IMG/VR virus record: IMGVR_UViG_3300049053_000107
Coordinates: 1-55,210 of that record
DNA from: a virus
Direction: 5' to 3' (one strand)
DNA: 55,210 nucleotides
The notes beneath the pieces are model-generated. The model saw nothing but the letters and a program-made list of their open reading frames with translations, ran no database searches and was not told the DNA's origin. Both the position numbers and the translations under genes were made by a program. Below, piece after piece: positions 1 to 55,210 of the stretch. Within the stretch, counting starts at the first letter, position 1. Each line of letters starts with the position of its first letter.

Positions 1-2100
1 CTATTCGAATATTATCGGCTTCTCAGAAATTTCAACGCTTGTTCCGGTTGTTTGCTGAATAGTACCCCCGTCTGTTATGGTGTAAATCTTTACGGTTCTG
101 CCGGGATTGTAGATTGAGGTTTTGCCTATTTCTGAGGGATACCAGGCAACATATTTCTTTGCGGTTCCTAAAGAGTATTCGGCAAGATAAAAAGGCAATT
201 CATGCACCCATTTAGTAAATGAAAAATCCCCCATTATTTCGGCTGCTTTTTGAAGGAAAATGGTTTTTAGCCTTGGATTGAAACTACCGTCAACTAAACC
301 GGATGTACAATAAGGCGCACCACTCCAATTAACGTCCTGCATCATATACCAGCAAACCGTTCTTAGGCCTGTAGCCGCATATTCAAAAGCAGTTCTTAAT
401 TCAAGTATGGCAACAGTCTGGTCAATTGTTTTACCAGGGAGCGGTGCTGGTGTTCCTAAAGATTGCGGATGTATATCGTAACCTGTTTCTGTTTGCCATA
501 TTTCTACCTGTGGGCAAAAGTTTTGCCTTAAATATTCCATCCCGTTTTGAAGTCTTCTTAACTCTGCTTTTTCGGGGGAGACAGCTTTGCTATCCCATAT
601 AACCGGGTAAGGTGGTATAGTTGCGTTATTCTGATAACAGTGATAGTTTATAGCATCGAAGGGAACGTTTATGGACCCATCCGCATTTCTTCCCCTTAAT
701 TGTTCTGCAGCATACAACAGCCCTCGCATATAATAGTAATCTGCGCCGGCAGTTCCGGCCATCACTACTTTCATGGTAGGATCTGCTTTCTTTACAGCAT
801 CATAAACCACGGATAGATTAACTATGTATTGGTAGGCTGTTTGGTAACGGTCGTCTTCCCAATATGCATTGGTTTCGTTATTGTGTTCAATGTAAGTAAG
901 AAGATTTAATCCCGTTTTTTTATCAGGGGTTTTGAGTAGTGCAACATCTACTTTGTTTCGTCCGTACCTGGCTGCGATCTGAAAATAAGTTTCTGCATCT
1001 GCGGTATAGCTTTCTGGTAAGTTAGGATTGCTTGTAGGTGTATTGGTTGGCCTTAATTCCCCTCTCCTTTTTTCTTGCGGCCAAAGTTGCTGTTGCCATA
1101 GTGGAAGTTCTTTAGCATCAAATAAAACTTCTACTCCGGCACCTTTTAAAGCTGTAAGAGCTTTGTCGTAATCCCATCCGCCGGCTGATGTAGGCGCAAA
1201 CTCCCATCTTCCTTGTGCTACTTCAATTCTTTCCTTTTGCACGTATAAGCGGAAGACCCGAAATGCCTTACTGATTATATTCAGCTTTTTAGGATCAACT
1301 TCTGAGTTCACCCATTGGCCATTGATGTTAGGGCCTAGTATATCCCAAATATGACCATTGGCCCCAAGTAAGTTTTTAAAAGGTGTAGTCTTGGGTTGCT
1401 TTAGTTCAGGCAGTTTATACGCACTGTCATAAGTTCCATACGCTTCCAGTTCATTGGGTATTTTATAATTCTTTACCAGCAACCTTATGAAACGAACATT
1501 TGCGTTAATATCGAGCTTAGTCCATTGGCCGTGTGCCTGGCCGTAATATTTGTACAGGTCTATAAATTCAAAAGGCTTTTCCAATGTAGAATAAGAAATG
1601 ATTGTTGCGTTCGCTTCTATATCATCGCCCATTTTATCATAAAACCGGATATAAGAAACTTTTGCTTTTTGATCTTTCGGGAATTCGTATAATATCGGAT
1701 AAGGATAAGCTGTTTTATTTTTACCCCAGCCATCAATTACTGTTTCTTCAATATTGCCATCGATCAATCCATTCAGCCTGTCGTCACCGTTTATATGTTC
1801 CCATAGTTGGAGCGGATACAAAGGAATTTTACCGGTTACAATTACAGGATCAGTAACCGATATCGGTGTCGGTTCAGGCTGCACAACAACTGCAGTAGTT
1901 AATAATCCCGCACCGAATAATATTCTTTTAAATCTTTTTCCATTAGTACTCACAATGCAATTCATGCCATCATCCGGAGTTGTTTTGTCTGCTGCATCGT
2001 ATTTGAAAAACCCCTCTTTGCCCGGGTCGGAAAGAAAATATCTTGTAGTAGTTACAGGTGAAGTAAGTGCTTTTAGTTTAGCTATTGTGGTTGTTGTCAT
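1..2100 (-). CDS. Tail spike-like protein with glycoside hydrolase (clan A-like) domain
   Basis: 699 aa, complete (TAG at 1-3). The N-terminal ~60 residues (TIAKLKALTSP..., DPGKEGFFKYD, STNGKRFKRI) resemble a small module found at the start of Bacteroidota phage tail-spike and pectate-lyase-like proteins, and probably serve as the virion anchor. The rest looks like a (beta/alpha)8 glycosidase: an Asn-Glu pair in EHNNETN (E409) fits the clan-A acid/base, and QTETGYD (E538) fits the nucleophile. A discoidin-like region seems to lie between them and the N-terminus (about residues 90-220). Inferred role: degradation of a surface polysaccharide during adsorption. It follows the endolysin gene by 7 nt. 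A GH39/GH5-like family is plausible, but I cannot assign one. It could also be a host polysaccharidase picked up as cargo. Confidence 0.6.
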   Translation of the reverse strand: MTTTTIAKLKALTSPVTTTRYFLSDPGKEGFFKYDAADKTTPDDGMNCIVSTNGKRFKRILFGAGLLTTAVVVQPEPTPISVTDPVIVTGKIPLYPLQLWEHINGDDRLNGLIDGNIEETVIDGWGKNKTAYPYPILYEFPKDQKAKVSYIRFYDKMGDDIEANATIISYSTLEKPFEFIDLYKYYGQAHGQWTKLDINANVRFIRLLVKNYKIPNELEAYGTYDSAYKLPELKQPKTTPFKNLLGANGHIWDILGPNINGQWVNSEVDPKKLNIISKAFRVFRLYVQKERIEVAQGRWEFAPTSAGGWDYDKALTALKGAGVEVLFDAKELPLWQQQLWPQEKRRGELRPTNTPTSNPNLPESYTADAETYFQIAARYGRNKVDVALLKTPDKKTGLNLLTYIEHNNETNAYWEDDRYQTAYQYIVNLSVVYDAVKKADPTMKVVMAGTAGADYYYMRGLLYAAEQLRGRNADGSINVPFDAINYHCYQNNATIPPYPVIWDSKAVSPEKAELRRLQNGMEYLRQNFCPQVEIWQTETGYDIHPQSLGTPAPLPGKTIDQTVAILELRTAFEYAATGLRTVCWYMMQDVNWSGAPYCTSGLVDGSFNPRLKTIFLQKAAEIMGDFSFTKWVHELPFYLAEYSLGTAKKYVAWYPSEIGKTSIYNPGRTVKIYTITDGGTIQQTTGTSVEISEKPIIFE

Positions 2101-2107
2101 AGATTAG

Positions 2108-2620
2108 TTATTTAGCAGCCTCGAAATGCATCCAATCGTTATCGCGTTCAATGCCGTATGAAAGAAAGTTGTGTGCATAAAAAACATCAATCATTAATTT
2201 GTAGTCAGGTCTTGCGAACCTTGCCGTCTTATGTGTTTCTTTTAGAAGATTTCTTGAGGGGTCAAGATCGATAGCTATAGCCCATGAATGAGTTGATAAA
2301 TACGTATCAGCTAAATCGTAATTCTTTTTTGCTATTGCATTATTATATTTTGTCTCCAAACCTCTTTTTGGCCTATGATTAAAGCAACCACCATAAAGAT
2401 CAATACCCAATTCTTTAAGCCTATCGTAGCCATAAGAACACAAAAGAGCTTCGAATATCTTTTTAAAATCTTCAGCTACTAATTCATGGCATGTTAATTT
2501 GCTTATTGTCTTTTTTAAATCCCAGGCAATCCGCATTTTGTAAGGCAGATCAATTGCAACAAGGTTTTTTACATCACCAGGTTCTCCGTACTTTTTTAAT
2601 ATTTGAGTTGTGTTTAGCAT
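2108..2620 (-). CDS. M15-family peptidase, probable endolysin
   Basis: 170 aa. Zinc-peptidase signature of the M15 (VanY / L-Ala-D-Glu peptidase) group: [13 protein letters not shown] supplies H111 and D118, and DWMHFE supplies H165. The region before it ([12 protein letters not shown]) matches the usual GG..R/P.R segment of phage M15 lysins. The length is typical of a single-domain enzyme without a cell-wall-binding domain, as in Gram-negative phages. There is no signal peptide, so delivery would need a holin; membrane protein genes suited to that lie directly upstream in the operon. Expected to cleave peptide cross-links in the periplasm at the end of the lytic cycle. Confidence 0.8.
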
Positions 2621-2632
2621 ATTCCTTTGTAT

Positions 2633-2875
2633 TTATCTGGTATCCTTTCCATAAGGTGCAGTGTTTTTAAACTTCTGATCCCTGAACTCAGGGTTTTTTA
2701 ATTTAAATTCAAGTGTTACATAAGCCAATACCTTTATCAACGCATCAAAGCCAATCCTTGCATTTCGCTTACTCTCATAAGTTTTTTGAGAGCTTACTAA
2801 TTGCTTTCCATTGTCTGCAGTAACAGTGAAATACCATTTACCATTTTTCGTTTTTTTGTATTGTACGCTGTTCAT
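2633..2875 (-). CDS. DUF1508 (YegP-like) small protein
   Basis: 80 aa. The pattern NGKWYFTVTADNGKQLVSSQ followed by YESKRNARIGFDAL matches the DUF1508 repeat (a small alpha/beta fold with W-F-x-v and S-x-Y-x-sk...a). Function of the family is unknown; single copies occur in many phages and bacteria. It overlaps the next upstream gene by 4 nt (ATGA-type coupling), so it is part of the lysis-side operon. Confidence 0.7.
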   Translation of the reverse strand: MNSVQYKKTKNGKWYFTVTADNGKQLVSSQKTYESKRNARIGFDALIKVLAYVTLEFKLKNPEFRDQKFKNTAPYGKDTR

Positions 2876-3231
2876 ACAAAGAAGTTTAGAACTACAATGA
2901 TTATAAAATAGATTGCCTTTGGAGTTAAGCCGTCTATTCCGAAAACTTTATTCTCTACTTTATCTGCTATGCTTTTTGGATTTTTTGGAACATAGTTAAT
3001 CGGTAAGCCTCTCATTAAGTTCAGCATCATATCAAAAAACAACCTTGCTATAAACGGAAGTGTAGCTACTAAAATCCAGTTCTTTGTTATCAGGTACACA
3101 GCAATCCAGCAAGCGATATGCACAAGCCCGTTTAGGGCATGATATACCCGTTTATCCGCTATGATAACACGGTAATTGACGTATGCTAAAGCAGTACAGA
3201 TAAACAGGTATATTAATTCGAAGAGCCTCAT
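2872..3231 (-). CDS. Small integral membrane protein
   Basis: 119 aa with three to four hydrophobic segments (about residues 4-22, 30-50, 52-66 and 104-118) and a short polar loop with charged residues around 75-100. No recognised domain. It overlaps both neighbours by 4 nt. Its position between the endolysin and other membrane proteins suggests a role in lysis or superinfection exclusion, but nothing in the sequence proves this. Confidence 0.6.
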   Translation of the reverse strand: MRLFELIYLFICTALAYVNYRVIIADKRVYHALNGLVHIACWIAVYLITKNWILVATLPFIARLFFDMMLNLMRGLPINYVPKNPKSIADKVENKVFGIDGLTPKAIYFIIIVVLNFFV

Positions 3232-3557
3232 TTGTCTATACCGAAATAATCAAAGTTGAATCCGCATGCTGCACAGATACCCAAAGCCAATAGTATAGCA
3301 AAGCCAAGTATGTAGATAGCCTTACCGGATTCGTTTTTGATTGCCAGATAAAGTGCGCCATAAGACGCAGCTATTAACAGGAATCCCAAAAGGTTCATGA
3401 AGAAACTTGCCCTGCGTGCGAAGTCATGCAGATCGGTATCGAACACAAATAAGAGAAGTAGAATAATGGTGTACACAAATGCACTTCCATAGATCCACTT
3501 TGTTTTGTTTTTTTCATCTGCGGCTCCCATAGAGCCTTTACGAAATTCTGTTGCCAT
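3228..3557 (-). CDS. Small integral membrane protein
   Basis: 109 aa with three hydrophobic stretches (about residues 23-40, 51-70 and 79-99) after a hydrophilic N-terminus rich in K/E. Family not recognised. It is translationally coupled (4-nt overlap) to the 119-aa membrane protein, and the two may act together. Candidate accessory lysis or immunity protein by context only. Confidence 0.55.
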   Translation of the reverse strand: MATEFRKGSMGAADEKNKTKWIYGSAFVYTIILLLLFVFDTDLHDFARRASFFMNLLGFLLIAASYGALYLAIKNESGKAIYILGFAILLALGICAACGFNFDYFGIDK

Positions 3558-3562
3558 AAATT

Positions 3563-3949
3563 TTATTTAATTATTAATAGATACGCCAGCCCACCACTTA
3601 CAATAATTCCTGAAATGGTTGCCAGCATTGTTTTACGTTTTTGTTTTTTAATAGCTCTTGTCAAATCGTTCACTTGCATCTGATACGTAGATATTCTTAA
3701 ATCGAGAGTGCTTACATGGTTAGTGAGGTTTGAAATTGATGTACGTTGAGAGCTTACGATGTTTTTCAGGTCAATTACTTCCTCTTTTGTTACTTCATGC
3801 TCCATGCTATCAGCCTTCAGGTTTTCAAGTCTTGTAAGCACCCTTATTGCATCTGATCTTTTTAAAACAACGGTATCAGTTTGACTGAAAGCCCTTGCGT
3901 ATATCGTCGTTATTAAAATCAGGAGAATTAATTTTTTGAACATTCTCAT
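3563..3949 (-). CDS. Exported coiled-coil protein with C-terminal membrane segment (spanin candidate)
   Basis: 128 aa. N-terminal signal peptide (MRMFKKLILLILITTIYA, with a likely cut before Q in AFSQ), a heptad-like helical region from about 30 to 100, and a hydrophobic C-terminal helix (ATISGIIVSGGLAYLLII). This topology (exported N-terminus, coiled coil, C-terminal anchor) is that of single-protein spanins, but there is no lipobox cysteine. The gene starts inside the 3' end of the next upstream gene, out of frame, with a 74-nt overlap similar to the Rz/Rz1 arrangement. Spanin role is inferred. Confidence 0.5.
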   Translation of the reverse strand: MRMFKKLILLILITTIYARAFSQTDTVVLKRSDAIRVLTRLENLKADSMEHEVTKEEVIDLKNIVSSQRTSISNLTNHVSTLDLRISTYQMQVNDLTRAIKKQKRKTMLATISGIIVSGGLAYLLIIK

Positions 3950-4247
3950 CTCTTTTTTGTTGAATAACTATAACCCTGTCCTTTCTATCTGCACTTTTTT
4001 TATCGTAATCTTTAGTCAGGCTATCAATTACAAAAGCGTCTCTTTTTATTTGTTCCTTTTGTTGGTTGCTTAACTCATTCATTTGCTTTTGCAAATCATT
4101 ATAATTGCGGTTACTCTGCTTTATTTCTCTTATACTCCAACCTGCAAAAACAAGTATCAATGCAAAAACCACAACGATCACTATTACCAATCGCTTAATA
4201 GTAACATATCCTTTCGCCCATGCAGGTATTTTACTTGTTGCTGGCAT
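3876..4247 (-). CDS. Inner-membrane coiled-coil protein (i-spanin/Rz-like candidate)
   Basis: 123 aa. A short cytosolic N-terminus, one transmembrane helix (about 19-40, VIVIVVVFALILVFAGW), then a polar Q/N/K-rich periplasmic helix (SNRNYNDLQKQMNELSNQQK and onward). This is the architecture of Rz-type inner-membrane spanin subunits. Its 3' end overlaps the exported coiled-coil gene by 74 nt in another reading frame, and its start overlaps the holin-like gene by 17 nt. Family membership cannot be shown by eye; the call rests on topology and gene order. Confidence 0.5.
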   Translation of the reverse strand: MPATSKIPAWAKGYVTIKRLVIVIVVVFALILVFAGWSIREIKQSNRNYNDLQKQMNELSNQQKEQIKRDAFVIDSLTKDYDKKSADRKDRVIVIQQKRDENVQKINSPDFNNDDIRKGFQSN

Positions 4248-4653
4248 CTTCCCTGATTTGTTCCAACACTTCTTTATTTTTCTTCGTTAATGGTATATCA
4301 TCTGCAACGTTTGTTTTTGCATCGATAATATTTCTCAACCTTTTGTCTGCTACTGAAAAAGCTAGCATAAATATTGAACTGCCAGATATGCCAACAAAGA
4401 AGAATAACCACTTGACGAGTTTTGCAACACTTGGCTTCAATCCTATTAATTCGTCTAATCCGACAATTAACATACATACGCAGATGAAGTTTCCAAGGAT
4501 AACCGGCCACTCATCCTGTATGAATTGGGCAAATGAAAAGGGCATATTTGCAGCTTTAGCCTTTCTTTTAAGGCTTATAACTTTTATTACAAATACATGG
4601 AACAATATCCCAAGTATGCCCGGTGTCAGAATATGGTTTAATACATTTTGCAT
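4231..4653 (-). CDS. Putative holin-like membrane protein
   Basis: 140 aa with hydrophobic segments near 8-26, 50-66 and 82-101, then a charged C-terminal tail (KKNKEVLEQIREDASNK). Size, topology and the position upstream of spanin-like genes and an M15 lysin fit a holin, but there is no family-specific motif. Other membrane proteins of this cluster could equally be the holin. Confidence 0.45.
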   Translation of the reverse strand: MQNVLNHILTPGILGILFHVFVIKVISLKRKAKAANMPFSFAQFIQDEWPVILGNFICVCMLIVGLDELIGLKPSVAKLVKWLFFFVGISGSSIFMLAFSVADKRLRNIIDAKTNVADDIPLTKKNKEVLEQIREDASNK

Positions 4654-4681
4654 ATAGTGTGTTTTTTATTTTTTAAATATT

Positions 4682-5086
4682 TTAAGTCGGTCTTCTTCCA
4701 TCCCTCTTTAACCTTGAAACTTCAATTCTCAATTGCTCTACCTCTGAAGTACAAGTCCTGTTATTTTCTTGTTCCTTGTTTAACAATGCTTCCAATGATG
4801 CCAATTGAGTGCGAAGGCCAATGATTATTTTTTGAGCCTCCTCCAATTGTTTTTTTGTCTGTTCGCATTCTTCGTCCAAATGTTTTATAATTAAATCCTG
4901 TCGTTCAAAAACATCTAGTTTGCCCCTTAGTGTTATTTCTTTAGCCTCAGCTTTCATTTTTTCTGCCTTGGCTAAATCTTCTGGTCTATGTCTTACCCAG
5001 CGTATTATTTCACGGACAATAGCCCACAATCCAGCGCCAATTACACCACTGCCAATAATTTTCAAAAGGGCTACCCAATTTTCCAT
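4682..5086 (-). CDS. Membrane-anchored coiled-coil protein
   Basis: 134 aa. One N-terminal transmembrane helix (about 6-24), then a long E/K/L/Q-rich coiled coil to the end (for example DEECEQTKKQLEEAQKII). No catalytic motif. Its stop overlaps nothing; its start overlaps the stop of the upstream membrane gene by 1 nt. Might be a spanin-type or scaffold-like envelope protein; function unknown. Confidence 0.55.
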   Translation of the reverse strand: MENWVALLKIIGSGVIGAGLWAIVREIIRWVRHRPEDLAKAEKMKAEAKEITLRGKLDVFERQDLIIKHLDEECEQTKKQLEEAQKIIIGLRTQLASLEALLNKEQENNRTCTSEVEQLRIEVSRLKRDGRRPT

Positions 5087-5481
5087 TATCTGTTATTGCG
5101 GACATTTATTTTGTTTTCATGTTCTTTTACATTATCCAACCGCTCCTTTGTTTCTTGTATGTCTCTATCAATGGTGTCAAGAGTTTTTATCCTCTTCAAT
5201 TCTCTTATAGCTATTGGGATCAGAGCAACACACAACAAACCAGTTGCACCGGCTAAATTTTTAATAATCCCATCCCATAAGTATAGAGAAGGAAACCAAT
5301 CTTCAAACACACCAAAGGCCCTGCTAATTCCACTTAGTAGAAAACAAGCGCTATATAAATAAGCTATCCTTCTGCGATACGGAAGATCCCCATGCTTGGA
5401 ATAAATAAGACCAACGCAACCCATTATTATAAAACTGATCGCCATTAAAACGCCTCCTGATATGTTTAAAAAGTCAGACAT
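5086..5481 (-). CDS. Membrane protein with cytosolic helical tail
   Basis: 131 aa with three transmembrane stretches (about 8-26, 41-56 and 75-93), followed by a charged helical tail (ELKRIKTLDTIDRDIQETKE). The membrane part recalls small three-helix sensor-like modules attached to kinases in other bacteria, here without any catalytic domain. Unknown function; belongs to the membrane-protein run 2.9-5.5 kb. Confidence 0.55.
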   Translation of the reverse strand: MSDFLNISGGVLMAISFIIMGCVGLIYSKHGDLPYRRRIAYLYSACFLLSGISRAFGVFEDWFPSLYLWDGIIKNLAGATGLLCVALIPIAIRELKRIKTLDTIDRDIQETKERLDNVKEHENKINVRNNR

Positions 5482-5485
5482 GTCA

Positions 5486-6367
5486 TTACCAGTATTTTAC
5501 TCCTTTCACGGTTAACCGTTTCTTTATTATCAAGTTCTCAGGATTAATAAAGTTGTAAGGTGCTACACCACTGCCCAATACTTTTACAGGTGCACTAGCA
5601 TAGCATTTTGTAAGAAAATAAAAAGGCATCCTTGCCGAATAGCTTCCACTACCACCAATAGAATAAACAGAGGATTCAAAAAGCACGTTATCAAATTTTA
5701 TAAAACTTCCATCATTAGGGGAGTAGTCGAAATAAGCAAAGCCGTCTAAACTTTGCCCTGTGCTTTTTAATCTTGTATTTGTAACCGTAATTTTACCGCT
5801 TCCTGTTTCTAATCCGAAATAGTTAACTCCGTATAAAAAAGAATTTTGAATATCTACAGTAGCGCCATAAACAGCAACCGCACTATTAAGAGTAGAAGTA
5901 ATGTTTCCTTTGACCCTTACAGTGTTTAAAAAATCGGTGTAAGAAGAAGCCATAATACCATAGCCACCCGATTTAATAGTTCCTTCAAAATTTAAATTGC
6001 AGTAAGGCCCGTTTAATCTTATGCCTTCCTGATCTGCCTCAATAGATACGTTTCTACAAGTGATGTTTCCTACAGCTTCTATGCCCCTTCCGTTCGGATC
6101 GGTAGAAAATATTTTAATATTTTCCAGTGTCAAATCTGATGAAGGATAAAAAGCAATACCGCCTCCTTTTACTATAATTATTCCGTTCTTTATTGTGCCT
6201 CCTTTAGTAATAGCCACTTCACCAAAAGGAACATTGTAGCTAATTGTATCGCCTCCTAAATCCCATACGTCCGTAGTAATACTAGACAGCACTTCCTCTA
6301 TTTGCGGTTTTTCTATTTCCTTAGTGCAGGAAAGTAGAATTATTAATATTGGTATGTACTTTTTCAT
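5486..6367 (-). CDS. Lipoprotein with parallel beta-helix-like repeats
   Basis: 293 aa. The N-terminus (MKKYIPILIILLSCTKE) carries a lipobox-like LLSC, so the protein would be exported and lipidated at C14. The remainder has repeated short beta-strand units rich in N, G, I and V (for example ENIKIFSTDPNGRGIEAVGN, then ITCRNVSIEADQEGIRL), typical of right-handed beta helices in phage spikes and pectin-lyase-like proteins. It sits among fibre-like genes. Possibly an accessory fibre or a surface decoration protein; the lipoprotein signal is unusual for a virion protein. Confidence 0.55.
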   Translation of the reverse strand: MKKYIPILIILLSCTKEIEKPQIEEVLSSITTDVWDLGGDTISYNVPFGEVAITKGGTIKNGIIIVKGGGIAFYPSSDLTLENIKIFSTDPNGRGIEAVGNITCRNVSIEADQEGIRLNGPYCNLNFEGTIKSGGYGIMASSYTDFLNTVRVKGNITSTLNSAVAVYGATVDIQNSFLYGVNYFGLETGSGKITVTNTRLKSTGQSLDGFAYFDYSPNDGSFIKFDNVLFESSVYSIGGSGSYSARMPFYFLTKCYASAPVKVLGSGVAPYNFINPENLIIKKRLTVKGVKYW

Positions 6368-6369
6368 AA

Positions 6370-7527
6370 TTATTGCGCAAGCCTGTACCTTAATACAGAA
6401 CCTATTTTTACTGTGCTTGTTCCTGATGTGATTTTTAAATGTTGTAATGAAATATTTGCTGTTCCGCTACCCCTCGTCAACACGTAGCCCTTGAAGGTTA
6501 CAATACCGCTAGAAGAAGACGTGGTTAAAAATGTACCTACTGCTGTTCCAGATACCGCTTGCGTGACAGATGTTGCGGCATTAGTTGTGGTAGTACCTGA
6601 TACCAACATAAATACTTCCGAAGCTCCACCCGAACCGCCTGCTGTAATAGCATACTGCGTACCCGTAGAAACGTTTGAAGTGGTTACATATAAAACGACT
6701 TCTACTTCGTAAAGGGTTGCGTTTGTAAGCGTACCAGAAACCAGACCTGTAACATCTACTAAAACTTGTCCGGTAGTAGTTGCATTCGATCCGCTTACTC
6801 TTAAAGCTGTCCAGCCGCCTGTATTAGTAGATACTGTTTGTTTTAAAGCAAGTGCATCGAATACCGCATTTTGAGAAGGTGCTATAGCTGTAGTGCCATC
6901 GTTTATTGCGTCTGCTACTTTTGCGTCTATTGTTGTTTGCAGGCTCGTTCCTCCAACCGTTGGCATATTTGTGCTTTCTATATCAGTAGCCCAAACTTTC
7001 GTGGCTCTTGCGCCTGTAGCACCAATCGAACCGGGGGTTAATAAATCCGACCCGCCTAAAGTAAGATTACCTGTTACGTTTCCAGAGCCGTTAAAATTCT
7101 GGCCCCAAATAGTACGAGTAGTTGTTAGTGTTGCTGCGCTACCTGTGGTATTTTGATTGAATGTTGGAAATGTATTTGTGCCGCTTGATAAATCTTTATT
7201 TGTGAGTACTAATGTATTAGTAGTATTTGCCCACTTAGTAACATCAATAGAAATTAAATTGCTTGCTAAATCAAAGTCTGCTGCATCAAAAGAATTGAAT
7301 CGTAAATCGACTCCTGATTTTGTAGAGTAGTTTGCAAGACCACCGCCTAAGTTAGATGCTGTATTTGTTTCTCCTGAACCTCCTGCACCTGTAGGCCAAT
7401 AACTTAACTTATATAAGCGGCCTAAATAAAAAACAGCCGGTTTATAAGTAGTAGTATCTAATACAACCGTCTGAGAAAAACAGGTTATAGATGCTAAAGT
7501 GAGTAGTAAGAAAAATATTTTTTTCAT
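6370..7527 (-). CDS. Tail fibre-like protein with N-terminal signal peptide
   Basis: 385 aa. Low-complexity G/S/T/N-rich fibre-like sequence with segments common in phage fibres (GSGNVTGNLTLGGSDLLTPG, VGGTSLQTTIDAKVADAIND). The first ~19 residues (MKKIFFLLLTLASITCFSQ) form a typical Sec signal with Q next to the cleavage site, as is common in Bacteroidota. Follows the zinc-ribbon/SGNH pair and precedes the beta-helix lipoprotein by 2 nt. Probably a side-fibre subunit or an exported fibre-like protein; receptor unknown. Confidence 0.6.
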   Translation of the reverse strand: MKKIFFLLLTLASITCFSQTVVLDTTTYKPAVFYLGRLYKLSYWPTGAGGSGETNTASNLGGGLANYSTKSGVDLRFNSFDAADFDLASNLISIDVTKWANTTNTLVLTNKDLSSGTNTFPTFNQNTTGSAATLTTTRTIWGQNFNGSGNVTGNLTLGGSDLLTPGSIGATGARATKVWATDIESTNMPTVGGTSLQTTIDAKVADAINDGTTAIAPSQNAVFDALALKQTVSTNTGGWTALRVSGSNATTTGQVLVDVTGLVSGTLTNATLYEVEVVLYVTTSNVSTGTQYAITAGGSGGASEVFMLVSGTTTTNAATSVTQAVSGTAVGTFLTTSSSSGIVTFKGYVLTRGSGTANISLQHLKITSGTSTVKIGSVLRYRLAQ

Positions 7528-7540
7528 CTTATTTTAGAGT

Positions 7541-7762
7541 ATGTTTTTAAAGCTGATTCGTTCCATAATTAATCTTTTTAAACCCCTCAAAGACCTTCCT
7601 ATTACTTGCCCTCGATGCAACTCCGTTTTGAAAGAAGGAAAGATGGATGAACCTATCTATTGCGAACATTGCAACGTGACCTTTTTCCCTACCTACGATT
7701 TCAATATTCATAATGATTCAATTACTATTAATCTTTCAAAATCCAAATACGGCAAGCATTAA
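7541..7762 (+). CDS. Small zinc-ribbon protein, inserted on the opposite strand
   Basis: 73 aa on the plus strand, fitting exactly between two minus-strand structural genes: it starts 13 nt after the fibre gene's start codon, and its stop overlaps the SGNH gene's stop by 4 nt. Two Cys pairs (TCPRC and YCEHC, about 19 residues apart) form a zinc-ribbon pattern, preceded by a basic amphipathic N-terminus (FLKLIRSIINLFKPLK). The position against the operon direction is typical of a moron-type cargo gene that could be expressed in the lysogen. No function recognised, and no clear promoter seen upstream. Confidence 0.6.
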   Translation: MFLKLIRSIINLFKPLKDLPITCPRCNSVLKEGKMDEPIYCEHCNVTFFPTYDFNIHNDSITINLSKSKYGKH

Positions 7763-8892
7763 AAAACCTCATCCCACGATTGCCAAATATTTCTATGCCC
7801 TGTATCATTGGGATGAATGTCGTCGTCGTCCATATTCACCCCTACCGTAAGCGTTCCCCTGTATAAATTCTGATCCACTTTCCTCACATCATATCCCAAT
7901 GCAATAAATTCATCAGCAACAGCAAAAATTGAATCTCTTGCAACGTTGATAATTGTATTATTAAGAGTAATGCCCCCACTGGCTAATACATCATAACGGG
8001 CTTGCATCATATAACAAGGAGAACCAACAGCGATAACGGGCGAGGCTCCAGGACTTTTTACTGTGTAAAATCCATCGAAGTGAAACCTTGCATTAACATC
8101 AGAAAAACTCCTACATCTTAATTCGATTGTATGCGAGCCTGATGATAAACCCCTGTAAGTTCTTACGCCAGGCATATCAGAGCCGCCACCTGTATAGGCT
8201 GCACCCTCTACTAACCCCGTAGTAACAACACTCTCTATTGAATCGCCATCAATCCAAACCTGTATATGTGGTGAACCGGTATAAATGCTTGCATTGTGCA
8301 TGAACATAAATCCTATGTTCGTGCCTGTGAAATCATAAGTAATAGTAGCATTTCCAAATGTTACCAGCATCTCACCATCCTCCACATATTGACTGCGTGG
8401 CTTAGTAAAAACGTCACCTGAAATTGGAACTACTGATGTAGCTCCTGTAATATCAATTGCATCATCATTAGCGGGAGTAAAAGAAGAAATAAAAGAACTT
8501 GTAATAGCGTGTCTGTAACACTCCTGAATCTTATAATAGTTTTTAGTAGTTGCTCCTGTTATCTGTAAATCATTCAATCCTGCCGCTAGCAATACCACGT
8601 CATTATTATCAACCGGCATTACTTCATTAATCTTCTTTGATTGATACTCTACACCGCTACCGTTTATCCCGTAGTTTGTAATTTCTACATCCTGAGAAGC
8701 AGCAAGCCTATCCACCCAGGCAGAATCGTTCACAGTTGTTACGAAACGGGCAACTATGCTATTCCCATAGACTACCCAATCAGATGATAGAGGCGGAGTT
8801 GTGATATGCGTTTTGATTGCAGGGAACAGGCTTACTTGCCCCTTCGTACAGCTTGAAAAAAATATAAGTAGTATGAATATTAATACTCTCAC
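7759..8892 (-). CDS. SGNH/GDSL-type hydrolase, predicted lipoprotein
   Basis: 377 aa. The SGNH blocks are visible: VVYGNSIVARF (nucleophile S45), AAGLNDLQ (N107 region) and DDIHPNDTGH (D357, H360). A beta-sandwich-like insertion lies between about residues 160 and 270. The N-terminus (MRVLIFILLIFFSSCTKG) has a lipobox-like FSSC. Family members are esterases/deacetylases acting on acylated sugars; here it would probably deacetylate surface glycans during infection, next to fibre and glycosidase genes. It overlaps the long fibre gene by 4 nt. Confidence 0.75.
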   Translation of the reverse strand: MRVLIFILLIFFSSCTKGQVSLFPAIKTHITTPPLSSDWVVYGNSIVARFVTTVNDSAWVDRLAASQDVEITNYGINGSGVEYQSKKINEVMPVDNNDVVLLAAGLNDLQITGATTKNYYKIQECYRHAITSSFISSFTPANDDAIDITGATSVVPISGDVFTKPRSQYVEDGEMLVTFGNATITYDFTGTNIGFMFMHNASIYTGSPHIQVWIDGDSIESVVTTGLVEGAAYTGGGSDMPGVRTYRGLSSGSHTIELRCRSFSDVNARFHFDGFYTVKSPGASPVIAVGSPCYMMQARYDVLASGGITLNNTIINVARDSIFAVADEFIALGYDVRKVDQNLYRGTLTVGVNMDDDDIHPNDTGHRNIWQSWDEVF

Positions 8893-11576
8893 GGTGTTCT
8901 ATATTTTGGTTGAGAAACTTGGCTACCAGAGGAACCTTTGTTATCAATAGTTATGTACATAGTAGCAGTGGAAGGCGTGAAGTAAGAATCCAATGCGCCT
9001 TCTGCGAACATTTCAGTAAATGTTACGCCGTCTGAGCTGGTGTAGGTGGCAAATTTCCCATTAGCTTTTCTTTCTAAGCCTATCCAATGACTTACAGTAA
9101 TAGTGATGCCCGTATTTACAAATGAATTATCTGTTTTTACAAACCCAAGCGAACCGTCTGAGTAAAAGAATACAGCCCCTTGGTAATCGCTTGAAGAAGT
9201 GGGAGTATTTGTAGGCGTCCATCCTAAAAGTCCATCCAGAGAACTTGTAGAAGTCCTTTGCATTACTATCATTCCGCTTGTGGACGAAGCAAGCGGGCCT
9301 TCATTAGCTACGCTGATATGATCGTAGGTAACACCAGATTCGGTTGATACCCATATTTTAGAACCACCTGAAGTTTCGGTATTTACACCGCCACTAAAAG
9401 TTAAGTCAGTGAACGTTCCACCGCCACTGCCCACGAAACTAAACATCGTGTCAACAGCAACCCTATAAACTATTCTCTTACCGCCTGTACTGTCATACCA
9501 GTTATACTGCCTCCCATCAATCATTCCAGTATTTCCTGTTGCTGTTTCTATGTCGGCAGTAGAACTTAATACTTGAATAGAATCGAAACGATCACCAATT
9601 ACACCCGAATTAATTAACGCACGTAATAAGGCAATAGAATCTCTCATTACGGCCATTGAATCAGCAAGTCCGGTAGTTGGAGCTTCTCTTACTTTTATAA
9701 CTGTATCGCCGCTTTCTACTGTTACATATAAATCATCAATAGAACCGTCAACAAAGTCGGAAATGTCGATTGTAAGGAATTGTGATTGCTTCGTAAGAGT
9801 ATCTTTTGTTTGCCCGGCGGTTGGTGAAGGCAATTCAAAAGAATGGTTATCTGAATTTTTAAAAGATAGCTTTGGCGTTTTTATTATAGTGCTGTCAGGA
9901 TAAATATGAACCTTACTATAACTTTCGTCTGCCGCACCCTGTGCTTCTATAAGGAAATTTGAATTATTAGATAGATTGGTTGCTTCGAATCCGGCAAGTT
10001 CTTTTGTGTCGTAATAAGAATAACCCCCCAGCGTGTTATATGTGCCGTAACCCTCGCTCCATCTGCCTAATTGCTTTTTTACGCCTAATTGAAAGTTTAG
10101 GGTAGAATCAATGTGAAGAAATTTATTATTACCATCTATGGTTCTATTTGTTTTTAAAGCACTATCCGAATTGTAAAAATTTAATCCATTACCTGAACCG
10201 CTGCCGCTTATGGTTCCTAAATCAATAGTTCCATTTGAATTTGAACTGTATCTTGTTCCGTTTATTTTTACTGCAAGGGGTATCGTACCAGAAGAATCTG
10301 GAAAAGTAAAAAGCCTGTCAGAAGTAACAGGAAATTTTAATTCTCCCCAACTAGAACCGCCGTTGGTGGTCATTGATATAGTAGCGCCGCCTGTAAAACC
10401 ACCTGTTACTCTTGCGTTAGCTGTGCCATCTGCATCTAAAATAAATGTTGATCCATCATTAAACCTTAAATGAGTTCCTGCATTTATTGTGTTACCTGTG
10501 GTTAAAACTTGCTGTATTGTTGGAACTGAGCTTAACGCTCCAATATCACTTAATACCTCTGCACCACTTCTAAGGGAAATAGAGCCATCTGAATTTATTC
10601 TTATCCATCTTTGTCCGGCTGGTGTAGCAACGGTGAAAATATTTTGACCTACTGTTGTACCTCCTAAGTTTGTTCTTGCTGTTGGCGCACTTCCTAAATC
10701 GGAAAGATTATTTGTAATTTTTAAGGCAAGTGGATCAGATTCGCTTGTTAGATAAGAAGGTGTAAAAAACTCATAGGCTGTATTCGCTGCGTTCCTTCTT
10801 AATAGTTGGTTTGCTATTCCTGCTGTATAAGAAGGGGTTGTGCCCAAAAAAGATACTATTCCTGTTCCTGATAAAGCAGCTTGCTTGTTATTGAACGTTG
10901 TCCAGTCTGTTGTATTTAATAAACCTCTGTTACTACCTGAAGCTGTAGGGAAATTAAAAGTGTGTGCTGTACCTGCTGAAGCAATATTAAAATCTGTTCC
11001 TGTTGTTCCAGTTGCAAATGTTTGAGTAACGCCCTCTAATCCATTTAAAGAAGTAATACCGCTTGATGATCCTGACCAAGAAATAACACCAGTTGCAGGA
11101 TTATAGGATATGCCACCACTGCCTGCACTAATTAAATTTCTTCCAGCCGTTGTAAAATCTGATATGTCTGCTGCTATGTGGCTATGAACAGTATTAGCTT
11201 TTCCTGCGAGTAAAGCATTTGTAGCAGATTGCGTATAATAATTTGCTGCAAGGACTGTATTGATGCTGTCTATTCCTTTTTGTCTCCATGCTCTTGTAGA
11301 AATTGAAGTTGTATCAACTTTAAACATATTCGTGGATAGCGATAAGCCGTATCCAGCAATGTATGAACCACCAGCGCCTCCTGAACCTTCACCTACAGCA
11401 TACCACTTTTTTGCTGCGGTTAGACTTCTTACTACATACAGAGTAGAATCTTCTGACTTAAACACCATTTGACCTAACCTGGTAGGTACGTAAGCCGTAT
11501 CTCTTATTGTCACATATATTTGACCATTAGCTAAAAAACTTAGCAACAGAATCCAAAAAAATAGTAATTTCTTCAT
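8889..11576 (-). CDS. Long tail fibre protein with N-terminal signal peptide
   Basis: 895 aa. Mostly G/S/T/N-rich fibre sequence with repeated short motifs such as SGSSSGITSLNGLEGV and TTGNTINAGTHLRFND, which are common in Bacteroidota phage fibres. The C-terminal ~150 residues look like a jelly-roll/lectin-like domain (SGGSKIWVSTESGVTYDH, IGLERKANGKFATYTSSDG). The first ~19 residues (MKKLLFFWILLLSFLANGQ) are a signal peptide. It lies downstream of the tail hub gene, the usual place for a receptor-binding fibre. Confidence 0.65.
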   Translation of the reverse strand: MKKLLFFWILLLSFLANGQIYVTIRDTAYVPTRLGQMVFKSEDSTLYVVRSLTAAKKWYAVGEGSGGAGGSYIAGYGLSLSTNMFKVDTTSISTRAWRQKGIDSINTVLAANYYTQSATNALLAGKANTVHSHIAADISDFTTAGRNLISAGSGGISYNPATGVISWSGSSSGITSLNGLEGVTQTFATGTTGTDFNIASAGTAHTFNFPTASGSNRGLLNTTDWTTFNNKQAALSGTGIVSFLGTTPSYTAGIANQLLRRNAANTAYEFFTPSYLTSESDPLALKITNNLSDLGSAPTARTNLGGTTVGQNIFTVATPAGQRWIRINSDGSISLRSGAEVLSDIGALSSVPTIQQVLTTGNTINAGTHLRFNDGSTFILDADGTANARVTGGFTGGATISMTTNGGSSWGELKFPVTSDRLFTFPDSSGTIPLAVKINGTRYSSNSNGTIDLGTISGSGSGNGLNFYNSDSALKTNRTIDGNNKFLHIDSTLNFQLGVKKQLGRWSEGYGTYNTLGGYSYYDTKELAGFEATNLSNNSNFLIEAQGAADESYSKVHIYPDSTIIKTPKLSFKNSDNHSFELPSPTAGQTKDTLTKQSQFLTIDISDFVDGSIDDLYVTVESGDTVIKVREAPTTGLADSMAVMRDSIALLRALINSGVIGDRFDSIQVLSSTADIETATGNTGMIDGRQYNWYDSTGGKRIVYRVAVDTMFSFVGSGGGTFTDLTFSGGVNTETSGGSKIWVSTESGVTYDHISVANEGPLASSTSGMIVMQRTSTSSLDGLLGWTPTNTPTSSSDYQGAVFFYSDGSLGFVKTDNSFVNTGITITVSHWIGLERKANGKFATYTSSDGVTFTEMFAEGALDSYFTPSTATMYITIDNKGSSGSQVSQPKYRTP

Positions 11577-11578
11577 AT

Positions 11579-11956
11579 CTAATATTGTTCAATGCTTACT
11601 CGTTCTAAATCAGCCCAAGCCACATTCACTGTTATTAATCCGGTCGTATCGTCAAATGAGTATTTTCTCATAGTGCTATCTCCTATAGTGTGCTGTTTTA
11701 ATTCATCTCTGAAAAGCCTTATTCTTTTACCAATCAAAGCCGCATTTGTATAAGTAAACGCTCCTGCTACTGGTGCTCCTCCTGTTACGCCTATCTGAAA
11801 CTCAATGTCAGTAGCGCCTAAACTTTGCAACATCGTACTCCAACGCCGGAACACTGTTAAACCAGTCAAAGCATCGGTAAACCAAACCAATTCATTTGCC
11901 CCTGGTAAACTGGTTACTATCGCTGCGCTGTCTACGGCATTTTGTTCACAAGCCAT
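11579..11956 (-). CDS. Minor structural protein, unknown
   Basis: 125 aa, no recognised domain; mostly beta-strand-like sequence with an aromatic/charged C-terminus (NVAWADLERVSIEQY). Its start codon overlaps the stop of the tail hub gene, and the fibre gene follows after 2 nt. Probably a small tail tip or fibre attachment protein by position. Confidence 0.5.
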   Translation of the reverse strand: MACEQNAVDSAAIVTSLPGANELVWFTDALTGLTVFRRWSTMLQSLGATDIEFQIGVTGGAPVAGAFTYTNAALIGKRIRLFRDELKQHTIGDSTMRKYSFDDTTGLITVNVAWADLERVSIEQY

Positions 11957-14817
11957 TAGCTTAATATTACTTTTTCACCATTAATTAATACCAGGCAATC
12001 ATTTATTTTTAGCCACGGGCAACACTCGCCTATAGGTGTAACAGGATTATCAAATCTTTTCAACAGTTTCATTTCGCATCTTTCTTCTGAAAAATTATAT
12101 GTCAGCTTATAGGGCCATCCTGCTATATATTCACCTTCGGGATTTTTTACTGTTATATAGCCGTAATTTTTAGTTGGTGAGCTTGCACCTCGCATTGCTT
12201 CGTTTATCAACAACACCTGGTCAGGTGAAAGTCTGCATTTTAGATTCATCCATTCAGGCCGATATATGTACCCATCCGTATTCAAATCATCAATTGCTAC
12301 GTGCTGTTTTTCTTCCCATAAATCTTTATTTACATCACCCATTGGGTTTTCTTCTGTGGGTAAAAACTGCGTCGTCAAAGCACCATTTTTATCAACAAAA
12401 GTGTTTTTTACTTCATCGCTTTCGCTCTTAAACGCCCAGCTACCTACCAACCATTTAGCCCAATTAAGAAACATGCGAAGCGGTGATATGCGTAAGTTGT
12501 AAGCCGTCTCGGGCGAAATGAGATTGTCAACAGTCTGAAATGCTTCTGCTCTTTCCGCTCTGAAGTCACTACCATCTCTGCGCAGGGCAACAATAAACGG
12601 TTCTTCATCATTTTCGTAAGAATCCGTAGGTGTGTCAGCGTATTGTTGTCTGCGGCTATCTTCCAAAGAATAACCGCTTGCTATAAAATCACTTTTTGCA
12701 ATGAACTTGTTTTTATGAGACTTAATAGGCGCTAAACGTTCATGTTTCGTGTTGAATTCATCAAGCGTATTATGCCCATCTTCTTTATACTTGTTGTATC
12801 CAATTTCCAGCTCATTGTAAATAAGATCCTTTGCTACTTCCTCTTCATAAGTTTCAATACTTTCTTTGTTATTATAGTTTGGAGAGATTACCAGAATTTC
12901 ATTGTCCTGGTAAAAAAACCCTAGTTTTTCAACCCGTACTTCTTCCCTGAGACCTCTTTGTTCAAAACCAAACCCTATTGAAGCGATTGACTTTGTACTA
13001 TTCAATGCTGTTTTAAGGCTTATGTTTAAAGGTTTTTGATCAGCGTCAAAATTTCTTATGTTGAAACCGTTGGTAATTGCATAAAGCGAAAACTCACCGT
13101 CTTTTGCATTAAGGTTATTCAGTGTAGCCAGTAATTGAGAAGAAAGCCTACCCTGGTTATTTGTAGTGACTTTTAAAAGGTGATTGATCACATCGTGTAA
13201 AAGCCACATCTTAGAAGTGCTTTCAGGAGCCGATTCGAAAGATTCAGCTACGATAGACGTGTTTTCTGCACGTACTCTTGCTTTGTGTTTTCCTTCTATA
13301 GAAGCATCATAAAATGCATAAATGTAAACTTCATCGTCCTTTTTAAGATCCAGTGCAGGTATGCTGTCGTCGATCACTAAAACTTTTGATTGACTGTTAA
13401 TAGAAGCAGTTTGATCATTCCAGTGTCCATTTACCGTAGGGCCTATTTGCTGAGAGTAAAATTCTACCCCGGCTCGTATAACTTTAAAAAATGGTTTTAT
13501 AGTATAGTCGTCACTATCTGCTGTGGTAGTAGCTTTTCTTTGTAAGTCGATATATAGTGTACTTTTTATTTCAGAAAAAGTAACAACGCCGTCAAAATCC
13601 AGCTTCAGATTATACAGCGAATTGGCAACCGGGTTCAGATCAGATGCGTTCAATCCATATCCGAAATACGTACTTATCTCAGAAAGAACGGGATTGCTTG
13701 TGTCAGGTAAAAAATAAATATCGCCGTTATCTACGTAGGAAATCCAATCTGTTTGCGTACTGTTATCAATACTTAAACTTAAACGGCTTATAAACTTTTT
13801 GGAATGTAGTATAACATCGAAAGGCTGCGGTGAAATAATTGGCTCGCCATCCAAAGTTTCTGTAGCCTTCATTGACACCTTAGTTTCAAAACGACTTTGC
13901 AACAAATCGCTAAAATCTTTACGGTCTACGGATAAAGCCACACGCCCGAAAAGATTTTTACGGGTATTGAAATTCAGCTTTCCTTCAAACAATACAAATT
14001 CACTGCTGCCGTAAGTGAAACCGTATTTAAGTATTACTTCTGCGTCATTGCCGTAAAGTGAATACTGTTCTTCAATCAAGTCTTTTCCTGCATCGCAATC
14101 AAATTCTAATTGCACTTCGCCGTCTGAGTATTGGTGGTTCCAGCCATGCCAATCTTTATCCCGTTCACCGACTATACCAACAGCATCCCATTTTATTGGC
14201 TCTCTCACTAAATGCTCTGTATCTTCAATAACTAATTTGAAGAAATAGCAGATTCTTTCTTTCCAGGGAAAGCCTCCGGAACTGGTTGGTGCTATGGTTT
14301 CATTTGTTCTATTTACTGAAACGACTTCGCTATGCGTACAGCCAACATTGTCTTTTACATAGAGTATGTACACTCCTTTTACAAGTCCGACGAATTCATT
14401 TTGCAATTGCCAGGTTACGTTATCGAGAGAATATTTTATTGGACTGTTAGAAGATGAAGCGGTTACTTTAATGCTGCCATCGTAATTACCAATGTAGCTT
14501 TCATCTTCTACAGCAACTTCACTTACTGCAAGATCGCAACTAGGGGCCGGGATAAAACCGCATTCGGCAACATTATAATCTATGGTTACGTAAGTGAATG
14601 GTGTAATAAGGCTTGCGTATATAAAATGCTTATTACCCTCAAAACAAAGGCTTGTTATTTCTTCACCAGAAGGCATACCCAATTGCTCTTCTGTAACCTC
14701 GTCTAATTCGGGATCAGGTCCAGAAACATTCACATAGTTATCCCTTGTCTCTGGGTCATAGAAACAATTGTAGGCTGTGCTACCGATAACAAACGATCTT
14801 ATGAATACTTCAGCCAT
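11956..14817 (-). CDS. Large tail tip/hub protein with a SprB-like repeat
   Basis: 953 aa, between the tape measure and fibre genes, the position of tail-tip/hub proteins in siphophages. Residues about 100-165 match the SprB-type repeat of Bacteroidota surface adhesins (GSIKVTASSSNSPIKYSLD then GVYILYVKDNVGCTH). Downstream is a baseplate-like region (WKERICYFFKLVIEDTEH; VEKLGFFYQDNEILVIS), and the C-terminus has Cys pairs (GECCPWLKINDC). Start overlaps the tape measure stop (TAATG). Expected to close the tail and link it to the fibres. Confidence 0.6.
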   Translation of the reverse strand: MAEVFIRSFVIGSTAYNCFYDPETRDNYVNVSGPDPELDEVTEEQLGMPSGEEITSLCFEGNKHFIYASLITPFTYVTIDYNVAECGFIPAPSCDLAVSEVAVEDESYIGNYDGSIKVTASSSNSPIKYSLDNVTWQLQNEFVGLVKGVYILYVKDNVGCTHSEVVSVNRTNETIAPTSSGGFPWKERICYFFKLVIEDTEHLVREPIKWDAVGIVGERDKDWHGWNHQYSDGEVQLEFDCDAGKDLIEEQYSLYGNDAEVILKYGFTYGSSEFVLFEGKLNFNTRKNLFGRVALSVDRKDFSDLLQSRFETKVSMKATETLDGEPIISPQPFDVILHSKKFISRLSLSIDNSTQTDWISYVDNGDIYFLPDTSNPVLSEISTYFGYGLNASDLNPVANSLYNLKLDFDGVVTFSEIKSTLYIDLQRKATTTADSDDYTIKPFFKVIRAGVEFYSQQIGPTVNGHWNDQTASINSQSKVLVIDDSIPALDLKKDDEVYIYAFYDASIEGKHKARVRAENTSIVAESFESAPESTSKMWLLHDVINHLLKVTTNNQGRLSSQLLATLNNLNAKDGEFSLYAITNGFNIRNFDADQKPLNISLKTALNSTKSIASIGFGFEQRGLREEVRVEKLGFFYQDNEILVISPNYNNKESIETYEEEVAKDLIYNELEIGYNKYKEDGHNTLDEFNTKHERLAPIKSHKNKFIAKSDFIASGYSLEDSRRQQYADTPTDSYENDEEPFIVALRRDGSDFRAERAEAFQTVDNLISPETAYNLRISPLRMFLNWAKWLVGSWAFKSESDEVKNTFVDKNGALTTQFLPTEENPMGDVNKDLWEEKQHVAIDDLNTDGYIYRPEWMNLKCRLSPDQVLLINEAMRGASSPTKNYGYITVKNPEGEYIAGWPYKLTYNFSEERCEMKLLKRFDNPVTPIGECCPWLKINDCLVLINGEKVILS

Positions 14818-17800
14818 TAATTAAATGAGTGTCTTTTATTTAAATAGGTGTTTAGCCCATTTTTATTTTCTTGTGATCTGCGATAGCCTTTTTCATCCCA
14901 ACTATTCCGTTCTACTGTTATGTTGCCAACCGTATCTTTCATTATACCGCGCATTTCATCTTTAGAAATGCCCTTGCGGTCAAAAGCTCTTACCAAATTG
15001 TTCACTGCTTCTTTTTGTTTTCCATCACTGATTTGCCTGGTGAGCGCTGAAGTTGCTTTATCAGCAATGTTGTTCTCGGCCCTTAAAGCATGGTCAATGA
15101 TGCGCTTACTTTCTTCATGCGTCCAAACACGTTCACCACCTTTCATATCCATAATCTGAGGCTCACGGGCTACATACATTCTACCGTTACGCTCAATTAA
15201 CTCAAAACCTGCTTCACCTACTAAAGCTTTACCTACAGGTGCAGACTTAGTACCTTTTGCAAACTTTGGTAAAGGACGACTAGCTACTAAAGCTGCCTGG
15301 AATGCACCTTGTGCCAGTGCATAAGCAGACCATGGCAAACCAAATGTCAATGGACTGGCTGCAACTGCTTTTATCACACCAATTGCTGTATTAATAGCTA
15401 TCTCAAATAAGGCCATTGTCTTTTCACGTTTGGCCTGTTTTGTTTTTTCAGCATTGATGCGTTTTTGATATTCTTTTTCGATTTTCTCACGAGCTGCAGC
15501 GTTGCTGCCTGCTATTTCCAATTCTTTATTACGGGCATTTTCTAATTGGCGAATCCGGTTATCACTGGCTATTTGCTGATTGTCGGCGAGAGTAGAAAAT
15601 AATTGGTCGCTTGCCTGTTGTGCATAATCAGCGATAAGATCAATTGTTTCTCTGCGGTGACGTGCAGTAAGTAAAGCCTGTTCATGTTCTATTTCCTGAA
15701 TGGCTTCAGTATTGCCTACATACAGGCGTTTAATTTTTTCCAGGTATTCCATTTCCTCACGATAACTAACATCTCTGCGATTACGCTCAATTTCCATTTT
15801 ACGGGCTTCAGCGTCTACGGTTGCTTCTACCACTCTGTCAGCTGCACCGCCTGCGTCTACCACACCGCGATCAGATATTTTAGTACTACGAGAAGAGAGT
15901 TTATCTACCGGCCCTCTTTCCCTGTTTTTTTCAAGGAATTTGGATATTTCAACTTCAGCTTCAATAATTTCTTTTTTCAAATTGGTAATACGTTCCTGGT
16001 CTGCATGCTTGCCAAGCTCCAATTCTTTTTCAATAGATTTTTCTAAGTAGGTAACAGTCAGCCAATACTTCTGTTCCTGAAACTCTTTTTCAGTAATTAT
16101 TTTATCAACACTTTTATCTTCAGCTAGTTTTATATCAAGTTCTGCTTCCGCTTTTAATAAATCTTGTGCTTTGCGGTTTGCGGCTATGCGTTCACGAAGT
16201 TTTTCTTCAGCGCTGTCCTTACTGTCTTTTTTATTGGCTTCACCTAAAGCCTTCATTTCTGCATTATGCTTTTGTGCATTATGCGCTTCCTCGTTATCTA
16301 AGACAAGGTGACGGCCTAAGTATTGTTTATAGATCCGTAATGCTTCAGCGTAGTCTTTTTCATCCTGCACATTTTTTGCACCGGTACTATTATCTGCGAT
16401 ATTTCTAGCAACAGTAACTGCAGCCCGTTTATCTGTTAAAGTTTCCCTACGTTGAGAACTGGTTTGAGATTGGAAATTATTAAAATCCTGTTCCTTCAAT
16501 TGAGCCTGTACGTTAGCCCTAGTATTACTACCATTGAATATTCCGATAAAACTTTTCCATGAAGGTGAATTGGTAAATACATTTAAGCTATCAAAGAAAG
16601 AAGCCATACCTCTTTTTACCTCAGTCCAAAAACTTACCATACCGCTTTTCTGTCCAAAACTTTGAAGGAAACGATTAAATGAGTTGGTTAACCTGTTCGT
16701 CTCATTGGTTAATTGCTGCGCATTCTCAATGGCTGATTTGCTGTATGTCTTATTTAAGATATCTGCAACTTTTGGTAAAATGTCAGAAGCAAGTACTTCA
16801 CCACTACGAAGCATTTTATCGAGTTTAGCAGTACTAACACCAGCAGCTTGCGCAAATATGTTGAACGCACCAGGTAAATGCTCACCTAATTGCTGTCTCA
16901 GTTCTTCAGCGCTTACCTTGCCTTTGGAAAGCATTTGCTGAATAGCACGTAAAGAGCTTTCAACTTGCACATTACTTAACTTCAGTGCGGTGCCTGCCTG
17001 TACAACTGCTTCAAATATTTTACGGGTTTGTGCACCTTCCAATGAAGTGCCTTTAGATGCGGCCGTAAGTGATTTGTAGCTAATAGCCAAATTGTTCAAA
17101 TCCTGACCGTACTTGTTTGCAATGCCTCTTAGAAACTCAATAGTTTCAGCAAGCTCCTGTTCGGTATCTACAACAGCACGTAAACCGGCTTCCATGTTCT
17201 GAAACTCAATATTGGCATTAATCACTTTATTAAATCCTGCAAGCAGTGTAGTAACAATTGCCAAAGGCCCGGCAATACCAAGTATCTGTGCACCTAATCC
17301 CGAAAAAGCCGATCTGTAATTACCTACACTCCTACCATAAGCCCCCATTGACGAATCAGCACGTTTCAATGCTTTATCCAGCGTTTCAATTTTATGCTGT
17401 AAGGCAACAGCTTCTTTATTTTGACGATTAATTGCACCAGTTGTAGCATTGAAAGCACCGGGCATAGCTTGCAAACGATTCTTAAGCTGTGTAAGCTCTA
17501 AAGACATTTGCTTATAAGAACCGCTTGTAGCATCCAGGTTCTTTTTAGTAACCCTTACCACTTCAGAAAAGCGGTGAACGTTGGGGATTACTTCGGCAAG
17601 GCGCTTATTAATCCGGTCAAGTTCCTGCCTGTAATTTGCATTTGACTTATCCAGATTATCATACTCTTTTTTAAGATTTTTTAGTTCCTGCTCCAACGCT
17701 TTTTGAGAAGCAGTAGTAGCATCCGTCACAACCCGTAAACCTGTCTCTGTGTCTCTTAATTTATTTTTACGGTCAATAATTTCATCTACGGCTCTTTTCA

Positions 17801-18023
17801 TTGCCTGAAGGACCACCGTAGCATTTACGTTACCTACATTAAACTTATTGAGAATTTCAACCGTTTTAAGAAGATCACTGTTGTATTCTTGTTGCCTGCG
17901 AGAGAGTTCTTTAAGCACCCCGCCAACGGTGGCAGCAAACTCTTTGGTTTGCTTCCTTGCCTCTCCCATGTCTCTAAAGAAACTAGGAAAATCGAATAAC
18001 TCTGTATGCTGAACTGCTGACAA
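14817..18023 (-). CDS. Tail tape measure protein
   Basis: 1068 aa, the second largest reading frame group of the window. Residues ~270-430 contain a tape-measure domain (IEFQNMEAGLRAVVDTEQEL, SNVQVESSLRAIQQMLSKGK, LRQQLGEHLPGAFNIFAQAA). Long coiled coils lie on both sides, and a hydrophobic stretch near 890-930 (AINTAIGVIKAVAASPLTFG) resembles the membrane-active segment of such proteins. The length implies a tail of roughly 150 nm (inference from about 1.5 angstrom per residue). The start chosen is TTG (TTG TCA GCA) because an in-frame stop lies just upstream; ATG at residue 19 is the alternative. Confidence 0.85.
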   Translation of the reverse strand: MSAVQHTELFDFPSFFRDMGEARKQTKEFAATVGGVLKELSRRQQEYNSDLLKTVEILNKFNVGNVNATVVLQAMKRAVDEIIDRKNKLRDTETGLRVVTDATTASQKALEQELKNLKKEYDNLDKSNANYRQELDRINKRLAEVIPNVHRFSEVVRVTKKNLDATSGSYKQMSLELTQLKNRLQAMPGAFNATTGAINRQNKEAVALQHKIETLDKALKRADSSMGAYGRSVGNYRSAFSGLGAQILGIAGPLAIVTTLLAGFNKVINANIEFQNMEAGLRAVVDTEQELAETIEFLRGIANKYGQDLNNLAISYKSLTAASKGTSLEGAQTRKIFEAVVQAGTALKLSNVQVESSLRAIQQMLSKGKVSAEELRQQLGEHLPGAFNIFAQAAGVSTAKLDKMLRSGEVLASDILPKVADILNKTYSKSAIENAQQLTNETNRLTNSFNRFLQSFGQKSGMVSFWTEVKRGMASFFDSLNVFTNSPSWKSFIGIFNGSNTRANVQAQLKEQDFNNFQSQTSSQRRETLTDKRAAVTVARNIADNSTGAKNVQDEKDYAEALRIYKQYLGRHLVLDNEEAHNAQKHNAEMKALGEANKKDSKDSAEEKLRERIAANRKAQDLLKAEAELDIKLAEDKSVDKIITEKEFQEQKYWLTVTYLEKSIEKELELGKHADQERITNLKKEIIEAEVEISKFLEKNRERGPVDKLSSRSTKISDRGVVDAGGAADRVVEATVDAEARKMEIERNRRDVSYREEMEYLEKIKRLYVGNTEAIQEIEHEQALLTARHRRETIDLIADYAQQASDQLFSTLADNQQIASDNRIRQLENARNKELEIAGSNAAAREKIEKEYQKRINAEKTKQAKREKTMALFEIAINTAIGVIKAVAASPLTFGLPWSAYALAQGAFQAALVASRPLPKFAKGTKSAPVGKALVGEAGFELIERNGRMYVAREPQIMDMKGGERVWTHEESKRIIDHALRAENNIADKATSALTRQISDGKQKEAVNNLVRAFDRKGISKDEMRGIMKDTVGNITVERNSWDEKGYRRSQENKNGLNTYLNKRHSFN

Positions 18024-18059
18024 TACGAGACTGTTGAATTATTGAAACAATATGTATTC

Positions 18060-18071
18060 AACCGTCTCTGG
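18060..18071 (-). repeat. Shared leader element AACCGTCTCTGG (copy 1)
   Basis: On the minus strand this reads CCAGAGACGGTT and is preceded by ACACCAA. The same element occurs at 28228-28239, again between an RCTAA-N5-TTAGY palindrome and the start of a minus-strand structural gene. It could be part of a transcript leader or an activator site. Confidence 0.45.
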
Positions 18072-18090
18072 TTGGTGTGCTAAACGAAAA

Positions 18091-18107
18091 TACTAAAAAA
18101 CTTAGTA
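18091..18107. promoter_or_regulatory. Palindromic operator-like site TACTAA-N5-TTAGTA (copy a)
   Basis: TACTAAAAAACTTAGTA: perfect 6-bp inverted arms around a 5-nt AT-rich spacer. It lies in the 96-bp gap upstream of the tape measure gene, 68 nt before its start. Same geometry as the sites at 28271, 32327, 32606 and 53348. Confidence 0.6.
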
Positions 18108-18119
18108 AACTAAAGCCTT

Positions 18120-18938
18120 TTAAAGCAAACATCTGTTCAAAGCGGCAAACTCCTGATCGTATAACTCAATTGTTCCTTTGCAGGTCTTGCCTCTTTGTTC
18201 TGTTCCTATCTGATATGCGGCTTTGGTAATGTGCTCCTTACCGTTTAAATACCTTTCCAAATGCTCAAACATCACAATTGCAGCCCAGTGATCTGGTAAA
18301 GAAAAATAATAGCTTTCCACTTTTATCACTTTATCCAAATCAGTTTTAAACTCCCTGCGCTTGCCAGTGGTTTGTTCCTTGTAAACTTCCCGATCTATTT
18401 CTGGTTGTTCGTCAATCACGTTCATGTTTAGTCGGAACTCCTGGTAAAAATCTTCCAGCTCTGTAGCTCCGTATAGAATACCGTAAAAGTATCTGTCATG
18501 CCTGAACTTAACATGCATCGATTTATTAGCATAGTTCTCAGTCCAAACCTCAAAATGGTTAGAAGTAAGAACTACGGTATCGTCAGAAACCTTGCGTAAT
18601 CTGAAATGGTACAAGCCTTTTGCCACATCGGGGAAAAGAAATGTTGTAAATATATTATAGTTGGAACCGGCGATTACATGCTGCTCTAATGTAGCTGCGT
18701 TATCTTGTGCAACTGCACCAGTTCGGCTATTGATTAAGGTCAGCTTTAAATCAGCAAACGTACCTAAAGCCAGGCCATCAGGAACGTTTAAATAAAAAGC
18801 CATTGTTTCATCAGGCACAGCTACAATTGCTGTAGTACACCTATCGGGGTCTTGTACGTAACCATGTGGCAGATCACCGTAACCGGCAACACCTACCCCG
18901 TTATCCCACCGTAAAAAATTATTTTCATTTACTAACAT
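18120..18938 (-). CDS. Tail-associated structural protein, unknown family
   Basis: 272 aa between the tail assembly chaperone and the tape measure gene. Beta-rich N-terminal half (ETMAFYLNVPDGLALGTFAD; VAKGLYHFRLRKVSDDTVV) and a charged C-terminal half. The position suggests a tail tube-associated or distal tail component, but no family motif is recognised. Its start overlaps the stop of the frameshift extension ORF by 1 nt. Confidence 0.5.
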   Translation of the reverse strand: MLVNENNFLRWDNGVGVAGYGDLPHGYVQDPDRCTTAIVAVPDETMAFYLNVPDGLALGTFADLKLTLINSRTGAVAQDNAATLEQHVIAGSNYNIFTTFLFPDVAKGLYHFRLRKVSDDTVVLTSNHFEVWTENYANKSMHVKFRHDRYFYGILYGATELEDFYQEFRLNMNVIDEQPEIDREVYKEQTTGKRREFKTDLDKVIKVESYYFSLPDHWAAIVMFEHLERYLNGKEHITKAAYQIGTEQRGKTCKGTIELYDQEFAALNRCLL

Positions 18939-19228
18939 TATTGTGATTTATAGCGTTCTCTGTAAAATTCCAATCTGCTATAATATTCCCATTCACTCAG
19001 TTCTTTTGGACTAGGGATACCGTTTTCCTGAAGCACAGCAACCGTTTTTTCAAACTCACTTTCCAACTGCATAACTATATTATCCTCTTTATACGGATCA
19101 AAACGAAACGGCTTTTGTTGCAGTACAAAGAACTTTTGTAAATCAGTCAGTTCTTCCAGATGCGTCTTATTTTTTGGCTCCACTTCAAGCATTGCTTTCA
19201 CAACAATGTACCTTCTCAGCTTTTCCAA
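18938..19228 (-). CDS. Frameshift extension of tail assembly chaperone (GT-like part)
   Basis: 96 aa as drawn from a TTG codon, with no ATG start upstream. The reading frame is the -1 frame of the upstream chaperone ORF and stays open back to the slippery run at 19285-19294, so it is probably made only as a fusion of about 251 aa (136 + 115 residues). Sequence is helical and charged (LRRYIVVKAMLEVEPKNK; EWEYYSRLEFYRERYKSQ). In siphophages the fused GT form binds the tape measure, which fits the position two genes upstream of it. Confidence 0.65.
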   Translation of the reverse strand: MEKLRRYIVVKAMLEVEPKNKTHLEELTDLQKFFVLQQKPFRFDPYKEDNIVMQLESEFEKTVAVLQENGIPSPKELSEWEYYSRLEFYRERYKSQ

Positions 19229-19233
19229 ACTAC

Positions 19234-19692
19234 CTATATCGTCTGAAAAGATTCCAGGGAAATAAAGTCTTCGCTCAGTATCAAGTTTTTTTTTACTTCA
19301 TCCAGTGTTTCTGCAATTTCACCTGACGTTAATCCTTTTTCACTTAACTCACCTACCAATTTTTGCAATCCCTCCTGCGTATAATCATTGGTCTGTTTAC
19401 CATTTACTGATTTAATCAGGCACCCAAAAGATGCACTTTGGTAATCCATTTCGCTAACAGTGGAAAACAAGGCAAACCGTAAATTCTTTGCCTCTTCCAA
19501 AGCCGGACCTTTCTCATCATTGCTAACAAAAAGCATAAGTTTCTGCAGCCTGTCGTCGATTGCCTGAATGGTGTTACCTATACCTGATTCCTGCAATAAA
19601 AACAAATGCAGTTTTTTTGAAACAGCAATGGGCAATTCTTTTATTGAGCTGTATAGTTCTACTTCCGTATCTGCAATTCTGATTACTTTCAT
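19234..19692 (-). CDS. Tail assembly chaperone (G-like)
   Basis: 152 aa, helical. Size, position before the tape measure gene, and a canonical A_AAA_AAC slippery site 16 codons before its stop identify it as the short product of a G/GT-type chaperone pair. No sequence family is recognisable by eye. It starts 4 nt inside the preceding membrane protein gene. Confidence 0.65.
   Translation of the reverse strand: MKVIRIADTEVELYSSIKELPIAVSKKLHLFLLQESGIGNTIQAIDDRLQKLMLFVSNDEKGPALEEAKNLRFALFSTVSEMDYQSASFGCLIKSVNGKQTNDYTQEGLQKLVGELSEKGLTSGEIAETLDEVKKNLILSEDFISLESFQTI
19285..19291 (-). other. Programmed -1 ribosomal frameshift site A_AAA_AAC
   Basis: On the coding strand the zero frame reads GTA AAA AAA AAC TTG, so the last seven bases form the X_XXY_YYZ heptamer in the correct phase. 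After a -1 slip the frame continues without a stop through AAA CTT GAT ACT into the 18938-19228 frame. 19228 is offset by 464 nt (2 mod 3) from the upstream start at 19692, which confirms the -1 relation. Confidence 0.7.
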
Positions 19693-19952
19693 TTTCTCTG
19701 AATGGTTATAAGTATATTAATTATCCCTGCAACTGTAAGCGGTATTAAAAGCCAATGTGCACCGTAAAGCCATAAAACGTAATACAAAAAACTAACTGGT
19801 ATGGATAACCAAAACGATAAACAAAGGAAACAACCGCCTTCAGGCATCCATGTAGCGCGGGAAAACTCATAGTAATCCAGCCAACCCCATTTGTCAAAAC
19901 ATTGAAGCAGGGTTATCGTTACACCTAATATGGTAATTACTGCTTCTAACAT
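19689..19952 (-). CDS. Small membrane protein with CxxC (DUF1360-like)
   Basis: 87 aa with three hydrophobic stretches. GGCFLCLSFW in the middle recalls the C-x2-C-x-x-F-W motif of small phage membrane proteins related to DUF1360. Located between tail-completion and chaperone genes with 4-7 nt overlaps on both sides. Function unknown. Confidence 0.55.
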   Translation of the reverse strand: MLEAVITILGVTITLLQCFDKWGWLDYYEFSRATWMPEGGCFLCLSFWLSIPVSFLYYVLWLYGAHWLLIPLTVAGIINILITIQRK

Positions 19953-20563
19953 TCTTCGTAATAACCTAGTGTTATATCGAAACGCATCCCAAAAAAAGGA
20001 TGCATTAAATACGGGTTTTTCACATCATCTATCGTGTATCGTGCATATTTTGCTTCATTGATCAAACCATCAAATACCTGTTCTACCCGTTCATCAAAAT
20101 ACTGAATGATGTTTTTTACATACTGATTGCCTTTCAAAATAACTTCCACGTCATGCTTCAGTTCTTCGGTATAGATATAGGTTTTAGCAGGGTCAATTTT
20201 AACTAAGTCGCCCCATATTATTACTGACACCTGGCGCTCTTTGGCATTTTCTCCTGCAGGGTTAAACACTTCACCTACCCAAAATTCCCGGTCACGTACT
20301 GCAAAAAAAGCCATAGATTGGAAACTATCATTCGGTAGTACGTTTATGTACTCCGCCATTTTTGTAGTCGGGTCAATGCCGGCAAAGCATTTTGGTATGC
20401 GGATTAAATTACCTTGACCGTCCTGCTCTTTATGTTCCCATGCCCGGCCAAAGCATTTTTCCAGCCATGGCAATTCTGCGAGCTCTTCTTGCAAACTTTG
20501 TATGGCAGCGTCCAGCCCTACAGGATTTGTAATTGTCGGTATGGGAGGATTGCTATAACTCAT
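19946..20563 (-). CDS. Tail completion / neck-region structural protein, unknown
   Basis: 205 aa, overlapping both neighbours by 4-7 nt. Features include YINVLPNDSFQSMAFFAVRD and a C-terminal MRFDITLGYYEEC. Gene order (neck protein, this, chaperone) suggests a tail terminator or tube protein, but no motif settles it. Confidence 0.5.
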   Translation of the reverse strand: MSYSNPPIPTITNPVGLDAAIQSLQEELAELPWLEKCFGRAWEHKEQDGQGNLIRIPKCFAGIDPTTKMAEYINVLPNDSFQSMAFFAVRDREFWVGEVFNPAGENAKERQVSVIIWGDLVKIDPAKTYIYTEELKHDVEVILKGNQYVKNIIQYFDERVEQVFDGLINEAKYARYTIDDVKNPYLMHPFFGMRFDITLGYYEEC

Positions 20564-21000
20564 CTTACACCTATTGATTGTCTGAATTGTTGAATTATAT
20601 CAGGCCTGATTGCTGCTACCATTAAAGGAATGTTTTGCTTTTTAACACCTAGAGGTTCACCTCCTGTTCTTCTTTTTACATAAGCTCGTAATGTCGCGTT
20701 TTTCCAATCTCTACTATTAATTTCTGTTTTTTCAGCATCAATTATTAAATATCTGGCTTCTCTAAAAGCTCCCGTATTTTTTAAATCTATTGGTTCATGC
20801 CTTCCTTTATAAGCTGCATACCAATTACTGTAAACGCCTAAATTCTGACCGGTTGCATCCTCGCCTTCATCCAACTGCTTTGCACTTAGCTCCAATATTT
20901 CATCTGTGTTTTTTACAATAGCTTCCTGCAATGCCGATAACGGCTGAAACTTTTCCAGCCTGCTCATAAACAAATCTTCTATCCTTGCCAGGTTAGCCAT
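20560..21000 (-). CDS. HK97 gp10-like / virion morphogenesis neck protein
   Basis: 146 aa. The arrangement of an N-terminal helix, then the segment NLGVYSNWYAAYKGRHEPID and a C-terminal VKKQNIPLMVAAIRPDIIQQ, resembles head-closure/tail-completion proteins of the gp10-like group. It lies between capsid and tail genes, as expected for a neck component. The fold is inferred from position and overall pattern. Confidence 0.45.
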   Translation of the reverse strand: MANLARIEDLFMSRLEKFQPLSALQEAIVKNTDEILELSAKQLDEGEDATGQNLGVYSNWYAAYKGRHEPIDLKNTGAFREARYLIIDAEKTEINSRDWKNATLRAYVKRRTGGEPLGVKKQNIPLMVAAIRPDIIQQFRQSIGVR

Positions 21001-21295
21001 TTGCTGCTTGTTTATTTTGATGCTGTGCTACTGCGTTTATGTATGCTCCAACACCTGCTTTGCCATCGCTGTTATACAGCTTTTTCATTTGGCGATAATG
21101 GTTAAGCGGAAAAGCTTGCTTTTGCATTGCTCTATACTTGGCCGAACCCATAACAGGTTGCCCCTGCACTTCTCTTACACCTTTTTCAATTAACTCTTTA
21201 CCGGAAACTTTAACGCCAACCGTTATGTTTTGCTCCATAGCAGGCATTTCCCTAGCAATCCTGCGCATGGCTTTTAATTTTAATTTTTTACCCAT
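20993..21295 (-). CDS. Small basic neck-region protein
   Basis: 100 aa from the ATG at 21295 (MGKKLKLKAMRRIAREM). An upstream start at 21343 exists, but 21295 gives the TAATG overlap with the preceding gene that is used repeatedly in this operon. Very basic (K/R-rich N-terminus). No recognised family. Confidence 0.5.
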   Translation of the reverse strand: MGKKLKLKAMRRIAREMPAMEQNITVGVKVSGKELIEKGVREVQGQPVMGSAKYRAMQKQAFPLNHYRQMKKLYNSDGKAGVGAYINAVAQHQNKQAANG

Positions 21296-22596
21296 TATCT
21301 GAAAATTGATTTTACTCTTATTTGCTGACTGCGATTGTCGCATTTAAGGCACACATCGCTTAACCCGGAAAGATCAAATGATAGCGCTTTACGTGCAGCT
21401 TTCAACTCATTTACGGCCCCCATTTGCCCGTTTTCTGCGTCGTCAAGAGCTATTGCGGCCAAACCAGCTAATTTCTGTTTTAGCTGGTTATCTCTTACAC
21501 TATAGGCCATTTCATAAAGCAGATCGACTTTAATTTGTTTTGCCAGGGCATCGGCCAAAATTGACTTACTGCGCACAAGCACACCTGTTACATCACAGTG
21601 TATCGTTAATTGCAGGTTCAACCCATAAGTCACATTATCCGTATAAATTTCTTTGTCTTCATCCCAAAGACTGTTATCACCGGGTAAGTCAACCGCATTC
21701 ACGTAAAAAGGTTGAATGCTTATGTACTTACTCCATTTAGAGTAAAGATTTGCATTTACTACTTTCTCAGTACAGCTACCGCAATTGCTACTACCTGAAA
21801 AGGAAATTTCTTTTTTAATGGCGTTGCCAGTTAATTGGTCTTCATAGTAAACCAATCGGTAACTACCACCGCTTAAATCGTCGTTCAGTAAGGAAAGTAT
21901 TTCTTGCGTAATACTGTGCCACTGAAACTGTATGCTACGGGTATGGTTTAAAGCAAAAGTTTGTATCGGTTGATCGCTGCTAGTATGGTACAAATAAATG
22001 TTTACAGGGTTTTGCACCGTGTCCAGTTGCAAACCAATATGCGATAAAATCGCAACAGTGTCTTTATGTTTGAGTGAAATTTTATATCCTACTACCCTTC
22101 CGGACTTAGCAACGCGGCCTGTGATATTGCCCGTCCCTTCATAAAGTCTGCTATCGGATAAAAGAGTTTTAGCAGCTTCGTTCAGTTTTTTTTCTGTGAA
22201 AAGCTGACCAAATAGTTTTATACTTGCCGTGTCATACACACGTCTCAAATAAGCAGATAGAAGATTCGTTTCAACCCACCAATCGGCTTCAGTAACCTCT
22301 TTGTTTAAATTGGTATTTTGCAAACTCTGATAAATAACATCTTCTGCAACTTTCTTTACAATGTCACCTTTCTTATAAGTGAACGTATTAACCCATTCAC
22401 GCGGTACTATTGCACTGAATTGTTCAGCAACCACTAACAAATTTTCATAAGTAAGTAGAGGATGCAGATTATTTACATAAATACCAGAAGTACTTACCAA
22501 AAGACTGCTATCCACTACCGGATATCCGGAAATGTAATTGCTCTCAAATCCTACCAAGCCTCTTAATGCTGTTTGTATTAAAGTTGGGTTGTACAT
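21295..22596 (-). CDS. Virion structural protein with Cys pairs
   Basis: 433 aa. Contains a short module KKGDIVKKVAEDVIYQSLQN followed by W, similar to the beta-hairpin modules of carbohydrate-binding or fibre proteins (G-D-x-V...Y-x-S), and two Cys pairs (NCGSC, CLKC). Helical C-terminus. It sits directly after a terminator and the exported capsid-side protein. Possibly a head-tail connector or decoration protein; not recognised. Confidence 0.5.
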   Translation of the reverse strand: MYNPTLIQTALRGLVGFESNYISGYPVVDSSLLVSTSGIYVNNLHPLLTYENLLVVAEQFSAIVPREWVNTFTYKKGDIVKKVAEDVIYQSLQNTNLNKEVTEADWWVETNLLSAYLRRVYDTASIKLFGQLFTEKKLNEAAKTLLSDSRLYEGTGNITGRVAKSGRVVGYKISLKHKDTVAILSHIGLQLDTVQNPVNIYLYHTSSDQPIQTFALNHTRSIQFQWHSITQEILSLLNDDLSGGSYRLVYYEDQLTGNAIKKEISFSGSSNCGSCTEKVVNANLYSKWSKYISIQPFYVNAVDLPGDNSLWDEDKEIYTDNVTYGLNLQLTIHCDVTGVLVRSKSILADALAKQIKVDLLYEMAYSVRDNQLKQKLAGLAAIALDDAENGQMGAVNELKAARKALSFDLSGLSDVCLKCDNRSQQIRVKSIFR

Positions 22597-22605
22597 GCAT
22601 TTGAA

Positions 22606-22643
22606 ATTAAAAACCCCTGTCGCCGTATGACAGGACAGGGGTT
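22606..22643 (-). terminator. Rho-independent terminator
   Basis: Inverted repeat AACCCCTGTC (22612-22621) / GACAGGGGTT (22634-22643) with a 12-nt loop. On the minus strand the stem is followed by TTTTTAATTT. It lies just after the stop of the exported protein gene at 22673, ending the capsid transcript. Confidence 0.75.
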
Positions 22644-22672
22644 GCTAACCTATTAAATCAAATTATTGGCCT

Positions 22673-23083
22673 TTACCGTCGAATAAGCACCGTTCCCGTT
22701 GGGGATAGATTCACAGTGCCGCTTGTCGTGACTGTCGCTCTGTAGTAATTGTATGTACTTGGTGCGACAGCAAACGTAGCAACTTGTGATGTGACATTCG
22801 TTAAAGTAAACGTACTGGTGCCAGGTACAGTTCCATAATTTGTACCATCGTGACTACCTTCCAATATTACCGTTCCTGCGGCTGTTCCTGTATTACGAGT
22901 TAACAGCACTGCAAAACTTATAGAAGAGGCTTTACCAGTAATAGTTTTAGTAGCGTAGCCCACATCTGTATTTACCAAACTATCATCGGCTGCGCTGACA
23001 GTAAGCGTTTGTACCTGGGCTTTCGCATCCGGCAAAAAAGCCGTCAGTAAAAAGATGCTTAATAAAAAAACTATGAATTTCAT
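22673..23083 (-). CDS. Exported beta-sandwich protein next to the capsid gene
   Basis: 136 aa. Signal peptide (MKFIVFLLSIFLLTAFLPDAKAQ) followed by a beta-rich domain (AGTVILEGSHDGTNYGTVPG, PSTYNYYRATVTTSG) like those of capsid decoration or Ig-like phage proteins. It is the last gene before a terminator and follows the major capsid gene by 56 nt. A decoration protein carrying a Sec signal would be odd; a surface-displayed or periplasmic role is also possible. Confidence 0.55.
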   Translation of the reverse strand: MKFIVFLLSIFLLTAFLPDAKAQVQTLTVSAADDSLVNTDVGYATKTITGKASSISFAVLLTRNTGTAAGTVILEGSHDGTNYGTVPGTSTFTLTNVTSQVATFAVAPSTYNYYRATVTTSGTVNLSPTGTVLIRR

Positions 23084-23139
23084 TTTATAAAAATTGACTT
23101 GTGAGTAAATGATAAGGCGGATTAAAAACGTCCAGTCTA

Positions 23140-24192
23140 TTAAGCTTCAGCTAACAGTTCCAATTTCACAATTGGCTTGCTGGTATCTGAGCTGTATGCG
23201 TGTACGAAAAAGAAATCAGCTGCAAACTGGTATTTAGTACCATAAGTTCTTTCGAACCCTGCACCGTATGTACCAGTTAAGTCTTCGCACACATCACTTT
23301 CCTGTACGTCCCAACGAATACCCATGATCGGATCTGTTTGCAAATACGATTTAAGGTTATCGCTTGTTCTGCGGTTCACTGCATCGCTGTCATTTGCAGT
23401 AAATACACCGATCGAACCATTTTGCACCAGGTAATGCGTTTCGGCTACTGCAGGATCAGTGTCATTTTCAATCCGGTTAGAAGTGTAGTGCCTCATACCA
23501 GTAGCACTTGGCAAATCGCCTTCTAATACACCTCTCATATCCTCATTGTTGTACTTGCCCATTGCTTCATACTCCAACATCAATTCGCGGCTTTCCGTGC
23601 TGGCAATGTTCAAAAGCACACCATTCAAGTCATTTCTTGCAGCAATAGAAGGCACGTAGTAGTACAAACGGTTTCTTTTATCATACGTAAGCGTATAACC
23701 GCCTGCTGAAGCAGTTAAACCAGGAAGACCAACAGTTGCATTCACGGCACTTTTATTGGTTTCCAATTGTGCTGCTGCATAAGTGTCCAGATTCACGAGA
23801 ACACTGCGCATGCCGTTCATCACGCCATTTGCGTATTGCTGTTCCAGGGAAATAAGATTGTTATCAGATACTTTCGGATAAACAGAAATTTCAAAACCAC
23901 GGGTGATTTTGCTAATGGTTGGTTTAGCAGATACCGGATTGCTACCAGTGATAGCGCAGGCTCTTGCCGTAATAACCGTTAGGGTCTGTTTAGTAAGTAC
24001 CGGGAAATACAAAGGCACTGCATTTGCATTTGATTTATTGCTTTCCACTTCTTCTTTTGGGAGAAGCAAACGTGCCATATCGAGATACGCTTTAAAAGCG
24101 CCATATACTGAAAATCTGCCTTCAAAAGCAGTGAATTGCCTGCCAGCCCGTATGATCGCTTCGGTTCTGGCGGTGGCTGATAGTTGGGCCAT
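23140..24192 (-). CDS. Major capsid protein
   Basis: 350 aa. Size and order (portal, scaffold, this gene, neck genes) fit an HK97-fold capsid protein. The N-terminal arm is helical (AIIRAGRQFTAFEGRFSVYG), followed by mixed beta segments and a C-terminal strand pair (TKYQFAADFFFVHAYSSDTS). It has its own 103-bp upstream gap with a weak hairpin and is followed by the exported protein and a terminator, consistent with a strongly expressed transcript. Confidence 0.7.
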   Translation of the reverse strand: MAQLSATARTEAIIRAGRQFTAFEGRFSVYGAFKAYLDMARLLLPKEEVESNKSNANAVPLYFPVLTKQTLTVITARACAITGSNPVSAKPTISKITRGFEISVYPKVSDNNLISLEQQYANGVMNGMRSVLVNLDTYAAAQLETNKSAVNATVGLPGLTASAGGYTLTYDKRNRLYYYVPSIAARNDLNGVLLNIASTESRELMLEYEAMGKYNNEDMRGVLEGDLPSATGMRHYTSNRIENDTDPAVAETHYLVQNGSIGVFTANDSDAVNRRTSDNLKSYLQTDPIMGIRWDVQESDVCEDLTGTYGAGFERTYGTKYQFAADFFFVHAYSSDTSKPIVKLELLAEA

Positions 24193-24295
24193 TTTTAATG
24201 AGTTTTTTAATTAAATAAAAATTGATGTAAGAGGTCAGTCTCTTGCCTCATTTTTATCTACCCTCATCTTTGGCTCTTGATGTGGAATAAATAAT

Positions 24296-25186
24296 TTATA
24301 TCGCTATGCCTTGTTCTTTACAAAGCTTTTCGAATTGTACTCTGTACTTTTCATCGTCTACTTCAGGATCAAAGCCAGTTGCTTTCAGATGGTCGTGAAC
24401 TTGTTGCCTGGTGGTAAAGGCCCCACCTGCTACACCATTACTGCCACCTGTGCCGGTACCCGTTCCTGTTACTGTATGCTGCGATGGCGTGAACCATGAA
24501 GCATAGTTTTCAGAAATAATGTCGCCGGCAGCTTTTGGCTTACCGTCCTTGGTGCTCATAAGCGGCTTGTCACCTTCATAAAAGATAATATTGCCTTCAC
24601 TATCTTTTTTGGCTTCGTAGCTGCTTAAAAATCCCTGTTTGATAAGAGCTTTTTGCTTGTTTATGTACTGTTGCTTCTCTGCATCAGTTTTCAAATGGAT
24701 GGGCACCGCAATGTTTACTCTATTTAGTTCCGCATCCACTTGCCAGGCAAGTTCTTTATTGAAAATCTCTTGGTCTTTTTTGCTCAGAGTTTGGGTAAAC
24801 TCATTTTCCTTAGTTGTAATTAGGTTTTCCAGTTCTTGCACCCTTGCTTTTGTGGCAGCATCGCCGCCTTTAGCTGCACTTGTCTCGGATAAAGCCCTTT
24901 TTACAAACTCAGTTGTTTTCTCATGCGGACCTTTCTTAAGTCCGGTTAGAGTTTCTAACTCTCCGTCAATTTCATCCATCTTCACACGAAACTCCTGTTT
25001 CAACTTACCCGGTAACAAAACACTTAACTGGTTGTCCAGGTATTGTTGATCCTGCTCCTTCGTGCGAATAACCACATTTTCAGGTGGCGCCTGCATGAAA
25101 TCATTTGTGAAAGAGCTAATCAAACCTTTTTTAAGTTCCGGATCGGTTTTCGCCGCTTCCTGAACTTGTTCTAATGTAACGTTCAT
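24296..25186 (-). CDS. Capsid scaffold protein
   Basis: 296 aa, highly charged and helical (VKMDEIDGELETLTGL; ELENLITTKENEFTQTLSKK), with a GTG-rich linker (VTGTGTGTGGSNGVAGG) before a small C-terminal helical domain (HDHLKATGFDPEVDDEKY). Location immediately upstream of the capsid gene is typical for scaffolding proteins. No protease motif seen. Confidence 0.65.
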   Translation of the reverse strand: MNVTLEQVQEAAKTDPELKKGLISSFTNDFMQAPPENVVIRTKEQDQQYLDNQLSVLLPGKLKQEFRVKMDEIDGELETLTGLKKGPHEKTTEFVKRALSETSAAKGGDAATKARVQELENLITTKENEFTQTLSKKDQEIFNKELAWQVDAELNRVNIAVPIHLKTDAEKQQYINKQKALIKQGFLSSYEAKKDSEGNIIFYEGDKPLMSTKDGKPKAAGDIISENYASWFTPSQHTVTGTGTGTGGSNGVAGGAFTTRQQVHDHLKATGFDPEVDDEKYRVQFEKLCKEQGIAI

Positions 25187-25197
25187 ATATTAATTGG

Positions 25198-25217
25198 TTA
25201 GTAAGTCTCTTTACTAA
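25198..25217. repeat. Inverted repeat TTAGTAA-N6-TTACTAA
   Basis: Perfect 7-bp arms around GTCTCT at the 3' end of the 25214-25717 gene (it overlaps its stop codon), just before the scaffold gene start. It uses the same half-site letters as the TACTAA-N5-TTAGTA sites, but in the opposite order. Confidence 0.4.
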
Positions 25218-25717
25218 GCGCCTTGCAGTACTTCAGTTTTTATTTTCGATTCAGTGAAAAAAGTATTGCCTTTGCTGTCTTCTCTGTTCAAACGATCCCA
25301 TGCGTTTTTAGAATAAAATTGCAGGTTCATAGTGTTAGGCACTACGATCATTTCACCATTGAACACGTCCAGGTTATCCTGCACTACTACAACTTTATTT
25401 TTCGCGTTATGGGGAATGAAATGTTGTCTGCCTTTGCTGTCAGTAACGAACTTACCTTTTTCATCTTTCTTTACTTCAGGCTCAATTGCTGCGGCTATTG
25501 GTGTAGGTGAGTTAGCCATTATCTGATCAATCACTTTTTCCCGTTCCATTTCAGGACCTGTCTCAGTGGCAAACACAATTTTCCAACGCTCATCTAACTC
25601 TGCATCACTCAGACTTTCCAGTTCTTCCCTTTTTAGTTGTGCTGGTGTTTTTTCCTGCTGTACTGGTGGTTGATTCTGTGGTGACTGGCTGTTCCTGTTC
25701 GCGTTCCTGTTTGACAT
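25214..25717 (-). CDS. Head-region protein, unknown
   Basis: 167 aa. Low-complexity N-terminus rich in N, Q and P (NRNSQSPQNQPPVQQEKTP), then a helical stretch (KREELESLSDAELDERWKIV) and a beta-rich C-terminus (NAKNKVVVVQDNLDVFNGE). Its first 113 nt overlap the 3' end of the portal gene in another frame. Unknown role in head assembly. Confidence 0.5.
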   Translation of the reverse strand: MSNRNANRNSQSPQNQPPVQQEKTPAQLKREELESLSDAELDERWKIVFATETGPEMEREKVIDQIMANSPTPIAAAIEPEVKKDEKGKFVTDSKGRQHFIPHNAKNKVVVVQDNLDVFNGEMIVVPNTMNLQFYSKNAWDRLNREDSKGNTFFTESKIKTEVLQGA

Positions 25718-27419
25718 ATTCTAAAAGTTTTTTAGTAATTACATCTACTTTTTTTTCAACGGTAATCGACATACCCCATTGAACTATATCGCCGTTTGTC
25801 AATTCAAATCTACTAATAAATTTAGCAAAATCTAATTTCAAAAGAAATTTTTCCGGATATTTCTGGTCTAACTGGTATGCCAGGCACTCGGCAAAGGACA
25901 ATTCACTAAAGGGTTCCAGGTAATCCAATAACTGCGCACGTTTCAGTTCATAGGGGTTATTGCGGTACTCCGTTTGTACTAATTGCTTCTTTTTCTGAGC
26001 TGTCAGATAGCCCGACACCCCTACTTCTTTAAAAAGTTTATACTGATCGGCAATGTCTTTTGCTGTATATAGTAAAAATTGTTCGCCGTAATTCACAACA
26101 CAGTTCACATAGTAATCCCCATACATCAAACGCCCCATTGTGTCAACAAAGAACTTCTGTGTGGCTTCAAAATCACGTTTCAATCGTAACAGTACATTTC
26201 TTTTACCTTCTACTGTTACCTGAACCTGTTTTTGATTCACTGCTTCTTTGGTCACTGTCTCATCTGCACTACCTACACAATTAGCATAAACTTCCCATTC
26301 CAGGAAGTCAATTTTCTTTTGTATGTAGTCAAGTGAAGGAATGTGTGGGGCGATTATTTGTACAGCGTCCGGTAATTCCGGATCTCCTTCTTTTGGATAA
26401 GGCCGTGTTACCACGGTACCAGGGCCAGAGAATTGACTTGCTTTTTTTGCGCATGCAGGACAGTCATAAGTAGACGACTTACCTTCCTGATTCATGAAAG
26501 TAACAAGTCCTTCACTACAGCTATTTCCCTCCTTATCCACGTATTCGCATTCTTCTTCCGGCATTACCATTATAGGAAACGGACCGTAAGTTTCATAAAT
26601 ACGTGCTGCTATTTTAAAAAACAATAACCAATCCAGATCGCCTAAATTATCGGAGGCTTGTACCTTTCGCACAATCGCTAAATCATCATCGTTGTAGAGT
26701 GGCGTTTTAGGAAGGAATGTAGCCGGGGTAAAACCAAGGTTGTGAAATGATTCAGATAAAAGACGAAATTCTCTTTCACCATTTTGGCCGGGTTCTTCTG
26801 TTTCTTCCAGTATGCGATAACTCACATCGTCGATAGCAATGTATTTTTTGACAGCTATCTTAAAAATAAAAAGTCCTATGCGCTCATTGCCGGTAAAGTC
26901 ACGTTGCTTAATTACTTCAACAAAATTGCTTACGTCCACTTTGTAGTAATACGGCCGTGGGCGCAGTGTATCTTGCACAGACGGCAAGTCAATTACAAAA
27001 ATGCAATTGGGTTGTGTCTGGTATGCACGAAAAGCAACTGTTTTAAAATACTTGGTAATATCGATCTCCTGCAGGTATTTACGATATTCAACCCGCATGG
27101 TATCATCCAACATTTCTACATCAAAATACGAATCCTGTGCTGTGAACATTTTCTCATATTCATCAAACACAGAATTGCATAAAGCCGTTGTAGCAACAGG
27201 AAAAGCAAACGTATTGCGAAACGCAGTTACTTTATCCGGAGGTAGTAGCTTGCTAACCCATTGCATGAACTCATGAAAGTAGGGGCTAACCTTACCTTCC
27301 CGGTCAACCGCTTTTGTATGAAACTTTATCCTGTTTTCATGAAGTTGGGCTTCACTGATTGCTAAACTACTGTCCGGTGTTCGGATTCTGTCCTTTACTT
27401 GTTGGAGAGATAACACCAT
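25605..27419 (-). CDS. Portal protein
   Basis: 604 aa from the ATG at 27419; the longer reading from 27449 would use TTG. Between the terminase and scaffold genes, with the size of a portal. Features: helical C-terminal half (VEGKRNVLLRLKRDFEATQK, ELKRAQLLDYLEPFSELSFA) and a central Cys cluster (CEYVDKEGNSC and YDCPACAKK) that looks like an inserted zinc-binding loop. The last ~35 residues are S/T/K/Q-rich and are encoded where the gene overlaps the next one. The family is not certain from motifs, but no other gene is a better candidate. Confidence 0.65.
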   Translation of the reverse strand: MVLSLQQVKDRIRTPDSSLAISEAQLHENRIKFHTKAVDREGKVSPYFHEFMQWVSKLLPPDKVTAFRNTFAFPVATTALCNSVFDEYEKMFTAQDSYFDVEMLDDTMRVEYRKYLQEIDITKYFKTVAFRAYQTQPNCIFVIDLPSVQDTLRPRPYYYKVDVSNFVEVIKQRDFTGNERIGLFIFKIAVKKYIAIDDVSYRILEETEEPGQNGEREFRLLSESFHNLGFTPATFLPKTPLYNDDDLAIVRKVQASDNLGDLDWLLFFKIAARIYETYGPFPIMVMPEEECEYVDKEGNSCSEGLVTFMNQEGKSSTYDCPACAKKASQFSGPGTVVTRPYPKEGDPELPDAVQIIAPHIPSLDYIQKKIDFLEWEVYANCVGSADETVTKEAVNQKQVQVTVEGKRNVLLRLKRDFEATQKFFVDTMGRLMYGDYYVNCVVNYGEQFLLYTAKDIADQYKLFKEVGVSGYLTAQKKKQLVQTEYRNNPYELKRAQLLDYLEPFSELSFAECLAYQLDQKYPEKFLLKLDFAKFISRFELTNGDIVQWGMSITVEKKVDVITKKLLEYVKQEREQEQPVTTESTTSTAGKNTSTTKKGRTGKSE

Positions 27420-27576
27420 TTTCGTACTTGAAAGGTTGTTTATCAGCAATTACCCATTTGTCTTTATCGCGAACTTTACCTTTTTCCTGAATTTTAAACA
27501 GCTTTTCTGCTGCGGGAATGGTCATGTCTTTCACTTGATCCCCATGAGAGACTTTTATTTTTGTTTGCTCTGCCAT
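27367..27576 (-). CDS. Small hydrophilic protein
   Basis: 69 aa, charged (KIKVSHGDQVKDMTIPAAEK). Overlaps the portal start by 53 nt and follows the 204-aa gene after 1 nt. No family recognised; conserved-looking small head-module gene by position. Confidence 0.45.
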   Translation of the reverse strand: MAEQTKIKVSHGDQVKDMTIPAAEKLFKIQEKGKVRDKDKWVIADKQPFKYENGVISPTSKGQNPNTGQ

Positions 27577-27577
27577 G

Positions 27578-28192
27578 TTAAATAGTTAAAAGGTTAGTGC
27601 CTGTATTTGTAGCCTGTACAATCAGATCATCAGCCCAACCCGGAGGCAGGTCAAATGATACACGGGCAATGTTGTCTTTATTGAAACCTTCTGTACCAGG
27701 ATCACCAGCCATGATGTTGTACACAGGAATACCAGAACCATCGGAGTTTGAAATAACCTGGCCGAAACGATTAACCATGTACATCCAAATGTTTGTATCG
27801 CCAACTGATTCATTTGCCAGTTTACGAAGTGCGTTTAGTTGTGCAGGTGTCCAGTTCTGTGCATCAAGAGTAACCGGCGCAAATCCGCGTCCGTTAAGGC
27901 GAGGCACACCATCGAGAGTTGTATTATCATTGCCGCCCTCTTTCAAAATTTCACCAGGAGGTATCACCACGTTTGGCATACGTGGCGTTTTTACAATCTT
28001 GGTATCATCCGTTTCTGCTAAAAGCGGTGTCCAGGTTGCTACTGCCTTGATTGTTGTTGCTGTGAAGGAAGAAACTGCTTGAATGCGCTGAAAAAAGAAA
28101 CGCTGAAGCTGATCAAAGCGAAACGCACATTCGCTATCGGGTATGTCTGTCAAAAGCTCGTCAGGAGGACAGGTAAAAAGAGCGTCCGGCAT
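27578..28192 (-). CDS. Head-module protein, unknown
   Basis: 204 aa. Contains an aromatic helix (FRFDQLQRFFFQRIQAVSSF) and a mixed C-terminus (NIARVSFDLPPGWADDLIVQ). First gene after a 163-bp intergenic region that carries a palindromic operator and the AACCGTCTCTGG element, so it is probably the first gene of the capsid transcript. Could be a tail-tube-like or head protein; not recognised. Confidence 0.5.
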   Translation of the reverse strand: MPDALFTCPPDELLTDIPDSECAFRFDQLQRFFFQRIQAVSSFTATTIKAVATWTPLLAETDDTKIVKTPRMPNVVIPPGEILKEGGNDNTTLDGVPRLNGRGFAPVTLDAQNWTPAQLNALRKLANESVGDTNIWMYMVNRFGQVISNSDGSGIPVYNIMAGDPGTEGFNKDNIARVSFDLPPGWADDLIVQATNTGTNLLTI

Positions 28193-28227
28193 TTTTTAAA
28201 AGTTTAAATGTTTAGGAATTGCTTTTT

Positions 28228-28239
28228 AACCGTCTCTGG
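28228..28239 (-). repeat. Shared leader element AACCGTCTCTGG (copy 2)
   Basis: Identical 12-mer to 18060-18071, also preceded on the minus strand by A-C-R-C-C-A-A. It lies 36 nt upstream of the start of the 204-aa gene and downstream (in transcription direction) of the palindrome at 28271. Confidence 0.45.
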
Positions 28240-28270
28240 CTTGGCGTAAAAATAGAAAAATAATTTGAAA

Positions 28271-28287
28271 TGCTAAGTTTTTTAGTA
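28271..28287. promoter_or_regulatory. Palindromic operator-like site TGCTAA-N5-TTAGTA (copy b)
   Basis: TGCTAAGTTTTTTAGTA: arms match over 6 bp with one mismatch, spacer GTTTT. Lies in the gap upstream of the first capsid-module gene. Part of the five-member set with identical spacing. Confidence 0.6.
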
Positions 28288-28345
28288 AATTCGGTTTCTT
28301 CTTTCAGTAAATAGCATGGCACAAAATCGTTAAAACCGAAATTCG

Positions 28346-28371
28346 GCCTCTGTTTTTACAGAGGCTTTTTT
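28346..28371. terminator. Hairpin with T tract at gene 3' end
   Basis: GCCTCTG (28346-28352) / CAGAGGC (28359-28365), loop TTTTTA, followed on the plus strand by TTTTTTA. It overlaps the stop codon of the minus-strand 154-aa gene. The T tract faces the plus direction; on the minus strand only a short TTTT follows farther on. It may work in both directions or block antisense transcription. Confidence 0.5.
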
Positions 28372-28820
28372 ATTTCAAGTTTACCTGAGTTATTAACGAT
28401 TACTTCTGCGCTTGTTTCATCTACAATAGCAGGAGTGACTAAAACTTTGCCCGCAGCATCAAAAGGAATTTTGCGTATAGGTTGAGAGACGAGCATAATA
28501 TGTTGTCTACGCATCATTTCATGGTTGATTAGGGCGAGTAAGCGCAAACGTTTTGCTTCTCTACGAGAGTATTTTTTCTTTCTGAGTATGCGGGGTATTT
28601 TTCTTTCGTACCGCGCTAATTCACCAAAGTCTTTAACGGTTTGTTGAGCGAACGAAACGGTTTGATCAAAAATAGCAAGAGCCTTCTGTAACTTAGGGTG
28701 GTTTGCAGCAAGTTCTTTTAGTTCATTTACTACAATCTTATAGCTAGGTTCAAAACTTTTTTGAAACTGCTCAAACTTCTCTTTACTCATGTTCACGTAG
28801 ATACTGTAAGTAGGCTCCAT
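28356..28820 (-). CDS. Helical basic protein between terL and capsid module
   Basis: 154 aa, helical with a strongly basic centre (YERKIPRILRKKKYSRREAK), suggesting nucleic-acid or terminase contact. Follows terL by 9 nt. No recognised family. Confidence 0.5.
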   Translation of the reverse strand: MEPTYSIYVNMSKEKFEQFQKSFEPSYKIVVNELKELAANHPKLQKALAIFDQTVSFAQQTVKDFGELARYERKIPRILRKKKYSRREAKRLRLLALINHEMMRRQHIMLVSQPIRKIPFDAAGKVLVTPAIVDETSAEVIVNNSGKLEIKKPL

Positions 28821-28829
28821 GGTATAAAT

Positions 28830-30287
28830 TTAATTCTTTCGCTTGTATTTATAGCCAGCATGCTTATTAATAAATTCCTCTCTTACCGCACTGGTTAAAT
28901 TATCTACGTGTTCATCATGCTTGCCATTAGGGAAAGAGCCAAGTTGATCTAAAAACGCATCATTCCACGGGCCATAAATTAATTTCACTTTACCTGCTTC
29001 ACAAATTGCAGCAATACCGTTAGCTCTTGTTTCCTTATCGTCTTTCGGCGGTTTATCCTGCAATATGTTCAATCCAGGTATTTGCTTTAACTCCTGAACT
29101 ACAGTAATACCGCTTGCCTTTGGTTCCACTTTCATTGTACTGCGTGGGCTATGGCCATGGCGTTTTGCATACAGTGGCAAATACTTCTTTAGCTCAGGAA
29201 ACTCCAAATACTGTTCTTCAGCATTTACGATATACATTATCCCACCTTCTATGAAGTATGCAAATAACCCGCTTGGGTCATTAGTTTGTTTCTTAGTGTA
29301 GGCTGTATCAATCTTAAACTTTATTGTTGCATTACGTGGCACTTCACGCTTTACCACTTCAAACCATGCTTTCTTCAGTATACCCCCCTCAGCAGGTGAA
29401 GGACGTTGGTCTAACTGCGCTGCGGCACCGTAAGTACCTAAGTCTTTTCGCAACTTGGTAATTGCTTCCGGACCTAACCGGATAGGATCTAACAAACCAT
29501 TTTCATAAAACTGTTTCCACTCAATAGGTCGTACATTATCCTGCACTTCAGCAGGAAGGCAGATGTGTAATATCCGTCCTCCCTTGGTAAGCAAATGGCC
29601 GGTATTGTCCTCTTCATGCAAACGCTGTTGCACTGCGATCATTGTAGCAACAAGCTTATCTACCTTGCGGGTAGATAGCGTTTCATCACCATACTTATTT
29701 GCCTCAATACGGGCAAGCTCACTTGCTGCTTTCTGTGGGTTAGTGCTATCATCTACAATGATCTGGTGTGCATGTATACCGGTTACAGCCGCACCGGTAG
29801 ATGTAGCATAACGCTCACCTCCTACTTTGTTTTTAAAATGGCCTTTAGCTTCATTGTCCTTATCGATCTTTACATGAGGGAAATACTTCTGATACTTCTC
29901 ACTCCAAAATATCTTACGGGATTTATCTGCTAAGTCAAGTGAAATGTCGCCGGCGTATGATGAGCAAATAAAACGCTGTGTGGGGTCAATTGCCCAACAC
30001 CACATTGGGTACATGATGCTAACGATAGTAGATTTTGTTGAACCAGGTGGAACGTTAATAATGATCCAATCAAATTCAGCAGGCAAACGCTGCTTTACTC
30101 TTTTACCCACACCTTCCAACACTTCACATATCTTCTCAATGTGCCAGTTCCATACAGGCGTCTCATTGATCAACGTACTCCAAAACTCTTTTACAAAAAA
30201 GAAAAATTTATCCTGGCACAGATCAGCAGCTAACATATCCTGATCAATTTCCAGAGAGAGTAAATCTTCAAGAGTTAGTTCGGGCAT
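28830..30287 (-). CDS. terL: Terminase large subunit
   Basis: 485 aa. Walker A PPGSTKST (80-87), Walker B QIIVDDS (D179/D180), a coupling-like SSYAGD (109-114) and an RNase H-like nuclease start KFKIDTAY (D327) with the later DEHVDNLTSA. The length and order of motifs match phage large terminases. The protein cuts concatemeric DNA and pumps it through the portal. It lies downstream of small packaging-side genes and is followed after 9 nt by a basic helical protein. Confidence 0.9.
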   Translation of the reverse strand: MPELTLEDLLSLEIDQDMLAADLCQDKFFFFVKEFWSTLINETPVWNWHIEKICEVLEGVGKRVKQRLPAEFDWIIINVPPGSTKSTIVSIMYPMWCWAIDPTQRFICSSYAGDISLDLADKSRKIFWSEKYQKYFPHVKIDKDNEAKGHFKNKVGGERYATSTGAAVTGIHAHQIIVDDSTNPQKAASELARIEANKYGDETLSTRKVDKLVATMIAVQQRLHEEDNTGHLLTKGGRILHICLPAEVQDNVRPIEWKQFYENGLLDPIRLGPEAITKLRKDLGTYGAAAQLDQRPSPAEGGILKKAWFEVVKREVPRNATIKFKIDTAYTKKQTNDPSGLFAYFIEGGIMYIVNAEEQYLEFPELKKYLPLYAKRHGHSPRSTMKVEPKASGITVVQELKQIPGLNILQDKPPKDDKETRANGIAAICEAGKVKLIYGPWNDAFLDQLGSFPNGKHDEHVDNLTSAVREEFINKHAGYKYKRKN

Positions 30288-30488
30288 TTACCAATTTGGT
30301 TTATTCAGGTATTGGATAATATATTCTTCTTTGAAAAAGATAAAATCTTTCAACGGTAACGTATCGCCATTTTCAAATTGTAAATCCTTTTCGCCTGTAT
30401 AAAACCACTCTAAAGAAACAGGTGCAGATTTTGCACCAGTGGCTTTATCTACGATTACGAATTGTTTTCTTTTTACGTTAACATCCAT
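30288..30488 (-). CDS. Small unknown protein
   Basis: 66 aa from the ATG at 30488 (MDVNVKRKQFVIVDKATG); the upstream GTG is less likely because ATG gives a stop-start overlap (TGATG) with the preceding gene. Beta-rich with aromatic residues (LEWFYTGEKDLQFENGDTLP). No family recognised. Confidence 0.5.
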   Translation of the reverse strand: MDVNVKRKQFVIVDKATGAKSAPVSLEWFYTGEKDLQFENGDTLPLKDFIFFKEEYIIQYLNKPNW

Positions 30489-30748
30489 CACTTCATAAAA
30501 ACATTTAATCGTTTCTCAAATTGCTCGATTGATTCATAAACTACTGTCGTATCACCGCTTTTAAATACAAGCTTTACGGCTGTGCGCTCATCGTTTGTTT
30601 CGTCTTCTGAAACCGGATAATAAAGTGTTATATCAAAAGGGTTGATCATCATAAACGAATCTTCACCGCGTTCGCTCACGTCCATATCGGCCAGCTTTGT
30701 GCTAACCAGGCGAATAGGTACTTTTAGAAATTTATTAGTAAATGGCAT
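30488..30748 (-). CDS. Small unknown protein
   Basis: 86 aa from the ATG at 30748 (MPFTNKFLKVPIRLVSTK), 4 nt after the preceding stop. The longer reading from 30829 would overlap the upstream gene by 77 nt. Beta-rich. Similar in style to its 66-aa neighbour; unknown function. Confidence 0.5.
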   Translation of the reverse strand: MPFTNKFLKVPIRLVSTKLADMDVSERGEDSFMMINPFDITLYYPVSEDETNDERTAVKLVFKSGDTTVVYESIEQFEKRLNVFMK

Positions 30749-30752
30749 GCGG

Positions 30753-30950
30753 TTAATTTTTACTTTCCATACAAATAGCAATCGTGTTCGATACAAATTG
30801 CTCAAAGCTTTTCTGGTTAATCTGCACATCTGCCTGAATGCCGTGTTGGAGCAATGCTTTCTGGCAATCTGCTAATTTGCGCAACTCGGTTTGCAGACTT
30901 TCCATGTGCTCTTGATACATTGCTAAATTGAAAATCGGGGTATCTGGCAT
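30753..30950 (-). CDS. Small helical protein
   Basis: 65 aa from the ATG at 30950 (MPDTPIFNLAMYQEHMES), which begins right after the preceding gene's stop (30952); the ATG at 31001 would overlap that gene. Helical (ESLQTELRKLADCQKALLQH). No family recognised. Confidence 0.45.
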   Translation of the reverse strand: MPDTPIFNLAMYQEHMESLQTELRKLADCQKALLQHGIQADVQINQKSFEQFVSNTIAICMESKN

Positions 30951-30951
30951 A

Positions 30952-31506
30952 TTAAAATGGTTTTTTATAACACTCAAATACTTTGTCCAGTTGCTTTTCA
31001 TCTCTTATCCAAAACACCCAATCATCTTTTGCCACTTCCTCCTCAATCACTTCGATGTAGAATGTCTTAGGTGTAAATGGAAAACTTTTTATGTATTGCC
31101 CGCTATGAATAGTTTGGCCGTTGAGCATTTTAGCTGAGCCGGACCAGGTAGTATTGTTCTGAGTTTTCCAAACAATTGCATCCAGGTAATACGCTCCTTT
31201 GCTGTCTCTGAACAAAGCGCTACATCTGTTATTTTGATTCAACCCATCTGCTACTGTGCCCCACTCCTCCTTAATACCTGTCAACTCACAAATAGGCTCC
31301 TGCAAACAAAGTTTTTTAATAGTCTGCGCCAGTGCTGTAGCTGTGAAAGGTGCTGAACCACCGCTTTGTCCAGACAATCCAAACTTCTCACATAGCGCAA
31401 GTATTTCAGGTATGAAAGGTTCAACTATAGGTCTGTTATCAACAGCAGCACTTTTAACTAAAATGTCCAACTCTTGTTTTGCTTTTCTACCAGTATTTGT
31501 AATCAT
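30952..31506 (-). CDS. Unknown protein of packaging region
   Basis: 184 aa. Helical N-terminal half (KAKQELDILVKSA, PFIPEILALCEKFGLSG) and a mixed C-terminus (AYYLDAIVWKTQNN; DDWVFWIRDEKQL). Preceded by a 190-bp gap with a palindrome. Could be a packaging accessory protein; not recognised. Confidence 0.45.
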   Translation of the reverse strand: MITNTGRKAKQELDILVKSAAVDNRPIVEPFIPEILALCEKFGLSGQSGGSAPFTATALAQTIKKLCLQEPICELTGIKEEWGTVADGLNQNNRCSALFRDSKGAYYLDAIVWKTQNNTTWSGSAKMLNGQTIHSGQYIKSFPFTPKTFYIEVIEEEVAKDDWVFWIRDEKQLDKVFECYKKPF

Positions 31507-31579
31507 ACTATTCTTCGGTTCGCCTTTACACCGGAAGGTTTTAATTTTTGCTATAAATTTTTTTAGAGTTGGATTAAGT

Positions 31580-31597
31580 GGTATACAAATGTATACC
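31580..31597. promoter_or_regulatory. Palindrome GGTATACAAATGTATACC
   Basis: 8-bp perfect arms around AA, 74 nt upstream of the 184-aa gene. On the minus strand it contains TACATTTG, which matches the Bacteroidota -7 consensus TAnnTTTG. Nearly identical to the palindrome at 32675-32692. The rest of the gap 31507-31696 holds a G-rich run (31654-31664) and no gene that I can support. Confidence 0.55.
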
Positions 31598-31696
31598 TAA
31601 TTTTTACAGGTTGGATTTATTGGATATTTGGCTTTCTGCGGCTGTCAGGCTACGGGGGGAGGGGTAAATTTATAATACCTTATAATCTATCTTATG

Positions 31697-32224
31697 TTAA
31701 GTAGCCACATTGTCATGGTTGCTTAACTCCTCTCCTACCCTATCAGAATCAGTGCTTTGTTGCTCATTTGGTATACATTCATATACTAAACTATCATCGT
31801 TAACAGTATTGCTATTATTGTTAATTAGTTCAGTACTAGTATACTCATTTGTTAATGACATTTGCCTTAGTACTTCAAGTAACTTTTGCTTTTGATCTGA
31901 TGTAGCAGCTTGCAACATGTGTTGTACAGTAACGTTCACTTCTCTCTTCTCTTCAATGAAGGACCTTTGTAGTTTGGGTTTAAAGTACTCTACTACTGCT
32001 TGCCAGGCTTGCACATAAGCTTTACCTTTTAGTTTGTTCATCTCGCGAATGAGCTTCATTGCACCATTGCCAGAGGTATAGAGGTCTACTGCCTTCCATG
32101 CACTAGGTCCGTCAATAAGATGATCGATACCTAATGCCTGTTTTACTTTAGTCTTACTAGACACCATGCCTTTCTGCTTACGTGGTGGTGGGTTCTCTGC
32201 TGTCCATGTTCCTGCTGACTTCAT
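31697..32224 (-). CDS. Putative terminase small subunit
   Basis: 175 aa from the ATG at 32224 (MKSAGTWTAENPPPRKQK); the longer reading starts with TTG. The core (AYVQAWQAVVEYFKPKLQRS then FIEEKREVNVTVQHMLQAAT) resembles the C-terminal part of small terminase subunits, where the paired helix and K-P-K-L-Q-R segment are common. The C-terminal 50 residues are N/S/D-rich and disordered-looking. It lies upstream of terL with four small genes between. Confidence 0.5.
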   Translation of the reverse strand: MKSAGTWTAENPPPRKQKGMVSSKTKVKQALGIDHLIDGPSAWKAVDLYTSGNGAMKLIREMNKLKGKAYVQAWQAVVEYFKPKLQRSFIEEKREVNVTVQHMLQAATSDQKQKLLEVLRQMSLTNEYTSTELINNNSNTVNDDSLVYECIPNEQQSTDSDRVGEELSNHDNVAT

Positions 32225-32326
32225 CAAAAAGCGATTTTCTATTAATTCACGTGCGATTTGGTAAAAAAGGCAAAATGGCACCAAAATAAGGTGCAAACCA
32301 GTGGAAAATTAGATTGGCAATTTAGT

Positions 32327-32343
32327 AGCTAAATATTTTAGCA
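32327..32343. promoter_or_regulatory. Palindromic operator-like site AGCTAA-N5-TTAGCA (copy c)
   Basis: AGCTAAATATTTTAGCA: GCTAA/TTAGC arms pair perfectly around ATATT. 103 nt upstream of the small-terminase-like start; immediately preceded by an overlapping TTAGTA half site. Confidence 0.55.
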
Positions 32344-32605
32344 GAAAAGACTAAAACCATAAGCAACATGAAAATCTGACAAACAAGTAAAATACAATTG
32401 CCAATTTGCAGACATTGCCCCTCCCGCCTCCCCAGTGGTAAATTGTTGTTTGTTTCCGGATAAGTATTAGCTCCTTATGTTTCCGGGGTTTTCTGTTTTG
32501 CTGCCTTGCGGCTTTTGCTCAGCTCTTGTAGAGGTTTTTTAGACTTGCAGTTGTTAAGATCGGGTAAAGTGTGTTATACCGGGGCAGCTCTTAACTAGGT
32601 GAAAT

Positions 32606-32622
32606 TACTAAATTTATTAGTA
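32606..32622. promoter_or_regulatory. Palindromic operator-like site TACTAA-N5-TTAGTA (copy d)
   Basis: TACTAAATTTATTAGTA: perfect 6-bp arms around ATTTA, 115 nt upstream of the first cassette gene on the plus strand. Confidence 0.6.
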
Positions 32623-32674
32623 CTTGATAAGTGAAAAGAAAAACCTTTTTTGGTTATTAATAAATTTGGAATTT

Positions 32675-32692
32675 GGTATACAATTGTATACC
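32675..32692. promoter_or_regulatory. Palindrome GGTATACAATTGTATACC
   Basis: Perfect 18-bp palindrome 28 nt before the first cassette start (32721). It directly follows TTTG (32672-32675, possible -33 box sharing one base) and precedes TATACTG, so it could lie in the spacer of a promoter, as the repressor operator does at 52710. Confidence 0.55.
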
Positions 32693-32720
32693 TTTATACT
32701 GTCAATCAAAAACAAGTAAA

Positions 32721-32996
32721 ATGTGCTTCAAAACTTCAAGAACTCAAACAACAGGTACCAAACACAATAGTGCTTGCGAAATGTCTTTTGGTCGCCCTTC
32801 TACTCACAACAATTGCCCACGTTGCCAGGAATTAAAAGCCGGTGCAACTACTCGCAAAGGTTGGTTTGAAAACAAACGTGAAGTAGTTAATCAAAGCCTT
32901 TCTGCTTATTGCTTCAGTGTTGCAATCTACCATGCAAGATGTACTAAAGAAACTAACCCTTCATGTGCATGTGGTAAAATGTCTTACACTGATTAA
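32721..32996 (+). CDS. Cys-rich small protein
   Basis: 91 aa from the ATG at 32721 (MCFKTSRTQTTGTKHNS), chosen because it lies 20 nt after a GTCAATC leader and 28 nt after the palindrome. Cys pattern includes NCPRC and SCACGK, suggesting zinc binding. First gene of the cassette; no family recognised. Confidence 0.5.
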   Translation: MCFKTSRTQTTGTKHNSACEMSFGRPSTHNNCPRCQELKAGATTRKGWFENKREVVNQSLSAYCFSVAIYHARCTKETNPSCACGKMSYTD

Positions 32997-33049
32997 TCAT
33001 AAACTCTTTTGTCAATCAACAACATTTAAAAACCTCAAAATTTAATCAA

Positions 33050-33169
33050 ATGGAAACTTACCAAGTATCGCCTTTTCAAACTTCAGAAATTATTCTTTGC
33101 GTTGTAATCGTTGCTTTTTTGTGTGTTCTTATTGTGAGAGCATGCAAGACCGAAAAATCAGTAAACTAA
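33050..33169 (+). CDS. 39-aa single-helix membrane protein
   Basis: METYQVSPFQTSEIILC, then a hydrophobic run (VVIVAFLCVLIV) and a basic/charged tail RACKTEKSVN. It has a GTCAATC leader 39 nt upstream and another immediately after its stop, which supports it as a separate gene. Unknown function. Confidence 0.5.
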   Translation: METYQVSPFQTSEIILCVVIVAFLCVLIVRACKTEKSVN

Positions 33170-33197
33170 TTTTTGTCAATCGTAAAAACTTTTAAAA

Positions 33198-33566
33198 ATG
33201 CTTACGCTTATAAACGGAAATAGACAGCCTTACGAAATAGGACTTCCAAAATTGGTAATTGTTGACGGTGCAAAATGGAATACCGGCGCAATTGCTCACA
33301 TCAAAGAAAATACTGGGATAGAATTTAAAAAAGACCATTGGAATAATCTTGAAGCACAACCAGAGAATTGTGAGCAAATAACCAAGCTGTTTTTAACCTA
33401 TAATTTCAAAACCAGGTATTACAACAACTGGAATTATAAAAACACTTTGATGTTAAAATCTGATCATCATGTAGGCTTTGACGTAAATTCTATTTGCTAT
33501 AGCTGTTGTCAGGAAAATGGAATACACACAGGAAGTTTAAAACCCACCGACAGATTATCCTGCTAA
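33198..33566 (+). CDS. Unknown cassette protein
   Basis: 122 aa, starting 23 nt after a GTCAATC leader. C-terminal Cys cluster (ICYSCCQENG) and several W/N-rich segments (RYYNNWNYKNTLML). No recognised domain. Confidence 0.5.
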   Translation: MLTLINGNRQPYEIGLPKLVIVDGAKWNTGAIAHIKENTGIEFKKDHWNNLEAQPENCEQITKLFLTYNFKTRYYNNWNYKNTLMLKSDHHVGFDVNSICYSCCQENGIHTGSLKPTDRLSC

Positions 33567-33597
33567 AAATTTTTGTCAATCGTAAAAACTTAAAACC

Positions 33598-33981
33598 ATG
33601 CTAGAGATAAAAAACAATACCGGCGAAGTAATTGCAATCTGCAAACCTGTTCCCAAACCTTCAGCCACTTATACAACAGGCGCAATACTTGTAGATTCTT
33701 GGGGTTGGGAACAAACCAATATTGATTTTTACGTAATCATTGAACGTAAGGGGGATTTTGTAACTGTTCAAAAATTACTAAAAGACAGAAGCCCTAAAAT
33801 TGGTTTTATGAGTAACCACGTTAGGCCAACATTTGTTCCCGACTTGAAAGAAAAACCAATTCGTAAAAAAGTAAAAATCTTTGATGGTAAAGAAGCCGGA
33901 TTTACTTTTCGTAATTATTCCGGTGGTGGTTGGTGCTCACTTTGGAAGGGTGAAAAGGTAACCGAAACTCATTATGCTTAA
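33598..33981 (+). CDS. Unknown cassette protein of a mobile-element-associated type
   Basis: 127 aa, 23 nt after a GTCAATC leader. The segment GAILVDSWGWEQTNIDFYVI followed by V-T-V-Q-K-L resembles a conserved small protein often found on plasmids and integrative elements (SSWGYDQTNVDFYxV). It ends with FRNYSGGGWCSLWKGEKVTE. Function unknown. Confidence 0.5.
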   Translation: MLEIKNNTGEVIAICKPVPKPSATYTTGAILVDSWGWEQTNIDFYVIIERKGDFVTVQKLLKDRSPKIGFMSNHVRPTFVPDLKEKPIRKKVKIFDGKEAGFTFRNYSGGGWCSLWKGEKVTETHYA

Positions 33982-33998
33982 TTTTAAAACTGTTTTTT

Positions 33999-34337
33999 AT
34001 GGCAACACAACAAAATACTTTTATTAGGAAATTCGGTCACCTGGCAATTATAATAACGGTCACTGATTGGAATGATTTTAAAGAATTGGAAAAGCACTCA
34101 AAAAATAAAGAACCTGATTTTTTACTAAGCAGTGTAACATCAAAAGACATTTGGAGTAACATGAACCCACAATTATTAATCGCTACACAAGGTGAAGTGG
34201 AAGATATAACCGAAAAAACGCAAGGTTTTGGATTGGCTGGAATAATAACTGGGAGTAGTCCGGCTGGTCCGTTGTGGCAATTTAGAAAAATTGATGGGCT
34301 TATAGCCAAAGAAGAATTTAGTAAACCAACACTATGA
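33999..34337 (+). CDS. Unknown cassette protein
   Basis: 112 aa, 17 nt after the previous stop, without its own GTCAATC leader, so probably co-expressed with the previous gene. Small alpha/beta-looking protein (HLAIIITVTDWNDFKELEKH; GFGLAGIITGSSPAGPLWQF). Ends just before a terminator-like hairpin. Confidence 0.5.
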   Translation: MATQQNTFIRKFGHLAIIITVTDWNDFKELEKHSKNKEPDFLLSSVTSKDIWSNMNPQLLIATQGEVEDITEKTQGFGLAGIITGSSPAGPLWQFRKIDGLIAKEEFSKPTL

Positions 34338-34342
34338 AAAAA

Positions 34343-34368
34343 GAGGGGCAAAAACCCCTCCTTCTTTT
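34343..34368 (+). terminator. Rho-independent terminator-like hairpin
   Basis: GAGGGG (34343-34348) / CCCCTC (34355-34360), loop CAAAAA, followed by CTTCTTTT. The last GTCAATC leader begins at the end of the T tract (34369). Confidence 0.6.
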
Positions 34369-34389
34369 GTCAATCGCAAACATTTAAAA

Positions 34390-34419
34390 ATGCTCACTAA
34401 TACAAATTTACTAAAATGA
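34390..34419 (+). CDS. 9-codon leader peptide ORF
   Basis: ATG CTC ACT AAT ACA AAT TTA CTA AAA TGA. Its ATG sits 21 nt after the fifth GTCAATC leader, the spacing seen before real genes, and its TGA overlaps the ATG of the next gene (ATGA). Candidate coupling leader or attenuator-type peptide. Confidence 0.35.
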   Translation: MLTNTNLLK

Positions 34420-34646
34420 AAAAATATTATTGGGTTAGCGCGATGCTAAAATTTAGAAATGAAACAAAATGGAAATTTGAAGAATACGTAACTAATAAAC
34501 ACCCATTTATTTCTAAGGCCGACTATTTAAAATTAGAGCCTGGAATTGATAGCGTGCCTTGTGATTATCAACTTTTAAATTGGAAAGAGATCACAAAAAT
34601 TGAATACGACCTTTTTAACGATTTAATAGAAGATCCAGGAGACTAA
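34416..34646 (+). CDS. Unknown small cassette protein
   Basis: 76 aa, charged and aromatic (YYWVSAMLKFRNETKWKFEE). Start overlaps the stop of the 9-codon leader ORF. No family recognised. Confidence 0.5.
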   Translation: MKKYYWVSAMLKFRNETKWKFEEYVTNKHPFISKADYLKLEPGIDSVPCDYQLLNWKEITKIEYDLFNDLIEDPGD

Positions 34647-34651
34647 TAACC

Positions 34652-34888
34652 ATGCAAAACGAAAAAGAAAAAATATTAAACTGGCTGGCAAAACGGGATT
34701 TAATTGCAATTGCCAGGCTGGAAAAAAAGCTGGGCATGAAAGGCCGGTTTTTAAACCAGGTATTAAAACGGCAAAAATCCCTGCCGGATAAATACATTGA
34801 GCCAATGAAAAAGGAATTACGGAATTATGGCTATAAATCCGGTGCTACTCCGTTAGAAGGTCCTGAACCAGGACAGCTATTTTCTTAA
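34652..34888 (+). CDS. Small HTH-type DNA-binding protein
   Basis: 78 aa. The region AIARLEKKLGMKGRFLNQVL looks like a helix-turn-helix (A/R-L-x-x-x-L-G-x-x...), followed by LPDKYIEPMKKELRNYGY, a tail common in short phage/plasmid regulators. Converges with, and overlaps by 44 nt, the minus-strand XRE gene. Could regulate the cassette. Confidence 0.5.
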   Translation: MQNEKEKILNWLAKRDLIAIARLEKKLGMKGRFLNQVLKRQKSLPDKYIEPMKKELRNYGYKSGATPLEGPEPGQLFS

Positions 34889-35165
34889 TTTTTAATTTGG
34901 AAAGGTGCGGAATGCGTTTTAAGGCCTTTTTAGGCTCATTTTCGAGGTATTGGGTAAAAAGGGTAGCAATGTCCGGAAAATCGAAAATCTGGCAAATTTG
35001 GATAAGCACAGGCAATTTAGGCAATGCTCTGCCTTCTTCATACTTCCGGTAGGCTGGAAATTTAATATTCAGCTCTTTTGCTGTTTTTTCAGAAGTCCAG
35101 CCTTTTTCTTTTCTAAGGTGAGTTAAATTGGCTGCAAAAATCATCCTCATTTGTTCCGGTTTCAT
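34845..35165 (-). CDS. XRE-family HTH regulator
   Basis: 106 aa. Residues ~10-65 form an XRE helix-turn-helix (NLTHLRKEKGWTSEKTAKEL; PAYRKYEEGRALPKLPVLIQ). The stop lies within the plus-strand 78-aa gene. It overlaps the SNF2 helicase stop by 4 nt, so it is co-transcribed downstream of... the helicase is in fact downstream in coordinates of its start: the helicase gene (35162-36568) ends where this gene begins. Likely a regulator of the replication or late region. Confidence 0.6.
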   Translation of the reverse strand: MKPEQMRMIFAANLTHLRKEKGWTSEKTAKELNIKFPAYRKYEEGRALPKLPVLIQICQIFDFPDIATLFTQYLENEPKKALKRIPHLSKLKIKKIAVLVQDLLTE

Positions 35166-36568
35166 ACTGCAATTTTTAATTTCCTGTGTTTAGAAATAAT
35201 CGCTTTGACGGCTGTCATTAAACCATCTTGCACACCTGCTTTTCGTTCGTTGGATCTAACAACATCTACGTCAATTGTGTTTTTCGCTATAATGCTATTC
35301 ATAATCATATTTTCAGCTATTAATCCCTGCCGGTGTATTCTCTTTGGTGCCTGCTGGAAATGCTCTAAATTCCAAGGACGACCAAACCAGGTGAATATAT
35401 TTCCACCAGCTTGTAAATTCAAACCGTGGCCCATGCTGGCTGGGTGGCCCAATAAAACCTGTATTTCTCCACGGTTCCATTTTTCACTAATGCCCGGACC
35501 GTTTAACAACACTGGTTTGTATTTTTTCAAAAATTTCATTATTCGCTCCATATCGTGAATGAAAGAATAGCACACCAAAACAGGTTTGCCATTTGCCACG
35601 TCAATTATTTCCTCTAAAGCTTCTAATTTTTTATTGTGTACCTCATGCCATTTTTTACTGCTGTCGTAAACAGCACCATTTGCGAATTGCAAAAGCTTAT
35701 TGGAAAGTGCTGCGGCATTTATGGGTGAAATATCCACGTCCTCTAAAGACAAAACCAGTTTTCTTTCAAAATCTTCGTATTGTTTTTGAATAATTGGCGG
35801 CAGCGTAATTTCAATATTTCGCTCTATAACAGGAGGCAATTGCAAATAATCCTCCGCTTTCATGGAAATGCATATATCTCCTATTTTTTCAAAAATCTCT
35901 TTCTGGTAGTAATCATCGCCTAAAATCGGATCATCTTTTCGAAGATTGTATTGGTATACTATATCGCCGTTTCGCTTACCTGGTGTAAAATAGCGATCTC
36001 TGAAGTGGGTTATATGTTTACCCAGCCTTTCCCCTTCATCCAAAAGATATATTTGCGGCCACAGGTCTAAAAGGCCATTTGGTGCCGGTGTGCCGGTAAG
36101 ACCGATAACCCTTTTCATTTTTGGCCGCATTTTGCGAAGTGCTTTAAACCGGATTGCTTTAGCAGATTTGAAACTGGAAAGCTCGTCTATTATCGTAAGA
36201 TCAAAAGGCCAATGCCCCTGCAGGTAAGTAATTAGCCAGGGTATATTTTCCCGGTTGATGATGTACAGATCCGCTTTTTGTTTTAAGGCTATTTTTCTTT
36301 TGATTTCCGGACCTAAAACTTTGGATACGGTTAAATGCTTCAGGTGGTCCCATTTCTCAATCTCAGCGCTCCAAACTTCTTCTGCTACACGTTTTGGGGC
36401 AATAACCAGGGTTTTGGAAATTTCAAAATAGTCATTTTGCAAAAGGTCAATCGCTGTTAAAGTAGAAACCGTTTTGCCTAAACCCATTTCCATGAAAAGC
36501 CCGGAAAAAGGATTTTTCAAAATATGCTGGGTGGCGTGGTCCTGATACGGGTAAGGTTTGTAAATCAT
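35162..36568 (-). CDS. SNF2-type DEAD/DEAH-box helicase
   Basis: 468 aa. Walker A MGLGKT (28-33), motif II IIDELSS (D128/E129), LTGTPAPNGLLDLWP as motif III region, and motif VI-like APKRIHRQG. This is the compact SNF2-like helicase common in phage replication modules (N-terminal QDHATQH Q-motif region). It overlaps the VRR-NUC gene by 4 nt; such nuclease/helicase pairs are typical of phage replication modules. Confidence 0.85.
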   Translation of the reverse strand: MIYKPYPYQDHATQHILKNPFSGLFMEMGLGKTVSTLTAIDLLQNDYFEISKTLVIAPKRVAEEVWSAEIEKWDHLKHLTVSKVLGPEIKRKIALKQKADLYIINRENIPWLITYLQGHWPFDLTIIDELSSFKSAKAIRFKALRKMRPKMKRVIGLTGTPAPNGLLDLWPQIYLLDEGERLGKHITHFRDRYFTPGKRNGDIVYQYNLRKDDPILGDDYYQKEIFEKIGDICISMKAEDYLQLPPVIERNIEITLPPIIQKQYEDFERKLVLSLEDVDISPINAAALSNKLLQFANGAVYDSSKKWHEVHNKKLEALEEIIDVANGKPVLVCYSFIHDMERIMKFLKKYKPVLLNGPGISEKWNRGEIQVLLGHPASMGHGLNLQAGGNIFTWFGRPWNLEHFQQAPKRIHRQGLIAENMIMNSIIAKNTIDVDVVRSNERKAGVQDGLMTAVKAIISKHRKLKIAV

Positions 36569-36846
36569 TTCTCTATTTTTTGAAGAAAATCAAAAAGACT
36601 GTCGTTGCTATTTATAACCGAAACGTCAAAGCCCATTTTTCGTAATAGCTCGATAACTACATCTTGCCGGGGTGTTGGCTTCAATCCATCATCTTTTATT
36701 TCGGCGAAGAATATTTTACCACCGGGCATTAAAACAATCCTGTCCGGAACACCAGTAAAATAATTGCTGGAAAACTTCAAAGCCAGTCCGCCTTTGTCAC
36801 CTACTTTTTTGCGAAGTTTTATTTCGTAATACTTCTCTTTGGACAT
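36565..36846 (-). CDS. VRR-NUC domain nuclease
   Basis: 93 aa from the ATG at 36846 (MSKEKYYEIKLRKKVG); a longer reading from 36879 would start with GTG. The VRR-NUC core is clear: GVPDRIVLMPGGKIFFAEIK (D35, E49, K51 in this numbering), then PTPRQ. Single-domain phage VRR-NUC proteins act as structure-specific nucleases. It follows the iteron array and is coupled to the helicase. Confidence 0.8.
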   Translation of the reverse strand: MSKEKYYEIKLRKKVGDKGGLALKFSSNYFTGVPDRIVLMPGGKIFFAEIKDDGLKPTPRQDVVIELLRKMGFDVSVINSNDSLFDFLQKIEK

Positions 36847-36861
36847 ATTATAAATTTTTGG

Positions 36862-37138
36862 TGTCAACACGGAACACACGAATTTCTATACATTTCTCGC
36901 GGGCGTGTTTTCGTGCGTTTTTCACTGTTTTTTACCTTGTTTATTTCTATATTACCTATTTAATGTTTTATAGTATATTTCGTTATTTCGTGTTGACAAT
37001 TCAATGAAATGCAGGCCAGTATTGAATTGTATTGTCAACACTCAGTTCAAATTCGTGTTGACATTCGTGTTGTCCGTGTTGACACCCCATTCTTTTTTGT
37101 CAACACGATTGTCAACACGAAATCCGCGCGTGTTGACA
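36862..37138. repeat. Iteron array of 9-bp TGTCAACAC/GTGTTGACA repeats (candidate origin)
   Basis: Eight exact copies: TGTCAACAC at 36862, 37033, 37098 and 37110; GTGTTGACA at 36990, 37055, 37076 and 37130; plus a variant GTGTTGTCC at 37067. Six or seven are packed into 37033-37138, partly inside the 3' end of the primase-helicase gene. Mixed orientation and short spacing fit an initiator-binding origin region; the AT-rich stretch 36930-36985 could be the unwinding element. Confidence 0.6.
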
Positions 37139-39531
37139 CGATAATAAGGCCTTTGACGGCCATAAATGTTGAATCTTTTAACAGTACCATCCTGTTTCCA
37201 ATTCTTCATTTTTTTAAGGATTTCGTGGATAAATTTTGTGTTGTTTGTGGTCATATCTTTTTGCATTCCGTTAAGCACTTCACACCATATTTCAGCCACA
37301 CAAACAGCCGTTCTCTGGACTGTTCCTTTTTCAGAAATGTCGTCTTCACCACCTGCTAAAAAGCTCCTGCGTTCATAGATATTTTTATCTTCCCAAGCGG
37401 TTGGCAGAAGTGTTTCCAGGTAGGTTTCAATCATTCCCTGGCGCTCATCTACTTCGCTGTGCTGTTCCCTGATTTGTTCAGCTACAAGTTTAATTTCTGC
37501 GGATAAATCAAGACTTTCACCTTTGGTATAGTAGTAGAAAGCTTCAGCCCATACCTGGTTAATTTCCGATTCAGTAAACTCCTTAAAAACATCTTTGGTG
37601 GGGCTATTTACCAATGTAGCAATTGGCAAAAATCGGCGGTTGCCATAGGCACCAGTCAGGAACGTATCACGGTTTGTAGTAGCTATAAAAATGCTTTGCC
37701 TGGGATAGCTTACTTTTTGCCTGCCATAAGCCGGACGATAATCATCTGCGGGGCTGCTAATAAAACGTTTAATAGCGTCCTGATCAGCTCTGCGAAAAGA
37801 TGCCAGTTCAGCAATTTCCATGATCCATACACCGCGTAAACTCTCCATTCCGTCTTTTGCGTGTATGTCACCAAGGCAATCAGAAAACCACTGCTTTGCC
37901 AGTTTTGCTATAATGGTACTTTTGCCAATACCTTCTTTGCCAACAAGAGTAAGTACGGTGTCAAACTTTACTCCTGGCTGCATAACACGGGCTACAGCAG
38001 CAACTAAAGTTTTACGTGTAATAGCCTTTATATAATCTGAATTATCAGCGCCTAAGTAATAAATAAACAGCGTTTCCAATCGTTTGGCGCCATCCCATTT
38101 TAAGCTTTGCAGGTATTCACGTACAGGGTGAATTTTATGTTCCGTACGGATCTTGGCAAGTGCTTTTTGAATATGGGTAAAAGGCATATTGTTACCTTCC
38201 AGGTAGTGCGCCAGGCAATCAGAGTCATCGTCAGAAAAATCTTTTGTAGTGTCACTAACTTTACGCCAGGGTAGATTTTTAATAGCAATTAGCCTTTGTT
38301 CAAATTCATCATATACCAGAGCATTTTTTAGCCGCGGGTCGTGTTTTAGAATAATGTAAATATTATCAATGGTAGATAAAAATTTTCCTTGACGATCTGC
38401 TTTTAAAAGCTTTTTCCATTCATCATTTGCTTTGGTATCTTCAATTTCAACACCGCTAAAAGCTTCATCAATATCAGCAGTAAGCTCTTTTGCTCTTGTA
38501 TAATTTACCTCTTTATCATTACTGGCTAATTCCTGCATGGCTTTATAAGAAGGCAAATTGATAGATTTTACATTTACGGGAGAACCTTCATCTTTTAATC
38601 CAAACTTGTGAATACGTACCAGGTCAAAGGCATTGCACAAATTCCCGCTTATTGGATCGGTGCCATGGTGAGAAAAAACAAATTTATCATCGTACACAAC
38701 CAGACCGGCACTAGTGCTCCCTTCTTTATAACTATAACGGCCTTCAACGTCGCAAGGCTCATAAACGTCAGATAAGTATTTTTCGATTGCTTCGCTGATC
38801 GTGTAGGTCCTGCAGAAAGCACCGATAATACCTTTTTTTTCCAGTGGATCACCCTGCTTTTTTATTTCACGGTCAATAAGCGCATTTTCCTTTGTACCGG
38901 TTGGCCAGCTACTTGTATCAGTCCAATCGGTGTAGGTGGCCAGTGTTTCATCTACATCGAGCCAGGGGCCGTCTTGGGAGTAAAATAAAAACTCACCATC
39001 TTTTGCAGTAGAAGGCCAGTACATTATTTGCGAAGGCTTAAAGCTTGTTGTATGATCAAAGAGGTCAATACCAATATTATCAGCTATACGCCTGCTAATG
39101 GCTTTAAATTCATCAATACTCACTTCCCGGCTCAGTGGTATCACAACCCGAAAACGCGGCGATTTTGGGCTATGTTTATGTGTGGTATAAAAGACAGCAG
39201 CGCAGTTATAAAGCAACGTGAAATTCTCCCACGCATCCATACTGCCATAATCCATATCGAGAGTAAGAAGTTGCCGGTGCATCACAGTATGAACTTTACG
39301 CTTACCACCTTGCAGATAACCACCTACAAACCCGCCAACGTCCTTTATTTCATCTTGGCGCTTACGGTCAAAGGCAATGTATTCGCTATAGGTTTCTGCT
39401 GTTGTGTGTGTCTCAGATAACTTTTTAACCAGGTCACTCCATTGCATTTGTTTATTCTTCCAGGTAGCTTGCAATCTGGTTTTTCCTATGGCGATATCCA
39501 AGATACCATCGTATTTTACAGGTTCGGTCAT
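37042..39531 (-). CDS. Primase-helicase of the VirE/VapE type
   Basis: 829 aa. N-terminal primase-like (VirE N-terminal/AEP-like) part with LLTLDMDYG and VFYTTHKHSPKSPRFRVVIP; C-terminal VapE-type SF3-like helicase with Walker A GKEGIGKST (531-539), GVWIMEIAELASF, and FIATTNRDTFL as sensor. This one protein probably primes and unwinds DNA at the phage origin. Its last ~30 residues are V/N/T/D repeats encoded by the iterons, so the end of the protein is shaped by the DNA repeats. Confidence 0.8.
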   Translation of the reverse strand: MTEPVKYDGILDIAIGKTRLQATWKNKQMQWSDLVKKLSETHTTAETYSEYIAFDRKRQDEIKDVGGFVGGYLQGGKRKVHTVMHRQLLTLDMDYGSMDAWENFTLLYNCAAVFYTTHKHSPKSPRFRVVIPLSREVSIDEFKAISRRIADNIGIDLFDHTTSFKPSQIMYWPSTAKDGEFLFYSQDGPWLDVDETLATYTDWTDTSSWPTGTKENALIDREIKKQGDPLEKKGIIGAFCRTYTISEAIEKYLSDVYEPCDVEGRYSYKEGSTSAGLVVYDDKFVFSHHGTDPISGNLCNAFDLVRIHKFGLKDEGSPVNVKSINLPSYKAMQELASNDKEVNYTRAKELTADIDEAFSGVEIEDTKANDEWKKLLKADRQGKFLSTIDNIYIILKHDPRLKNALVYDEFEQRLIAIKNLPWRKVSDTTKDFSDDDSDCLAHYLEGNNMPFTHIQKALAKIRTEHKIHPVREYLQSLKWDGAKRLETLFIYYLGADNSDYIKAITRKTLVAAVARVMQPGVKFDTVLTLVGKEGIGKSTIIAKLAKQWFSDCLGDIHAKDGMESLRGVWIMEIAELASFRRADQDAIKRFISSPADDYRPAYGRQKVSYPRQSIFIATTNRDTFLTGAYGNRRFLPIATLVNSPTKDVFKEFTESEINQVWAEAFYYYTKGESLDLSAEIKLVAEQIREQHSEVDERQGMIETYLETLLPTAWEDKNIYERRSFLAGGEDDISEKGTVQRTAVCVAEIWCEVLNGMQKDMTTNNTKFIHEILKKMKNWKQDGTVKRFNIYGRQRPYYRVNTRGFRVDNRVDKKEWGVNTDNTNVNTNLN

Positions 39532-39586
39532 TTTGTTAAAATTGTTGTGTTACTACTCTTAATTTCGTAGGTCGGATTTTTAAAAA

Positions 39587-39603
39587 AGGTTAACACGTAA
39601 CCT
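39587..39603. promoter_or_regulatory. Palindrome AGGTTA-N5-TAACCT
   Basis: AGGTTAACACGTAACCT: 6-bp arms, 5-nt spacer ACACG, 56 nt upstream of the primase-helicase start. Operator-like, with the same spacing as the other palindromes but different half sites. Confidence 0.45.
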
Positions 39604-39659
39604 GGTTATAGTTCTCCATTGAATTATTTTTTAATCTTCTACAGCTTTACTTCTATTTC

Positions 39660-39902
39660 TTAAACTTCTGAGTGCTCTTGAGGGTTCTGTTCTGGGTTGA
39701 GTTTGGATTTGGCTGCCTCATCTTTATCATGGTACAGGCATAAAGCGTGACCATAAATTTCATCGGCTTCTGGGTTCATTCGGTTAATAAGGGCAGCGCA
39801 TGGGAAACAATAATACTTTCTAGTTGAATGATTAAAAAAGACAGCGTTTTTATTATTACAGGCTGTTCTATTACATTCTTCTTTAAAATCTCCTTTCGCC
39901 AT
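39660..39902 (-). CDS. Small zinc-finger phage protein
   Basis: 80 aa from the ATG at 39902 (MAKGDFKEECNRTACNN); longer readings (ATG 39989, GTG 40004) are possible. Cys pattern ECNRTAC...YYCFPC with NHSTRKYYC is characteristic of a small conserved protein of Bacteroidota phages and other phages. Probably zinc binding. Function unknown. Confidence 0.6.
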   Translation of the reverse strand: MAKGDFKEECNRTACNNKNAVFFNHSTRKYYCFPCAALINRMNPEADEIYGHALCLYHDKDEAAKSKLNPEQNPQEHSEV

Positions 39903-40033
39903 AATTGTATTTTTTATAAATTCTCTTTTTAAATCAGTTCTCTTTATTGGGGGTTTATTTTGGTTATCCGGCTGAATTGCTACTAGCATCGCCTGTTGTG
40001 TCACTCACTTGTACGTTTAGTTCGCTATTGAGC

Positions 40034-40681
40034 TTATTTGTTTTTAATTTTAGAAACATCAACTTTGATTATTTCGTAATCTTCATTGTACATAAACAAA
40101 TTATTTTTCTTAAATGCTTTTTTCATCACTGCAATTTCAATCATATCCCAACTGACATTTTTAATAGAGTTTAAAATATAAACATCCTTTCCGGTGATGC
40201 CTTCTTTTATAGCTCTTTCACACATTCCGTTGAATATTACAGGCGCACCCATATATGAACCTCCTGACAATGGTAGTAATGATGAATCAGAATATATTTC
40301 GTCCGCCCTCTTAACTGCATTCCAAGTTTTTTCAAGGTCGTGCCAAGCATAATCCAGCACTTCTGCAAAAACTCTCCTGATGTAATTAACTTTCCTTTCT
40401 TCACACAAAGACATTACGGTTTGCTGTGCTCTTTCAAGTTCACTAGCGTGTAGTATATCTGATTCAATGTATATCCTTCTTTTAATGTCGGTTTCTGTAT
40501 GTCCTGTAGCATAACCGTAATCATCTACCCACTCTTTAGATTCAAGACATTTCTTACAGGTAACCTTAGTTGGGTCTATAGTTGCCTCTTCCTTTTCGCT
40601 ATGGCTATGAATTTCTTTTCCGCAAAAAGTAGTGTAATTAAATTTACCTCCATAACCAATAGTGTAATGTGTTTTTTTCAT
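40034..40681 (-). CDS. Unknown early-region protein
   Basis: 215 aa. N-terminal part has a possible zinc site (FCGKEIHSHSEK, TCKKC), the rest is helical (ERAQQTVMSLCEERKVNYIR; DVYILNSIKNVSWDMIEIAV). No family recognised. Confidence 0.5.
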   Translation of the reverse strand: MKKTHYTIGYGGKFNYTTFCGKEIHSHSEKEEATIDPTKVTCKKCLESKEWVDDYGYATGHTETDIKRRIYIESDILHASELERAQQTVMSLCEERKVNYIRRVFAEVLDYAWHDLEKTWNAVKRADEIYSDSSLLPLSGGSYMGAPVIFNGMCERAIKEGITGKDVYILNSIKNVSWDMIEIAVMKKAFKKNNLFMYNEDYEIIKVDVSKIKNK

Positions 40682-40726
40682 TGCTCAATTATTTGTTACA
40701 GTACAAGAGTGTGACACAAGGGACGA

Positions 40727-41665
40727 TCATTCAGGGCTATTAAGTTTAGGTACTAACATATAATGGGTTGAAACTGCAAAGGGTTGATCCTCTTCCATCC
40801 ACCTTCGCCATTCGCCATTATCATACAGTATCAATACATCGCTTTCTGATGCCATAGCCTCTATAAATCCTTTATCTTCTTTGTTATCAATAGGCATCCA
40901 TTGTCCAGTAGAATTACCAGACGTACAAGAGTACGACGCAACGGAATCCAAATCAGGGCTATCCAGCTTAGTACCCACTTCCTTTTCTTCTTCTTTGGCT
41001 AGAAATTTTTTAAAAACATTTTCATAAAGACTATCAGTAAGCATACCTATTTCTGAAAGAAAAAGTTTTGGATTACCAACCCCATTTTGTAAAGAATAAA
41101 GTTCGTTTTGAATAGCTTCTTTGATACTATCTTCATCAACACCAGATACTTCTTTACTGGCTACAGTAGGGTTCTGTTCTTTATTTAATAATGAAGCAAT
41201 ACTTACTACTGAACCACTACCTGAATCATCACCATAAATAATATAATCTTCTCCGGGTGGATGGTAATAATTCTCAAAGCCGGGGTATCTCGACTTGGCA
41301 ACCCGTATCGCTTTCTTTATAATTTCTTCACTCAGAGGCTTATCTTCTCTGCCTTGTGGTAGTGGTACAGCAACTATTTTTTTTGTTCCAGTATAGCAAT
41401 CGTATAGTTCTTTATGAGTACCACGCCAAACACCTTTTCTTATTTCTACACGATATTCAATTTTAAATTCATCCAAACTATACACTCCCCCATCCTTTAA
41501 TTTTAGTTCAGGGCTTACAGTAATGCCTGATTCTAGCCATGATTTGTAGGCTTCCCAATTATCGGGAACACCATTAAGCTCTTTTGATACTTCGGGCTTC
41601 TGAACTTCCGGCAAAGGCAATAGCTTACCGTATTCTTCTCGATAGATGTGGGGTTCTTTACTCAT
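40727..41665 (-). CDS. Unknown early-region protein with degenerate C-terminal repeat
   Basis: 312 aa, acidic. The segment KLDSPDLDSVASYSCTSGN (about residues 233-251) is repeated at the very end as KLNSPE, then TGA, then SSLVSHSCTVTNN in frame up to a second stop. So either the last repeat has been cut by a stop codon or the TGA is occasionally read through. It may be a modular phage protein of the DUF551-like neighbourhood; unknown function. Confidence 0.5.
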   Translation of the reverse strand: MSKEPHIYREEYGKLLPLPEVQKPEVSKELNGVPDNWEAYKSWLESGITVSPELKLKDGGVYSLDEFKIEYRVEIRKGVWRGTHKELYDCYTGTKKIVAVPLPQGREDKPLSEEIIKKAIRVAKSRYPGFENYYHPPGEDYIIYGDDSGSGSVVSIASLLNKEQNPTVASKEVSGVDEDSIKEAIQNELYSLQNGVGNPKLFLSEIGMLTDSLYENVFKKFLAKEEEKEVGTKLDSPDLDSVASYSCTSGNSTGQWMPIDNKEDKGFIEAMASESDVLILYDNGEWRRWMEEDQPFAVSTHYMLVPKLNSPE

Positions 41666-41668
41666 GGG

Positions 41669-41899
41669 TTATAGGTTTTTTGTCTTTAATCTTATTTCTC
41701 CAACAATTGCCATACAGGCAGCGCATTGTTCTTTACACCCTTCTTGTGGCCCGAATAAAATATACTGTTCTTCTTTTTCGCTCAGGCCCAAATCCTTTAT
41801 TTCATTATAAGTTTTATTCCACTCTTCAATCGAAAAACCAACTTCTTCCGTTAAATGCTGACAATAGAAATGGGGCTTATCTGCTATGTCTTTACTCAT
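41669..41899 (-). CDS. Small Cys-containing protein
   Basis: 76 aa with GCKEQCAACMAIVGEIR near the C-terminus (CxxxCxxC) and an N-terminal YCQHLTEEVGF. Overlaps the next gene by 4 nt. No family recognised. Confidence 0.5.
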   Translation of the reverse strand: MSKDIADKPHFYCQHLTEEVGFSIEEWNKTYNEIKDLGLSEKEEQYILFGPQEGCKEQCAACMAIVGEIRLKTKNL

Positions 41900-42084
41900 G
41901 GTTGTTTAGATTTTTTCAGTTCAGCATTACGTTTACCTCTTTCCCACTCCTGCATACTTTCTTTAGTGGCAAACCATCCGAAATGGCAGTTAATTGTATC
42001 TGACCCATTAAGGCCACAATCATATCCTGCATCATAAGCAGAATTAAAATTTTTAGGTTCGGTAGCTATGTCTTTTGCTTCCAT
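41896..42084 (-). CDS. Ribosome modulation factor-like protein
   Basis: 62 aa. AYDAGYDCGLNG... NCHFGWFATKESMQEWERGK follows the RMF family pattern (A-x-x-x-G-x-x-x-G, C-x-F, W-x-x-G). RMF dimerises 70S ribosomes in stationary phase; phage versions are found in several genomes with unknown role. Confidence is limited because the motif is short. Confidence 0.5.
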   Translation of the reverse strand: MEAKDIATEPKNFNSAYDAGYDCGLNGSDTINCHFGWFATKESMQEWERGKRNAELKKSKQP

Positions 42085-42114
42085 GTTCTTTGTTGGTTTG
42101 TTTTTTATTAGGGG

Positions 42115-42324
42115 TTAGCATTGACGTTTAACAGCTTTAATAATTGTCATAGCCATTGTTTTATTGGCGTGGCCTCCTCTTGGTGAATAGGTTGTTACAT
42201 ATCTGCCGTTTTTAAAAACCTTACCGTCCAAGTGCTGCCACGTGCCGGTAAACTGAACAACCCATTTATCACCAGTGTCTTTATCGGTAACATGAACTTC
42301 TGTTTTTTCAAATTCCAATTTCAT
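42115..42324 (-). CDS. Unknown small protein
   Basis: 69 aa; beta-rich (KTEVHVTDKDTGDKWVVQFT) with a C-terminal basic helix (NKTMAMTIIKAVKRQC). No family recognised. Confidence 0.45.
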   Translation of the reverse strand: MKLEFEKTEVHVTDKDTGDKWVVQFTGTWQHLDGKVFKNGRYVTTYSPRGGHANKTMAMTIIKAVKRQC

Positions 42325-42330
42325 ACCTTA

Positions 42331-42930
42331 TTATTTACTGGTTATTTGTTTTTGTGCTGCTCTGTAGCCTTGCCAATATTCATCTTTCCATTTATCGTAA
42401 AGGGCTGCACCTGATAAAAAATATTCTTTCTCTTTGCTATACCATTGGTCTGCTGCTGGCTCATAAACCCACTCGTGTGAACTTGCCCACTCTGCAAACA
42501 TTATTGCTTCACTTGCGGTATAATCGTTATCAGCCATATCTTCTATAGCTTTGATTTCTTCAGGTGATAAAGCCTCTACATCTTCTTTCTCCTTTAAGGG
42601 AAGGGAAACTTTTTTAAGCCAATATTTTACCTGAACAAACCACCTAGTTTCAGATTGCTTTGTCCCTGAATGATATAAAACACCAATTCTGCTTGTATCG
42701 TTGGGAATTATAAAATATTCTCCTTCCTCTGTTGGCATTTCATCGGCTATACTTACAGCCACATAACATTCTTTCAGGGGAAGGGTTTGTGCTTCTAGCC
42801 CATCCATAGCTTTAAAAAGTAATTGCTGTATTTCATAAAAGATAGCTTCATAATTTAGCTTGCCATCCTTAGTTGCCTTTACTCTTAATTCATCTATTTT
42901 TTCAACCGCTTGTTTCAGGTTATTTTCCAT
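42331..42930 (-). CDS. DUF551-like phage protein
   Basis: 199 aa. The central part (AVSIADEMPTEEGEYFIIPN, RWFVQVKYWLKKV) has the DUF551-type pattern (short alpha/beta module with W-L-K/Y-W). The C-terminal part is helical with W/Y residues (ALYDKWKDEYWQGYRAAQKQ). Found in many phage early regions; function unknown. Confidence 0.5.
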   Translation of the reverse strand: MENNLKQAVEKIDELRVKATKDGKLNYEAIFYEIQQLLFKAMDGLEAQTLPLKECYVAVSIADEMPTEEGEYFIIPNDTSRIGVLYHSGTKQSETRWFVQVKYWLKKVSLPLKEKEDVEALSPEEIKAIEDMADNDYTASEAIMFAEWASSHEWVYEPAADQWYSKEKEYFLSGAALYDKWKDEYWQGYRAAQKQITSK

Positions 42931-42983
42931 ACAATGCTTTTTGTTTTTGTTCCTTAGAAAATTATTTTGGTGCGATGCGTATT

Positions 42984-43415
42984 TTAAAACGGTAAATCCT
43001 CAACGGCTTCCGCTTCCTGTTTTATTTCTACCCACTTTGCCGATTTGCTACGCCAGCAATAGAAGAAATACTTCTTTATGTTTGGCAATTTCTTTATACA
43101 GGCTATGTTGTCAATGTGATAGCCAATGTCCTCATAACGTCGATCAATGTTATAGCCTGTCAGCGTTTTGCCTTTAAGTCCGATATAGTTCACTCGCACA
43201 CACCATTTTCTAAAATCTTCCAGTGTGATAGTGAACGGTATTCCATCCCTGGCAGCACGTCCTTTTACATTGTTGAATGCATAACGTACCGGGTCTGCCA
43301 ACCTGCTTTTTCTACTCCTGCAACCACCACACATTTTACCTTGGCATTCATTGGTGCAATAAAGCACCTGACAAATTCCCTTGGTAGTATGTTTTTTAAA
43401 TTGCAGGGGTTTCAT
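42984..43415 (-). CDS. HNH-like protein with N-terminal zinc-binding Cys
   Basis: 143 aa. N-terminal YCTNECQGKMCGGCRSRK gives a Cys cluster; YAFNNVKGRAARDGIPFTIT and YNIDRRYEDIGYHIDNIACI match the core of small phage HNH-type proteins (N/D-R...GYHxDN). The catalytic His of an HNH site is not clear, so it may be a non-nuclease relative. Confidence 0.55.
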   Translation of the reverse strand: MKPLQFKKHTTKGICQVLYCTNECQGKMCGGCRSRKSRLADPVRYAFNNVKGRAARDGIPFTITLEDFRKWCVRVNYIGLKGKTLTGYNIDRRYEDIGYHIDNIACIKKLPNIKKYFFYCWRSKSAKWVEIKQEAEAVEDLPF

Positions 43416-43860
43416 AGTGTTTCCTTCGTGGATCCAGAATAAACATTGCTACGTGTCTACCAGTGCCAGGGCCTTGCATATTATCTTCAGTCGAATGCCA
43501 GCGAACATTTTTTAAGTTCCTTACTTCAGCGCCTAATTCATTTAGCAGCATCAACACCCATTTGTCAATTGGATAAACCAACACAACCAGTTTTCCTTTT
43601 TTATATTCTTCAATACATTTTCTAGCCCATGCCGTTGGTCCTTTCTTTTTTTTGTCGATAGCACATACATAAGAACCAAAAGGAGGATTGACATAATTCC
43701 TTTGACCCCACTCAGTTCTTAAACCGTCAAATCCTTCTGGCTTAGGGTAAGGACATGGATCAAAGTCAAATTGAAATTCATCCTGCAATTGTTTCATCAG
43801 GTCGGGTGGCGTTAACCAGTAATGTTTTCCATCTGCTTTATTTCCGTTTTCGAATGCCAT
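43396..43860 (-). CDS. DNA N6-adenine methyltransferase (phage Dam-like)
   Basis: 154 aa. Motif IV NPPFG (58-62) within RNYVNPPFGSYV, preceded by FDFDPCPYPKP and followed by KLVVLVYPIDKWVLMLLNEL. This matches the phage Dam-like family. Expected to methylate adenine, perhaps protecting phage DNA from restriction or marking it. Overlaps the HNH-like gene by 20 nt and follows the polymerase gene directly. Confidence 0.8.
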   Translation of the reverse strand: MAFENGNKADGKHYWLTPPDLMKQLQDEFQFDFDPCPYPKPEGFDGLRTEWGQRNYVNPPFGSYVCAIDKKKKGPTAWARKCIEEYKKGKLVVLVYPIDKWVLMLLNELGAEVRNLKNVRWHSTEDNMQGPGTGRHVAMFILDPRRKHYETPAI

Positions 43861-45819
43861 TTAATCTTTTTTATAGTACATAGTCTCAAATCCATCAGCA
43901 GCCAAAGGCAAACCCTTAGCCCAGCTAATTGGCATACTCATAATTTGGTTTACTTCATCCAGACTACCAACGCCAAGCGGCATTTCCATAACTATTTCAT
44001 CGTGTATATGGGCAATGATCTTATAGCCTTTATCGTGCAGACGGAGCATAGCAGTTGCCAGAACATCACGGGCCACAGCCTGCACAATGTTTTCCACCAA
44101 TTTCCCACCGTATGTATTCTGCTTACCCCACTGCTTTGTTGTCTGGTTCATGCCTTCATAGATCAACGTATATCCGTTAAAGGCGTTTGGCCGGGTAGAA
44201 GGTTTTAAATAACAAAGTCGTCTGCCACTTGGCAATTGAATAAAGAAGATGCCTTTTTCTTTCAGCATCTTCACACCATGGTTTAAAACAATTGTTTGGC
44301 CTGTCTGTACACAGGTGTTTGCTGCTTCACCTACCTGGTACCAATAGCTGCAAATCTTCCGGTTAGCATTACGCCACATCTTAACCAGCTTCGGTAATTC
44401 CTCTTCCACAAGGCCCATGCGTAAAGCGCCCATTGCTATTAGCGCATTAGGTCCACCCTGGTAGCCCAATGCCAGTTCTGCGATCTTTGCCTTATGCCGC
44501 CATTCACTTGTTTTAGTAACTTTCTCAATGGGTATTTTAAACATGTGCGCTGCAGTAGCTTCATAAATTTTACCGTGAGTATTAAATACGTCCAGCTTCC
44601 AGCGTTCACCACTGAGCCATGCAATTATTCTTGCTTCAATAGCTGACAGGTCACTTATGATTAATCTATTTCCAGGCTCTGGAATAAAAGCAGTGCGTAT
44701 AAGCTGGCTTAAGGTATCAGGCACATTACCGTAAAGCATTTGTAGTAATTCCAGGTCATTACGCTTTACTACTTCCCTTGCCAGGTCCAAATCTTTCATT
44801 TCGTTACGTGGAAGGTTTTGCATTTGCACAATGCGACCAGCAAACCTTCCTGTTCTATTGGCACCGTAGTATTGAAACAATCCGCGAATACGGTTGTCGC
44901 TGCATTTGCTTTTAACCATGGCCGCATACTTCTTTACAGAAGTCTTTGACATTTCCTGCCGTATGTTTAGGACACGCTTAATAGTATCAGCACCTATATA
45001 GCCGTCTACCTTAGTAAGCAGTTCCGGTATATCTGTTTTTTTCAGAGTATCAATATCATCAAGCGGCATTTCCTTGGTTAACCATTCTTTCAATTGAGAC
45101 ACACTGTTAGGATTGCTAAGGCCAGTGAGCTTAATTGCTTCAGTGGTTAGTTTCTCTTTATAGATGCCTTCCATGCTGATTGCATTTTTTACCAATTCAG
45201 GATCTACCAACACGCCGGTATCGTTTATTTGCTGATCCAGGTGCCACAGTCTTTTTTCAACAGGAGGTATTTCGAAAAAGGAAATTTTGTTTTTAATTGC
45301 TTGTTCGGCTACTACGTCCTGCGCACAATAGTCTTTGAATTGCTGCCACTTTACCGGGTCATGTTGCGGCAGGTTACGTGTTCTGCCACCATTAGCTTTT
45401 GTAGGCTTGCAGGGCATCGAGAAATAACGGATAAGTGGTTTACCATTTCCTTTTTGTTCGGTTAAGTTTAGCACTCTGGCAACTGTTTCAAGATTGAGAG
45501 GCAAACCAAGCATTGAGGCATGTACGGCTGTACACTGCCATTGGTCAACGGGTAATTTTAATTTGAAATATTTATTAAGGGCCGTCCTTTCGAAGTTGGC
45601 ATTAAAAGCACATTTTATTATTGAGGGGTTAGTAAGTGCATTCTCAATTTCTAAAGGCAAGTGTTCGCCTTGTGCCATGTCTACTACTTCAACCGGACGG
45701 CCATCAAGAGAGTAGCCAAATAGCAATATTTCAAAATCAGGAGCTTCCACGTATTTGTATACACCCGTGTTTTTTATTTCGTTGCTGCTATAGGTTTCTA
45801 TGTCTATGGCTAATTGCAT
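43861..45819 (-). CDS. Family A DNA polymerase (with 3'-5' exonuclease)
   Basis: 652 aa from the ATG at 45819 (MQLAIDIETYSSN); an upstream start would overlap the reverse transcriptase gene by 57 nt. Exonuclease motif DIETYS (D6/E8), polymerase motif A RLIISDLSAIEARI (D390), motif B KIAELALGYQGG, and motif C HIHDEIVME (D607). The replicative polymerase of the phage. Its start overlaps the stop of the DGR reverse transcriptase (TAATG), so the two are likely translated from one mRNA. Confidence 0.9.
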   Translation of the reverse strand: MQLAIDIETYSSNEIKNTGVYKYVEAPDFEILLFGYSLDGRPVEVVDMAQGEHLPLEIENALTNPSIIKCAFNANFERTALNKYFKLKLPVDQWQCTAVHASMLGLPLNLETVARVLNLTEQKGNGKPLIRYFSMPCKPTKANGGRTRNLPQHDPVKWQQFKDYCAQDVVAEQAIKNKISFFEIPPVEKRLWHLDQQINDTGVLVDPELVKNAISMEGIYKEKLTTEAIKLTGLSNPNSVSQLKEWLTKEMPLDDIDTLKKTDIPELLTKVDGYIGADTIKRVLNIRQEMSKTSVKKYAAMVKSKCSDNRIRGLFQYYGANRTGRFAGRIVQMQNLPRNEMKDLDLAREVVKRNDLELLQMLYGNVPDTLSQLIRTAFIPEPGNRLIISDLSAIEARIIAWLSGERWKLDVFNTHGKIYEATAAHMFKIPIEKVTKTSEWRHKAKIAELALGYQGGPNALIAMGALRMGLVEEELPKLVKMWRNANRKICSYWYQVGEAANTCVQTGQTIVLNHGVKMLKEKGIFFIQLPSGRRLCYLKPSTRPNAFNGYTLIYEGMNQTTKQWGKQNTYGGKLVENIVQAVARDVLATAMLRLHDKGYKIIAHIHDEIVMEMPLGVGSLDEVNQIMSMPISWAKGLPLAADGFETMYYKKD

Positions 45820-46769
45820 TAGGCTAATAACTTTTTTAAAAGGTTTTTGCTGTTGCAGTGTTTCGCCCAACCCCAATAAGATGCAATGGAAGAAAGGTTT
45901 TTCCTTTTGGCTACCATACGGGCAAAATTTTGTTTGATACTTTTTCTTAAAAGAATGTGAGTGTGATAAAAACGGTAACCTACAAAATCCAGACTACGTG
46001 CGTCAACAGGAAATACCTGGTAATTACCTTTTACCGATAGGTTTAATTTCTCGACTAAATAGCTTTTGAGCTCTTTAAATAATTCGTGTAAATACTGCTT
46101 ATCATCTGAAAGGATAACCAGATCATCTGCATAGCGGAAATAGTACTTTACGCCTTTGGTTTCTTTCAGCCAGTGGTCAAAATAGGTGAGATAGAAATTT
46201 GCTAAATACTGAGATAGATAATTACCTATTGGTAACCCTGGTGCGCTGTCAATGATTTCGTCTAACAACCAAAGCAGGTCCTGATCTTTTATTTTCCTTC
46301 GTAATAACTGTTTTAAGATGGCATGATCTACCGATGGATAAAACTTCTTAATATCCAATTTCAAACAATACTTAGTACTTGCTTCATCACGAAGTGCTTT
46401 TTTTACTTTATTCGCAGCGTTATGAATACCTCTTCCTTTAATGCAACTGAAAGTATTAGCAATAAAACACGAAACAAACAACGGTTCTAAAACATTCATT
46501 ATAGCATGATGCGTAATCCTGTCAGGGTAATAAGGTAATTTATAAACATCTCTTTCTTTTGGTTCAAATACTTTGAAAATTTTATACGGAGAGGTTTTAT
46601 AAGTTTTATTTATTAGGGATTGATGAAGCTTAGTAATGTTGTTCTCCCGGTCAATGTCGTGAGCTTTAACACTGTACTGATTTTGTTTGCCTTTACGGGC
46701 AATAGTGTCGGCAAGCATAAGATTTTCTACGCTGCAAATTTGTTCATATAAATTACCTAATCGTTTCAT
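45819..46769 (-). CDS. DGR reverse transcriptase
   Basis: 316 aa. Motif A LKLDIKKFYPSV (D139), DGR-type motif 4 GLPIGNYLSQ (178-187; Q in place of the usual group II QGxxxSP), catalytic YADD (213-216), and a C-terminal SIASYWGWAKHCNSKNLLKK as in other DGR enzymes. It copies the TR RNA with adenine-specific errors into VR sequences of the target genes. Upstream on the same strand: the TR (97 nt before its start) and two target genes. No avd-like accessory gene is seen in the cassette. Confidence 0.9.
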   Translation of the reverse strand: MKRLGNLYEQICSVENLMLADTIARKGKQNQYSVKAHDIDRENNITKLHQSLINKTYKTSPYKIFKVFEPKERDVYKLPYYPDRITHHAIMNVLEPLFVSCFIANTFSCIKGRGIHNAANKVKKALRDEASTKYCLKLDIKKFYPSVDHAILKQLLRRKIKDQDLLWLLDEIIDSAPGLPIGNYLSQYLANFYLTYFDHWLKETKGVKYYFRYADDLVILSDDKQYLHELFKELKSYLVEKLNLSVKGNYQVFPVDARSLDFVGYRFYHTHILLRKSIKQNFARMVAKRKNLSSIASYWGWAKHCNSKNLLKKLLA

Positions 46770-46830
46770 CCTTTGCTTAATTGAATCACCTTCACTTTCG
46801 TTACCAGTGCTTCTTTTTTAAAATCATTTT

Positions 46831-46844
46831 TTGCCAAGAGGCAA
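46831..46844. other. Hairpin in the TR-RT spacer
   Basis: TTGCC-AAGA-GGCAA, perfect 5-bp stem with a 4-nt loop, 22 nt after the TR end in the RNA sense. In BPP-1 the spacer RNA between TR and RT is needed for cDNA synthesis; this hairpin is a candidate element with that function. Confidence 0.35.
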
Positions 46845-46865
46845 GGCTTGTACTTAAATTATTTA

Positions 46866-46928
46866 GCAATTGCGGGAGCTAACATTCGAATTCGTGTAGT
46901 TGTCATTGACGTTGTTCAGCGAAAAGCC
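46866..46928 (-). repeat. DGR template repeat (TR)
   Basis: 63-nt template, coding sense minus strand; translated it would read GFSLNNVNDNYTNSNVSSRNC, full of AAC/AAT/TAC codons typical of TRs. Aligned without gaps to both VRs. The coding strand has 18 adenines; 13 differ in VR1, 14 in VR2, and none of the other 45 positions differs. Confidence 0.95.
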
Positions 46929-46980
46929 AGAAGCAAAACAGCACAAAGCCAAAATGCAACACTCCAAGTAGTACACAACC

Positions 46981-47352
46981 CTATTTATCAAACACCATGT
47001 AGTCTTTATACAGATCAATAAACTGTTTTACTGTGTACTCCGCTAAGTCTCTACTTTTGAAGCAAAGGCGGGAGCCAACACCCGAAGCCGCGTAGTAGTC
47101 ATAGACGCCGTCCAGCGAAAAGCCAGAGGGGTTACTTTTTGTTTTCTCCATATCAAACCAGGGATAGTACTTGTATTCATCATTGTTGTTCCAATCGGGT
47201 TTCCAACCATCGTTTATAACCTGAATAATTATAAACAGTTTTGCAAGTGCGATTAACGCTTTATTATGTGGATTATCAGGCAATGCAGGCACAGCTTTTT
47301 TAGGATCAATACCTAGCTTCTTACAAGCAGCTTCAAAAGTTTTTACTTTCAT
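46981..47352 (-). CDS. DGR target protein 1 (hypervariable)
   Basis: 123 aa. Conserved WKPDWNNNDEYKYYPWFDME segment, then the VR-coded part SLDGVYDYYAASGVGSRLC (about residues 77-97), then an invariant tail FKSRDLAEYTVKQFIDLYKD. The variable region thus lies about 25 residues before the C-terminus, not at the end, and the tail does not look like a C-type lectin fold. No signal peptide. Paralogue of the gene upstream. Function unknown; the variable face presumably binds changing ligands. Confidence 0.85.
   Translation of the reverse strand: MKVKTFEAACKKLGIDPKKAVPALPDNPHNKALIALAKLFIIIQVINDGWKPDWNNNDEYKYYPWFDMEKTKSNPSGFSLDGVYDYYAASGVGSRLCFKSRDLAEYTVKQFIDLYKDYMVFDK
47062..47124 (-). repeat. DGR variable repeat 1 (VR1)
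   Basis: In target gene 1. Differs from the TR only where the TR coding strand has A (13 of 18 such positions). The three differences nearest the coding-strand 3' end (CGCCTTTGC, GGCTCC instead of AGCTCC) are shared with VR2 and probably mark the IMH rather than mutated bases. Confidence 0.95.
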
Positions 47353-47361
47353 TTTTAATAT

Positions 47362-47817
47362 TTATAAAGTGAAAAATTGTTTGTATAATTCAATAAATTG
47401 TTTAGCGGCATATTCTGCTAATTCCCTTGATTTGAAGCAAAGGCGGGAGCCAACACTCGAACCCGTGCAGGCGCCAGTGACGCTGAGCAGCGAAAAGCCA
47501 TTAGATTTATCCATGTAAAACCATGGGTAATACTTATATTCATTGCCATTATTCCAATTTGGTTTCCAACCTTCGTTTAAAGCAAGTATGATAATTTTCA
47601 GTTTTTTATAGGCTTCATCGTCGGGATCGTCCGTATTCGAAGCATGGAAACGCACACCTAACACTTCGCAAGCATCTTCAAATGTTTTTACACGATCAGT
47701 AATTTTTTGAGAAAAAAATTCTTTACCAAACGTATCTACTAACATTGTTTTAAATTCTGCTGAAGCTGAAGGGTAAAGTTTTCTAGCGTTTTCTTTATTT
47801 ATTTGTAAGGTTTGCAT
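47362..47817 (-). CDS. DGR target protein 2 (hypervariable)
   Basis: 151 aa. Extra N-terminal region (INKENARKLYPSASAEFKTM, then FEDACEVLGVRF) like that of other small Bacteroidota phage proteins, then WKPNWNNGNEYKYYPWFYMD, VR-coded SLLSVTGACTGSSVGSRLC, and the tail FKSRELAEYAAKQFIELYKQ. It starts right after a Rho-independent terminator, and its stop is 9 nt before target 1, so the two are co-transcribed. Not exported by sequence. Function unknown. Confidence 0.85.
   Translation of the reverse strand: MQTLQINKENARKLYPSASAEFKTMLVDTFGKEFFSQKITDRVKTFEDACEVLGVRFHASNTDDPDDEAYKKLKIIILALNEGWKPNWNNGNEYKYYPWFYMDKSNGFSLLSVTGACTGSSVGSRLCFKSRELAEYAAKQFIELYKQFFTL
47437..47499 (-). repeat. DGR variable repeat 2 (VR2)
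   Basis: In target gene 2. 14 of 18 TR adenine positions differ, no other position differs. Many of its changes are not shared with VR1, so the two VRs have diversified separately. Confidence 0.95.
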
Positions 47818-47837
47818 ATTTATGTTTTAAAAGAGTT

Positions 47838-47867
47838 TAAAAAGGACCTGCCTGGAAAAGCAGGTCC
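47838..47867 (-). terminator. Rho-independent terminator before the DGR cassette
   Basis: GGACCTGC (47844-47851) / GCAGGTCC (47860-47867), loop CTGGAAAA; on the minus strand the stem is followed by TTTTTAAAC. It separates the ssDNA-binding protein gene from the DGR target genes, only 21 nt before the target 2 start. Confidence 0.8.
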
Positions 47868-47894
47868 GTAGCCTAAACCGATCCGACAAAAAAA

Positions 47895-48437
47895 TTATTT
47901 CATAAAATCCTCATCCTCTACTTCCACTTCTGCAAAATCATCTTCTGCACTGCTTCTACCAGAAAGCGGAGTATCATCTTTTGCTTTCATCACATGGTTA
48001 AGTGAAAAGCCTACGCCCTTGCTGCCTTCTTTGTCATAAGGGAACGCAGTGATTGATACAAAAGCCCAGCAACCGCTATACACATCTTCCTTGTTCAAAA
48101 TCTTGTCGCGTTTGCCGTCTACAATACCAGGCTGCATTTTGGAAGAGGCATTAAGGAACATGCTTTTTAAATAAGCCTCGTCGTCCTTCTCTGCGTCACC
48201 GTCACGAAGCGGTTCTTTCAGCTTTTTAGGGATAACACCGCCCCACTTCTTTTTGCCTTCTTCCTTAGCGGCAAGTACCGCAGCTTCTACTTTGGCAATT
48301 GTCGCTTTGTCTTTCTTTGGGATGATAATAGAGGCAGCATACTTACCGTCCTTATTAGGTTCCCAAATCCATGCGTAACTAAGCCGCACCGGGCCTATTA
48401 CGATTTTTGTACTGTTTTGCTGTTTTTCAGTTGACAT
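47895..48437 (-). CDS. DUF2815 ssDNA-binding protein
   Basis: 180 aa. VRLSYAWIWEPNKDGKYAAS at the N-terminus, SIIIPKKDK and the acidic tail (EDDFAEVEVEDEDFMK) match DUF2815, a phage ssDNA-binding/annealing type protein. The acidic C-terminus is typical of SSB-like proteins. It is the last gene of an early transcript, followed by a terminator. Confidence 0.8.
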   Translation of the reverse strand: MSTEKQQNSTKIVIGPVRLSYAWIWEPNKDGKYAASIIIPKKDKATIAKVEAAVLAAKEEGKKKWGGVIPKKLKEPLRDGDAEKDDEAYLKSMFLNASSKMQPGIVDGKRDKILNKEDVYSGCWAFVSITAFPYDKEGSKGVGFSLNHVMKAKDDTPLSGRSSAEDDFAEVEVEDEDFMK

Positions 48438-48569
48438 TTTTACGTTTTTAAATATTAAGAGTTATTGTGTCTTAGTTAAAAGAAGTAGGTAACATGGTAA
48501 GTCACTTTTGCCCTGTATTACTTTGGCACTGCCTTTAGTCATGCATCACCCTTTCGGGTTTGATGGTTC
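48438..48569 (-). other. Intergenic hairpin region
   Basis: 132 bp without a gene. On the minus strand CATCA-AA-CCC-GAAA-GGG-TGATG (48544-48565) forms a bulged stem with a GNRA-type GAAA loop, 5 nt after the DUF2800 stop. No U tract, so more likely an RNA stability or processing hairpin than a terminator. Confidence 0.3.
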
Positions 48570-49751
48570 TCAGGCGCTACCTACTTCTATTTGTTCAAAA
48601 TCCTTAATTGCTGCAGCCGTACTATCTAATTCAGGCCGTTTGTCACTTTCAAATATCAGAGTTGGTTTGCCTTCAGGCTTCACTACTAAACCATTCAGCT
48701 TTTCAGTGAACACCGTTTTGCCAATCAGCTTTTCCATGGCGCCAATACCAAGCAACTTTTTTGTATAAATCTGATCCTGCTTAAAGCCTAATTTCTTTAC
48801 GGCAGTAGCTACTTTCTTTTCATCTGCATACACCCGGTTGCTGCGTCCTTCCACCAGCTTAAAGCCGGGCCACTTTTTACCAGTAACAGCCTGCTTCAGT
48901 GCATAATCTTCCACGGCAGTTAACCAGTTCTTTATTACGTCTGCTTTGCCCAATATCTCAGTAATAGTCTCTTCAGAAAGTAAATCGGGTTGTATGCCTG
49001 CAAACTCACTGGCAGCAAGTTCCATGTGCTTTTCACCATTGGCCCTGCAGGTAGCACGGGCACGGCAAAAGCGGCAATGTTCACCAGGAATAAATTCGCC
49101 GTCACCGGCAAATGCTTTTGCAGCAAGCGGTTTTAATTCCTTATCACCCCATTCTTTCAAATAGCCAACAGGTACTTGCCATTCTGTTATATTGTCAATA
49201 CGGGGTTGGTAAATGGTCATGCGCACTTCTTTGATGGAGTACAGAAAGTCGTGAGCTTCCAAAGCACCGAGCGCATACACCATCATTTGCTTATTGTTCT
49301 CAGCACTTACAGGCACACCCTTGCCATACTTCAAATCAGTGATTTCTAAAACACCGTCAGCAATGATCTGGTTGTCTATTGTGCCGAACCCCTCTTCTAT
49401 ATAGCTGCGTAAATCAACTTCTGATTCAAGAAGAATTGTAGCGTCCGAGGTATGCTGTTTTGCTTTTTCGAATCGGTCAATAACAAAAGCAGCATAATCA
49501 GAACAATAGTCAAACATTGCTTCATCATAGAAAACGTTACCGTGTATTTCTCTGAACGCATCGCTAAATTCTTTATCGCTGATCATGTTCAGCTTGTGTG
49601 CAAGCATTATTTCAGCCAGCTTATGTGCCAGTGTGCCTTCCTTTGCCACGTCGCTATCAGTGTCAGGAAACTGCTCTTCCAGTCTTGCGCTTTTAGAGCA
49701 CACAAGCCATCTACTTGCAGATGAAGGGGAAAGAATCGCATGCTTACCCAT
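48570..49751 (-). CDS. DUF2800 (RecB/Cas4-like PD-(D/E)XK nuclease)
   Basis: 393 aa. N-terminal SPSSASRWLVCSKSARLEEQ, EGTLAHKLAE, the nuclease core IIADGVLEITDLKYGKGVPV (D and D-L-K motif) and a C-terminal Cys set HCRFCRARATC suggesting an iron-sulphur cluster as in AddB/Cas4-type nucleases. DUF2800 is typical of phage recombination modules alongside a DUF2815 ssDNA-binding protein. Confidence 0.8.
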   Translation of the reverse strand: MGKHAILSPSSASRWLVCSKSARLEEQFPDTDSDVAKEGTLAHKLAEIMLAHKLNMISDKEFSDAFREIHGNVFYDEAMFDYCSDYAAFVIDRFEKAKQHTSDATILLESEVDLRSYIEEGFGTIDNQIIADGVLEITDLKYGKGVPVSAENNKQMMVYALGALEAHDFLYSIKEVRMTIYQPRIDNITEWQVPVGYLKEWGDKELKPLAAKAFAGDGEFIPGEHCRFCRARATCRANGEKHMELAASEFAGIQPDLLSEETITEILGKADVIKNWLTAVEDYALKQAVTGKKWPGFKLVEGRSNRVYADEKKVATAVKKLGFKQDQIYTKKLLGIGAMEKLIGKTVFTEKLNGLVVKPEGKPTLIFESDKRPELDSTAAAIKDFEQIEVGSA

Positions 49752-50167
49752 TACAGTGCGTTTAGGTCGTTGATAAATGCGGCTCTGTCTTTCTCTGCCA
49801 CTTCGGACACTGAAGGATAGCCGTATTTGTCCAGGATGGCTTTTACTTTCTTATTATCCTTTGTTCTCTCAGCAGCTTTTTTAGCAGCAGCACGTAACTG
49901 TTCCAACGTAACTTTTACGTCCGGGGCACTGTGTACAAAATGGGCTTCAGTTTCTTCGTCCTTTTCATCTTCATTTTGCGTCGATGCAGGCGTAGAAGTT
50001 TGTTGTAATGGTAATTCGGGAACAGGCTTTTTGCTCCTGCCTTTTGAGGTCTTTGGAGATTCAACAATAGGCTCAGAAGTTTCTTTGATACCAACCAGGG
50101 CATTAGTCAGGCCTTGCAATAATTCTGCAAGTTCAGGCGAAGGGGTAATTGTTAATGTGAAGTTCAT
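49751..50167 (-). CDS. Phage protein with P/S/T/E-rich linker and C-terminal helical domain
   Basis: 138 aa. Residues 30-85 are low complexity (ETSEPIVESPKTSKGRSK; EDEKDEETEAHF); the C-terminal 55 residues (TLEQLRAAAKKAAERTKDNK then VKAILDKYGYPSVSEVAEKD) form a helical domain common next to DUF2800/DUF2815 genes. Overlaps the DUF2800 gene by 1 nt (TAATG). Confidence 0.55.
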   Translation of the reverse strand: MNFTLTITPSPELAELLQGLTNALVGIKETSEPIVESPKTSKGRSKKPVPELPLQQTSTPASTQNEDEKDEETEAHFVHSAPDVKVTLEQLRAAAKKAAERTKDNKKVKAILDKYGYPSVSEVAEKDRAAFINDLNAL

Positions 50168-50231
50168 ATTTGTAAATTGATTGTTAACGATTTCGGTTGT
50201 GCATTCACGTTACTTTAACAGGATAGGGCCT

Positions 50232-50259
50232 AAAAAAGGCCTCTGTAGACACAAAGGCC
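50232..50259 (-). terminator. Rho-independent terminator
   Basis: On the minus strand GGCCTTTGT-GTCT-ACAGAGGCC (50259 to 50238), a 9-bp stem with one G-T pair, followed by TTTTTT (50237-50232). It ends the transcript of the 50279-52664 early genes. Confidence 0.8.
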
Positions 50260-50278
50260 GTGTTCTTTGACTTTGAAA

Positions 50279-50542
50279 TTATACTGTGCTGATACTAAAA
50301 TTTTCAGTTAGCTCTACTTCTAAAATGGCATCATAAGCACTCTCACCTATAATAAGTTTAGTAAGTGTTGGACTAACATCTGCCTGTTGCTGTACGTGCT
50401 GAATAAACAAATCCAGTTTATCAGGTGTGTTAATTGATTTGATCGCATGCACATAAGGGTTATCGCCCTGTACGGCTTGCAGCTTATCGTAAATCCGTTT
50501 TCTTTTGTCGTCAAGTTTTGCTTTATCTTGTTCAGTAAGCAT
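50279..50542 (-). CDS. Unknown early protein
   Basis: 87 aa, helical (KAKLDDKRKRIYDKLQAV; DLFIQHVQQQADVSPTLTKL). Last gene before the terminator at 50232. No family recognised. Confidence 0.5.
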   Translation of the reverse strand: MLTEQDKAKLDDKRKRIYDKLQAVQGDNPYVHAIKSINTPDKLDLFIQHVQQQADVSPTLTKLIIGESAYDAILEVELTENFSISTV

Positions 50543-50554
50543 AAGATATTTGGT

Positions 50555-50668
50555 TTAGTTTTTTATCACTTTTAATTTGCCTTTACTGTTAATCCGCATT
50601 TTTCTTTTTGGTGGGATGCTTAACAAGCAACACAGTAAAAAGCCGGTTATGAATCCTATTAAAAACAT
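50555..50668 (-). CDS. 37-aa single-helix membrane protein
   Basis: MFLIGFITGFLLCCLLSI followed by a basic tail (PPKRKMRINSKGKLKVIKN). The ATG at 50668 is 4 nt after the stop of the next upstream gene, and the ORF fills the gap between two accepted genes. Small phage membrane peptide of unknown role. Confidence 0.45.
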   Translation of the reverse strand: MFLIGFITGFLLCCLLSIPPKRKMRINSKGKLKVIKN

Positions 50669-50672
50669 AGGT

Positions 50673-50888
50673 TTAGTATTTTCTTGAGGCTGATAATTTC
50701 CAAACTTTTAAACAGCTATCTGACAATGCTGTAAACTTCTTTTTCCTTTCCCACTTCTGTACATTTTCGGGTGTTGCTTTTGGGCATATTGCACAACCAA
50801 AAACAGCAGTAAGCACCAGTGTCCAGATTATGATACTGATAATTGTAACTACAATCCAGGTAAGGCCTTTTACTGCTGCTGGTTTCAT
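50673..50888 (-). CDS. Small membrane protein
   Basis: 71 aa from the ATG at 50888 (MKPAAVKGLTWIVVTIIS), which overlaps the preceding stop (TAATG). One transmembrane helix (about 9-32) followed by CAICPK and a basic tail. Unknown function. Confidence 0.5.
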   Translation of the reverse strand: MKPAAVKGLTWIVVTIISIIIWTLVLTAVFGCAICPKATPENVQKWERKKKFTALSDSCLKVWKLSASRKY

Positions 50889-51619
50889 TACGCTGCTTTT
50901 AATTTTTTGTGCGCTATATAATCGCTCCATTGCTTAGCTATTGCATACCCAATCCCTTCATATGTTTTGCTCCTTTTCTTACCTCTGTCGTCGCAAGGGC
51001 TCTCTCTGTTTTGGCCGCTATCGGTTTGGTTAGCCCATCTTTTTTTGCCGTTAACAATTCTTGGTTCTATTAAAAAGGTTGGTTCTAACAGCGGTAGGTT
51101 TTGAAGCCACAAACAAGTAGACTTGCTCGCATCATGACCAAATTGATAGGGCTGAATAATTTGCGACGGCTGAACACCGATAGTTCTTTTCGGAAACACC
51201 TCCCATCTTTCGGATCCTATGCCGCCAACATATCTAAAAATCCTTGTGCTAATGCAACCAATAGGGTTTTCAATGGCTATAAAATCTATCGGTGCATTCA
51301 TAAGGCGTTTTACAAATTCAAGTGCTTTTTCTCTCGCTTGTCGCCGCGCTTCACCTACCAATGTTGACGACTTTACTTTTTGATGATAAGGCCCATCACT
51401 ATACGCCCATTCAGCAGATACAGTGAGATAAGTACAAGGCGGATGAGCAATCATTAAATCCCATCCTTCATTTAAATGGTTCAACACATCGTCTTTTATA
51501 TGCCATTCGGGATGTCCGCCACTGCAATCAAGTACATCACATGAATAGGCCTCGTGTCCTAACCCACGAAAAGCTTTACACACGACCTGGCTTTCTTCAC
51601 ATGCGATAAGAATTTTCAT
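50888..51619 (-). CDS. DNA cytosine methyltransferase-like protein
   Basis: 243 aa. N-terminal KILIACEESQVVCKAFRGLG (motif I-like), GHEAYSCDVLDCSGG (D of motif II), MIAHPPCTYL with the catalytic-type PPC (60-62) and IAIENPIG with ENP (117-119). This is the compact phage protein related to C5 cytosine methyltransferases. It lacks an obvious target-recognition domain, so activity is unproven. Confidence 0.7.
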   Translation of the reverse strand: MKILIACEESQVVCKAFRGLGHEAYSCDVLDCSGGHPEWHIKDDVLNHLNEGWDLMIAHPPCTYLTVSAEWAYSDGPYHQKVKSSTLVGEARRQAREKALEFVKRLMNAPIDFIAIENPIGCISTRIFRYVGGIGSERWEVFPKRTIGVQPSQIIQPYQFGHDASKSTCLWLQNLPLLEPTFLIEPRIVNGKKRWANQTDSGQNRESPCDDRGKKRSKTYEGIGYAIAKQWSDYIAHKKLKAA

Positions 51620-51837
51620 TACGCTGTGTGTTTACTCGGTGAAAAAAGAGGTAATACTTTACCTTTTGTTTTTTTGAGTTTGATCACTTTATTAACGATC
51701 TCCTGCAAATCTTCTTTCTCAATGCTTACTGCCACCAGCAAGCTTCTGCTCATTGCAGTGCTTTCTCCAATTACTTTGTACTTCATACCTTCAATAAGTG
51801 GTAAGTCGTCTGGTTCAATAACAATTGCGCCGGTCAT
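51619..51837 (-). CDS. Unknown small early protein
   Basis: 72 aa; beta-rich N-terminus and a basic helix (EIVNKVIKLKKTKGKVLP). Overlaps the methyltransferase-like start by 1 nt. No family recognised. Confidence 0.5.
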   Translation of the reverse strand: MTGAIVIEPDDLPLIEGMKYKVIGESTAMSRSLLVAVSIEKEDLQEIVNKVIKLKKTKGKVLPLFSPSKHTA

Positions 51838-51851
51838 GGTCTAGGTTAGTT

Positions 51852-51989
51852 TTAGTTATATCTCATTGCGTATTCCAGGTACAGCATTTTAGCAACTATC
51901 ATATCGTTTTCATTTTCAAAAGGAAGTTCAACAGCTTTGGCATACTGCTTTACACAACCCATAAACGATATGTGGTAAAGCTGAATCAT
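51852..51989 (-). CDS. 45-aa early protein
   Basis: MIQLYHISFMGCVKQYAKAV ... MLYLEYAMRYN. Its ATG overlaps the TGA of the 51-aa gene upstream (ATGA), matching the operon's spacing style. Helical, unknown function. Confidence 0.5.
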   Translation of the reverse strand: MIQLYHISFMGCVKQYAKAVELPFENENDMIVAKMLYLEYAMRYN

Positions 51990-52141
51990 ACGGCAAGCGA
52001 TCGTGCGAACTTTTTAATTTCTTCAGTAATACAATTCTTAGCCTGGTCAATCGTGTCAAAGGTTTCTCCCAAGGCTTCCCATTTACCATTGTCTGTTTTC
52101 TTAATTAGACAACCCTTGTAATTGATGAAATTCAGGCTCAT
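51986..52141 (-). CDS. 51-aa early protein
   Basis: MSLNFINYKGCLIKKTDNGK, then WEALGETFDTIDQAKNCITE, EIKKFARSLAV. Short beta strands and a helix, similar in shape to other small phage proteins of the W-x-A-x-G...D-A-K-x-x-I type. Overlaps the next upstream gene by 41 nt in another frame and the next downstream gene by 4 nt. Confidence 0.5.
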   Translation of the reverse strand: MSLNFINYKGCLIKKTDNGKWEALGETFDTIDQAKNCITEEIKKFARSLAV

Positions 52142-52385
52142 TATTTTGTTCAACTCTTCCATATTCCTTTTTTATAAAAACTTCGTTTATGCTTTCCAGT
52201 AAGTACCAAAATCCATCTTTCTTTTTCTCCCATTTCACATAACCGTTTCGCCTTGCTACTCTCATTCCTTCCTGATCCCAACCTGTCAGCTTTGTAATTA
52301 CCGGCGACTTCACCCACGTCTTTTTTTGTGTTGTCAGTTCCTTAACCAATCGCTCTAACTTCTTAACTCTTTCTTCCAGTTCCAT
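52101..52385 (-). CDS. Coiled-coil plus winged-helix-like DNA-binding protein
   Basis: 94 aa. N-terminal heptads (ELEERVKKLERLVKELTTQK), then SPVITKLTGWDQEGMRVARR and GYVKWEKKKDGFWYLLESI, similar to small excisionase/MerR-like helix-turn-helix proteins with a short wing. Located just downstream of the lytic promoter. Possibly an excisionase-type or early regulator. Confidence 0.5.
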   Translation of the reverse strand: MELEERVKKLERLVKELTTQKKTWVKSPVITKLTGWDQEGMRVARRNGYVKWEKKKDGFWYLLESINEVFIKKEYGRVEQNNEPEFHQLQGLSN

Positions 52386-52439
52386 TGTGATTAAGTTAAC
52401 AGGGGCTTTAGATTTTAGTTTTCAAACGGTTATCTAGTT

Positions 52440-52664
52440 TTATGCTGTTAAACCACCACGCACTTTAGCTATCGTTTCAGGTAATGCTGTACCTCTGGCT
52501 ATCAGGTCTCTTATGGTGCTTTCGTGTAAATCCACTTTCCTTGCAAACGCCCGGAGTTTTCCATAGCCAAGCGTGATCTGCCTTAGCGCTTTAAGTTCTT
52601 GCGTGGTTAATTCTTCTATGACAAAACCCTCTTGGTTTTCGATATTGAGCTTAGAATCGTACAT
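52440..52664 (-). CDS. Small HTH protein opposite the repressor (Cro-like)
   Basis: 74 aa. ALRQITLGYGKLRAFARKVD followed by LHESTIRDLIARGTALPETI is a helix-turn-helix with recognition helix near ESTIRDLIARG. It is the first gene on the minus strand after the operator/promoter at 52701-52733, divergent from the XRE repressor, the usual place for a Cro-type protein. Confidence 0.6.
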   Translation of the reverse strand: MYDSKLNIENQEGFVIEELTTQELKALRQITLGYGKLRAFARKVDLHESTIRDLIARGTALPETIAKVRGGLTA

Positions 52665-52680
52665 TTAATTCAAGTTTGGA

Positions 52681-52698
52681 TTGTAGTAACAATTACAA
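52681..52698. repeat. Inverted repeat TTGTA-N8-TACAA in the lysogeny switch
   Basis: 5-bp arms around an 8-nt spacer in the 5' untranslated region of the minus-strand early transcript, near its expected start. Possible second operator. Confidence 0.35.
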
Positions 52699-52700
52699 CT

Positions 52701-52733
52701 CAAATATACGGGAAGTAATTTCCCATTTCCAAA
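52701..52733 (-). promoter_or_regulatory. Early (lytic-direction) Bacteroidota-type promoter
   Basis: On the minus strand TTTG (52733-52730), 21-nt spacer, TATATTTG (52708-52701). This matches the known Bacteroidota consensus TTTG-N19-21-TAnnTTTG exactly. It points to the Cro-like gene and the early operon, with a start site expected near 52694. Confidence 0.75.
52710..52724. promoter_or_regulatory. Operator-like palindrome GGGAA-N5-TTCCC
   Basis: GGGAAGTAATTTCCC lies entirely in the spacer between the -33 and -7 boxes of the early promoter. A further CGGGAA half site follows 30 bp away (52739-52744). Bound repressor would occlude RNA polymerase. Confidence 0.65.
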
Positions 52734-52777
52734 TATTTCGGGAACTATTTTTACATATTTATTTTAATAATACTTAA

Positions 52778-53197
52778 TTGGCTGAAGAAACTTTACTTAA
52801 TACGATTGGAGCAAGACTAAAGAAAGTACAGGCGGACTTAAACCTGAAGGTTGAGGATATGGCTATTAAAATAGGCATGGATAGAGGCCAGCTCGGAAAG
52901 GTTTTAAATGATAAGTTGGGTGTTACCACAAAGCAGGTCTTAGAAATTAGTTCCCAATTCGGTGTAAGAACGGGGTGGATTTTAGAAGGAGAGTTACCTG
53001 TATATGTGCAAAAAAAATCCGGCAACCAGGAGTTACCGGATCATTACTTACCAACCCTAAGTAAACACGTTAGTCAAGCTTTTTCTAATTTACAGGAAGC
53101 CATGAAAATGCTTCCGCAACCAATGGGGCCAGAAATAACCGCCGTTGGGGATGCGGCTTTTCGGAAGGGCAAAAAGAATAAGCAAGAAAAGCAATAG
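52778..53197 (+). CDS. XRE-family phage repressor (CI-like)
   Basis: 139 aa, TTG start (the previous in-frame codon is TAA; the next ATG is at codon 28). HTH at about residues 8-62 (ARLKKVQADLNLKVEDMAIK; DRGQLGKVLNDKLGVTTKQV), with a helical C-terminus and a basic K-rich end. Divergent from the Cro-like gene across the operator region. No peptidase (LexA-like) domain is present, so induction would not be by RecA-stimulated self-cleavage. Confidence 0.7.
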   Translation: MAEETLLNTIGARLKKVQADLNLKVEDMAIKIGMDRGQLGKVLNDKLGVTTKQVLEISSQFGVRTGWILEGELPVYVQKKSGNQELPDHYLPTLSKHVSQAFSNLQEAMKMLPQPMGPEITAVGDAAFRKGKKNKQEKQ

Positions 53198-53561
53198 GGC
53201 ATTTGTGTTTAAATGGGCAATTGCTACATTTTGTCGTAGTGCTCAAATTAGCGCTCATAGTACTCGATTTTTTGTTGATGCCACCTTAAAAGAAGCCAGA
53301 TGCCCTGTTCCGGTATTTCTAAAAAGGACGTCGAAGATAAGGCTAAATGCTAATTTTTTTAGCGGTTGTTTTGATGTTAAATAAACACTATTTATTAACA
53401 GGTTTTTCCACATATCGGTGTTTTATAGGTTAGCAAAAAGAAGGGCCGAAGATCGTTGGAGAGCATGGTAATTAATCTTATAACTGGTTAATTGGTGTTA
53501 AAACATGGATGAGTTGGAAACTGTTTAACTAAGATATTATTTTACTCTAAAAATTTTAAAC
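53198..53561. other. Intergenic region with palindrome and DnaA-box-like repeats
   Basis: 364 bp between the repressor and the exported-protein gene. It contains an RCTAA-N5-TTAGY-type site (53348-53364) and TTATTAACA (53392-53400) and TTTTCCACA (53404-53412), which resemble DnaA boxes. A 79-aa plus-strand reading frame overlaps it but shows no family features. The attachment site could also be near here, but I see no clear core repeat. Confidence 0.4.
53348..53364. promoter_or_regulatory. Palindromic operator-like site TGCTAA-N5-TTAGCG (copy e)
   Basis: TGCTAATTTTTTTAGCG: GCTAA/TTAGC pair perfectly around TTTTT. Fifth member of the set; lies between the repressor and the exported-protein gene. 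Confidence 0.5.
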
Positions 53562-54017
53562 ATGAAATCAATTTTGACTTTGACAGTGTTACTTTTTACA
53601 ATAACTTCTTTTGCTCAAATACAAGTAGGCGAACCTGAAAAAAGAGTAGTTGTAAGTGAGTTAAAGCCTATGGGTAAGTTCACCGCAGAACTGTCTTATA
53701 AATTAGAAGGGAGAGATACTTTGTACAGATTGATGTTAGCGAATGATAAGTTCAAAACATTAACCGATTTATACTCCGTTCACTTCAGTGGTGAGGAAGG
53801 TACACTTGATAAACTGTACAGCATAATGAAATCGGTTTTCGCAAAAGAGAATGCTAAAAATAAGGAATACAAAGTAAATTTTAAATTAGGCGAAACTGAA
53901 GTTATTGTAAGCAATTACAGAACAACAGGTATTACTTTTTGTATGTTTTTTACTACTGAAGGTTATACGCTTCTTAATGAAAAAAGCATTGATAAGTTAT
54001 TTGCTAAAGGTAAATGA
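53562..54017 (+). CDS. Exported protein, lysogen-expressed candidate
   Basis: 151 aa. Signal peptide MKSILTLTVLLFTITSFAQ with a likely cut before Q, then a small secreted domain (RVVVSELKPMGKFTAELSYK; FKLGETEVIVSNYRTTGITF). Same strand as the repressor, which is expressed in the lysogen, so it may be a lysogenic conversion gene. No family recognised. Confidence 0.55.
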   Translation: MKSILTLTVLLFTITSFAQIQVGEPEKRVVVSELKPMGKFTAELSYKLEGRDTLYRLMLANDKFKTLTDLYSVHFSGEEGTLDKLYSIMKSVFAKENAKNKEYKVNFKLGETEVIVSNYRTTGITFCMFFTTEGYTLLNEKSIDKLFAKGK

Positions 54018-54115
54018 GACGTAATCCTTACAACTCAAATGATCGGTGGATAGGCACTTTAGTTTTCGGAGTGATCGCTTGTATTGTTGCAGTTATAGCA
54101 AAGGCTTGTTCATAA
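54014..54115 (+). CDS. 33-aa membrane peptide
   Basis: MRRNPYNSNDRWIGTLVFG then a hydrophobic helix (VIACIVAVIA) and KACS. Its ATG overlaps the preceding TGA (ATGA), and its stop overlaps the convergent integrase stop region by 6 nt. Unknown function. Confidence 0.45.
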   Translation: MRRNPYNSNDRWIGTLVFGVIACIVAVIAKACS

Positions 54116-55210
54116 ATCTTTCCAGGCTTTATCAGTTTCCAATCGTATTTTCTCAGGAGTGATATAGCTGTAGTTTTTTTCAAACACAGCAAGCGTTATA
54201 CCCATAAGCTTAGCAGCCGTTTCAGAACTTACACCGCGTTCTAAACACATGGTTACTGCGAATGTCTTACGTCCGCAATGGGTAGTTAGTTTTTTATCAA
54301 TCTTCAAATACCCAGCGATCTTTTTAAGGTGTGCATTTATAGTAGGTTCGGACAAATATAATTTTGTTTCTTTCATCATTTTCAGCACTTCCAAAAGTCG
54401 AATATGCAGAGGGACATTTACCCAGACTTTGTTTTTTGCAGCTCTGAGCGATATGTTCCGTTCTTTTATTTTAGCCTCAACAAATTCTTTCCAATCACTT
54501 AACCTGAGCCCGGTATAACAAGCGAATAAAAAATACAGTGCGGATTGCTTCAGTGTAGCATGATCTGTTTCTACAGTATACTCATGCCATTTAATAACTT
54601 CTTTAAAAGTCAGATATGCTTTATTGCCTCCTGTAGTTTTAGGCATTTCGAATTGAGAGAAAGGATACACTTCAATTATCCCTTTTTTCCTGGCTGCATT
54701 AAACAGGGTACGGATCGTTCTAAATATAAGATTGCGATAATTTCCTTTATTGTCTGTGCCTTGCCTGGTTTTTACATTTTTAGGGTCCTGCATCCACTCA
54801 TCAAAATTGGTTAAGAAATCAACAGTTATTTCTTCAAAGGAAAGCAATTCACCTGCGTACTCTTTTAATTTACGTAAGTGTTTATCGTAGTTAGTAAGTG
54901 TAGATCTTGATTTATTATTTTTCACCTGGCGTTTGAACTGTTCAGCAAATTGGTAAATGTCATGTAGTTTACCGGCATGTAGATCCTTCACTCCTTTCGC
55001 TGATAAACCTTTACCTTTTACACTGGCGTTTATCAACTCCTGCAGTACTTCTTTTTTCTTATTGGTAATGTCCAGGTTAATTTGAGCATGCAGTTTATGC
55101 GCTTCTTTCACTAACTCTAAATTTGCATCCCACATTTTTGGTGGTATGGAATAACCAGTAGATGTGAATGAAGTTTTACGATTGACAGTAACACGTAAAT
55201 AAATAGGCAT
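54110..55210 (-). CDS. Tyrosine recombinase (phage integrase), 5' end probably truncated
   Basis: 366 aa within the window; the first residues (MPIYLRVTVNRKTSF) correspond to the inside of the arm-binding domain of related integrases, so the true start is probably beyond 55210. SAM-like core-binding domain around 85-190. Catalytic set: R236 (CYTGLRLSDW), H311 and R314 (THCGRKTF), Y347 or Y349 (EKNYSYI). The usual second His (L-G-H) is Ile here (LMGIT). Integrates the phage; attP is usually near this gene, but no core site can be identified from one side. Confidence 0.85.
   Translation of the reverse strand: MPIYLRVTVNRKTSFTSTGYSIPPKMWDANLELVKEAHKLHAQINLDITNKKKEVLQELINASVKGKGLSAKGVKDLHAGKLHDIYQFAEQFKRQVKNNKSRSTLTNYDKHLRKLKEYAGELLSFEEITVDFLTNFDEWMQDPKNVKTRQGTDNKGNYRNLIFRTIRTLFNAARKKGIIEVYPFSQFEMPKTTGGNKAYLTFKEVIKWHEYTVETDHATLKQSALYFLFACYTGLRLSDWKEFVEAKIKERNISLRAAKNKVWVNVPLHIRLLEVLKMMKETKLYLSEPTINAHLKKIAGYLKIDKKLTTHCGRKTFAVTMCLERGVSSETAAKLMGITLAVFEKNYSYITPEKIRLETDKAWKDL

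Follow-up and report, generated by a model that had tools for sequence, protein, structure and literature searches.

The IMG/VR phage record examined here, a window of 55,210 bases (55 kb) analysed over its whole length, carries a diversity-generating retroelement (DGR) on its minus strand. The RT motif, the TR/VR pairs, a strict adenine specificity and the target-TR-RT gene order are all present, and the cassette is therefore confirmed as a DGR, in agreement with an earlier note that had described an adenine-mutagenesis DGR with two diversified copies. We assign a probability of about 0.8 to the joint reading that it is an intact DGR of a temperate Bacteroidota phage, that it lacks Avd, that its template lies in a clamped RNA and that its targets are soluble, non-tail proteins. 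Two target genes lie upstream, target 2 (47362..47817, 151 aa) and target 1 (46981..47352, 123 aa), followed by the TR (46866..46928, 63 nt) and the reverse transcriptase (45819..46769, 316 aa), all on the minus strand. DGR cassettes of this kind are already known; little has been described of such a target type, of the template RNA fold or of the likely partner protein in relatives.

Alignment of the TR with VR1 (47062..47124, minus strand, residues 77-97 of target 1) and VR2 (47437..47499, minus strand, residues 107-127 of target 2) was gap-free and co-linear over 63 nt, exactly at the coordinates reported earlier. A recount reproduced the earlier figures: 13 of the 18 TR adenines are changed in VR1 and 14 in VR2, with 0/45 changes at C, G or T in either copy. 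The hypergeometric chance of all differences falling on A is 8e-10 for VR1 (13 differences) and 8e-11 for VR2 (14 differences). The number of mutable adenines, previously put at 15-18, is 15. The alternative that all 18 are mutable was rejected: adenines 49, 58 and 59 (46880, 46871 and 46870) are undiversified and correspond to fixed IMH differences, relatives' VRs carrying G, C and T at these positions in 117/118, 13/13 and 17/17 cases, respectively. Within the mutable set, 10 adenines are changed in VR1 and 11 in VR2. An IMH/IMH* zone is present, with IMH*-like differences at the 3' end of the TR and positions -15, -8, -6, -5 and -4 fixed in VRs across relatives. No further VR was found in the whole 55,210 bases, tail genes included.

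The two targets are tandem paralogues (57% identical), as would be the case if diverged paralogues subject to gene conversion, or an assembly artefact, had produced the repeats. That explanation has to accommodate the lack of any difference at 45 non-A sites between freely diverging flanks, a directional A-only pattern, a third copy lying outside any gene and a layout repeated in well over 100 independent contigs; we give it practically no weight, and the base-specific pattern already refutes a non-DGR origin.

The reverse transcriptase contains the DGR motif GLPIGNYLSQ together with YADD, as noted earlier and matching the [ILV]GxxxSQ and YxDD pattern, and matches both RVT_1 (3e-19) and the reverse transcriptase family phrog_1423 (4e-124). 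Identity to the BPP-1 RT, whose GIPIGSLTSQ aligns with GLPIGNYLSQ, is 34%; the closest counterparts of the present RT among annotated phages are crAss-like RTs (50-59% identical). A defence RT was rejected: NCBIfam DRT/retron models matched only below their cut-offs, the PADLOC DRT/retron matches come without cut-offs, and the TR/VR pattern settles the assignment as DGR.

The Avd accessory gene is common, though not universal, in DGRs. No PF22296 or TIGR02436 match was detected in the window, nor any PF22296 match in 27 relatives, with BPP-1 detected as a positive control. The earlier description of the element as complete thus holds for the RT, the TR and both targets, all intact, and does not extend to an avd gene, which many DGRs normally do without, about one in four according to PMC7290462. 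Judged from its genes, the architecture fits the Avd-less 'target-TR-RT' lineage, which PMC7290462 cites as lineage 3 of Wu et al. A small OB-like gene lies directly after the RT in 62/80 relatives, sometimes fused to it, and is absent here; this RT-coupled gene likely encodes a partner protein in the relatives and is a candidate for the missing accessory factor.

Other Bacteroidota phages repeatedly carry this two-target-TR-RT cassette, and cultured carriers include Pedobacter arcticus, Niastella caeni and Flavobacterium sp. SLB02. The pattern named beforehand as refuting adenine mutagenesis, with C, G and T differing as often as A, was sought in these related genomes and was not seen: in the VR cores of 126 TR/VR pairs, 1211/2011 adenines differed versus 13/2525 C/G/T positions, and an independent set of bacterial genomes gave 849/1217 versus 120/3226. 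Near-identical contigs differed in their VRs at 9-21 template adenines and 0-3 other VR positions, versus 1-14 differences in the remaining kilobases; one such pair had 12 differences at template adenines, none at the other VR bases and a single one across the rest of 4.6 kb. The contig comparisons, which cover relatives, indicate that VR turnover is recent in near-identical relatives and that relatives without Avd are active.

The cassette is probably working. A decayed element, whose pattern would be a remnant of earlier activity now lost in this phage, would fit the absence of both Avd and the small gene found after the RT in most relatives. It fits poorly with an intact RT, intact targets and TR RNA, with VRs free of any non-A difference, as recent copying predicts, and with the activity of relatives devoid of avd, and we regard it as improbable.

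The TR is enclosed by a strongly covarying stem, P1, which adjoins an Rfam RT-17 RNA (RF03020; 46769..46848, minus strand). All stems lie on the minus strand and were assigned by alignment and pairing, with additional evidence for both P1 arms from the independent set. The 5' arm of P1 (46970..46980; GGTT, a bulged G, TGTACT) starts directly past the stop codon of target 1 and pairs with the 3' arm (46845..46854; AGTACA, AGCC); these are followed by hairpin P2 (46832..46843; TGCC...GGCA) and by P3 and P4 (46783..46813), two stems whose internal loop, UGGUA/GAA, is conserved. Across P1/P2/P3/P4, 253 cells were changed on both sides, versus 72 after shuffling and 21-47 after sliding. In the majority of 52 independent loci from genomes, P1 pairs at 8/8 positions with unrelated arm sequences. 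The covariance-model score for RT-17 was 41.6 bits versus a gathering score of 40.4, with relatives just below this cut-off. The Rfam model begins 3' of the TR and P1 lies outside it.

Both targets match phrog_11581 (unknown function), a family that adjoins the RT in 72/80 viral loci, usually as tandem copies. In nearly all DGRs the VR lies within a C-type-lectin domain at the C-terminal end of the protein, though this does not define them; here, 26 residues follow VR1 in target 1 and 24 follow VR2 in target 2, and no C-type-lectin match was found for the targets. Likewise, no Pfam, NCBIfam or PADLOC family was recognised and neither a sequence nor a fold match was found in the PDB, while the BFVD matches were exclusively uncharacterised phage proteins. 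An AF2 model (pLDDT 94) predicts a beta-hairpin within a helical body. The proteins are small, without fibre, signal or membrane parts. A hydropathy scan of 151 relatives revealed no TM-like stretch; target 1 reaches 1.61 on this crude scan, right at the TM-like threshold. These features, together with the gene location described below, suggest that the targets are soluble proteins that probably act outside the virion rather than as tail fibres.

The targets sit beside replication genes, all encoded on the minus strand. A family A DNA polymerase gene (43861..45876, start uncertain; ORF and domain match) comes directly after the RT, and on the other side of the cassette lie genes for an Enc34/gp2.5-type ssDNA-binding protein (47895..48437; domain and PHROG match) and a DUF2800/PD-(D/E)XK protein of the replication module (48570..49751; domain match). 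The tail tape-measure gene, identified by PHROG match, maps to 14817..18023 on the same strand, so the tail module is located away from the cassette, at a distance of ~29 kb. Tape-measure genes of relatives are mostly 14-30 kb from the cassette, and in about 20 Mu-like relatives the MuB, transposase and DUF3164 genes share the strand of the cassette, with head genes antisense. The recurring feature of the lineage is this early-region setting and not specific neighbours: adjacency to SSB, DUF2800 and PolA was rejected as a lineage rule, the same neighbours being found in only 4/80 viral loci. Ahead of target 2, separating it from the gene for the ssDNA-binding protein, a terminator-like hairpin with a T run was called from its pattern (47844..47867, minus strand). 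Transcription of the cassette may therefore start at a separate promoter, possibly a late one. For the targets, being encoded far from the tail genes is in itself compatible with presence in the virion.

The crAss-like DGRs (crAssphage LMMB and Buchavirus cr52_1, cr56_1 and cr60_1) share the target-TR-RT order and, by eye, the P1/P2 RNA motif with this cassette, and also lack avd (PMC7290462). Unlike here, the target next to their RT belongs to the tail and has its VR at the C-terminus. In cr52_1 and cr56_1, the TR that serves the tail protein also feeds a homologue of the present targets, which is encoded in the early region, remote from the cassette; with phage Versailles, this makes three phages in which one template diversifies both. 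The early homologue of cr60_1 showed no A-only match to its own TR; not all close crAss phages, therefore, co-diversify the two proteins.

These phages bear on whether the same DGR might act on virion proteins, with the targets being minor tail-tip or decoration adhesins encoded off the tail module and serving to switch host range in the manner of BPP-1. Most viral DGR targets described in the literature belong to the tail (PMC8144416), the TR of the crAss phages and Versailles also feeds a tail protein, and PHROG-based annotation named the early copy of Versailles 'tail protein'. Nevertheless, the cassette occupies early or replication regions in unrelated phage types, the tail genes of 21 long relatives and of the window yielded no TR-derived repeat, and the proteins combine small size and a lack of fibre, signal or membrane parts with a helical fold absent from the PDB. 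We consider virion targets unlikely.

Under the preferred reading of a clamped template RNA serving soluble targets, the RNA that separates target 1 from the RT would fold, as covariation suggests, with P1 closing around the TR and P2-P3-P4 (RT-17) just 3' of it. By analogy, P1 may mark the template ends and place the 3' spacer as a platform for RT binding and priming, a job performed in BPP-1 by Avd plus the spacer. The sequence pattern shows that adenines are where the RT errs in copying the TR. It also shows that the cDNA replaces the VR and leaves unmutated the IMH zone at the VR 3' end, for which the mechanism is taken over from BPP-1. The predicted products are two tandem soluble proteins of roughly 125-150 aa, with about 7e8 possible sequences each, presumably made from the replication region and not from the tail module. 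They are most likely diversified ligand binders in or on the infected or lysogenic cell, whose ligand could be, for instance, a variable surface or defence molecule of the host.

More tentatively, we hypothesize a clade of Bacteroidota phage DGRs in which Avd is replaced by the clamped template RNA (P1 and RT-17), mostly together with a small OB-like protein that is either coupled to the RT or fused with it, and which diversifies small non-virion proteins in the infected cell, some phages co-diversifying a tail protein from the same template. If so, one repertoire would serve receptor binding as well as a function inside the cell or at its surface, such as superinfection exclusion or receptor blocking. 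Phage DGRs are usually regarded as devices for mutating tail fibres; a widespread lineage with early-gene targets, and one template for a tail and an early protein, would point to a second phage use of targeted hypermutation. The TR-enclosing stem offers a concrete, mutable RNA element for template-end setting and priming in an Avd-less DGR, and the small RT-coupled gene could be of use for rebuilding compact DGRs as protein-diversification tools.

The Bordetella phage BPP-1 DGR has in common with this cassette the RT GxxxSQ motif, TR-VR adenine mutagenesis and a TR-RT spacer. It differs in having Avd and a single tail-fibre target (Mtd) with a C-terminal VR, whereas here Avd is absent and two small, putatively non-tail proteins are targeted. 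The two-target arrangement is ordinary, since multi-target cassettes are common, several VRs being found in 28.6% of DGRs (PMC6642488). Phage tentaclin DGRs similarly serve two targets from one TR, but the topologies of those two proteins differ and both are C-type lectins, in contrast to the tandem paralogues without a recognisable lectin fold described here (PMC10743442). The Bacuni phages of Bacteroides uniformis likewise have two targets, one of them distant, and carry DUF2800/DUF2815 genes; unlike the present cassette, they possess Avd and DUF1566 C-lectin targets (PMC8143477).

The cassette lies on the minus strand and comprises, in transcription order, target 2 (47817-47362), target 1 (47352-46981), the template repeat (TR, 46928-46866) and the reverse transcriptase (RT) gene (46769-45819). 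The earlier note had claimed a gap-free match between the TR and the variable repeats of targets 1 and 2 (VR1 and VR2), with variation at adenines only. The match was borne out over 63 nt; 13/18 template adenines differed in VR1 and 14/18 in VR2, as compared to 0/45 other bases, and the probability of all differences falling on A by chance was <1e-9 for each VR. The note was right to identify a diversity-generating retroelement (DGR), and we put the probability that the cassette is a real DGR at about 0.98. Since the record, an IMG/VR virus contig of 55,210 bases, contains terminase, tape measure and integrase genes, the source phage is tailed and probably temperate. RT relatives in named genomes were nearly all found in Bacteroidota (Niastella, Pedobacter, Chitinophagaceae, Flavobacterium). 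Having two targets makes the DGR ordinary as such, several VRs being present in 28.6% of DGRs (PMC6642488); what sets it apart is the class of its targets, its clamped template RNA and a linked small gene.

Comparison with 80 related loci from IMG/VR indicated that nearly all share a layout of 1-3 VRs in tandem targets followed by the TR and the RT. Across the VR cores of 126 TR/VR pairs, A differed at 1211/2011 positions and C/G/T at 13/2525, a count biased towards A-specificity by the A-only scan that supplied the pairs. A count with less bias, made on an independent genome set by scoring the second VR across the TR extent fixed by the first, gave 849/1217 for A and 120/3226 for C/G/T. Within the 3'-terminal 18 nt of the VR, TR adenines at five positions were replaced by one constant non-A base with at most one exception each (-15, G in 117/118; -8, G in 104/104; -6, C in 13/13; -5, T in 17/17; -4, T in 87/87). 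These fixed 3' differences are the expected difference between IMH and IMH*, the zones of fixed, unmutated differences at the 3' ends of VR and TR. TR positions 49, 58 and 59 of the window fall in this zone, which therefore leaves 15 mutable adenines, mostly within AAY codons and allowing ~7e8 protein variants per VR.

The earlier note had also asked whether VR substitutions concentrate at template A, and in pairs of near-identical relatives they do. The pair of loci L036/L043 differed at 12 VR positions with template A, 0 other VR positions and 1 position elsewhere in 4,590 nt; the corresponding numbers were 11, 0 and 14 in 11,122 nt for L056/L060, 9, 0 and 12 in 9,724 nt for L063/L064, and 21, 2 and 2 in 2,722 nt for L039/L043. 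No TR changes were found in these four pairs. Judged by these pairs, the DGR lineage is active.

The 3' flank of the TR matched the Rfam family RT-17 above threshold. An alignment of 56 TR regions revealed a further stem, P1 (46845-46980), which has its arms on both sides of the TR and lies outside the RT-17 model. In the window, GGTT-G-TGTACT pairs with AGTACA-AGCC, and the 5' arm begins right after the target 1 stop codon. For stems P1-P4 together, 95% of cells paired and 19/24 pairs showed both-sided changes; such changes occurred in 253 cells, versus 72 in shuffles and 21-47 when partners were slid. P1 is strongly covarying. In the independent genome set, P1 was mostly paired at 8/8 positions across 52 loci, as compared to a cross-locus mean of 4.7/8, and several failures apparently stem from anchors misplaced by the script. 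The arms were unrelated between genome loci (e.g. TTTGTCTT/AAGACAAA and TGTGATGC/GCATCACA), and a P1-type motif was seen by eye at the crAss loci. In the DGR of Bordetella phage BPP-1, the spacer is reported to recruit the RT together with the accessory protein Avd and to prime cDNA synthesis, which is stopped by an avd 3' motif (PMC12875486). By analogy, we infer P1 to set the template ends in this cassette.

No Avd is present. A gene of ~100 aa (phrog_19665) starts ~2 nt from the RT end in 62/80 viral loci (e.g. L016:6950-7249). It was found in 67/79 genome loci, immediately behind the RT in about 49 of them and farther downstream in gut Bacteroidales. In Mangrovibacterium marinum (L214:10001-11263) and at loci L177 and L211, it forms a fusion with the C-terminus of the RT. 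Its structural model (pLDDT 88) has the OB-fold order b-b-b-a-b-b; PDB matches were weak, with several OB proteins among them. The protein is a candidate non-Avd DGR accessory factor. The small gene is absent from the window. The loci in which an Enc34-type ssDNA-binding gene is near the cassette (L025, L063, L064, L066 and the window) are all without the OB-like gene; replacement or shared ancestry is possible.

Targets 1 and 2 both belong to phrog_11581 (function not assigned). Neither contained a Pfam or NCBIfam domain or a clear membrane stretch, target 1 being borderline (1.61 on a crude scale). The VR encodes residues 77-97 of target 1, followed by 26 residues, and 107-127 of target 2, followed by 24 (median 26 in 137 relatives), unlike the VR of DGR targets, which is reported to be near-universally C-terminal (PMC8144416). 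A confident AlphaFold2 target model (pLDDT 94) was mostly helical, with a single beta-hairpin (95-101, 109-116) holding part of the variable residues and then a C-terminal helix pair. The model had no match among PDB structures, and its good BFVD matches were uncharacterised phage proteins, a number of which were crAss-like; the targets may or may not have a lectin fold. Two relatives, G019 (41559) and G028 (104), carry an extra target copy ~5-7 kb off the cassette, with TR differences at A only (0 other).

The window cassette has the gene for an Enc34/gp2.5-type ssDNA-binding protein on one side and that for DNA polymerase A on the other; DUF2800 is nearby, and the tape measure is 29 kb away. 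Exactly these neighbours occur in only 4/80 viral loci; at the others the cassette is still within early regions. DnaG primase is close to it in 8 loci, and in ~20 Mu-like phages it shares its strand with the transposition genes and DUF3164, the head genes being antisense. Recognisable tape-measure genes of relatives lie 14-28 kb from the cassette, except in one record (~4 kb, opposite strand), and no TR-derived repeat was found in a tail gene among 21 long relatives. On balance we lean towards a non-virion role of the targets, which is the weakest link of the whole reading. A terminator-like hairpin (47844-47867) separates target 2 from the ssDNA-binding gene, so the cassette may be transcribed as a separate unit. 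Two DNA methyltransferase-like genes (43396-43860, phrog_111; 50888-51619, phrog_757) flank the replication module.

The nearest RTs among annotated phages were crAss-like (50-59% identical). There, the RT adjoins a tail protein whose VR is C-terminal. These genomes also encode homologues of the window targets in their early region. One TR fitted both VRs in cr52_1 (L083/L082; tail 16/20 A and 0/45 other, early 14/20 and 0/45), in cr56_1 (L088/L086; early 18/24 and 0/43, tail 15/24 and 2/43) and, over 107 nt, in Bacteroides phage Versailles (L089/L084; tail 11/22 and 0/85, early 14/22 and 0/85). In the cr52_1 control, a shuffled locus reached 24/45 non-A matches versus 45/45 at the real site. 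In Versailles, the early copy is flanked by genes for a NinB-type recombination mediator and a replisome organizer. The small early protein is therefore itself a DGR target, served in trans, in phages whose tail protein is diversified as well. The early homologue in cr60_1 (L085) gave no A-only match with the phage's own TR and is perhaps an escaped or frozen copy. No published description of such co-diversification was found in the literature searched, the coverage of which was partial. The cr52_1 tail protein gp18 (L083:4495-5736), annotated as one CDS, contains two in-frame stops under table 11, but its frame is open throughout when TAG is decoded as an amino acid; reassignment of the stop codon is likely.
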